IMG/VR virus record: IMGVR_UViG_3300030012_000857 | Location: 1 to 32,183 of that record | Direction: 5' to 3' (one strand) | DNA: 32,183 bases | Source of the DNA: a virus | In this document: one piece after another, positions 1 through 32,183 of the stretch | Numbering within the stretch: the stretch's first letter is position 1 | How the letters are laid out: each line of letters opens with the position of its first letter | Notes under the pieces: generated by a model | Told to the model about the DNA's origin: nothing | The model's database searches: none | The model's input: only the letters and a program-made list of their open reading frames with translations | Made by a program: the position numbers and the translations under genes

Positions 1-99
1 AATATGAACAATGGTGATTACATCATTGAAGTATGGGATGGTAGTAATTGGAATGATGATACCAAAACAAGAGAAACAGTACCAGGTGCTATTGATATC
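1..99. repeat. Terminal direct repeat, left copy
   Basis: The first 99 bases are identical to 32085-32183. An exact repeat of this length at both ends of a contig is what an assembler leaves when it closes a circle, so it most likely marks a circular or circularly permuted genome. Because the repeat lies inside a coding region, a physical terminal repeat of the virion DNA is less likely but not excluded. Confidence 0.95.
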
Positions 100-234
100 A
101 AAATTTATCACAAAATAGATGATAGCACTAAGTATAACAAAGGTGACTTGGTAGGTTTCTTTCGTGCTTGGGGTAATGATAACCCACCTTCTGCAAAAAA
201 AGAAGATGAATTGGATGACGAAATCCCCTTCTAG
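1..234 (+). CDS. Small protein with SSB-like acidic C-terminal tip (3' part)
   Basis: This is the downstream part of a 94-residue protein whose start codon is at 32034; the two pieces join in frame across the repeated ends. An internal ATG at 4 is in frame but is not the likely start, because a good ribosome-binding site and promoter precede 32034. The protein is polar, with a WDGSNWNDD segment and a beta-rich middle (GAIDIKIYHKID). It ends in an acidic tail with the terminal residues DDEIPF. That ending closely matches the C-terminal tip of bacterial single-stranded DNA-binding proteins, which recruits DNA repair and replication partners. I do not recognise an OB-fold in the body and the protein is short for an SSB, so its function is open: a minimal SSB, or a protein that mimics the SSB tail. 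It is the first gene of the late operon, directly before the small terminase. Confidence 0.8.
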   Translation, partial: NMNNGDYIIEVWDGSNWNDDTKTRETVPGAIDIKIYHKIDDSTKYNKGDLVGFFRAWGNDNPPSAKKEDELDDEIPF

Positions 235-769
235 AAAAAAGCGTATCATGAAACCACCACTAGATCGCTTTGGTGGTGTGCGTATTGTCAAAAGGCGTAT
301 CGAGAAGTCTGCGATATTGGATCACAGCAAAGACGCTGTTGCCCAAGAACTCGTTGATATTGGTACAGCTAGTATTAATGAGATCATCGATTGGGATTCT
401 AGTGGCTATGTACGAGTCAAGAGTCCTAACGAGATCTCAGATAAGGCAATCAAGGCGATAAAGAAAATAAAGATGACCCCAACGAAGGAAGGTCCACAAC
501 TTGAAGTAGAACTACACGATAAAGTATCTGTGCTGCGAACATTGGCACGAGCAACTGGGATGTTAGAGAAACAAGATGATATGGAAAAACCCTCTGTCGT
601 TGGTATTGTAATGCAAGGTCCAGGACAAATAATAGAAGGGGAAGTAGAAGATGTTGCGTATAGTGAGAAAACTGACGAAACCAGAACAGGCGAAGATAAT
701 GAACCTGATGGTACAGAAAACCCTGTCAGTAAAACTGATGGCCCATATGATGGGGATGAAGGAAAGTAG
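215..769 (+). CDS. terS: Terminase small subunit
   Basis: Predicted 184-residue small terminase, the subunit that recognises phage DNA and hands it to the large subunit for packaging. The body has a basic N-terminus, then short helices (AQELVDIG..SINEIIDWD), a central segment about processing of a peptide-like ELHDKVSVL helix, and then VLRTLARATGMLEK; this last pattern resembles the oligomerisation region of Terminase_2-type small subunits. The C-terminal 50 residues are acidic and low in complexity. The ATG at 215 overlaps the previous gene by 20 bases and has an AGAAG stretch upstream; the in-frame ATG at 248 is an equally possible start and would remove 11 basic residues. The position just before a large terminase supports the call. 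The identification rests on weak motif similarity plus context. Confidence 0.65.
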   Translation: MTKSPSRKKRIMKPPLDRFGGVRIVKRRIEKSAILDHSKDAVAQELVDIGTASINEIIDWDSSGYVRVKSPNEISDKAIKAIKKIKMTPTKEGPQLEVELHDKVSVLRTLARATGMLEKQDDMEKPSVVGIVMQGPGQIIEGEVEDVAYSEKTDETRTGEDNEPDGTENPVSKTDGPYDGDEGK

Positions 770-854
770 TTACAAAGGATTGACGTTGCGTAAGTCTTTG
801 GCTACTGAAGAAAAGATAAATAGTATTATAGAGTTTTTGGAGGAACACGAATGA
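747..854 (+). CDS. Tiny hypothetical protein, 35 aa
   Basis: Short reading frame of 35 residues overlapping the end of the small terminase and ending with an ATGA overlap on the next gene. The product is a basic N-terminal half followed by an amphipathic helix ending in IIEFLEEHE. Three candidate ATGs (747, 750, 756) lie together and none has a clear ribosome-binding site. The precise ATGA junction with the next start at 851, and the GGAGG at 839-843 sitting inside this frame, suggest it is translated and coupled. No function recognised. Confidence 0.4.
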   Translation: MMGMKESSYKGLTLRKSLATEEKINSIIEFLEEHE

Positions 855-1009
855 AATGTTGGCATTGTAATACAGAATTGATATGGGGTAATGACTTTGA
901 TATAGATGATGAGAATGACCATTTTTGCATGGAAACAAACCTTTCCTGTCCTGAATGCGATTGTCTTGTCATAGTCTATGTCCCAAAAGAAAAGAACAAA
1001 GATGAGTAA
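851..1009 (+). CDS. Small zinc-ribbon-like protein, 52 aa
   Basis: A 52-residue protein with two CxxC knuckles: CWHC near the N-terminus and CPEC near residue 34, separated by about 28 residues with an additional Cys before the second pair. That is the layout of a small treble-clef or zinc-ribbon protein, likely binding one zinc ion and possibly nucleic acid or another protein. The start is well supported by GGAGG at 839-843, seven bases upstream. It overlaps the preceding small frame (ATGA) and its stop overlaps the start of the large terminase at 1002. Position between the two terminase subunits suggests a packaging accessory role, but this is inference only. Confidence 0.7.
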   Translation: MKCWHCNTELIWGNDFDIDDENDHFCMETNLSCPECDCLVIVYVPKEKNKDE

Positions 1010-2522
1010 CGCTATAACGAATCTAAATCTTGACTTCTCTACCTCACCTATGGTGTGGAAGTTCTTGCAAGATAAATCATTTGTGCGTGGTATCATGGGA
1101 CCTGTAGGTAGTGGCAAGTCGTACGCTTGTGCTGCCGAGATCATGCTCAAAGCAGTTAGTCAAGTCCCTTCACCAAGAGATGGCATTAAGTATAGTCGCT
1201 TTGTAGTCGTCAGAAACTCATATCCAGAACTTAGAACAACGACCATAAAAACATGGCAAGAGTTGTTTCCAGAGAATATCTGGGGTCCTTTCCGTTGGTC
1301 TCCTCCATTGACACACCACATAAAACTTCCGTCAAGAGACAACGCCCCAGGTATAGACTGTGAGGTAATCTTCCTCGCACTTGACCAGCCCAAGGATGTC
1401 CGTAAACTTTTATCCATGGAGTTGACAGGTGCATGGGTTAACGAGGCAAGAGAGTTACCAAAAGCAGTCATAGATGGTCTCACCCATAGGGTAGGCAGAT
1501 ATCCAACTTTGTCCGATGGGGGTGCGAACCCTTGGCGTGGCATTATCATGGACACTAACCCTATGGATGATGACCATTGGTGGTACAGACTAGCAGAGAA
1601 AGAGAAGATGAGGGGTAAGTATAAGTGGTCATTTTTCAGACAGCCTGGTGCTGTAGAGGAATGTAACACAGATGAGTTGCCAGAGAATCCAGAGGCTAAT
1701 GGCTTTGTGTACTCAGCAAACACTTGGTGGGCAACTAATCCAAATGCAGAAAACAAAAAGAATCTGCCTGCTGGATACTACGAACAAACATTACTAGGTA
1801 AGAATACTGATTGGATACGTTGTTATGCACAGGGATTATATACCTACGTTCAAGAAGGTAAACCTGTCATGAATGAGTACGATGACACTTTGATGACAGA
1901 GGATTATCTAGAGCCAGACATATCTGTACCAATACAAGTGGGTATTGACTTTGGTTTGACCCCTGCTGCAATCTTTGGGCAGAAGTTGCAGAATGGTCGT
2001 TGGCAAATATACCATGAGTTAGTTACGTTTGATATGGGCTTAGAGCGATTTGGTGCCATGCTCAAGTCAGAGTTAGCCTCACGATTTCCTAAGTATGATG
2101 TGCTTGTTTGGGGCGACCCAGCAGGCTTGGCACGAGATCAGATATATGAAGTTACAAGTTTTGAGCATTTGAAGTCTATAGGATTGTTAGCAAGACCCAC
2201 AGCAAGTAACGATTTCAGAGTACGAAGAGAGGCAGGTGCTATGCCTATGAACAGATTGATAGATGGTAAGCCAGGGATACTCATAGATAAAAAGTGTCAG
2301 AGGCTACGCAAAGCTCTAGCTGGTGGGTATCATTTCAAGAGGGTACAGATATCTGGTGGTGAGCGATACAGAGATACACCAAATAAGAACGACCACTCTC
2401 ACGTTGGGGATGCGTATATGTATCTTGTTCTGGGTGGTGGAGAGCATAAACAATTAACTAGAGGACATAATCCAAAGTTCAAACAAGCAGTTGCGAACAC
2501 GGATTTTGACATATTCGCATGA
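1002..2522 (+). CDS. terL: Terminase large subunit
   Basis: Predicted 506-residue packaging motor ATPase and nuclease. A Walker A motif GPVGSGKS lies at about residues 33-40, followed by a Walker B-like segment ending in acidic residues (TGAWVNEARE, about residues 140-150). The C-terminal RNase H-like nuclease carries the expected acidic residues: D in VGIDFGL (about 316), D in VWGDPAG (about 372) and D in HVGDAYMYL (about 470). Length fits podovirus large terminases. I chose the ATG at 1002, which overlaps the stop of the zinc-ribbon gene, over the upstream ATG at 978, which would add eight basic residues inside the previous gene. It ends with an ATGA overlap on the next gene at 2519, indicating coupled translation. 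Confidence 0.95.
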   Translation: MSNAITNLNLDFSTSPMVWKFLQDKSFVRGIMGPVGSGKSYACAAEIMLKAVSQVPSPRDGIKYSRFVVVRNSYPELRTTTIKTWQELFPENIWGPFRWSPPLTHHIKLPSRDNAPGIDCEVIFLALDQPKDVRKLLSMELTGAWVNEARELPKAVIDGLTHRVGRYPTLSDGGANPWRGIIMDTNPMDDDHWWYRLAEKEKMRGKYKWSFFRQPGAVEECNTDELPENPEANGFVYSANTWWATNPNAENKKNLPAGYYEQTLLGKNTDWIRCYAQGLYTYVQEGKPVMNEYDDTLMTEDYLEPDISVPIQVGIDFGLTPAAIFGQKLQNGRWQIYHELVTFDMGLERFGAMLKSELASRFPKYDVLVWGDPAGLARDQIYEVTSFEHLKSIGLLARPTASNDFRVRREAGAMPMNRLIDGKPGILIDKKCQRLRKALAGGYHFKRVQISGGERYRDTPNKNDHSHVGDAYMYLVLGGGEHKQLTRGHNPKFKQAVANTDFDIFA

Positions 2523-2839
2523 CAAGTTCAGCTAAACGTAAAGGTACAAGAGTAGAAAACAAAATAGTAAAGCTATTCCAATCCATGGATATTGATGCGA
2601 GGAGACAACCATTGTCTGGTGCTTTGGCAGCTTTCCCTCATGATGTGCAAGTAGATTTGATAGGTGGACTCAACTGTGAGGTCAAGGCTAGAAAGAATGG
2701 TGGTGGCTTTACAACAATCAAGAAGTGGAAAGGCTCTGCTGATTTGTTGATACTGGTAGAAGATTATGAACAACCTGGTGTCTACATGGACTGGGGGTTG
2801 TGGAAAGAGATAGCTATGAGACTGAAAGAGCATGAATGA
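2519..2839 (+). CDS. PD-(D/E)XK nuclease, Holliday-junction-resolvase-like
   Basis: A 106-residue protein with the signature order of a small Hjc/VRR-type nuclease: KGTRVENKIVKLF (N-terminal helix with the conserved Glu), then an Arg/Gly-rich turn, DVQVDL providing the metal-binding Asp, and CEVKAR providing the E-x-K pair. A following helix and the strand ADLLILVEDYE complete a restriction-nuclease-like fold. Such enzymes resolve branched DNA; in a phage this fits resolving recombination or replication intermediates before packaging, which matches its place directly after the large terminase. Both ends overlap neighbouring genes. The family assignment is from motif order, and specificity (resolvase versus other endonuclease) cannot be told. 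Confidence 0.75.
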   Translation: MTSSAKRKGTRVENKIVKLFQSMDIDARRQPLSGALAAFPHDVQVDLIGGLNCEVKARKNGGGFTTIKKWKGSADLLILVEDYEQPGVYMDWGLWKEIAMRLKEHE

Positions 2840-3323
2840 GACAACACTAGAATATCTTTTCAATACTAGTGGCACAAGCTTGTCAGTTGTTCCGTTTCGT
2901 TCTTACTTGCTAAATATCATGGATCTACATGAGCATGACCAAGCACATCTTGACCAGATGCCAGAGTATGTATCATATTTAGATAGTGCAACAAAAGATG
3001 CTTATGGATACTGTGTTCTTGACAATGGTAGACCTGTTCTTTGTTTCGGTGTCAGTCCACAATGGTATGGTGTCGCAGAGCTTTGGATGATACCAGATAA
3101 ACACTTACTGAGAAAACATAGATTCATATTTCATAGAGGTGCAGGTAAGTTTATGGACTTTCTTATGGAAGAGTTGAATTTACATAGAATCCATGTTACA
3201 GTTTTAGCTAGTAATATAAAAGCACTAAAATGGATTGAAAGTATATCATTTCAAAGAGAGGGTGTGCTAAAAAAATATACGTTTGATAAAAAAGATATGA
3301 TAATGTATAGTAGAACTAAATAG
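2832..3323 (+). CDS. T7 gp13-like / GNAT-fold virion protein
   Basis: A 163-residue protein that reads as a degenerate GNAT (acetyltransferase-fold) domain: an N-terminal segment, YGYCVLDNGRPVLCFGV (beta strands), WYGVAELWMIPD, a helix KFMDFLMEEL, then HRIHVTVLASNIKALKWIES, a typical last GNAT strand-helix with the Asn before the helix. T7 gp13, listed as internal virion protein A, has the same layout and the same closing segment about being displaced to one side (I.FLKTIGA). The acetyl-CoA loop (Q/RxxGxG/A) is only partly present (HRGAGKF), so catalytic activity is doubtful. It overlaps the nuclease gene by eight bases. Role in the mature particle is inferred from T7. Confidence 0.65.
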   Translation: MNETTLEYLFNTSGTSLSVVPFRSYLLNIMDLHEHDQAHLDQMPEYVSYLDSATKDAYGYCVLDNGRPVLCFGVSPQWYGVAELWMIPDKHLLRKHRFIFHRGAGKFMDFLMEELNLHRIHVTVLASNIKALKWIESISFQREGVLKKYTFDKKDMIMYSRTK

Positions 3324-3333
3324 GAGATGCTTT

Positions 3334-3612
3334 ATGGGTATGTTAATCAAACCCCCAAAATACACAAGACCACCAGAGCTAGACGCTACAAACAAAGCTA
3401 TTGAACAAAGAGAGTCGAGAGCTGCTGCTGAAGAGAGAAAGCAATTGCAACAACAGGCTGCACGAAGAGTTGCAATGCGTAGAGGTGGGATCAAAGGATT
3501 ACTTTCCCCTGACAGAGAAAATGCATTGCTTGGTACTAATGACACAATGATACAAGATGAAAATATAAGGAACCCATATGATATGAGTTCTCTTAGAGGC
3601 CCAGGTGCATAA
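3334..3612 (+). CDS. Small basic Ala/Gln-rich protein, 92 aa
   Basis: A 92-residue protein beginning with a short Pro-rich head, followed by one long helix of Ala, Gln, Arg and Glu (ATNKAIEQRESRAAAEERKQ, continuing to about residue 50), then a conserved-looking RRGGIKGLLSPDRENALLG segment and a disordered tail containing NIRNPYD. Short proteins with a charged helix plus an RGG-LL segment are common between terminase and portal genes in podoviruses, but I know no function for them. A ribosome-binding site (AGGAGA, 3323-3328) precedes the start. Shares an IRNP motif with the next two small frames. Confidence 0.75.
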   Translation: MGMLIKPPKYTRPPELDATNKAIEQRESRAAAEERKQLQQQAARRVAMRRGGIKGLLSPDRENALLGTNDTMIQDENIRNPYDMSSLRGPGA

Positions 3613-3824
3613 TGGGTGGTATTTTTAGAAAGCCAAAAAAAAGAACACCCCCAACGCCTCCACCACCAAGGAGAGAGGAGACTGCAAAAAAAACAGCACC
3701 TGAGCAAAAAAAAGAAGAGCCAACACCTAGCTCACGAACTGGCAGAAATGTTGTAGGTGGTCAGTTGCTAGGCTTTGACGATAGTGGATCACAACTAAGT
3801 GGTATAAGGAATCCAAGAGTATGA
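3612..3824 (+). CDS. Pro/Lys-rich small protein, 70 aa
   Basis: A 70-residue protein that appears mostly disordered: a basic head (FRKPKKRTPP), a run of prolines, a Lys/Glu-rich stretch, and a C-terminal segment NVVGGQLLGFDDSGSQLSGI that ends in RNPRV. The ATG overlaps the previous stop (TAATG-type junction at 3610-3614), and the stop overlaps the ATG of a 20-codon frame. The GQLLGFDDSGSQLSG segment is the only part that looks foldable. Not recognised; it sits in the run of tiny virion-associated or packaging-associated genes before the portal. Confidence 0.7.
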   Translation: MGGIFRKPKKRTPPTPPPPRREETAKKTAPEQKKEEPTPSSRTGRNVVGGQLLGFDDSGSQLSGIRNPRV

Positions 3825-3883
3825 CGTATATAAGAAATCCAAAACTAAGAATATTAGATGACACACAGGTAGAGAATGGCTAG
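3821..3883 (+). CDS. Possible 20-aa peptide
   Basis: A 20-codon frame that starts with an ATGA overlap on the previous stop and runs into the start of the next gene. Its peptide, MTYIRNPKLRILDDTQVENG, repeats the IRNP motif found at the end of the two preceding proteins. The coupling geometry and motif sharing suggest it may be translated, or that it is the remnant of a larger gene. It may also be chance. Function unknown. Confidence 0.35.
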   Translation: MTYIRNPKLRILDDTQVENG

Positions 3884-4058
3884 AAAGTTTGCAAAGGTTC
3901 CTAAGTCAAAAAAAGGTGTACCATTAAAATATTTGTCTGGTGCAAAGAACCCAAAGGCAAAAGAGGCAGAGATATTGAGGACAAGACGTTTATACAAAAA
4001 AGGATTATTAACCAAAGCTATGATGGATGAAATCTCAAGGAGAAGAGCAAATGCCTAA
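3876..4058 (+). CDS. Conserved Lys-rich marine-phage protein, 60 aa
   Basis: A 60-residue strongly basic protein. It opens with FAKVPKSKKGVPLKYLSGAK, continues with NPKAKEAEILRTRRLYKKG and ends in a helix (LLTKAMMDEISRRR). I recognise this as a short family often seen in uncultured marine phages near portal or terminase genes; no function is known to me. The basic charge suggests DNA contact inside the capsid. An AGGTAGAG stretch just upstream serves as ribosome-binding site. Its stop overlaps the next start. Confidence 0.8.
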   Translation: MARKFAKVPKSKKGVPLKYLSGAKNPKAKEAEILRTRRLYKKGLLTKAMMDEISRRRANA

Positions 4059-4269
4059 ATACCCAGCGAGCTACACAGCAAAATTTAGTAAGTCAACACT
4101 TGACAAAGTATACAAGAGAGGTCTTGGGGCATATTATAGTAGTGGTTCACGAAACGTATCAGCACAGGCTTGGGCTATGGGAAGAGTAAAAAGTTTTGTA
4201 ACAGGTAAAGGTGGTGCAAGGAAAGCTGATAAAGACCTGTTACGTTCCAAAAGGAAAGGATTAGTATAA
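4051..4269 (+). CDS. Conserved basic phage protein, 72 aa
   Basis: A 72-residue basic protein with the string KVYKRGLGAYYSSGSRN, then VSAQAWAMGRVKSF and a C-terminal GGARKADKDLL. This motif set recurs in small proteins of marine phages; I do not know a proven function. I chose the ATG at 4051, which has AAGGAG about ten bases upstream and overlaps the previous stop, over an in-frame ATG at 4027 lying inside the previous gene. The next gene starts on its stop codon. Confidence 0.8.
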   Translation: MPKYPASYTAKFSKSTLDKVYKRGLGAYYSSGSRNVSAQAWAMGRVKSFVTGKGGARKADKDLLRSKRKGLV

Positions 4270-4409
4270 TGCCAGGAACAATGAAAATGTATAAGATGAA
4301 AAAGAAACCAACCATGAAAGGCAAACAATCAAAGCTAGATGCCAACAAGGATGGCAAGATTAGCAGAGAGGACTTTGCCATGCTAAGAAACAAAAAGAAG
4401 AAGGCGTAG
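4269..4409 (+). CDS. Tiny EF-hand-like protein, 46 aa
   Basis: A 46-residue protein made of a Lys/Met-rich head and a single calcium-binding-type loop, LDANKDGKISREDF (loop D24, N26, D28, K30, S32 and D35, with Gly at position six and Ile at position eight), followed by a basic tail. The loop residues fit the canonical EF-hand/dockerin spacing 1-3-5-7-9-12. A lone EF-hand embedded in a very basic peptide is unusual. The start overlaps the preceding stop. Possible roles are metal-dependent structure in the virion or binding of another protein; this is inference. Confidence 0.7.
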   Translation: MPGTMKMYKMKKKPTMKGKQSKLDANKDGKISREDFAMLRNKKKKA

Positions 4410-4411
4410 TC

Positions 4412-4504
4412 ATGGCTTACTACACAAAAACAAAAAAAACAAAAAAGAAAAAGAAAAAACAAACAGCACGTTCTGCTAGAAAAAAAGGATTAATGAGGTA
4501 TTAA
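4412..4504 (+). CDS. Lysine-rich 30-aa peptide
   Basis: A 30-residue frame, about half lysine and arginine, starting two bases after the previous stop and ending with a TAATG overlap on the next gene. The ending ARKKGLMRY is the only non-repetitive part. The flanking overlaps make it likely to be translated. Its composition suggests a DNA-condensing or packaged nucleic-acid-binding peptide, but this is a guess from charge only. Confidence 0.55.
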   Translation: MAYYTKTKKTKKKKKKQTARSARKKGLMRY

Positions 4505-5103
4505 TGTCCGTTGAGGATTTTATAAAAAAAGAATATGGAACTAGGTCTTTAACTAGCACTAGAGCTGTAACTAATAAATCACGCAGAAAAAAGAAAACAA
4601 ACGAAAGTTTTGAAAAGTATTTTGCGAAGTTTTATAACCCAAAAGCTGAAGGTAGTTTAGCAAAACAGAGAGTTGACATGAGAGAGCGTAGTGCAGATTA
4701 TCAGGCGATGGTGCAAGCAGGGGTTATCTCTAGTGTAAAGCAAGGGCGTACCTTAGTTGATAAGTTGCAGGATGAAGAGACGAGACCAGAAGTCACACGA
4801 TATATGGCAAACTTGGATGACAAGCAAATTAGTCAGTTGAAAGACGTTGTAGACAAGAACTTAAACAAGAGATTTAGTCCTTTTACAGCACCGATTTACA
4901 TTGGTGGTTTTAATGCTATGATTAAGGATGCAAAAGCAATAAGGGAAGAGCAAAATAAACAACAAGACACAACCCTTGGTTTTGGCAACGTGGTTAAAAA
5001 GGGAGCTGAAGTTATAGGAGACATGGTTGATCAAAAAGGTTTTAGCGTGGATATAGACCCATTTAGTGGTGAGTATTTTGTGAGATACAAGAAAGAGTTC
5101 TAA
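4504..5103 (+). CDS. Hypothetical protein, 199 aa
   Basis: A 199-residue soluble protein without a recognised domain. The first 35 residues are basic and probably disordered (SRRKKKTNES); a helical middle follows (SADYQAMVQAGVISSVKQG, then MANLDDKQISQLKDVVDK), then a Phe/Pro/Gly-rich hinge FSPFTAPIYIGGFNAM and a C-terminal beta-like segment ending VRYKKEF. No signal peptide or membrane segment. It lies between tiny basic proteins and the portal and shares one-base overlaps with both neighbours, suggesting an accessory part of the head or packaging machinery. Confidence 0.75.
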   Translation: MSVEDFIKKEYGTRSLTSTRAVTNKSRRKKKTNESFEKYFAKFYNPKAEGSLAKQRVDMRERSADYQAMVQAGVISSVKQGRTLVDKLQDEETRPEVTRYMANLDDKQISQLKDVVDKNLNKRFSPFTAPIYIGGFNAMIKDAKAIREEQNKQQDTTLGFGNVVKKGAEVIGDMVDQKGFSVDIDPFSGEYFVRYKKEF

Positions 5104-5375
5104 TGGTTGCAAAGAAATACCAGAATCCAAAAGGTGGTTTGAACCAAGCAGGTAGAGACTTTTTCAAAAGAAAAGAAGGCAGCAATCTAAAGTCCCCACA
5201 AAAGACTGGCACAGGACCAAGAAGAGTCTCTTTCGCTGCACGATTTGCTGGTATGAAAGGACCCATGAAGGATGAGAAAGGCAGACCAACAAGACTTGCA
5301 TTAGCACTCAAGGCTTGGGGTTTTAGAAACAAAGAAAGTGCTAGAAACTTTGCACAAAGGCATAAAAAGACATGA
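5103..5375 (+). CDS. DUF6321-like conserved phage protein, 90 aa
   Basis: A 90-residue basic protein with the order NPKGGLNQAGRDFFKR, a SNLKSPQKTG turn, RRVSFAARFAGMKGPMKD and KGRPTRLALALKAWGF. This resembles, from memory, the small phage family annotated as DUF6321 (GGLN-KGR, S-LK-P, FCARMGGMKGP, ALR-W). No function is known to me; its conserved place near terminase and portal genes suggests a role in packaging or head assembly. The stop overlaps the portal start. Confidence 0.75.
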   Translation: MVAKKYQNPKGGLNQAGRDFFKRKEGSNLKSPQKTGTGPRRVSFAARFAGMKGPMKDEKGRPTRLALALKAWGFRNKESARNFAQRHKKT

Positions 5376-6967
5376 TGAAATTAGACGCAAAGCAAGTAAT
5401 GGATAGGTCAAAAAAAGCGTTCGCACGAAAAGACCTATGGCGTACCATTTATGAAGATTGCTACAGATACGCACTCCCCCAAAGAAATCTTTATGACGGA
5501 TACTATGAAGGCCATGTACCAGGTCAAAATAAAATGAACATGGTATTTGATAGCACAGCAATACACTCTACTCAAAGATTTGCAAATAGAATACAGTCTG
5601 GCTTGTTCCCACCTGTAAAAAAATGGTGTAGGCTAGAGCCAGGAGAAGATATACCTGTAGACAGCAGAGCAGAGGTGCAGCAAGCACTTGATGTTTATTT
5701 AGATAAGATGTTTACAGTTCTTCGTCAGTCAAACTTTGATTTGGCTATGGGAGAGTTCTTGCTTGATCTATGTGTTGGCACAGCAGTCATGTTGGTCCAA
5801 GAAGGCGATGATGTCAACCCTATACAATTTACACCAGTACCACAGTATTTGATTGCTTTAGAAGAGGGACCATATGGTACTGTAGATAACGTCTATCGCA
5901 AGTACAAACTCAGAGTTGAGGCAATCAAAAGACAATTTCCAGATGCTGAAATACCAGAGAGTTTGATAAAGCTTATGGAAAGAAAGCCACAAGAGCAAGT
6001 CGAACTTTGTGAGGCTGTAATAGTTGATCCAGAACGGAAAGATTACTCTTATCATTTAATTTATGAGAAAACTGGAGAAGAGCTGTTACAAAAACGTATG
6101 GATGAAACGCCTTGGATTGTATCACGATACATGAAGGTAGCAGGGGAAACCTTCGGAAGAGGTCCTCTTGTATCTGCTATATCTGACATCAAAACACTCA
6201 ATAAAACGCTAGAATTGCTATTGAAGAATGCATCGATAGCCTGTGCAGGTGTCTATACAGCAGCAGATGATGGTGTAATCAATCCATCAAATATAAGAAT
6301 AACACCTGGATCCATAATCCCAGTAGCTAGAAATGGTGGACCTCAAGGTGCCTCACTCGCACCACTACCTCGCTCTGGTGATTTCAATGTCTCTCAAATT
6401 GTAATCAATGATTTGAGGATGAACATAAAAAAGACATTGCTAGATGACACGTTACCACCAGATAATATGTCTGCTAGGTCTGCTACTGAGATTGTGGAAA
6501 GAATGAAAGAGTTGGCACAAAACATGGGTTCTGCTTTTGGCAGATTGATTACAGAAACTATGGTTCCAATAGTGGCAAGAACTCTATCTATCATGGATAA
6601 AAAAGGAATGATACAGTTACCCCTAAAAGTAAATGGTCTTGAGGTAAAGATAGTTCCTGTAAGTCCATTGGCAAAAGCACAAAACTTAGAGGAGATTAAT
6701 GAGGTAATGCAATTTGTACAGATAGCAGGATCACTCGGTCCAGGAGGCATAGCAGAAATGAAACCAGATCAAATCGCTACATTTATTGCAGATAAATTAG
6801 GTATCCCATCATCTCTTAGAACAACCCCACAAGAGAAACAAGCCATTATACAGCAGAGTATGCAGATGGCTATGCAAGGTCAGGGTATGGCACAAGGAGG
6901 TCAGTCACCTGAACAACCACCTATGCAAGAACCAGCTAGTGCAATGGCAGATGAGGTTACTGCATGA
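5372..6967 (+). CDS. Portal protein (head-tail connector, T7 gp8-like)
   Basis: A 531-residue portal, close in length to T7 gp8. The N-terminus (ARKDLWRTIYEDCYRYALPQ) and the following RFANRIQSGLFPPVKKWCRLEP are typical of the Head-tail_con family, as are the middle FGRGPLVSAISDIKTLNK and the SARSATEIVERM helix. It forms the dodecameric ring at one capsid vertex through which DNA is packaged and to which the tail attaches. The C-terminal 50 residues are Met/Gln/Pro-rich (MQMAMQGQGMAQGG) and probably disordered. Two adjacent ATGs (5372, 5375) are possible starts; the first overlaps the previous stop. The ATGA overlap with the next gene suggests translational coupling. Confidence 0.95.
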   Translation: MMKLDAKQVMDRSKKAFARKDLWRTIYEDCYRYALPQRNLYDGYYEGHVPGQNKMNMVFDSTAIHSTQRFANRIQSGLFPPVKKWCRLEPGEDIPVDSRAEVQQALDVYLDKMFTVLRQSNFDLAMGEFLLDLCVGTAVMLVQEGDDVNPIQFTPVPQYLIALEEGPYGTVDNVYRKYKLRVEAIKRQFPDAEIPESLIKLMERKPQEQVELCEAVIVDPERKDYSYHLIYEKTGEELLQKRMDETPWIVSRYMKVAGETFGRGPLVSAISDIKTLNKTLELLLKNASIACAGVYTAADDGVINPSNIRITPGSIIPVARNGGPQGASLAPLPRSGDFNVSQIVINDLRMNIKKTLLDDTLPPDNMSARSATEIVERMKELAQNMGSAFGRLITETMVPIVARTLSIMDKKGMIQLPLKVNGLEVKIVPVSPLAKAQNLEEINEVMQFVQIAGSLGPGGIAEMKPDQIATFIADKLGIPSSLRTTPQEKQAIIQQSMQMAMQGQGMAQGGQSPEQPPMQEPASAMADEVTA

Positions 6968-7227
6968 GTAAGACTGGGTGGGAAGGTATTGAGGTTTTAG
7001 ATGAAAAACCCTTACCTTCAAAAGACAATCAGCTTGAACTAGACAAAGCATTCGCTAGAACTTTTGACACAGAAGAAGGCAAAAAGGTACTTGAGTATCT
7101 GATTGCTAGAACAATGCATCAACCTACTTGGATACCAGGGGGTGATACTAGCTTTGGTTTTGCTAGGGAAGGACAAAATAGCATAATAAGAGAAATACAA
7201 TCTAGAATAGAGAGGGCGAAAACATGA
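6964..7227 (+). CDS. Bbp19-like phage protein, 87 aa
   Basis: An 87-residue protein with the pattern FARTFDTEEGKKVLEYLIAR, then a short loop, EGQNSIIREIQSRIERA. This matches, from memory, the small Bbp19-like domain of phages related to Bordetella phage BPP-1, where the gene also lies between the portal and the scaffold or capsid. Function is not established; the position suggests head assembly. Both ends overlap neighbours by four bases. Confidence 0.75.
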   Translation: MSKTGWEGIEVLDEKPLPSKDNQLELDKAFARTFDTEEGKKVLEYLIARTMHQPTWIPGGDTSFGFAREGQNSIIREIQSRIERAKT

Positions 7228-8036
7228 ACGACCAAGAACAAGAACAAATACAAGCAGGATTAGTTGGTGATACACCACCGATTCCACCTGAACAACAACA
7301 GCCAGAGGACAATGAGGTAGAGATACCCCATAAGGTAGAAGATAGTCCTGAAGAACCAATAGAGGCTGCATCAGAGGATGAGGTCTTAGAAAAACCAGAG
7401 TTCTTAGAGGACAAGTTCTGGGACCCAAAAGAAGGTGTAAAGGTTGAGGACCTAAATAATTCTTACAAAGAGTTGCAAAAACAGTTTTCTATGGGAAAAC
7501 ACAAAGCACCAAAAGAATACGACCTATCAGTTTTTGAAGGTATAGATGTAGATGACGATCCATTAGCAAAAGAGTTTGTTGATTGGGCTAATGAAAACAA
7601 GCCAACACAAGAGGCTTTTGATAGACTCGTTGGTAAATTTAGAGAGATGGCAGACAGTCAAGAAGAAGAAGAATCTATTAATGTAGAGGAAGAAACTCAA
7701 AAACTAGGACCAAATGCATTACAAATCATTAATGGTATAAAACAATGGGGCCAAGGCTTGGTAAGTAAGGGCGTTTGGGGCGAAGATGATTTTGAAGAGT
7801 TTAAAGTATTTGCTGCAACAGCAAGTGGCATAAACGCCTTGAATAAGGTTCGCAAGTATTATGGAGAGCTACAGATACCAACAGCAACAGTTGAAATGGA
7901 TGGTATGCCAAGTCAAGATGAGTTGTATGAAATGGTTGCTGATCCTAAGTACAAGACTGATCCAGCCTTTAGAAGGAAGGTAGAAGAACAGTTTTCTAGA
8001 GCATTTCCAGGTAGTGTAGATACTGGTGAAATATAA
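7224..8036 (+). CDS. Scaffolding protein (capsid assembly)
   Basis: A 270-residue, very acidic, mostly helical protein. The first 70 residues are Glu/Gln/Pro-rich and probably disordered; then KFWDPKEGVKVEDLNNSYKE, a recurring feature of podovirus scaffolds, then KAPKEYDLSVFEGIDVDDDPLAKEF, also typical. A C-terminal helix (YKTDPAFRRKVEEQFSRAF) with basic residues would be the coat-binding part. Its place between portal and capsid genes fits. It guides procapsid assembly and is not expected in the mature particle. The start follows a GAGGG ribosome-binding site and overlaps the previous stop. Confidence 0.88.
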   Translation: MNDQEQEQIQAGLVGDTPPIPPEQQQPEDNEVEIPHKVEDSPEEPIEAASEDEVLEKPEFLEDKFWDPKEGVKVEDLNNSYKELQKQFSMGKHKAPKEYDLSVFEGIDVDDDPLAKEFVDWANENKPTQEAFDRLVGKFREMADSQEEEESINVEEETQKLGPNALQIINGIKQWGQGLVSKGVWGEDDFEEFKVFAATASGINALNKVRKYYGELQIPTATVEMDGMPSQDELYEMVADPKYKTDPAFRRKVEEQFSRAFPGSVDTGEI

Positions 8037-8194
8037 GACTTGTAATCACTTAGAAAATATATTATTCTTATATCCGAGATAACGAATGTTCTATTCGCCT
8101 CTGGCTGGTGTGGAAGTGCATCATTTTTTTAGCCGAGGTTCCCTCGATAACTAAAGTATATTTTTTTTAATTTGTGTTAAACAAGGAGTAAACT
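8037..8194 (+). promoter_or_regulatory. Structured leader of the capsid gene
   Basis: The only large intergenic gap in the late operon (158 bases) lies before the capsid gene. It contains a hairpin at 8083-8097 (CGAAT, loop GTTCT, ATTCG), extended by CCGAG at 8074-8078 pairing with CTC-t-GG at 8099-8104, and a second hairpin at 8134-8146 (CGAGG-TTC-CCTCG). CCTCtGGCT at 8098-8106 can instead pair with AGCCGAGG at 8131-8138, so two exclusive folds are possible. A T-run (8161-8168) follows 14 bases after the second hairpin. A weak sigma70 promoter is possible (TTGTAA 8040, TATTCT 8063). The ribosome-binding site AAGGAG lies before 8195. Function (RNA processing, partial termination or capsid dosage) is inference. 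Confidence 0.5.
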
Positions 8195-9046
8195 ATGGCA
8201 CAGTCAATCACTAATGCTTTTGTTACTTTGTTTGATGCCGAGGTGAAACAAGCGTATCAAGGAGAATCAGTTCTTCTTAATACTGTAAGGCTAAGACAAG
8301 GTGTACAAGGCAACACTTACAAGTTCCCAAAACTTGGTAAGGGTAGTGCGACTGCTCGTATTCCACAGACAGATGTAACTCCGTTAAATGTTACTTACTC
8401 ACAAGTAACTGCAACAATGAGTGACTTCAATGCTGCTGAATACTCAGACGTATTCCACCAAGCAAAGGTGAACTTTGACGAGAGGTCAGAACTTGTCCAA
8501 GTAGTTTCAAAAGCTATTGGGCGTAGAATGGACCAACTAATTATTGATGCACTAGATGCAGAATCATCACCATCAACAGTTGCAAATACTGTTGTTACAA
8601 CTGGTTCAGCAACTGCGTCAAACTTGAACGTAGGTAAGCTGATAGCTGCTAAAAAAGCACTAGACGCTAAGAATGTTCCGTTTGATGACAGACATATTGT
8701 GATTCACGCTAACTCACTATCTGGTCTACTAGGTGATGAGAGAGCAATCTCAAGCGACTTTGCATCAATCAAAGCTCTTGTTTCTGGAGAAATCAATACA
8801 TTCCTAGGTTTCAATTTCCATGTACTTGGAGATAGAGACGAAGGTGGCCTATCTATTGATGGCTCAAGTGACAGGAAAGTATTCGCCTATCATCGTTCTG
8901 CAATCGGTATGGCAGTCAACATGAACCAAAAAACAGAAATCAACTATGTACCAGAAAAAACATCTTTCTTGGTCAACAGTATGTTCTCTGCTGGTTCTGT
9001 GTCTATCGATGGCGATGGTATCGTAGAAATCACTTGTAGAGAATAG
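8195..9046 (+). CDS. Major capsid protein
   Basis: A 283-residue capsid protein with an HK97-type layout of podovirus coats: an N-terminal arm (NAFVTLFDAEVKQAYQGES), then GNTYKFPKLGKGSATAR and LNVTYSQVTATMSDFNAAEY, a helical segment RSELVQVVSKAIGRRMDQL, an A-domain stretch (HIVIHANSLSGLLGDERAIS), and the C-terminal SMFSAGSVSIDGDGIVEI. Most similar in my memory to capsids of marine podoviruses. It has its own structured leader and a strong AAGGAG ribosome-binding site, both fitting a highly expressed protein. Codon usage looks cleaner than in the accessory genes. Confidence 0.93.
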   Translation: MAQSITNAFVTLFDAEVKQAYQGESVLLNTVRLRQGVQGNTYKFPKLGKGSATARIPQTDVTPLNVTYSQVTATMSDFNAAEYSDVFHQAKVNFDERSELVQVVSKAIGRRMDQLIIDALDAESSPSTVANTVVTTGSATASNLNVGKLIAAKKALDAKNVPFDDRHIVIHANSLSGLLGDERAISSDFASIKALVSGEINTFLGFNFHVLGDRDEGGLSIDGSSDRKVFAYHRSAIGMAVNMNQKTEINYVPEKTSFLVNSMFSAGSVSIDGDGIVEITCRE

Positions 9047-9056
9047 GAGGAATATT

Positions 9057-9338
9057 ATGGCTTTTGATTCAACAGGACTACAACCAATCGGTGGTCAAGC
9101 TAAAGCTGGAAATGCTCCTCAAATGTGGAGCTACACATCTACAGATGCTAAGACAGCTATAGATGCCTCTGGTTACTTCAATAGTGCATCAGGCGTATTG
9201 AAGGTCGGAGACCTAATCTATATCCATGGCGACACAGGTGGGACAGCAACATTCTCGTTGCACCCAGTTGTAAGCAACGCATCTGGTGTAGTAGACATTG
9301 GGGATGGCACAGCTATCTCAGCTACTGACTCAGACTAA
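9057..9338 (+). CDS. Head decoration-like protein, 93 aa
   Basis: A 93-residue, beta-rich, non-basic protein directly after the capsid gene. It has the pattern MWSYTSTDAKTAIDASGYF, then LKVGDLIYIHGDTGG and VSNASGVVDIGDGT, which I recognise as a small capsid-accessory type often found after coat genes in podoviruses. It probably binds the outer capsid surface for stability. The start has AGGAGGA nearby. It is followed by a GC-rich hairpin at 9345-9366. Confidence 0.75.
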   Translation: MAFDSTGLQPIGGQAKAGNAPQMWSYTSTDAKTAIDASGYFNSASGVLKVGDLIYIHGDTGGTATFSLHPVVSNASGVVDIGDGTAISATDSD

Positions 9339-9344
9339 GACTAT

Positions 9345-9366
9345 GGGGAGGTGTAACAGCCTCCCC
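9345..9366 (+). terminator. GC-rich hairpin after decoration gene
   Basis: A perfect seven-bp stem (GGGGAGG, loop TGTAACAG, CCTCCCC) directly after the decoration gene. No T-run follows, so it is not a standard intrinsic terminator; it is better read as a partial terminator, an RNA-end stabiliser, or a processing site between capsid and tail genes. Confidence 0.5.
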
Positions 9367-9384
9367 TAACTACAAGGACTGAAT

Positions 9385-10017
9385 ATGGCAAGTGGTGATA
9401 CAAACATAACTATCTGCAACCAAGCACTCAATCTTCTAGGTGCAGATACAATATCTTCTTTTTCAGATACAACAAATGATGCAGCGACTGTGTGCAACAA
9501 CATCTATGAGACTGTTCAGAAACAGACTCTATCTCTATACCCTTGGTCTTTTGCACTTACCAAACAACAACTATCACGATCATCAACAACACCAGTAAAT
9601 GAGTGGGCGTACCAATATGACCTACCATCAACAGCAGTAAGTGGGACACCATTACAAGTATACAACTCAAGTTCCACAAGAATATTGCCAGTACAAAACT
9701 ATGAGATACTCTACACAGCTAGTGGTCCAACTATAGCCACTAACGAAGAAACAATTTACATTGACTTTGTAACATCAGCAATTACAGAGGGTGTTATGCC
9801 TTCATACTTTGTACAACTTCTTGTGTATATGATGGCGTGGCATTTAGCCGAGCCAGTAACTGACCAAACAACTAAATCAGATTATTGGAGAACCATAGCC
9901 CTAGGTGGAGTAGGAGAAAATGGCAGAGGTGGATATCTAAGACAAGCAATGAACATAGATGGTAGAGGCAGACCAACTTATGCAATAGTAGATTTCCCAT
10001 TGACAGATGTAAGGTGA
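9385..10017 (+). CDS. Tail tubular protein A (T7 gp11-like)
   Basis: A 210-residue tail adaptor, close to T7 gp11 in length. It has the typical ICNQALNLLGADTISS start and LSLYPWSFALTKQQL, followed by WAYQYDLPSTA and a C-terminal helix MMAWHLAEPVTDQ. The protein forms a ring below the portal to which the nozzle attaches. It begins 46 bases after the decoration protein, separated by the GC-rich hairpin, and is followed four bases later by tail tubular protein B. Confidence 0.9.
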   Translation: MASGDTNITICNQALNLLGADTISSFSDTTNDAATVCNNIYETVQKQTLSLYPWSFALTKQQLSRSSTTPVNEWAYQYDLPSTAVSGTPLQVYNSSSTRILPVQNYEILYTASGPTIATNEETIYIDFVTSAITEGVMPSYFVQLLVYMMAWHLAEPVTDQTTKSDYWRTIALGGVGENGRGGYLRQAMNIDGRGRPTYAIVDFPLTDVR

Positions 10018-10021
10018 TAGC

Positions 10022-12328
10022 ATGAGCAGGGCTATTACCATACAAACTAACTTTACAACAGGTGAGATTGATCCACTTCTAAAATCAAGAATAGACATAA
10101 ACCAATATACAAACGCTTTAGACAAGGCAAGAAATGTAACGATACAGCCACAAGGTGGTGTTGAGAGAAGGCAAGGGTTACAATTCATCAAACAAATAGA
10201 TAGTGGTGGCTCACCAGAAAATGGCACAAGGTTGATACCTTTTGAGTTTTCGACTACGCAAAGTTATATGTTGTTGTTTGTAAACAACAGAATGTATGTC
10301 TACAAAGACAAGGCTCTAGTTACAAATATCAACAGTAGTGGCAACGACTATCTTACAACATCTATAGGTTCTGCAAGATTAGCAACTATGGATTTTGCAC
10401 AGTCATTTGATACACTTATTATTGTGCATGAGGATATGACACCATTCAAAGTAGTAAGAGGTGCTAGTGATAGCTCTTGGACCATATCAGCTATAACCTT
10501 TGACCATGTGCCTTTCCATGCTTTTACTACCTCAACGACAGAGCCATCAACAACTATTACGCCGTCAGCAGTAGATGGGAGTATTACAATTACAGCAGGA
10601 TCATCTATTTTTGATGCAGATGATGTCAATCAATACATAGAGGTAAAGGATGGTCTAGGCAGAGCAAGGATTGTAAAACTAAACTCTGGCACAGTTGTCG
10701 AGGCTATAGTAGAGATACCATTCTTTGATACTAACTCTATAGCTAGTGGTGATTATGTAGTTGAGTCTGGTTATGAAGTTACTTGGTCAGCAACAAGAGG
10801 GTTTCCTAGGACAGCTACATTCCATGAGGGCAGACTGTATCTAGGTGGCACAAAGTCAAGACCAAACACATTGTTTGGCTCAAGAGTAGCTAGATTCTTT
10901 GACTTTAATCCAGGTGAAGGCTTGGATGATGATGGTATTGAGGCTACATTAGATACAGACTCTGTCAATGCTATCATAGGATTGTTTAGTGGTAGAGACT
11001 TACAAATCTTTACTAAGGGTGGCGAGTTCTTTGTCCCACAATCATCACTTGACCCTATCACACCAAGCAACATAGTAATCAATGGTTCAACAAGAAGGGG
11101 TGCAAAGGAAGGCATCAAGCCTGTAGGCGTAGAAAGTGGTACAATATTTATACAAAGAAGTGGCAAGTCAGTAAGAGAGTTTTTATTTAGTGATGTTGAG
11201 CTGTCTTACGTTTCAAACAATATATCTCTACTTAGCTCACATTTATTAAACACACCTATAGACATGGCACTTAGAAAAGCTACCTCAACAACTGAGGGTG
11301 ATTTACTTATGATTGTGAACACAGATGGCACGATGGCGATGTATTCTGTGTTGCGTGGGCAAAATGTCATAGCCCCTTCATTAGCAAGTACAGGTCCAGA
11401 TGTTGCAACCATAACAGTATCAGACTATGCGAACATAGCTGTAGGCACAGAGCTTACATTCACAGACAACAATGGCACAGTAATCACATTACAGTCAGAG
11501 GCAGCAGGTAGTTCAGATCCATCATCTGCATCTGGCAACACACACTTCTTTAGACCAAACTCATCTAACAATACAACAGCAGATAACCTCTTTACTGCTT
11601 TTGGCAACATCAGTCAGTTTGTAGTAAAGAATCCAGCAGCAGCAGTCGTAACAGTGAAACGTGTGGTCCCAGGAGATGACAACTTAACAGTAACTACAAC
11701 TGATAGCACAAGACTAGCTGTTACAAACTTTGCTAAAACAGACAAGTTTTTAAATGTAGCTGTAGACGTAGAGACAACTTACTGTGTAGTCAAGCGTTCT
11801 ATCAATGGCTCAGATGTTTACTATGTAGAGGCTTTCAATGACGATAACACAACAGATAGTGCTATATTGTTTTCAGGAGGAACACTACCAGGTAGCACAT
11901 CTCTAAGTGGCTTGTCGCACCTTGAGGGGGAAACAGTCAAGGTTATAGTTGATGATGCAATGCAAACAAACAAGGTGGTATCTTCTGGTGCTATAACATT
12001 AGATGCAGTACCAACATCTTATGTAGAGGTCGGATTAGACTATACACCAAAAGTAAAAACATTACCTGTTGAATTAAAGTTACCTAGTGGTACAATAATG
12101 GCACAAAAGAAAAGAATCGTGGAATTGACAACCAATATGTATTTATCACAAAATTTAACAGTAAACGGAAACGATCTAGCCTTTACTGCATCTACATTTT
12201 TCACAGGGAAGAAGAGAAGGAAACCAATGCTCGGATACGATAGGAACGGACAAATAACATTTTCACAATCTCAGCCTTTGTTTTTTACATTGCTTGGGGT
12301 TGAATATAAAGTGAGTGTAGGATCATGA
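10022..12328 (+). CDS. Tail tubular protein B / nozzle (T7 gp12-like)
   Basis: A 768-residue tail nozzle, close to T7 gp12 (794). It begins with TNFTTGEIDPLLKSRIDINQ and RNVTIQPQGGVERRQGLQFI, a highly typical opening. The central part contains FHEGRLYLGGTKSRPNTLFGS and an EFFVPQSSLDPITPSNIVI region, followed by a beta-rich Ser/Thr-rich insertion (about residues 460-580) and the closing domain. It forms the tube tip that contacts the cell surface. Overlaps the next gene by four bases. Confidence 0.92.
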   Translation: MSRAITIQTNFTTGEIDPLLKSRIDINQYTNALDKARNVTIQPQGGVERRQGLQFIKQIDSGGSPENGTRLIPFEFSTTQSYMLLFVNNRMYVYKDKALVTNINSSGNDYLTTSIGSARLATMDFAQSFDTLIIVHEDMTPFKVVRGASDSSWTISAITFDHVPFHAFTTSTTEPSTTITPSAVDGSITITAGSSIFDADDVNQYIEVKDGLGRARIVKLNSGTVVEAIVEIPFFDTNSIASGDYVVESGYEVTWSATRGFPRTATFHEGRLYLGGTKSRPNTLFGSRVARFFDFNPGEGLDDDGIEATLDTDSVNAIIGLFSGRDLQIFTKGGEFFVPQSSLDPITPSNIVINGSTRRGAKEGIKPVGVESGTIFIQRSGKSVREFLFSDVELSYVSNNISLLSSHLLNTPIDMALRKATSTTEGDLLMIVNTDGTMAMYSVLRGQNVIAPSLASTGPDVATITVSDYANIAVGTELTFTDNNGTVITLQSEAAGSSDPSSASGNTHFFRPNSSNNTTADNLFTAFGNISQFVVKNPAAAVVTVKRVVPGDDNLTVTTTDSTRLAVTNFAKTDKFLNVAVDVETTYCVVKRSINGSDVYYVEAFNDDNTTDSAILFSGGTLPGSTSLSGLSHLEGETVKVIVDDAMQTNKVVSSGAITLDAVPTSYVEVGLDYTPKVKTLPVELKLPSGTIMAQKKRIVELTTNMYLSQNLTVNGNDLAFTASTFFTGKKRRKPMLGYDRNGQITFSQSQPLFFTLLGVEYKVSVGS

Positions 12329-12786
12329 ACTTTTTTACAATACTATCAGTAGCATCATCAATCGGTAGTGCGTTCGCAAGTTTCCAACAAGCACAAGCTA
12401 TGAAGGCTTACTACGATGCACAAGCTGATTTACAAAGATTACAATATAACCAAAAAAGAGTTGAGGCTAGAGAGCAAGGTGTGAAGGTGTTACAAGAAAC
12501 AAATAGACTTTTAGCAACAGCAACAGCTCAGGCAGCAGCAGGTGGTATACTAACGACAGAAGGCTCTGCTGCACTTATCAATACACTTACTCTAAGGAAG
12601 GGTACTGAAGATTTCCAATTGTCAAAACTAAATGAAGAGATCATACAAAATATCGGATTGGTTGAGGTAAGAAACACAGAAGAGGCTGGAAGAATAAAAC
12701 AGCAGTCTGGTATATTTGATGCAATCACAGGATTTGGTACTGATATAGTTAGGACAAAACAGAAGGGACTATTTGATTTAGTATAA
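12325..12786 (+). CDS. Internal virion protein, T7 gp14-like
   Basis: A 153-residue protein with a short hydrophobic N-terminus (TILSVASSIGSAFASF) followed by long Ala/Gln-rich helices (QAMKAYYDAQADLQRLQ) and an Ala-rich turn AQAAAGGILTTEGSAALI. That order, and its place right after the nozzle and before a 745-residue coiled-coil protein, matches T7 gp14, the first protein ejected, which lodges in the outer membrane. It is shorter than gp14 (196). The last base overlaps the next ATG. Confidence 0.75.
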   Translation: MNFFTILSVASSIGSAFASFQQAQAMKAYYDAQADLQRLQYNQKRVEAREQGVKVLQETNRLLATATAQAAAGGILTTEGSAALINTLTLRKGTEDFQLSKLNEEIIQNIGLVEVRNTEEAGRIKQQSGIFDAITGFGTDIVRTKQKGLFDLV

Positions 12787-15023
12787 TGGCAGTCAGAAGA
12801 ACATATAAAGGTGGGCAAGTTGGCATGGTCAACATACCAAACATTGGGCAACCACAGTTTCGTGAAAGAGCAGAGGCCTTCAACTCTCTCAAAAGTAGGA
12901 TTGATCTAGTCAAAGAGTTTGCTTTGGAAGAAGGGGAAAGGTTGGCAATAGAAAAAGGCGTTGAAGATGCTGTAAGCAATCCTATTGAGCTACAAGATTT
13001 CATGACAAGAAACGCAGAGGAACAACAAGAGATAGTTGGGACAGATAAATTTACTTCTTACGGACAGTCACTAAGAAAAACCAACTTACTACTGCTAACA
13101 ACGAACCTTGAGAACGCTGGTGAGTTTGGCTTAAATACAATCAAAATGGAGGCTATGTCTGATCCAAACAAGACCTCGGAGGATGCATATGATGAGATGA
13201 GTAACTACAGCATTGGAATTGCAGAAACCTTGATGTCTACTGACCCATTAGCTGCAAACGAGTTATTAACAAGTCTTGGTGCAAAGACAGATGAGCTATA
13301 CTTAGAACTACTTGCAGACAAAGAAGAAGAAATGATAGAGAAGGCAATATCACAACTTGAAAACTCTTACCTAAATGCTAGTGTTCCTAATAGAGCTACT
13401 CTTGATAAATATATAGATCAATTAGAAATACAGAATGATCAGTACAATTTAGGTCGTGAGTTTGTAAATTCTACAACAATTAGTCTAAGAGATAAACTGG
13501 TACAGTCAGGAATTATTTATAGTAATGACGTTGTAAAGCTTGCAGCAACTCATGATGATCCAGAAAAAGGATTCAAGGCAATTTTAAGGTATTTAGATAG
13601 CGGAGACCCAGAAGAGTTAGAAAAGTTATTTGGTCAAAAAACTGATAATGAGCCATTATATAATTCTAGTGCAGTTAAATTACAGAAATTCATGAAGTTT
13701 ATTAGTGATAATTCTGGTATGGATGAAATAAGCAATAAGGTTATAGACAAGTTTGAAGAGTCTATAAGAGCAAATATAAAAAATAGAAGGATAGAAGGTG
13801 ATAGAACTAGAAAGAGAGAGAAAGATCAGATAGAGGCAGCACAAACTCGTATAGAAGAAAAAAATAAAGCGATAGAACAGTCTGCAAAACTACTAGCAGC
13901 AGGTATCAGCAGAATGGATATTGCACTTTCAGATGGTATATTAGACGAAAGAGAGAAGGCTTATTTTAAAGTAGCTAATATTGGAGAACTAATAAAAAAA
14001 AGAGATGAGGAAGTTGAGTTCTTGCAATCTGAATATGGTAACGATGGATTGATAGCTCTAAAAAATATAGCAGTTTCGCCAGAAATGGAGATTGTTGAGA
14101 ACCAATCGATAGAATTTACAACTACAACAGGGTTAGCAGATGACATTAAATTATTAGTCCTAGACAATACTTTCACAATAGACGACACAAAAAAAATACA
14201 AGAGTTAATGAATATAAAAGATCATTTTACTGCGGATGACTTAAAAGAGTTTGGCGTAGACTTGCCACGCAAATATAACGACATGGAACTTAAAATAACG
14301 CCTGAAGACTTAATAGATGTAAGAAGTGCAATAGTGGATATGAAGAATGATAAGAATGTAAACTTTCTTACTGATATAATGGCAACATTTCATAACAAAA
14401 TGGATATTGCCAATCACATACAAAATATGGCTACTGACCCAAACAATCAGCAAAGCTACATAAACATTAGAGAAAAGGACCCAGAGGGATTAGAGCTATA
14501 TGAAAAGATGGATGCTGCTCTAAAAGTAGCGATGTCTTATGATGATTTTGACTACGATACTTTTAAAAACACAACAGCAGAGAGCATTGCAGATACACAT
14601 TACGCTAGTAAATTAGCACCAAATGCAGAAAATATTAGTGACTTTGTAAGAAAAACCATTTCCGTAACACAAGATATGATTGCTAATCAAAGTTCAGCTA
14701 GACCAGGAGCAGCAACTCCAAAAACAGGATCAACAATTATTTCAACAGTTGTTCCTGGCACAGACATCATAAAAAACCAATATGATCTAAATGACATATT
14801 TAAAACGCTCAACACAATCGAAGATGTTGATAGAGCAATAAAGGTTGCAAAAGATTTAAGAGCAGATTTAGTCAGATTAGAGTACAATGACAGCAAACAG
14901 TATGAGGCAACAATAGAGTTTCCTCTTCTTGACAGTACTGAAATTGATACATTAAGAGAAAATATTACTAATGTAATAGAAAAGTTACAAATTCAAAAAA
15001 GGTATAAGCAACAAGGAAACTAA
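12786..15023 (+). CDS. Internal virion protein, T7 gp15-like
   Basis: A 745-residue, mostly helical, charged protein without signal or membrane segments, almost the same length as T7 gp15 (747). The N-terminus is GGQVGMVNIPNIGQPQFRE, then long helices, including a Lys/Glu/Arg-rich coiled coil at about residues 330-370 (RRIEGDRTRKREKDQIEAAQ). In T7 the equivalent forms part of the ejected channel across the periplasm. The assignment depends on order and length more than on sequence motifs. Confidence 0.75.
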   Translation: MAVRRTYKGGQVGMVNIPNIGQPQFRERAEAFNSLKSRIDLVKEFALEEGERLAIEKGVEDAVSNPIELQDFMTRNAEEQQEIVGTDKFTSYGQSLRKTNLLLLTTNLENAGEFGLNTIKMEAMSDPNKTSEDAYDEMSNYSIGIAETLMSTDPLAANELLTSLGAKTDELYLELLADKEEEMIEKAISQLENSYLNASVPNRATLDKYIDQLEIQNDQYNLGREFVNSTTISLRDKLVQSGIIYSNDVVKLAATHDDPEKGFKAILRYLDSGDPEELEKLFGQKTDNEPLYNSSAVKLQKFMKFISDNSGMDEISNKVIDKFEESIRANIKNRRIEGDRTRKREKDQIEAAQTRIEEKNKAIEQSAKLLAAGISRMDIALSDGILDEREKAYFKVANIGELIKKRDEEVEFLQSEYGNDGLIALKNIAVSPEMEIVENQSIEFTTTTGLADDIKLLVLDNTFTIDDTKKIQELMNIKDHFTADDLKEFGVDLPRKYNDMELKITPEDLIDVRSAIVDMKNDKNVNFLTDIMATFHNKMDIANHIQNMATDPNNQQSYINIREKDPEGLELYEKMDAALKVAMSYDDFDYDTFKNTTAESIADTHYASKLAPNAENISDFVRKTISVTQDMIANQSSARPGAATPKTGSTIISTVVPGTDIIKNQYDLNDIFKTLNTIEDVDRAIKVAKDLRADLVRLEYNDSKQYEATIEFPLLDSTEIDTLRENITNVIEKLQIQKRYKQQGN

Positions 15024-15024
15024 T

Positions 15025-15876
15025 ATGGATGAACCTAAAAACATTGACGATTTAGCTGATCAATTAGCAGGCAACAGAAAAATTGCGTTTGATGAGTTTA
15101 ATAGAATGACAGTAGACGTTGAGCCTGAAGAGTTTAGAGGTATGACGCTAATTGATTTCTTTACTAAATTTATTAATTATAGGAATGCTATTGAAGGACA
15201 AGCTCAAGAGCGTGTTTATGGTGGGTTAGCAAAAGGAGTGTTGGAGACAGGATCAAGTGCTATTGACTTAGGGGCATCTGTAATACAAGAAACAAAAGAG
15301 ATGGATACTAGTGTTATCTCTCTATACAACGATGCTACAGGGGGATCACTTGATTTTGTAGATACCTTCTTAGAAGAAAAGCCGATACAAAAAGCATTAG
15401 ACAAACTAATGCCAGATGAGAAAGTGTCAGGGTTTACAAAAGAGTTAGCAAGATTTGGTCTTTCTTATGGTACAGGTATTGGCATTGCACAAAAGATAAA
15501 GAGTGCTAGATTTTTTTACAAAGCTATTATGGCAGAGGCTGTTGGGGGCAGTATCTACTATGAACAAGGAGACCCAAACTTTGCTGATTTTGTTGGTACA
15601 TTTTTTGATCTTGATGATAAACAATCAGCTCGATACGCTAAAATGGCTACAGAGTGGGCAAAGAGCGATGAGGATGACAGCGTGTTTTTTTCTAAGATGA
15701 AAGGTGTTATAGGAGACCTTGGTTTGATTGCAGGTGGTGGTGCTGTCCTAGCGTCAATCATCATACCTGCTAAGATGATAAGAACTGCTGTAAGAAACCC
15801 AGAGCTAATGTTAAGCATTGGCACTCTCTTAGGCTTTTCTGGGACCATGGTAGCAACAACTGAAGGAGACGAGTGA
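15025..15876 (+). CDS. Internal virion protein, gp16-like N-terminal part
   Basis: A 283-residue protein with amphipathic segments and two hydrophobic stretches near the C-terminus (LIAGGGAVLASIIIPAKM and LSIGTLLGFSGTMVA). The middle (FGLSYGTGIGIAQKIKSA, then AEAVGGSIYYEQGDPNFADF) resembles parts of large podovirus ejection proteins. Together with the next gene it makes 1,339 residues, close to T7 gp16 (1,318), and its stop overlaps the next start, so it may be the N-terminal half of a split gp16. No lytic transglycosylase motif is visible, although T7 gp16 has one at its N-terminus. It probably associates with the inner membrane during DNA entry. Confidence 0.6.
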   Translation: MDEPKNIDDLADQLAGNRKIAFDEFNRMTVDVEPEEFRGMTLIDFFTKFINYRNAIEGQAQERVYGGLAKGVLETGSSAIDLGASVIQETKEMDTSVISLYNDATGGSLDFVDTFLEEKPIQKALDKLMPDEKVSGFTKELARFGLSYGTGIGIAQKIKSARFFYKAIMAEAVGGSIYYEQGDPNFADFVGTFFDLDDKQSARYAKMATEWAKSDEDDSVFFSKMKGVIGDLGLIAGGGAVLASIIIPAKMIRTAVRNPELMLSIGTLLGFSGTMVATTEGDE

Positions 15877-18800
15877 TGGGGAAAGGTACTAAAGTTCTAG
15901 AAGTTTACAAATATGCTACGGAGATAATTGATCCAAATGCACAAAAATTACATGATGATATAGAACAGCTACTAAATGACTTAAATAGAGAGCGTACTGA
16001 GGCTAGTAAAGTTGCAGGAGAAAAGGGAGAAACAATATCTACTGACTTAGTTAAGTTTGACACAAAGATGATGAAAAAGTTGTTAAAAGAGATGGAAAAA
16101 AGGGGGATTAAGTATGGGTATAATCGTGAAACAATAGAGCGATATTATCAAAAGAAAATGGCTGAGGTAAAATACAGCCCAGAAGAGTCAATCAGCTTAA
16201 TAAAAGAGTCACTAAAGTATCTAGAGGGGGGAGACAAAATAAATGTAGAGGCAGTAGATGGCCTGTTGCGTTTTGACATAACAAAGGTCAACAACAAAGA
16301 CTATGTAGACCAATACAAAAAACAAATGGTTGCTATTGTAGAAGAAATATACAAACAAAAAGCAACAGGAGATAAGACACTAAAGAGTTTGAGCAGGTCT
16401 GATTTGTTAGACCTTGCATCAGAACTAGGTCATGTTGATACTTTTGTATCGTTATTAAATAAGCCTACAGGAGAAAGTTTTTCTACAGCAGCAGAGGCTA
16501 TAAACGCTGTAATGTTGCGTGAGGCTTATGAAATAGAACTATCTAGATTATCAAAAGCTGTCAATAGTGGCAAAGGAATTGACAATTTTAATTATGAGCA
16601 AACAAAAATCAAACTATATGACACTATCGAAACAGCAAAAATACTACTACCTAAAATTTATGCAGCACAGTCAGAGTCTGGGCGTATATTACAAGCACAA
16701 AGTGGCAAGATTAGGAACCTAGCACAATCAAAGACTTTGACAGAGCAATGGCAAATTGCAGCAGGCAAAGGTGAATATGAACAAGAGCTAGCAAAAATAT
16801 TTACAGACTATGATAAGTTAGATGATGTAGCTGACTTTGCTAAAAATTATGTTGCATTACCAAAACAAAAAAGACCAAACTTTGTGTCAAAAAGCACATG
16901 GTCAAAGGTAAAAAATAGAGTGAACTCTTTGTATGTTCACAGTCTACTAGGCAGTCCTGAAACACAAATGCGTAATATATTTAATAACAGTTTTAAACAA
17001 GCCTTCCATTTTGTACAACAGCCTGTTGCTACAACTATATACAAAGCAGGTAAGTTAGTAGAGGACCCAGTAGGCACAATAAAAAGCACTATACTAGAGA
17101 AGAACCCTAATACAGTTTTCATTGACCCACTTGACGAAGATGGTATGTACTTTTTAGATTATTACATTGAGGCAATCGCAGAACAAAATGCTTTCAAACA
17201 CGCAATTAGAAATGCTCAAGATGTTTTTAAGAACAATGAGGCGATTGATATGACCCAAAAACTATCAAACGCTGAGAGAAACACATTTAAGACTTCCAAA
17301 GAAATAGACGAAGGCGAGGGTAGCAGCCTTTACAAGAATGGCATGAAAGTATACAACAATCTACAAACAGCAGCAGGTCGTGGGTTGATGACAGCAGATG
17401 AGTTTTTTGCCACCATGTCTTTCAACAGAACATTAATGGTTCTTGCATTCAAAAGAGCAAACAACATTTATGCAAAGACAGGCAAGATTGAAGATGCACA
17501 AAGAGAGTTTATAAAAACACTTACTGACTTTGATCCAGAGGATATTGATGGTGCAGGCAAGGCTTTAGATATTGCTGGGCAAGATAGGTTTGTAGTTGGG
17601 ACAGAGCCAGATAGTAGGATTTCAAGGTGGTTACAAAGAAACTCAGATAAGCTAAACCATCCAGTAGTAAAATGGCTAATACCAATGAGAAGGGTCTTTA
17701 GCGAGATGATGAGACAGTCCGTTGAGCTAACACCTGGGGCTGGTTTCTTAACAAAAAGAATGCGTGATGACTTGGCTGCTGGTGGCTCAAGACGAGCAAA
17801 CGCTTTAGCAAAACAATATATAGCAGTCAATACTGTTCTTATGACTGCTGAACTAGCGTGTGGCTTAGAAACGCCAAATGCTACATTTTGTATCACAGGG
17901 TCTAACCCACCAACACAAAGAGGCAAAGATTTTTGGGCAGCAAATAATTTATCAAACTATGGATTCTTTCATAGGGACAACGTAAATGAGCCATGGAGAA
18001 AAGTTATGAGCTATGAACTAGCTATGCCATTTTCAATACCTTTAGCATTAGGTGCAAATCTTGGATTGCTGACTCAAATGAGTGACCCACAATATGATGA
18101 AAACTATCAAGAGAATATGGCTACTTGGATTTCTAACTCTTCTATGATACTTGCTCCTTATGTAGAGACTAGTGCTTTTATACAACCTATTTTGACAATA
18201 ACAGACGATCTTGCAAAACTTGCAGTATATGAAGATAAGGTAGATCGTGCAGGAGCGTTGCTTGGTGAGTTTGTTGATGATTATGGAGCAAACGTAGTTC
18301 AACAGAGTATAGGTGGAATCACAACCTCTCCTAGTATGTTGAAGTTTATTGAACGATCCTTTGACCCACAAAGCTATGTAAACATACCACCAGAGTATGA
18401 TACAGAGTGGGTCCAAAGTGCAGAAGATATATTAGGAGTTGATTTGGACCAATCAGAAACAACTTTTTACAATATGATAAATACAACCTTAAATGGTATA
18501 CCAGGTGTAGAAGATAGGGGTAAAGTTGGTATAGTTAATTATCGTGGCGAAAAAATACAAACAGAATACTCACTATCAAGAAACATGGTTCAAGGAATAG
18601 AAAACTTTTTTGGTATTGAAAATCAAAGTGAAATGCTAAGTCAGTTCACACCACGCAAAGATGAAACATTACTCTATTTTGCAAAAAACAATTTAGAATC
18701 ACCTAACACAATATTAACAAATTACCACATTAGACGAAAACTTGGTGTGCGACTTGAGGCATCAGAGTATTTAAAATATAGAGATATAATGTCAGGAACT

Positions 18801-19046
18801 AAAATTGTATATAAAGACTTTGCTGACAGAGATATGTTTGATGGGCAAGAGTTGACTTTGTCAGAGGCATTAGATAAATTGGTAGCTGATGGTGAATTTA
18901 GAAGATTGCCAAGCAAGAGCGAAAACTTTAATGGCAAACAAGATGTTTTAGAAAATATTTATAAACAGATAACTGATCGTGCTGTCAACGAACTAGTGCG
19001 TGGCGAAGGTGGTGCTGATTTAGCTAGAAGAATAGCGAACAAGTAG
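15876..19046 (+). CDS. Large internal virion protein, gp16-like
   Basis: A 1,056-residue protein and the largest in the genome. It is helical and charged at first; the middle contains LYVHSLLGSPETQMRNIFNN, a segment common in large ejection proteins of marine podoviruses, and the later KWLIPMRRVFSEMMRQSVEL and TPGAGFLTKRMRDDLAAGGS. A mildly hydrophobic region (YIAVNTVLMTAELACG) follows. The ATG at 15876 overlaps the previous stop (TGATG) and has AAGGAG upstream; a GTG three bases earlier is less likely. It is expected to be packaged in the inner core and ejected with the DNA. Confidence 0.75.
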   Translation: MGKGTKVLEVYKYATEIIDPNAQKLHDDIEQLLNDLNRERTEASKVAGEKGETISTDLVKFDTKMMKKLLKEMEKRGIKYGYNRETIERYYQKKMAEVKYSPEESISLIKESLKYLEGGDKINVEAVDGLLRFDITKVNNKDYVDQYKKQMVAIVEEIYKQKATGDKTLKSLSRSDLLDLASELGHVDTFVSLLNKPTGESFSTAAEAINAVMLREAYEIELSRLSKAVNSGKGIDNFNYEQTKIKLYDTIETAKILLPKIYAAQSESGRILQAQSGKIRNLAQSKTLTEQWQIAAGKGEYEQELAKIFTDYDKLDDVADFAKNYVALPKQKRPNFVSKSTWSKVKNRVNSLYVHSLLGSPETQMRNIFNNSFKQAFHFVQQPVATTIYKAGKLVEDPVGTIKSTILEKNPNTVFIDPLDEDGMYFLDYYIEAIAEQNAFKHAIRNAQDVFKNNEAIDMTQKLSNAERNTFKTSKEIDEGEGSSLYKNGMKVYNNLQTAAGRGLMTADEFFATMSFNRTLMVLAFKRANNIYAKTGKIEDAQREFIKTLTDFDPEDIDGAGKALDIAGQDRFVVGTEPDSRISRWLQRNSDKLNHPVVKWLIPMRRVFSEMMRQSVELTPGAGFLTKRMRDDLAAGGSRRANALAKQYIAVNTVLMTAELACGLETPNATFCITGSNPPTQRGKDFWAANNLSNYGFFHRDNVNEPWRKVMSYELAMPFSIPLALGANLGLLTQMSDPQYDENYQENMATWISNSSMILAPYVETSAFIQPILTITDDLAKLAVYEDKVDRAGALLGEFVDDYGANVVQQSIGGITTSPSMLKFIERSFDPQSYVNIPPEYDTEWVQSAEDILGVDLDQSETTFYNMINTTLNGIPGVEDRGKVGIVNYRGEKIQTEYSLSRNMVQGIENFFGIENQSEMLSQFTPRKDETLLYFAKNNLESPNTILTNYHIRRKLGVRLEASEYLKYRDIMSGTKIVYKDFADRDMFDGQELTLSEALDKLVADGEFRRLPSKSENFNGKQDVLENIYKQITDRAVNELVRGEGGADLARRIANK

Positions 19047-19055
19047 GAGTAACTG

Positions 19056-21689
19056 ATGGCAAGTTTTGACATAAATGAAGTAGCAAGAAGAGTACAGTCT
19101 ACATCGACTGGGCAAGATGGACCATACACATTTAACTTCCAGGTCAATGCAGCAAGTGAAATACAGGTATTTAGAAACGACACACTACAGACAGAAAGCA
19201 CACACTACAATACAACTCTCAATGCAGATGGTACAGGCTCTATCACATTTATAGATACCTCTGGGAGTGGTGGGACAGATCATAGTCCAACAAGTGGGGA
19301 TGTCATTACTATCATAGGAGACCAGCCACTATCAAGGACCACAGTCTTTGCTACAGGTTCTGTCAATCAACCAGCTACGCTAGAGACAGAGTTTGACAAC
19401 GTAGTCATAAGACAACAACAGCTCAAAGAGATGATGGACAGGTCCATACAACTCAAAGCATCAACAAGACGTACAGTTACAGGCACAGGCACTTCTGGTC
19501 CACTACAGTTCCCTTACGATGATACAGCCTCAAACAATGCAAGTAAGGTTATAGCTTATGACAGCAATGGTACATCACTAGAGCTTGGCCCAACAACAGC
19601 CAATCTGACTACACTAGCAGGTATTGCAAGTGATATAAGCACAGTCGCAGGTATCTCAAGCAATGTTACAAGTGTCGCAGGTAATGCAACCAACATCAAT
19701 ACTGTAGCTGGTATCTCAAGCAACATCACAACAGTTGCAGGGATATCAAGTAACGTAACCACAGTAGCAGGTATCAGTTCTGCTGTATCTACAGTAGCCT
19801 CTGCAAACTCAAACATATCTACAGTTGCTAGTGCTATCTCAAATGTAAACACAGTTGCTGGTAGCATATCAAATGTAAACACGACAGCAGGTAGTATCTC
19901 AAACGTCAATACAGTTGCAGGTTCTATATCTAATGTGAATACAGTTGCATCAAATGTAACTGATGTAAACAGCTTTGCAGAGAGATACAGAATAGGTAGC
20001 TCAGATCCTAGCTCTAATAATGACGCAGGGGACCTGTTCTTCAACACCACAAGCAATACACTGAAGTTCTTTGATGGTAGCTCTTTCAATGCCATTACCT
20101 CTGGTGTAGCTGATAGCGAAGTAACTACAGCAAAGATAGCTGATAGTGCAGTAACCACAGCAAAGATAGCAGATACTGCTGTAAGCACAGCGAAGATTGC
20201 AGACAATGCTGTAACTACAGCCAAGATAAATGCAGATGCAATCACAGGTGCTAAGATAGCAGATGACGCTATCAACAGCGAACACTACACAGATGGCTCT
20301 ATTGACACAGCACACATAGCAGATAACCAGATAACAAACGCTAAGATGGCAGATGATAGTGTGGGTTCAGCAGAGTTGATTGACAACTCGGTTGGAGCAG
20401 CAGCACTCAACATATCTGGCAATGGATCAAGTGGGCAAATGATTGTGTCTGATGCAGATGGTTCGTTCTCATATGCAGACCAACCTAGTGGTGGTGGATT
20501 TAGTTTGGCATCAGCCTTATCTGGTACAACCCCTACTATCAACTGGTCAAGTGCGACTGCTTTCAGCCACACCCTTTCTGGCGATACAACCTACAGCTTT
20601 TCTAATGTGCCAAGTGGAGGAGAGATAGAATTGTTCTTAAAAAATGTAGGTAAGTCTATGGACATACTTACCATGAAACCTGCAACAGATGAAAACATAA
20701 GTAGCACTGCATCTACTGGTGGGTGTTTTGGTTCTTGGTTCAACAATGATGGCAGTCGTTGGTATGTAACTGACAACACCACAAACAACCCAATACATGA
20801 GTTCAATCTTAGCACCAACTATGATATATCGACAGCTAGTCATTCACGCTCAACTCCTGCTAGTAGTTATCCAAACACACTACGTTATTCTGGTGAGTTT
20901 AATGGTGATGGCACTAAGTTGATTGGCTACAAATCAGACCTTGTAGAACATACTTTATCCTCAGCATATGATATTTCTAGTCTTAGCACTAGTGCCAATC
21001 ATACTGTAGATGTTGATGCACTATTCCAAGCTAGTGGAGGTGGTGATTCTGTAACAGGTTTTGGTGGTGGTACCATTAGATTTAACAATGATGGTACACG
21101 TTTGTTTATCTCACAAAGAGATGTAGCAGATGATGAAGTGCCAAGAGCAATAGTCGTAAAATTATCTACAGCTTATGATATTGACTCAACTCTTACTGTT
21201 GAAAGTGAGTGGTATGGCACACCACAAAATGATGGACTTGGTACAACTGGTGGTAAACTGACAACTGTATTATCTTATGATGGTACAACAATAGTATGTG
21301 CAGAACATAATGATGCAGCAGCATCGACTGGTCATGCAGTATTTTGGCATTACAATTTAACAACTCCGTGGGATTTATCAAGTGCAAGATTTGTAGGTAG
21401 TAGAAAATTGGACTTAGCAAATTCAAATGCAACTGGTATTGAAAACTTACATATTACACCAGATGGCAAGTTTATGTATTTCACAGAGTTCCAAACATCA
21501 AATGCCTCAAACACATTATTTCAAAACCATGATATACAAGGTGATTATAAAGTTACTTTCCCAAGTGGTGTAACCACATTACCTGCATCATTTGGTGATG
21601 GCGAGGACCCAACTACTACTAGCTATCTAAGATTAGTCAGCCTAGATGGCAGTAATGTTCTGATAACTGACCATAAAGAGATACTATAA
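19056..21689 (+). CDS. Tail fibre, T7 gp17-like anchor with repeats and propeller-like tip
   Basis: An 877-residue fibre built in blocks. Residues 1-165 form the T7 gp17-type anchor (PYTFNFQVNAASEIQVFRND and TTVFATGSVNQPATLETEFD). Residues about 185-308 are some twelve ten-residue repeats of the type VAGISSNVTT, later VAGSISNVNT. About 350-450 is a second repeat set around TAKIADSAVT. After a short linker, about 555-860 contains five copies of a blade-like motif: FNNDGSRWYV, FNGDGTKLIG, FNNDGTRLFI, LSYDGTTIVC, ITPDGKFMYF, spaced roughly 60 residues apart as in a beta-propeller. The tip is the likely receptor-binding part. A ribosome-binding site (AGGAG) precedes the start, and the stop overlaps the next gene. 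Confidence 0.9.
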   Translation: MASFDINEVARRVQSTSTGQDGPYTFNFQVNAASEIQVFRNDTLQTESTHYNTTLNADGTGSITFIDTSGSGGTDHSPTSGDVITIIGDQPLSRTTVFATGSVNQPATLETEFDNVVIRQQQLKEMMDRSIQLKASTRRTVTGTGTSGPLQFPYDDTASNNASKVIAYDSNGTSLELGPTTANLTTLAGIASDISTVAGISSNVTSVAGNATNINTVAGISSNITTVAGISSNVTTVAGISSAVSTVASANSNISTVASAISNVNTVAGSISNVNTTAGSISNVNTVAGSISNVNTVASNVTDVNSFAERYRIGSSDPSSNNDAGDLFFNTTSNTLKFFDGSSFNAITSGVADSEVTTAKIADSAVTTAKIADTAVSTAKIADNAVTTAKINADAITGAKIADDAINSEHYTDGSIDTAHIADNQITNAKMADDSVGSAELIDNSVGAAALNISGNGSSGQMIVSDADGSFSYADQPSGGGFSLASALSGTTPTINWSSATAFSHTLSGDTTYSFSNVPSGGEIELFLKNVGKSMDILTMKPATDENISSTASTGGCFGSWFNNDGSRWYVTDNTTNNPIHEFNLSTNYDISTASHSRSTPASSYPNTLRYSGEFNGDGTKLIGYKSDLVEHTLSSAYDISSLSTSANHTVDVDALFQASGGGDSVTGFGGGTIRFNNDGTRLFISQRDVADDEVPRAIVVKLSTAYDIDSTLTVESEWYGTPQNDGLGTTGGKLTTVLSYDGTTIVCAEHNDAAASTGHAVFWHYNLTTPWDLSSARFVGSRKLDLANSNATGIENLHITPDGKFMYFTEFQTSNASNTLFQNHDIQGDYKVTFPSGVTTLPASFGDGEDPTTTSYLRLVSLDGSNVLITDHKEIL

Positions 21690-21889
21690 TGGCAGAAACT
21701 AAAGTTACCATGAAGCACCTAGCAGAAAAGCTAGAGCATATTCATAAAGACGTAGAAAAAAACAGCAACGACATAATGAAACTAAAACTTGAGATGTCAT
21801 ATGGTCGTGGGGCTGTCAAAAGTGTCGCATGGATAGGCGGCTGCATAGCAGTCATTCTAGGTCTGATGCGAATATTTAACGGAGGATAA
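21689..21889 (+). CDS. XhlA-like holin or holin-associated protein, 66 aa
   Basis: A 66-residue protein made of a charged coiled coil (AEKLEHIHKDVEKNSNDIMK) followed by one membrane segment (SVAWIGGCIAVILGLMRIF). The order resembles XhlA-type haemolysin/holin proteins, which help another holin permeabilise the membrane at lysis. It starts on the fibre stop codon (TAATG) and is followed, one base later, by a 3TM-like holin. Other small membrane proteins cannot be excluded. Confidence 0.65.
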   Translation: MAETKVTMKHLAEKLEHIHKDVEKNSNDIMKLKLEMSYGRGAVKSVAWIGGCIAVILGLMRIFNGG

Positions 21890-21890
21890 T

Positions 21891-22304
21891 ATGTTACCAT
21901 TCTTAGGCTTTCTATCAAACCCAATTACAAAGCTAGTAGCTGATAAGGTTATAGGTGCAGCCACTCATGCTATGGAAAAGAAAAAAATTATACGACAAGC
22001 AGAGATAGAGGCTACAGCTAACATAGACTATGCCAAGATAGAGGCACAAAAAGCAGTACACAAAGCAGAACAGGCTGTACTAAAACAACAAGTCAAGTCT
22101 AGTGAGAAAAGCTGGAAGGATGAATATTTGTGTGTAGTGTTCACCATTCTGCTAATCTGTCATTTCATAGAACCACTACAGCCAAGCATGATGAAAGGAT
22201 GGGAGATGTTAGGTACAGCTCCAAAAGAATTTTGGTATATCATAATGACTATTGTGGCTGGTAGCTTTGGGGTATCAACACTAAGTAAATGGAAAGGCAA
22301 ATGA
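21891..22304 (+). CDS. Three-TM holin-like protein (GTA_holin_3TM type)
   Basis: A 137-residue protein with a hydrophobic N-terminus (LPFLGFLSNPITKLVADKV), a charged helix of about 60 residues, then KDEYLCVVFTILLICHFI and FWYIIMTIVAGSFGVSTL. The layout (helix, KDE-Y-W/L, two membrane segments separated by a Pro-rich loop) matches the GTA_holin_3TM family. It would form the membrane lesion at lysis. The stop overlaps the following ATG. This is the best-supported lysis gene in the window. Confidence 0.8.
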   Translation: MLPFLGFLSNPITKLVADKVIGAATHAMEKKKIIRQAEIEATANIDYAKIEAQKAVHKAEQAVLKQQVKSSEKSWKDEYLCVVFTILLICHFIEPLQPSMMKGWEMLGTAPKEFWYIIMTIVAGSFGVSTLSKWKGK

Positions 22305-22933
22305 AACAATCAAGACTAGATAAAATACTATCCTACATTGCATGGGCAATAATAGTTATATGGATGCTTGTTATTATTATTGTTCCTACAGAGGCTAACG
22401 AAAACACAAATGTTTCTGGCGATAACACTATTATCTCTGGGGGCTACACCAGTTCCTCAAGTACAACGTATGAGTCTGGCAGTAGTTCCAATACTACTAG
22501 CACTTCCACAACTAACAACACCAGTAACATCAAGTCATTCCCACCTACAGCATCTGCCCCACCCACAGGAGCAGGTATTGATACTTGTAATCTTGGCACT
22601 TCGTTTGGATTGCAAAGCAGTTTCATTGGATTGTCTGGCAGTAGCCATGAGACAGACGAGACGTGTGAACGTATCAAACTAGCAAGAGAGCTATCAACAG
22701 TACACCAGATGAAAGTCGCAGGGATTGCTATCTTGTGTCAAGATCCTAGAGTATTTACAGCTATGATGGAGGCAGGAACACCTTGTCCATTTGAAGGTCA
22801 GATAGGACCTGATGCTGAGAGACTCTGGGCAAAGTATGATGAGCTAAGACCAGATTACGAAGAACACAAAGAAAGAATGAAAACAAAAGAGAAGATACAA
22901 GCTGAACAAGTTATGTATGATAGTGGTAGGTAA
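22301..22933 (+). CDS. Membrane-anchored Ser/Thr-rich conserved phage protein, 210 aa
   Basis: A 210-residue protein with an N-terminal membrane segment (ILSYIAWAIIVIWMLVIIIV) that is a signal anchor or uncleaved signal, then a Ser/Thr/Asn-rich low-complexity stretch (about 30-75) and a folded C-terminal region with CNLGTSFGLQSSFIGLSG, ETCERIKLARELSTV, VAGIAILCQDPRVFTAMMEA and GTPCPFEGQIG. This last set of motifs recurs in hypothetical proteins of marine phages that I recognise but cannot assign a function. Several cysteines in an exported region may form disulfides. The ATG at 22301 (GGAAAGG nearby) is chosen over 22289. Confidence 0.7.
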   Translation: MKQSRLDKILSYIAWAIIVIWMLVIIIVPTEANENTNVSGDNTIISGGYTSSSSTTYESGSSSNTTSTSTTNNTSNIKSFPPTASAPPTGAGIDTCNLGTSFGLQSSFIGLSGSSHETDETCERIKLARELSTVHQMKVAGIAILCQDPRVFTAMMEAGTPCPFEGQIGPDAERLWAKYDELRPDYEEHKERMKTKEKIQAEQVMYDSGR

Positions 22934-23148
22934 TGGCAGAGTATATACTTCTTATACATTTCTGTAGCATACTTGCAGATGATTGCAGTAAACCACAAGA
23001 ACACACAATAAGGTTTGCTGACTACTACTCTTGTATGCTTACTGGTTACGCTGATGGACTACAGATGATTGAAGAGAATGGTCCAGAAGTTGTAAACACT
23101 CTTGAGCTAACCATTGGACATGAATGTATAAAGATTGAGTCTGAGTGA
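22933..23148 (+). CDS. Conserved cysteine-containing small protein, 71 aa
   Basis: A 71-residue acidic protein with four cysteines, one in each of four segments: LIHFCSILADDC, YYSCMLTGYADGLQ and GHECIKIES. The C-x6-C...SCM-GY...C arrangement recurs in short marine-phage proteins I have seen near lysis and fibre genes; no function is known to me. The N-terminus is mildly hydrophobic, so it could be exported. It starts on the previous stop (TAATG) and ends just before a signal-peptide protein. Confidence 0.7.
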   Translation: MAEYILLIHFCSILADDCSKPQEHTIRFADYYSCMLTGYADGLQMIEENGPEVVNTLELTIGHECIKIESE

Positions 23149-23153
23149 GATAC

Positions 23154-24338
23154 ATGAAATGTTATATTGGAATCGTTATTTTATTGTTATCAATGGTAGG
23201 GTATACCAATGTTGCGAATACTACGACAACTGACAACTTACTCTCTAATAATTTTTATGATGACTGGACTGGTACTAACGACCACTTTCATGGTCCTAAT
23301 ATTTTGGCTGGGGTTCACAACGAGTATCGTGAGCAGACTATTACCCTATCAGACCATCTTGAAACTCACGAGATACAGGGCGTAACTCAATCACAATTCC
23401 AAGCCGAAGTCTGGTTCTGGAATAATCGGAGCCAGTCGGTAACTTTAACACAGGAGATAGTAGATTCAAATGGAACGGAGTATAATAACAGCATTACAAT
23501 GTCTGGTTCTTGTAATGGTTGGAATGGATGTGGATATGAAGATTCTCCTACCAACACTATTATCATTAATGATATTGCATCAGACTACGATATAACTACA
23601 CGATTTAGTTTTTCTGTACCCTCTCAACCAACAGGTCATTGGGCTGCTGATGTCCGTAACCCAGAGTTGTTTGTAACTTATGATCCATTCGTCCTGGATA
23701 TGACCACAACACAAGATGTTGAGGGATGGTTACAAGAGTTTGAAGAAGAGTACATAGACATATTTGAAGAGGAAGAGTTTATCTTTATAGAAGAGCTAGA
23801 TCCTTTTGTTGAAGAGTTCTTGATGTATGAACCAGAGGTCTATGACTTCTTTGAAGAGATAGAATACTACGAGCCAGAGATAGAAGAGATGCCAGAGGAA
23901 ATCATAGAAGAGATGCCAGAGGAAGTTATAGAAGAAGAGATTATAGAAGATCTACCAGAAGAGATAGTAGAAGAACAGCCAGAGGAGATTAGCGAAGAGC
24001 CTAGCATGGAAGAAGTGCCAGAAGATATGGATACATCTGAACCAGAACAAGGTGATATAACGATAGGCAAGACAGTCTTTGCCCAGGCCATAGAGGTAGA
24101 CCAGGTAACCATAAGTGCAATGATACAATCACAACCTATCATGCAAGATGCAGAGTTCTATGCTCCAATAAATATTTACCCAAACCAAATAACTATCTTT
24201 GATGATAGGCAAATCTATGGTAACATAACCTATGTTGTCAACGATCCACTAACTTCACAAATTAATTTTACAAGAGGGAATCAGGAACAACAATACAGAC
24301 TGAAACAAAAACTGGATGAGATGATATGGATAAATTAA
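23154..24338 (+). CDS. Secreted beta-domain protein with long Glu/Pro-rich acidic tract
   Basis: A 394-residue protein with a signal peptide (CYIGIVILLLSMVGYTNVAN), then an Asn/Thr-rich beta domain of about 150 residues with lectin or jelly-roll flavour (DHFHGPNILAGVHNEYREQ; GSCNGWNGCGYED). Residues about 190-299 are extremely acidic with repeats of the type MPEEIIEE / LPEEIVEE. The last 90 residues return to normal composition (GKTVFAQAIEVDQVTISAM, then a beta-like region to the end). I take the ATG at 23154; a GTG at 23145 overlapping the previous stop is an alternative. It has no recognised family; export to the periplasm or cell surface and calcium or protein binding by the acidic tract are possible. 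Confidence 0.65.
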   Translation: MKCYIGIVILLLSMVGYTNVANTTTTDNLLSNNFYDDWTGTNDHFHGPNILAGVHNEYREQTITLSDHLETHEIQGVTQSQFQAEVWFWNNRSQSVTLTQEIVDSNGTEYNNSITMSGSCNGWNGCGYEDSPTNTIIINDIASDYDITTRFSFSVPSQPTGHWAADVRNPELFVTYDPFVLDMTTTQDVEGWLQEFEEEYIDIFEEEEFIFIEELDPFVEEFLMYEPEVYDFFEEIEYYEPEIEEMPEEIIEEMPEEVIEEEIIEDLPEEIVEEQPEEISEEPSMEEVPEDMDTSEPEQGDITIGKTVFAQAIEVDQVTISAMIQSQPIMQDAEFYAPINIYPNQITIFDDRQIYGNITYVVNDPLTSQINFTRGNQEQQYRLKQKLDEMIWIN

Positions 24339-24679
24339 AAAACAACCTTGCTGGTATTGTGAGTCTTATCGGTGTAGTCGGTGCTATCGGTGCTGGGTTT
24401 ACTACCTATGGCCAACTATTAGGCAGCATCTCTACTCTTGAGGAGAAAGTATCCGACCTAGAGTCAAGGCAGTATGTGATAAATGAGACAGTAGACCTAA
24501 CAGAAACAAACGATAAGATTAACGACAACTATGTCAGCCTCGTAGATAGAATTGAAGAGATGAAAGAAGATATAAATGCCAGCACAAATAACCTTGGCAT
24601 AATCAAAACTAGGCTTGACCTTATCGATACACAGATACAAGCTATGGAAAACGAAAGTAAAAACCCTTTAGCAAGATAG
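24326..24679 (+). CDS. Small membrane protein with coiled coil, 117 aa
   Basis: A 117-residue protein with one N-terminal membrane segment (LAGIVSLIGVVGAIGAGFTTYG) and a long coiled-coil-like remainder (ISTLEEKVSDLESRQ, IKTRLDLIDTQIQAME). It starts inside the previous gene's end (13 bases of overlap). A type II membrane anchor with an outward or inward coiled coil fits inner-membrane spanin-like proteins of phage lysis modules, but no lipoprotein partner with a clear lipobox is visible, so the spanin reading is only a suggestion. Confidence 0.65.
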   Translation: MDKLKNNLAGIVSLIGVVGAIGAGFTTYGQLLGSISTLEEKVSDLESRQYVINETVDLTETNDKINDNYVSLVDRIEEMKEDINASTNNLGIIKTRLDLIDTQIQAMENESKNPLAR

Positions 24680-24688
24680 GAGGACATA

Positions 24689-24832
24689 ATGCTAGATAAA
24701 CTAAAAAAAATCGCCCATAAATGGACACAGAGTACGATGTTCTTTACAAAATGTGGTTGTGGTAACAAAAGACCTAAACCTCTTCTATGGCTTTCTCTGG
24801 GCGTTCTAGGGCTAATTCTATTTTTGGCGTAG
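24689..24832 (+). CDS. Tiny membrane protein with CGCG, 47 aa
   Basis: A 47-residue protein with a basic amphipathic N-terminus, the segment FTKCGCGNKRPKP, and a C-terminal membrane segment (LLWLSLGVLGLILFLA). AGGAGG at 24678-24683 supports the start. It continues the run of small membrane proteins after the holins; two adjacent Cys-Gly pairs could bind metal or a thiol partner. No function recognised. Confidence 0.65.
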   Translation: MLDKLKKIAHKWTQSTMFFTKCGCGNKRPKPLLWLSLGVLGLILFLA

Positions 24833-24836
24833 TAAA

Positions 24837-24989
24837 ATGGCAGAATTAACTAAAAGACAAAAGCAAACTATGAAGAGGCATAGTAAACACCACACTTCCA
24901 GGCACATGAGAGTTATGACAGGTCTAATGGAAAAGGGTATGACCTTTGGTGAGGCTCACAAGAAAGCAATGAAAGATGTCGGAAAATGA
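24837..24989 (+). CDS. Conserved marine-phage basic protein, 50 aa
   Basis: A 50-residue basic protein with LTKRQKQTMKRHSKHHTSRH, then MRVMTGLMEKGMTFGEAHKKAMKDVGK. I recognise this short LTKRQ...KHH...F..AH..AMK.VG pattern from many marine phages; its function is unknown to me. It could bind nucleic acid. The end overlaps the next gene's start by 14 bases. Confidence 0.75.
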   Translation: MAELTKRQKQTMKRHSKHHTSRHMRVMTGLMEKGMTFGEAHKKAMKDVGK

Positions 24990-25158
24990 TAATGAAAAGT
25001 TGCCCTATACTTTTATGGTGCTAGAGGCAGCAGATGGAACATACAGTTGCAATGTTGTCTGTCGTGGGTTCTCCACCTATGAAGATGCTGTATCCTTTGT
25101 AGAGTTATGGGATCAGCTAGTCAATGATGAAAAGATTTACAGTTACGAGCTGCATTAA
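24976..25158 (+). CDS. Hypothetical acidic protein, 60 aa
   Basis: A 60-residue protein with a beta-strand rich middle (TFMVLEAADGTYSCNVVC) and a helical end (TYEDAVSFVELWDQLV). Last gene of the late operon; its stop is immediately followed by the terminator at 25157-25190. The start at 24976 overlaps the previous gene, and the ribosome-binding site is weak, so translational coupling is likely. No family recognised. Confidence 0.65.
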   Translation: MSENDNEKLPYTFMVLEAADGTYSCNVVCRGFSTYEDAVSFVELWDQLVNDEKIYSYELH

Positions 25159-25190
25159 AAAAGGGTAGGTGGGAGGACCTACCCCTTTTA
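25157..25190. terminator. Bidirectional intrinsic terminator of the late operon
   Basis: An eight-bp GC-rich stem, GGGTAGGT at 25163-25170 and ACCTACCC at 25177-25184, with loop GGGAGG, flanked by A6 on the left and CTTTT on the right. It can stop the rightward late transcript and, read on the other strand with TTTTTT after the stem, the leftward gene at 25241-25654. Confidence 0.9.
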
Positions 25191-25197
25191 ACTGCGA

Positions 25198-25215
25198 AAG
25201 GTTATTATTAACCTT
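25198..25215. other. Seven-bp hairpin between convergent genes
   Basis: AAGGTTA and TAACCTT around a TTAT loop lie between the bidirectional terminator and the end of the leftward gene. It has no T-run and may add stability to the leftward transcript's 3' end. Function is a guess. Confidence 0.35.
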
Positions 25216-25240
25216 ATCGTGCCACAGATAGTTTTGTCTG

Positions 25241-25654
25241 TCAAGCCTCCTTTTTGTCAGCCCACTCAGATGCAAACTCAACCATATCGATCATAACCCT
25301 CTCAACTTCCTCCCAATGCTCATTGTAACGACCATCACCAAATTGATAGGCATCTTCATGTGCTGGGTGGTTTTCGTTAGCGATAGCAGCAGATATATAA
25401 TCTTCCCACTCTTGACTCATATACACCCATTTACCTATAGGACTGACGTGTCCATAAGTTTGCAGATCATAACCCAGGCCTAGGTCTGCGTATTTTTTCA
25501 TCAGTCTTTTAACTCTGCTATACGCAGCATTACTCCTGGCTCTCTCTTGTCGTTTACGTCTTACTTCTTTAGGATCCTCTGGTAATTCAAACCTGAACAT
25601 ATTTTGAAGACGTGCTATGACTGCATCCAGTTCGGCATCAGTTTTTTTAGTCAT
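25241..25654 (-). CDS. Hypothetical soluble protein, 137 aa
   Basis: A 137-residue protein of helical character, starting with MTKKTDAELDAVIARLQNMF, a basic middle (KEVRRKRQERARSNAAYSRV) and a more mixed C-terminal half (SPIGKWVYMSQEWEDYISAA, ending EFASEWADKKEA). No family recognised. I start it at 25654 because AAAGGATA lies eight bases upstream; an in-frame ATG at 25684 lies within ten bases of the promoter's expected start site and lacks a ribosome-binding site. It has its own sigma70-type promoter (25691-25719) and stops before the bidirectional terminator, so it is probably expressed as a single gene, perhaps early. Confidence 0.75.
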   Translation of the reverse strand: MTKKTDAELDAVIARLQNMFRFELPEDPKEVRRKRQERARSNAAYSRVKRLMKKYADLGLGYDLQTYGHVSPIGKWVYMSQEWEDYISAAIANENHPAHEDAYQFGDGRYNEHWEEVERVMIDMVEFASEWADKKEA

Positions 25655-25690
25655 GATAATATCCTTTCTTTTATTTTTTATCATTTCAGT

Positions 25691-25719
25691 ATCATATATC
25701 CTTTTGATATCAATGTCAA
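25691..25719 (-). promoter_or_regulatory. Sigma70-type promoter, leftward
   Basis: Read on the minus strand, TTGACA (25719-25714), a 17-bp spacer (25713-25697) and TATGAT (25696-25691). Matches the consensus in six of six and five of six positions. It drives the leftward gene starting at 25654. Confidence 0.85.
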
Positions 25720-25737
25720 GAGTTTTTTTTTGAGGGG

Positions 25738-25779
25738 TTGTTTGGAAATGACAAAAATGTTACGATAAATCAGTAACAT
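25738..25779 (+). promoter_or_regulatory. Rightward promoter with inverted-repeat operator
   Basis: TTGTTT (25738-25743), a 17-bp spacer and TACGAT (25761-25766) with a TGT extended -10 directly before it. An inverted repeat, ATGTTAC at 25757-25763 and GTAACAT at 25773-25779, covers the -10 and the expected transcription start, so a repressor could sit there; it can also fold as a hairpin in the leader. The ribosome-binding site AGGAGG follows at 25780. Serves the metallophosphoesterase at 25791. Confidence 0.6.
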
Positions 25780-25790
25780 AGGAGGATGTT

Positions 25791-26489
25791 ATGGCAAACA
25801 AATGCGTGCTAGTAATAAGCGATCTACATATACCTTATCATCACAAAGACTCTTTTGCCTTTCTTAAAGAGGTAAAGAAAGTATTTCAACCTGATACCAT
25901 CATCAATATAGGAGACTTGTTAGACTTTCATGCTATCTCGATGCATGATCACGATCCTGACTTGCCAAGCCCTGGTAATGAGTTGTCAACAGCTCGTCAA
26001 TACGTCAAAGAACTAGAGTCTATATTCCCAGATGTGACTGAGGTACACAGTAACCATAGCTCTTTAGTGTATCGCAGAGCAATCAAGTATGGAATGTCTA
26101 GAGAGTTTCTTAGGCCATACTCAGAGTTCCTGGGAACTAAAAAATGGAAATGGGTAGATGATCTGACGCTCAGTTGTGGGCAGCAAAGAGTGTTCTTTAC
26201 ACATGGCAAGGCTGCCGATGTGTTAAAAGTATCTCAGACTATGGGTATGTCTACAGTTCAGGGCCATTACCATACCAAGTTTTCTATTGGATACTGGGCA
26301 AATCCAGATGAACTGTACTTCGGTATGCAGGTTGGCTGTCTTATCAATCAAAAATCTTTGGCGTTCAGCTATGCTAAAAACTTTTCCACAAGATTTATTT
26401 TGGGGTGTGGTATTGTTATTGATGGTGTCCCACGCTTGTTGCCCATGGTATTGAACAACAAGGGGGACTGGATTGGGAAGGTAGTTTAG
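25791..26489 (+). CDS. Calcineurin-like metallophosphoesterase
   Basis: A 232-residue phosphoesterase of the metal-dependent type. Visible metal ligands are D11 and H13 (SDLH), D42 (GDLLD), N88-H89 in the SNHSS stretch, H138 (FTHGK) and H159/H161 (GHYHT). The usual GNH(E/D) motif is altered to SNHS, which may affect substrate choice rather than the metal site. Phage members act on nucleotides, phosphorylated DNA ends or RNA; the substrate here cannot be told. It is a stand-alone gene with its own promoter and a strong AGGAGG ribosome-binding site, and its stop codon overlaps that of the leftward ERF gene. Confidence 0.88.
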   Translation: MANKCVLVISDLHIPYHHKDSFAFLKEVKKVFQPDTIINIGDLLDFHAISMHDHDPDLPSPGNELSTARQYVKELESIFPDVTEVHSNHSSLVYRRAIKYGMSREFLRPYSEFLGTKKWKWVDDLTLSCGQQRVFFTHGKAADVLKVSQTMGMSTVQGHYHTKFSIGYWANPDELYFGMQVGCLINQKSLAFSYAKNFSTRFILGCGIVIDGVPRLLPMVLNNKGDWIGKVV

Positions 26490-27214
26490 GGACCAAGCCT
26501 CGCAGTTTTGGTTTCTTCTCCTGCTGCTTTTTGTAGAGCGAGATATATTTTTCCACCCTCATCTAGACAATCTTTGTATGGGTTTTGTTGCCTAAGTTTA
26601 TTTATTTCAACAAATTGCTTGAGACCTTCAAAATCTTTTGAGTCTAGCTTTTCTTGTGCTATGTCTTTGAACTGCTCAAAATCATTTTCTGTATCTATCA
26701 TTTGAAAGTCATTCAAATATTTTTCAGCCACCTTTGCCCACTTGCCATGAGGGGAAACCTTCGTAGCAACATTATGTATTGGTGCCTTGCTTGAGTCAAA
26801 CAATGGTTCTTGTGCTGCAAAATTACCATCATCATCAGAGCATAAGCCATAGAACGCTTGCAAAGCATATCTTTTTGAGTAGGTTATACCACTACCCATA
26901 CTCTGAGGATTGTTTGGGTCCTTCATTCGTATAGGGCAAGGACTTTTTCTAGTTTCATTTGATGGTACATGGGTTACAGTAGTCATTACAACTTGTAATA
27001 CCTGCCCACCTATCTCAATCAGATCTAGTGGCTGACTATACACTAATCCAAATTGATTGCCCTCATCACACGCCCTCATAACATCCTCTAGAGATGCGTA
27101 TTGATTTTTGAAGTGTGGGTTTTTACTGCTTTTAGTTGCTTGAACTTTTAGTTTCTGAAACTCAAGCATTGCCTCATCAAATGTTTTTGGCATTTTGTTA
27201 CTATTCTCTGTCAT
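26486..27214 (-). CDS. ERF-family single-strand annealing protein
   Basis: A 242-residue recombinase of the ERF family. The N-terminal core (TFDEAMLEFQKLKVQATKSS, then FKNQYASLEDVMRA) and the signature MGSGITYSKRYALQAFYGL at about residues 106-124 followed by SDDDGN are characteristic. ERF proteins anneal single-stranded DNA and help circularise or recombine phage genomes. A C-terminal region (about 150-242) contains a charged helix and may bind a partner. It is the last gene of the leftward operon starting at 27916, and its start lies 14 bases inside the previous gene. It probably works with the nuclease (2519-2839) and host enzymes. Confidence 0.9.
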   Translation of the reverse strand: MTENSNKMPKTFDEAMLEFQKLKVQATKSSKNPHFKNQYASLEDVMRACDEGNQFGLVYSQPLDLIEIGGQVLQVVMTTVTHVPSNETRKSPCPIRMKDPNNPQSMGSGITYSKRYALQAFYGLCSDDDGNFAAQEPLFDSSKAPIHNVATKVSPHGKWAKVAEKYLNDFQMIDTENDFEQFKDIAQEKLDSKDFEGLKQFVEINKLRQQNPYKDCLDEGGKIYLALQKAAGEETKTARLGP

Positions 27215-27515
27215 TTGCTATTCCCTCTGCTTTCTCAAATGCAAGTGCCAGGGCAGTTTCAGAACGCCTGACACGACTGTTAATATTTGGTGTTAAAAAT
27301 TTTAGTTGTTGTTGTATGTTGGTAAGTACATCATACTCAACATCGCTCAACTCCATAGTATCAAGCCTCAAAGACTTTATACAATCGCTGCAAATCTCAA
27401 TCTGCACCCACAGCTCAGATACTTTACGGAGGGGGTCCACCTGGTTATTAGTGAACTCATCCCCCATTTTCTTGGCCTGATCTATGACACTATCATTAGT
27501 AGTCATTGTGTTCAT
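27201..27515 (-). CDS. Hypothetical helical protein, 104 aa
   Basis: A 104-residue helical, acidic protein (DQAKKMGDEFTNNQVDPLRK, LSDVEYDVLTNIQQQLKF). No family recognised; it lies between a small acidic protein and the ERF gene, overlapping both. GGAGAGG a few bases upstream supports the ATG at 27515 over the one at 27506. In ERF-type operons of other phages, small helical proteins in this place sometimes support recombination, but no evidence for that is visible here. Confidence 0.75.
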   Translation of the reverse strand: MNTMTTNDSVIDQAKKMGDEFTNNQVDPLRKVSELWVQIEICSDCIKSLRLDTMELSDVEYDVLTNIQQQLKFLTPNINSRVRRSETALALAFEKAEGIANDRE

Positions 27516-27753
27516 AGCCCTCTCCTATTGCTTGTTCTTGATACTTAGCCCACTTATCAGACCACATATCACTTAGCATATCCTCGATATATACTTCAGG
27601 GTCCTCATCTTGTGGTATGAACGTGAGTAAATCTTTGTACCTGTCCATAGTTTGCATGAACTCGCCTAGACTTTCACAATTTCCTATTTCTTTATCTGCT
27701 ATTTCCCAATAGCGATCTTCTTGTTCCATTAGATAGTTTTTATATTTACCCAT
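27496..27753 (-). CDS. Hypothetical acidic protein, 85 aa
   Basis: An 85-residue acidic protein rich in Tyr, Trp and Glu (DRYWEIADKEIGNCESLGEF, then DEDPEVYIEDMLSDMWSDKW). No family recognised. Preceded by GAAAGGAAAATACA, the same leader type found in the other leftward genes. It overlaps the coiled-coil gene before it and the 104-residue gene after it. Confidence 0.75.
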   Translation of the reverse strand: MGKYKNYLMEQEDRYWEIADKEIGNCESLGEFMQTMDRYKDLLTFIPQDEDPEVYIEDMLSDMWSDKWAKYQEQAIGEGYEHNDY

Positions 27754-27916
27754 TGTATTTTCCTTTCAATCTTTCTATGGTTTCGTTTAGCTTTCTGACA
27801 TCCTCATTGAACTGCTCTAGCTTTTCCCAAAACTGTTCCTCAAGTTCGTCTAGCTTTGTATCAGAATGCTGCAAGTTATTTACTACAACTTCTAGTGGCA
27901 TTTTATTAACTGTCAT
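27746..27916 (-). CDS. Small coiled-coil protein, 56 aa
   Basis: A 56-residue protein with nearly continuous heptad-like helix (NNLQHSDTKLDELEEQFWEK, then FNEDVRKLNETIERLKGKY). First gene of the leftward recombination operon; start at 27916, with GAAAGGATT upstream, about 41 bases from the expected transcription start of the promoter at 27964-27992. Likely forms dimers or trimers. No function recognised. Confidence 0.7.
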   Translation of the reverse strand: MTVNKMPLEVVVNNLQHSDTKLDELEEQFWEKLEQFNEDVRKLNETIERLKGKYNG

Positions 27917-27947
27917 CTATATAATCCTTTCATTTATTTTATAGTTG

Positions 27948-27976
27948 TTGACATTTGTATATCATTAAAATACTAT
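27948..27976 (+). promoter_or_regulatory. Sigma70-type promoter, rightward (initiator operon)
   Basis: TTGACA (27948-27953), a 17-bp spacer and TACTAT (27971-27976). Serves the ribbon-helix-helix, DUF6378-like and initiator-like genes. It occupies the same DNA as the leftward promoter 27964-27992, so the two cannot bind polymerase at the same time. Confidence 0.85.
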
Positions 27977-27992
27977 TTTGAGATAATGTCAA
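27964..27992 (-). promoter_or_regulatory. Sigma70-type promoter, leftward (ERF operon)
   Basis: Read on the minus strand, TTGACA (27992-27987), a 17-bp spacer and TTTAAT (27969-27964). Its -35 end together with the rightward promoter's makes a perfect eight-bp inverted repeat, TTGACATT at 27948-27955 and AATGTCAA at 27985-27992. These repeats may also be the binding site of the regulator coded at 28020. Confidence 0.8.
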
Positions 27993-28019
27993 TATCAAAA
28001 TAATATAGGAGATAAAAAA

Positions 28020-28220
28020 ATGGCACAAAAATCTTGTTTGTTAAGGCTACCAGAGGAATTGGTAGATAAATTAGATCACCAGGCAAGGCTAGAACACACC
28101 TCTCGTGTGGGTTTAGTCCATAATATTTTAGAAATGGGGCTGCCACTTAGGCGAAAATACACGATCAACTCCCCAGAGATACAGCAACTAATAAATGGAG
28201 CAAGGTTACATGGAAAATAA
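28020..28220 (+). CDS. Ribbon-helix-helix DNA-binding regulator, 66 aa
   Basis: A 66-residue protein with a clear Arc/CopG-type fold: a beta strand (KSCLLRLP, residues 4-11), helix A (EELVDKLDHQAR) and helix B (RVGLVHNILEMGL). Such proteins bind DNA as dimers through the paired strands and commonly repress their own promoter. The C-terminal 25 residues (KYTINSPEIQQLINGARL) are extra and could mediate tetramers. It is the first gene after the overlapping divergent promoters and is the best candidate to regulate them. AGGAGA lies about seven bases before the start. The stop overlaps the next gene. Confidence 0.85.
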   Translation: MAQKSCLLRLPEELVDKLDHQARLEHTSRVGLVHNILEMGLPLRRKYTINSPEIQQLINGARLHGK

Positions 28221-28560
28221 TGATGTACTAGATATCTTAGAGCAGGCAAAAGAAATGTTCCAGGATAGAAATAAGAAGTATGGCAGCGTTGACGAAATGT
28301 TTAGGGCCATGGCAAAACGTATGAGCCTCAGCTCTCATATCAATGTAACGCCATATCAAGCTTGCCAGGCTATGATAGATACCAAACAAGCACGACTAGA
28401 CCTACACCCTAGCGATGACTCGTTTGTTGACGCTATTGTATACATGGCGATTTCATATTACTTATGGAAAAAGCAAAAGAAAAATGGTAAAAAAATACCA
28501 GACTTCAGTCAAGTATTAGACACTCCACCAAGCGAATATTTGAAACAATCTCAACAATAA
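28210..28560 (+). CDS. DUF6378-like phage protein, 116 aa
   Basis: A 116-residue helical protein. The opening ILEQAKEMFQDRNKKYGSVD, then VTPYQACQAMIDTKQARLDL and DDSFVDAIVYMAIS match, from memory, the phage family DUF6378, whose KxxRL...DD..VDA.GY pattern is distantly like MazG-type helical nucleotide hydrolases. Function unproven. I start at 28210 (AAGG upstream), inside the end of the regulator gene; an in-frame ATG at 28195 is less likely. Confidence 0.75.
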   Translation: MENNDVLDILEQAKEMFQDRNKKYGSVDEMFRAMAKRMSLSSHINVTPYQACQAMIDTKQARLDLHPSDDSFVDAIVYMAISYYLWKKQKKNGKKIPDFSQVLDTPPSEYLKQSQQ

Positions 28561-28567
28561 ATGACGT

Positions 28568-29317
28568 ATGACTGCGAACAAATATTCAAATGGCAATCCA
28601 AAAGTCCCCTCGATATGGAGCGTGATCCCTAGTAAAAGGGTGGTTGATATACGCAGCAAAAAAAATCCGACCACCTTTCTACTATTTTGTTTGCTTGCAG
28701 CGTACACAAATAGAGCTGGCACTAGTTTCCCATCCCAGGCATTACTCAGTAAACAGCTTGGCATCAGCGTGCAGGCTGTCAGCTATCATATTAGGAAGTT
28801 AATCAGCTGGGATTATATCAGATACGCAAAAAAGCATAGTGGATTGAAAGGTAATAAATATTATATGGTATTTGATGAAGATATTAGTGAGGATGAGGCA
28901 CGTTCCGTACAAACCAGCGAAACAATATCAGAGATTGCTGAAGTAGTACCACCTGAATATAAAGAAGGGGCTAAGACTATGGAAAAAAATAAATTCGATA
29001 CCAGTTCTGACGCTAGAAAAATATGTATGCAGTATAGAAAAATAGTCGAGGAAATATTTGGCCATCAAGTACAACACAAACTAGATCATGAACATTTAGT
29101 CGATACCTGGTTAAAAGATTTTAGCAAAGAATACATATTAAAAAGAATTAGAAATACCATTCAATATCGGCGTGATAATGGAAAGGATAGTATTAAATCA
29201 ATAGGCTATTTTAAAAATGTATTTGTTAAGAATGCCAATAAAAAACCCAGCTCTAAAAAAGAAGAGCTGGATCAATTACTAGGCAAATTTAAATCTAATC
29301 ACAAGATTAAATTCTAA
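28568..29317 (+). CDS. Winged-helix replication-initiator-like protein
   Basis: A 249-residue protein with an N-terminal helix-turn-helix of the HTH_36/winged type (NRAGTSFPSQALLSKQLGIS, VQAVSYHIRKL, then DYIRYAKK wing), a flexible acidic linker (about 105-140), and a helical C-terminal domain (FDTSSDARKICMQYRKIVEE; WLKDFSKEYILKRIRNTIQY) similar in layout to replisome-loading domains of lambda O or DnaD-like proteins. With no polymerase or helicase in the genome, it most likely recognises an origin and recruits the host replisome. Origin repeats are not obvious inside the gene. Its last 80 bases carry a terminator for the opposite strand. Confidence 0.75.
   Translation: MTANKYSNGNPKVPSIWSVIPSKRVVDIRSKKNPTTFLLFCLLAAYTNRAGTSFPSQALLSKQLGISVQAVSYHIRKLISWDYIRYAKKHSGLKGNKYYMVFDEDISEDEARSVQTSETISEIAEVVPPEYKEGAKTMEKNKFDTSSDARKICMQYRKIVEEIFGHQVQHKLDHEHLVDTWLKDFSKEYILKRIRNTIQYRRDNGKDSIKSIGYFKNVFVKNANKKPSSKKEELDQLLGKFKSNHKIKF
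29236..29270 (-). terminator. Leftward terminator inside the initiator gene
   Basis: Stem CCAGCTCT at 29247-29254 and AGAGCTGG at 29263-29270, an eight-bp perfect pair with an A-rich loop; read leftward it is followed by GTTTTTTATT, the structure of an intrinsic terminator. It ends the leftward small-gene operon just past 29307 while lying in the coding sequence of the rightward initiator gene. Confidence 0.85.
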
Positions 29318-29561
29318 TCGCTATATATTGGTATACATCATCATTTAATTTTCGCTGCGTAAGAGTGATATAATTACTCTCATATAAATAATTAAAATAA
29401 TCTTTAATTTTAGCAGCTCTAATTTGTACTATTTCATGCTCATCTATTAGATCACTAGCTAAAAAACCAGTATAATATATTATTTGATCACGTTTAACGC
29501 TATTCTTAAACCATTTTTCAAAGGCCTTTAACTCTTTTTGTATCTCATTATCATTTAACAT
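29307..29561 (-). CDS. Hypothetical protein, 84 aa
   Basis: An 84-residue soluble helical protein (IQKELKAFEKWFKNSVKRDQ; EIVQIRAAKIKDYFNYLYES) ending in a strand-rich tail (DDVYQYIAIRI). Last gene of the leftward small-gene operon; its stop overlaps the end of the initiator gene by 11 bases. No family recognised. It starts inside the previous frame, so coupling is likely because the ribosome-binding site is weak. Confidence 0.65.
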   Translation of the reverse strand: MLNDNEIQKELKAFEKWFKNSVKRDQIIYYTGFLASDLIDEHEIVQIRAAKIKDYFNYLYESNYITLTQRKLNDDVYQYIAIRI

Positions 29562-29715
29562 TTTTCTTAAGCCTGTTTATGGCGTTCTTATAGACTTTCT
29601 CTATTGGCTGCTTACGTTGCAAGTATGCTAACATTTTATAGATATCATCCTGATGTAATGTAACGCCATTAATTACAATTTTATATCCTTTGTCATTGTT
29701 ATATTCTATTTTCAT
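29551..29715 (-). CDS. Hypothetical basic protein, 54 aa
   Basis: A 54-residue protein starting MKIEYNNDKGYKIVINGVTL and ending in a basic helix (LQRKQPIEKVYKNAINRLKK). AAAGGG about nine bases before the ATG at 29715 acts as ribosome-binding site, and the frame overlaps both neighbours. The two-strand start followed by a basic helix could bind nucleic acid. No family recognised. Confidence 0.65.
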   Translation of the reverse strand: MKIEYNNDKGYKIVINGVTLHQDDIYKMLAYLQRKQPIEKVYKNAINRLKKNVK

Positions 29716-29956
29716 TGTTTTCTACCCTTTCTAATAAATATAAATCTTGTTGCCTTATGTATAAATCATCTTGTAGATTAATAAATATATTATCTTTTTC
29801 TACTTCAACATATGAATTGTCATCATAATAAAACTCATGATCTATTCTATTAATAGTAATAATCTCTTTTTCATTTTGATAATGTCCATTCGCCTGGTTA
29901 GGTTCTAGACCCTCACTATTCCAAAAGATAAGTATTTTATCGTTTAGTTTTAACAT
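29699..29956 (-). CDS. Hypothetical protein, 85 aa
   Basis: An 85-residue beta-rich, acidic protein (KIEIL-like start LKLNDKILIFWNSEGLEPNQ; IITINRIDHEFYYDDNSYVE; LQDDLYIRQQDLYLLERVEN). I start it at 29956 because AAGGAAATAGAACA precedes that ATG, the leader common to these genes; the longer frame from 29974 lies within the previous gene. No family recognised. Confidence 0.65.
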   Translation of the reverse strand: MLKLNDKILIFWNSEGLEPNQANGHYQNEKEIITINRIDHEFYYDDNSYVEVEKDNIFINLQDDLYIRQQDLYLLERVENNENRI

Positions 29957-30156
29957 TGTTCTATTTCCTTCCATTTATCTATTATTTGTTCGTTAGTTGA
30001 ATCATCGATATAATACACATAACCATTTATTGTGATGTATGCCGATTTATCATTTAGAACAACCACTACTTTGTTATTAGGAATTTTTCTTTTAGTTTTT
30101 TTTGTATAATCATGTAATACAACATCATTGCGGTTACTTGTTATTTGTATTTTCAT
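29950..30156 (-). CDS. Small protein containing a GP88-derived segment, 68 aa
   Basis: A 68-residue protein. Residues 11-29 (DVVLHDYTKKTKRKIPNNK) match the GP88-family protein at about 167-185 (DVVFYDYTKIANRKIPNNK) with 14 of 19 identical, and the DNA (30074-30128) matches 30743-30797 in 47 of 55 positions without gaps. The rest (VVVVLNDKSAYITINGYVYY and the Lys/Glu-rich end) shows no match. It appears to be a small gene grown around a piece of its neighbour. Preceded by GAAAGGAAAATAAAAA. No function recognised. Confidence 0.7.
   Translation of the reverse strand: MKIQITSNRNDVVLHDYTKKTKRKIPNNKVVVVLNDKSAYITINGYVYYIDDSTNEQIIDKWKEIEQC
30074..30128. repeat. GP88 internal duplication, copy in small gene
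   Basis: A 55-base segment with 47 identical positions to 30743-30797 and no gaps. Both copies are read in the same frame and direction (leftward). Confidence 0.85.
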
Positions 30157-30292
30157 TTTTTATTTTCCTTTCATCTATCCAAATTCTTTTCCAGCCCAGC
30201 AATTTTTGCGTTCTGCGAGGCGTGTTTTTAAACATCCCCTGGGGTTTTATTAGGTATCCATCACTATTTATATAATACATTTTCTTAGTCAT
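30134..30292 (-). CDS. Hypothetical basic protein, 52 aa
   Basis: A 52-residue basic protein (MYYINSDGYLIKPQGMFKNT, PRRTQKLLGWKRIWIDERK). It starts at 30292 after the leader GAAAGGAAATAGAATA and its end overlaps the next gene by 23 bases. The Arg/Lys-rich C-terminal half could bind nucleic acid. It contains CTGGGGTTTTA at 30239-30249, the core of the repeats at 31699-31740. No family recognised. Confidence 0.6.
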   Translation of the reverse strand: MTKKMYYINSDGYLIKPQGMFKNTPRRTQKLLGWKRIWIDERKIKNENTNNK

Positions 30293-30310
30293 TATTCTAT
30301 TTCCTTTCTA

Positions 30311-30457
30311 CTAAAATTCATTTTCTATAATTTCTACCAACTTGTTATAGTCATCATTCTTTATTGCCTTAACAATATCTTTATTTTCAAGAGCTATAAA
30401 GGGATCAATACAATATTTTTCGCATATCATATTGAATGTAAAATTATCTATAATCAT
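30311..30457 (-). CDS. Hypothetical acidic protein, 48 aa
   Basis: A 48-residue acidic helical protein (TFNMICEKYCIDPFIALENK, then IVKAIKNDDYNKLVEIIENE). Starts at 30457 after the leader GAAAGGAAATAGAACC. No family recognised; the CxxxC could bind metal but nothing else supports it. Confidence 0.6.
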   Translation of the reverse strand: MIIDNFTFNMICEKYCIDPFIALENKDIVKAIKNDDYNKLVEIIENEF

Positions 30458-30480
30458 GGTTCTATTTCCTTTCTTAATTA

Positions 30481-31293
30481 TTAATCTATTACAAAACCAG
30501 TATAATCATTTATGGCTTGACCTTTAGCATATAAGGCCACCACGCTATTGACTGGATCTAAAAACCTAAGATCCGTTTCATCACCTGGTACTACTTCACG
30601 CCCCAGGAATTTCTTGGGAAACTTAGATTTATCTCTAAAGACTGTTGCTAATCGCATCCCAGCCTGTAAAGCTTTTTCAATTTGTTTTTTATAGTGTAAT
30701 GACTGCACGCCTGAATAGCTGAAAGTTAGATCGTATATTTTATTATTAGGAATTTTTCTATTAGCAATCTTTGTATAGTCATAAAATACAACATCATATT
30801 TATTGTTTAGTGATACCATCTCTTTATAGAAATAATTTTCCCAGCGAATGTCGCTAGTACCATTTAATCTCACAACGAATTTGTATCCAGCTTTTGCAGC
30901 CTTTATACTTTCTCTTTCTATTTCATTATATAACTGCTTTAAAAATCTTTCTCTATGATCGATCCAATATAAAGTTTTTCTTATTCTAGATAATTCTACA
31001 CTAGAAAAACGGCCACGCCCCGCAGTGTATAAGCACGCCTTTTCACATTGTGCAATAACTGCATTAGGGCATAAATTATAAAAGCCAAGCGTATTTGCTG
31101 GGGCCAGGTATAAAATACCTGTTTTATATCCTTTCTTATTTCCTTTAATGGTTTTAGCGTCTAGATCGATAGATAATAATTTACTTGGATATTTATTAAA
31201 CATGTCTTTAAATGGTTTTCCTGTTCTATTATTTATCTTTTCTAGATCGTTTAATATACGTTGATTAAGTTTATTATATGATGGATATATCAT
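30481..31293 (-). CDS. GP88-family phage protein
   Basis: A 270-residue protein of the family named after gene 88 of mycobacteriophages. The hallmark segment is LAPANTLGFYNLCPNAVIAQ then CEKACLYTAGRGRFSSVELS, with C75, C83 and C87 close enough to bind a metal or iron-sulfur cluster, followed by a conserved R-K-T helix (RIRKTLYWIDHRERFLKQL). Later VRLNGTSDIRW and FYDYTKIANRKIPNN are typical. The function of the family is not established to my knowledge. Start at 31293 after GAAAGGAAATAGAATA. It is the largest gene of the small-gene operon and is usually an accessory gene in phages. Residues around 167-185 were copied into the small gene at 29950-30156. Confidence 0.85.
   Translation of the reverse strand: MIYPSYNKLNQRILNDLEKINNRTGKPFKDMFNKYPSKLLSIDLDAKTIKGNKKGYKTGILYLAPANTLGFYNLCPNAVIAQCEKACLYTAGRGRFSSVELSRIRKTLYWIDHRERFLKQLYNEIERESIKAAKAGYKFVVRLNGTSDIRWENYFYKEMVSLNNKYDVVFYDYTKIANRKIPNNKIYDLTFSYSGVQSLHYKKQIEKALQAGMRLATVFRDKSKFPKKFLGREVVPGDETDLRFLDPVNSVVALYAKGQAINDYTGFVID
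30743..30797. repeat. GP88 internal duplication, copy in the full-length gene
   Basis: Parent copy of the 55-base segment also found at 30074-30128; here it lies in the middle of the GP88-family gene. Confidence 0.85.
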
Positions 31294-31321
31294 TATTCTA
31301 TTTCCTTTCTATATTTCATTA

Positions 31322-31420
31322 TTAAAAGAATGTTATTATTGTTGCAGCATATGCAATTATAAACATAGTCATTATTATAGGTATAAATACATAGCAATAT
31401 AGCTTATCAAATAATTTCAT
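31322..31420 (-). CDS. Tiny membrane peptide, 32 aa
   Basis: A 32-residue frame with one membrane segment (FIPIIMTMFIIAYAATIITF) and a short charged start MKLFDKLY. It has the same GAAAGGAAATAAAACA leader as its neighbours, which supports translation. A small peptide acting on the host membrane or a membrane-bound enzyme is possible; not recognised. Confidence 0.6.
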   Translation of the reverse strand: MKLFDKLYCYVFIPIIMTMFIIAYAATIITFF

Positions 31421-31438
31421 TGTTTTATTTCCTTTCTA

Positions 31439-31612
31439 TTAAAAGTTTTCATTAATATAATTTAATACTACTCTATACCTTAGTATTTCCTTTAGTCCAT
31501 CGTGTTTGTTAAGACAATGGCTAATTCTTAAAGCTGCTTCAGGGTAATGGCGACTTAAAACCCTTAGCAATTTATAGTAATCTTTAAGTTTAATTGTTTT
31601 TTCTTTATCCAT
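31439..31612 (-). CDS. Hypothetical helical protein, 57 aa
   Basis: A 57-residue helical, basic protein (IKLKDYYKLLRVLSRHYPEA; HCLNKHDGLKEILRYRVVLN). First gene of the leftward small-gene operon; starts at 31612, with AGAAAGG upstream, about 24 bases from the expected transcription start of the promoter at 31643-31671. No family recognised. Confidence 0.65.
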   Translation of the reverse strand: MDKEKTIKLKDYYKLLRVLSRHYPEAALRISHCLNKHDGLKEILRYRVVLNYINENF

Positions 31613-31642
31613 GTTAAAACCTTTCTATTTATATTATTTATA

Positions 31643-31671
31643 TTGATATCATAATGCTATATTAATTGCAA
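31643..31671 (-). promoter_or_regulatory. Leftward promoter of the small-gene operon
   Basis: Read leftward, TTGCAA (31671-31666), a 17-bp spacer and TATCAA (31648-31643), with TG one base before the -10 (extended -10). It lies about 30 bases before the first ATG of the operon (31612). Confidence 0.55.
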
Positions 31672-31698
31672 GCATATAATTATTTATTTTTAATGCAT

Positions 31699-31740
31699 AT
31701 TCAAACTGGGGTTTTAATCTACATTCAAACTGGGGTTTTA
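31699..31740. repeat. Two 18-bp direct repeats (iteron-like)
   Basis: ATTCAAACTGGGGTTTTA occurs exactly at 31699-31716 and at 31723-31740, a period of 24 bp. The core CTGGGGTTTTA is found once more at 30239-30249 in a coding region, and a degenerate inverted copy of GGGGTTTTTA at 31869-31877. The repeats could bind the initiator-like protein or a regulator. Confidence 0.85.
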
Positions 31741-31973
31741 CTATAACAATATAATATATAACAATATATATATTTAATAAGAATAAAGAATATAAAGGCC
31801 TATAAAAAAAGCAGCAGCAAAAATAATACAATCATTAATGATATATATATCCAAAGAATAAATATTGTAAAAACCCCTGGCAAAATTCACATATAAAAAA
31901 AATTAAAGTAGCAATTTCGACCCCTTGGGGGGAGGGTGTCACTATATATGGCGATCCCAATCACACAATTTTT

Positions 31974-32015
31974 TTGCAATATTTTCATAAAGGTGTTATA
32001 GTATATTTTTATAAC
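31974..32015 (+). promoter_or_regulatory. Rightward promoter of the late operon with inverted repeat
   Basis: TTGCAA (31974-31979), a 17-bp spacer and TATAGT (31997-32002) with a TGT extended -10. An inverted repeat, GTTATA at 31995 and TATAAC ending at 32015, covers the -10. The ribosome-binding site GAGGAATGA follows and the ATG is at 32034. It should drive the whole late operon. Confidence 0.75.
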
Positions 32016-32033
32016 GAAATAGAGGAATGAAAT

Positions 32034-32183
32034 ATGGCAGGTCCTACACACAGCAATCGCAACTTCAAACTCATGAAACCGATCAATATGAACAATGGTG
32101 ATTACATCATTGAAGTATGGGATGGTAGTAATTGGAATGATGATACCAAAACAAGAGAAACAGTACCAGGTGCTATTGATATA
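32034..32183 (+). CDS. Small protein with SSB-like acidic C-terminal tip (5' part)
   Basis: The first 50 codons of the 94-residue protein that continues at base 100 (equivalent to base 1-99 here) and ends at 234. It starts MAGPTHSNRNFKLMKPINMN. GAGGAA lies about eight bases upstream of the ATG at 32034 and the late promoter 32 bases further. The gene is complete once the ends are joined; the break is an artefact of linearising a circle. Confidence 0.85.
   Translation, partial: MAGPTHSNRNFKLMKPINMNNGDYIIEVWDGSNWNDDTKTRETVPGAIDI
32085..32183. repeat. Terminal direct repeat, right copy
   Basis: Exact copy of bases 1-99, in the same direction; one copy should be removed to obtain the circular genome of about 32,084 bp. 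Confidence 0.95.

Follow-up and report, generated by a model that had tools for sequence, protein, structure and literature searches.

The divergent intergenic region of 103 bp at positions 27917 to 28019 raises the question of how two oppositely oriented gene sets are transcribed from so short a segment, and whether they are alternatives, as an earlier note on this DNA had proposed by describing the site as a switch between replication and recombination. The window examined here is the whole stretch of 32,183 bases, an entire virus record of an uncultured marine tailed phage. Judged by its terminase, the nearest named relative is Methylophilales phage MEP301 (66% identity), and the phosphoesterase gene region matches pelagiphages at ~70%.

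Two predicted promoters in the same DNA

Near-consensus -35/-10 pairs are present on both strands within the same DNA, as expected of overlapping divergent sigma70-type promoters. The rightward promoter (27948 to 27976, plus strand) consists of the -35 box TTGACA (27948 to 27953), a 17-bp spacer (27954 to 27970), and the -10 box TACTAT (27971 to 27976); the leftward promoter (27964 to 27992, minus strand) consists of TTGACA (27992 to 27987), likewise a 17-bp spacer, and TTTAAT (27969 to 27964). With the usual distance of 7 bases past the -10 box, transcription is predicted to start at about 27983 to the right and at about 27957 to the left, i.e., 26 bp apart. The DNA common to both promoters comprises the 45 bp from 27948 to 27992, with the -35 boxes on the outside and the -10 boxes adjacent in the centre, and the promoters face away from each other. 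The overlap, described before, is read directly from the sequence, and it follows from this geometry that two polymerases cannot sit there together, as is documented for such promoters (PMC12825309, PMC4207663). At the -35 ends, TTGACATT (27948 to 27955) and AATGTCAA (27985 to 27992) form perfect 8-bp inverted copies with 29 bp between them.

A consensus scanner detected the site on the plus strand and skipped that on the minus strand because its -10 box has no A at position 2. TTTAAT thereby lacks -11A, which is among the two promoter positions with the highest conservation (PMC10268837); since this box is, in addition, not conserved among relatives, the leftward start is less certain. An alternative leftward promoter (27970 to 27998, minus strand), composed of TTGATA (27998 to 27993), a 17-bp spacer, and TAGTAT (27975 to 27970), overlaps the rightward -10 box, matches the consensus at 9 of 12 positions, and has a score of 6.9.

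Matches to the sigma70 consensus are frequent in A+T-rich DNA, and both pairs might be chance matches of this sort. Indeed, 38 promoter-like sites were returned by the scanner between positions 20000 and 32183, fewer than the 50 in shuffled sequence, and single matches therefore mean little. The joint occurrence of the two sites, however, is a different matter. The frequencies of the sigma70 weight matrix were typed from general knowledge, so that its scores are relative only; on this scale, the rightward site reaches 9.9, the best plus-strand score in the whole window, and the leftward site 9.8, among the three best minus-strand scores in 32 kb (9.8 versus 12.1 and 9.9). Both scores were jointly reached in 1 of 3,000 dinucleotide shuffles of the 103-bp region. 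The arrangement TTGACA-N29-33-TGTCAA occurs once in the window versus 0.04 times expected, and it was present in 4 of 100 shuffles.

The strongest promoter-like site of the window, a leftward TTGACA-17-TATGAT (25719 to 25691) with a score of 12.1, is located in a second divergent intergenic region (25685 to 25790), upstream of the gene at 25241 to 25684. A search for RNA families found none.

Conservation of the promoter pair among relatives

Relatives were gathered by searches with the initiator-like protein encoded to the right of the site, with identities ranging from 100% down to about 30%; contigs with an initiator identity of 43% or more over its length and with the site covered, 21 in number, were compared, and among them this identity goes down to 44%. 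The perfect TTGACA...TGTCAA pair is present in all 21, in nine distinct cores and always directly upstream of the gene for the ribbon-helix-helix (RHH) protein described below; the relative loci are not mutually independent. The core measures 45 bp in the window type, 41 bp in L006, and 43 bp in the others, and by the same geometry the predicted starts in relatives are 28 or 30 bp apart. On the rightward side, TAnnnT is found exactly 17 bp from the -35 box in 9 of 9 distinct cores, with a product over six representatives of 1.3e-7, which overstates independence. On the leftward side, TAnnnT at a spacer of 17 is absent from all nine cores; some offer candidates at 15 or 18, others only poor ones, and the score over six representatives is weakly better than that of shuffles (p 0.07). 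Hence, of the promoter elements and spacing proposed for comparison among relatives, both -35 boxes and the rightward -10 box with its 17-bp spacing are kept, while the leftward -10 box and the distance between the -35 boxes are not. The same comparison reduces the 8-bp inverted repeat, perfect in the window, to its 6-bp hexamers.

In L002, L003, and L004, the 103-bp intergenic region carries no substitutions, as against 81, 110, and 119 differences in 1,462 bases of the flanking genes (5.5 to 8%); a recent recombinational exchange of the segment could be another source of this identity. A region free of substitutions in three diverged relatives, boxes kept across nine diverged cores, and a joint score found once in 3,000 shuffles make chance a hardly credible explanation. 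Judged from sequence, the pair probably represents real, conserved overlapping divergent promoters, of a kind that is already known and of which this is a new member.

If the rightward promoter alone were real, the facing TGTCAA would be a regulator half-site or an element of the start region, and the leftward operon would start elsewhere. Such a reading agrees with the missing -11A and poor conservation of the leftward -10 box and with the presence of the alternative TTGATA-17-TAGTAT, whose -35 box is not kept in other lineages. Nevertheless, the leftward TTGACA varies no more than its rightward counterpart, and in 7 of 9 cores the best leftward site up to 115 bp from the RHH start includes it. 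Furthermore, differences in core length between lineages shift its position with respect to the rightward start, so that it is no fixed part of the rightward promoter. We regard a solitary rightward promoter as rather unlikely.

Alternatively, TTGACA...TGTCAA might serve the RHH protein or some host factor as a bipartite operator, its likeness to -35 boxes being incidental. RHH proteins bind symmetric or repeated sites, and the symmetry is perfect in the 21 relative contigs. The distance between the boxes, however, shifts by 2 and 4 bp, which would rotate the half-sites against each other and makes a single two-armed operator unlikely, whereas total lengths of 41, 43, or 45 bp fit two separate -35 elements. 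In addition, the conserved letters are exactly those of the -35 consensus and none beyond, the rightward -10 box lies at 17 bp in every core, and the same TTGACA recurs with a strong -10 box elsewhere in the phage (25719 to 25691). An operator of this kind is accordingly highly doubtful.

Among narrower operator candidates, the 8-bp inverted repeat was ruled out, as only the -35 hexamers are conserved and the arm spacing varies. An imperfect inverted repeat at 27970 to 28006 (arms 27970 to 27984 and 27992 to 28006, 13 of 15 positions paired), centred on the leftward -35 box, is a weak candidate for an RHH operator; it was equalled in 29 of 1,000 shuffles and is absent from the other lineages tested. 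A search for an RHH operator common to the lineages found none, and no iterons were evident near the initiator.

More distant relatives display the same RHH-initiator gene order without the TTGACA pair and with other, weaker promoter candidates; these members share another block instead, GGTCTTATATTGTTCATAT. In L060, L066, L075, L077, and similar loci, a conserved block, GGTCTTATAtTGTTCATAT, is located upstream of the RHH gene in the divergent region, replacing the TTGACA pair. L014, in which no RHH gene was found, carries a leftward TTGACATAAGGTTTAC-type element twice upstream of the initiator, and L175 contains a gene related to the first leftward one but no divergent promoter pair.

The RHH protein and the two gene sets

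The first rightward gene (28020 to 28220, plus strand) encodes a protein of 66 residues that had been named an RHH regulator. By sequence, the assignment is not reached: the Pfam profile RHH_1 gives E 0.0075 and 16.6 bits versus a cut-off of 20.5 for the window protein, and 4 of 20 members of its family match RHH_1 at E up to 0.1. An RHH profile search with A1 returned close relatives only, and the RHH profile had no significant match among the sequences of solved structures. The predicted structure has a pLDDT of 87 and features helices at residues 12 to 24, 29 to 46, and 52 to 64, with an extended N-terminus preceding the first two; the monomer model assigns no strand. In Foldseek, the leading matches are mostly the RHH proteins CopG, Arc, AmrZ, TacA, and FitA, with probabilities of up to 0.99 and no E-value below 0.1, weak individual E-values being expected for so short a chain. 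The fold thus predicted places the product in the RHH (Arc/MetJ/CopG) superfamily, and the naming stands on this fold, the Pfam match being sub-threshold. The protein is a probable autoregulator.

The RHH gene is followed by genes for a DUF6378 protein (28195 to 28560, plus strand), the start of which overlaps the RHH gene, and for an HTH_36 protein resembling phage replication initiators (28568 to 29317, plus strand), which matches HTH_36 and phage replication-initiation families. To the left, in order, are genes for a small coiled-coil-like protein (27746 to 27916, minus strand), for two proteins without assigned function (27496 to 27753 and 27201 to 27515, minus strand), and for an ERF-family single-strand annealing protein (26486 to 27214, minus strand; Pfam ERF, E 4.1e-20; PHROG 155, E 1e-27). 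Within each set, the open reading frames overlap or abut in an operon-like manner. The initiator gene ends with a terminator-like hairpin (29273 to 29244, minus strand), close to the junction between the rightward operon and the leftward genes that follow from 29307. Between 29300 and 31800, the G+C content drops to mostly 20 to 35%, compared with about 40% before, and small leftward genes, including a GP88-family gene, are located there.

Of 55 loci that extend far enough upstream of the initiator (13 others are too short), 48 have an RHH gene there on the strand of the initiator and 7 have none; the arrangement in the 48 is the gene order of a copG-repB-like operon. The RHH gene faces a leftward open reading frame in 43 of 44 loci with room for one, a count made on mechanically called frames in loci that overlap in ancestry. 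The right side, i.e., RHH protein plus initiator, is constant within the clade, and the left side is variable. ERF is found in L011, L034, and L038 and, with a further gene, in L008, whereas L060 has a serine recombinase and the left side of L006 is limited to two small genes, with no recombinase among them. Lineages also differ in the gene between those for the RHH protein and the initiator, DUF6378 being present in the window type and L006 and DUF3310 in others (L033:974-1249; L034:3205-3489). In L007, L008, L009, and L012, as compared with L011, L033, and L034, the first leftward gene is replaced by an unrelated one that still starts with MTVN, with the promoter region kept; the pattern suggests a recombination joint located at the start codon.

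These gene contents bear directly on the proposed switch, in which the promoters would exclude each other and the RHH protein would tip the balance to either the initiator or the ERF operon. In its favour, profile matches in the window place the initiator-like gene on one predicted transcript and ERF on the other, and steric exclusion forbids simultaneous occupancy (PMC12825309). The opposition of initiator and recombinase is, however, not conserved among relatives, as L006 and L060 illustrate. Moreover, the two promoter scores are nearly equal, whereas for overlapping promoters to act as a switch, their basal strengths are said to have to differ and the regulator to affect the two in strongly different ways (Bendtsen et al., cited in PMC4207663). 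Five tested bidirectional promoters of Escherichia coli displayed competition solely under strong activation of one side (PMC12825309). The switch interpretation is not supported and is considered very improbable. Since the strengths look equal, we prefer a reading in which both gene sets are expressed early and at the same time and the RHH protein would turn off both.

A proposed early control site and known systems

The phage had also been considered to be without a polymerase of its own. In agreement with this, no family A DNA polymerase was found in it; a search for a T7-type RNA polymerase gave no match, but its positive controls were silent as well, so that it speaks neither way. No tyrosine-family integrase was found in the phage, and a search for the initiator in bacterial and archaeal genomes found none, providing neither prophage nor host evidence. 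Among cultured phages, searches with the initiator and the RHH protein returned two weak Gordonia matches or none.

Sequence, gene order, conservation, and the predicted RHH fold form the established part of the picture. The explanation that we favour, with moderate confidence and on the grounds of sequence, structural model, and analogy, is that of overlapping divergent host-sigma70 promoters that are both early and concurrent, with the RHH protein as autorepressor of the RHH-initiator operon. We infer that both promoters fire, that they do so early, and that the RHH protein binds at the site and represses. Specifically, the housekeeping (sigma70-type) polymerase of the host would occupy positions 27948 to 27992 one molecule at a time, producing a rightward transcript for the RHH protein, the DUF6378 protein, and the initiator-like protein and a leftward transcript for three small proteins and the ERF annealing protein. 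Both transcripts would probably be early and made concurrently in the infected cell rather than either/or; at an early stage of infection, the phage probably requires the replication module and the recombination module alike. As the RHH protein, the earliest rightward product, accumulates, it would most likely bind the A+T-rich region and silence its own operon and probably the leftward operon too, thereby capping the dose of initiator as CopG does in copG-repB.

A stronger variant, which we judge unlikely, holds that the perfect, mirror-placed -35 boxes are selected as a pair: by recruiting polymerase strongly to one site from either side, they would let polymerase competition balance the dose of initiator against that of the early genes to the left, and the RHH protein would turn off both; were it true, the site would be a compact early-gene governor across an uncultured clade of marine phages. 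If concurrent expression under RHH autorepression is correct, it illustrates how small marine phages seemingly without their own polymerase can express genes for replication and recombination by means of the host polymerase from a single control site of 45 bp, together with an RHH protein linked to the initiator. No new principle is required. The module, in which the genes for RHH protein and initiator lie opposite a leftward operon of variable content, is found repeatedly in the uncultured clade and offers a simple natural test case for polymerase competition at overlapping promoters.

MEP301 (PMC8024684) resembles the phage in its terminase, phosphoesterase, and ERF relative, with no RNA or DNA polymerase gene reported. 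It differs in that it shows no TTGACA/TGTCAA pair, no RHH gene by motif scan, and no match to the RHH protein or initiator of the window. Bidirectional promoters with a shared -10 element (PMC12825309, PMC10268837) likewise accommodate two exclusive polymerase orientations in one short segment; their starts, however, are 7 to 25 bp (mostly 18) apart, and one -10 element serves both strands, whereas the phage site has neighbouring -10 boxes and predicted starts 26 bp apart. It therefore falls outside the Warman/Grainger-type definition (starts 7 to 25 bp apart, reciprocally overlapping -10 elements; PMC10268837); if the weaker alternative leftward site were used, the distance would be 20 bp.

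In the Pc/Pr pair of pLS20 (PMC4207663), opposite promoters likewise lie in the same DNA, polymerases exclude each other, and one transcript encodes a DNA-binding regulator. The plasmid pair, however, has unequal strengths, the regulator Rco, and DNA looping, whereas the phage site has similar predicted strengths, an RHH regulator, and replication and recombination cargo.

Arc and Mnt of the P22 immunity I region are RHH repressors acting at divergent phage promoters. This region (background in PMC2629481) thus shares with the present site a phage RHH protein at divergent promoters, but P22 is temperate and the target is an antirepressor gene, whereas the phage studied here has no detected tyrosine-family integrase and its neighbouring genes serve replication and recombination. 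Finally, in pMV158-family plasmids, the RHH protein CopG represses the copG-repB operon (PMC6607859). While CopG is a plasmid protein and the phage has an additional gene in between, an overlapping divergent promoter, an HTH_36-type initiator, and a putative repression, the two operons have in common that an RHH gene lies upstream of the replication initiator.
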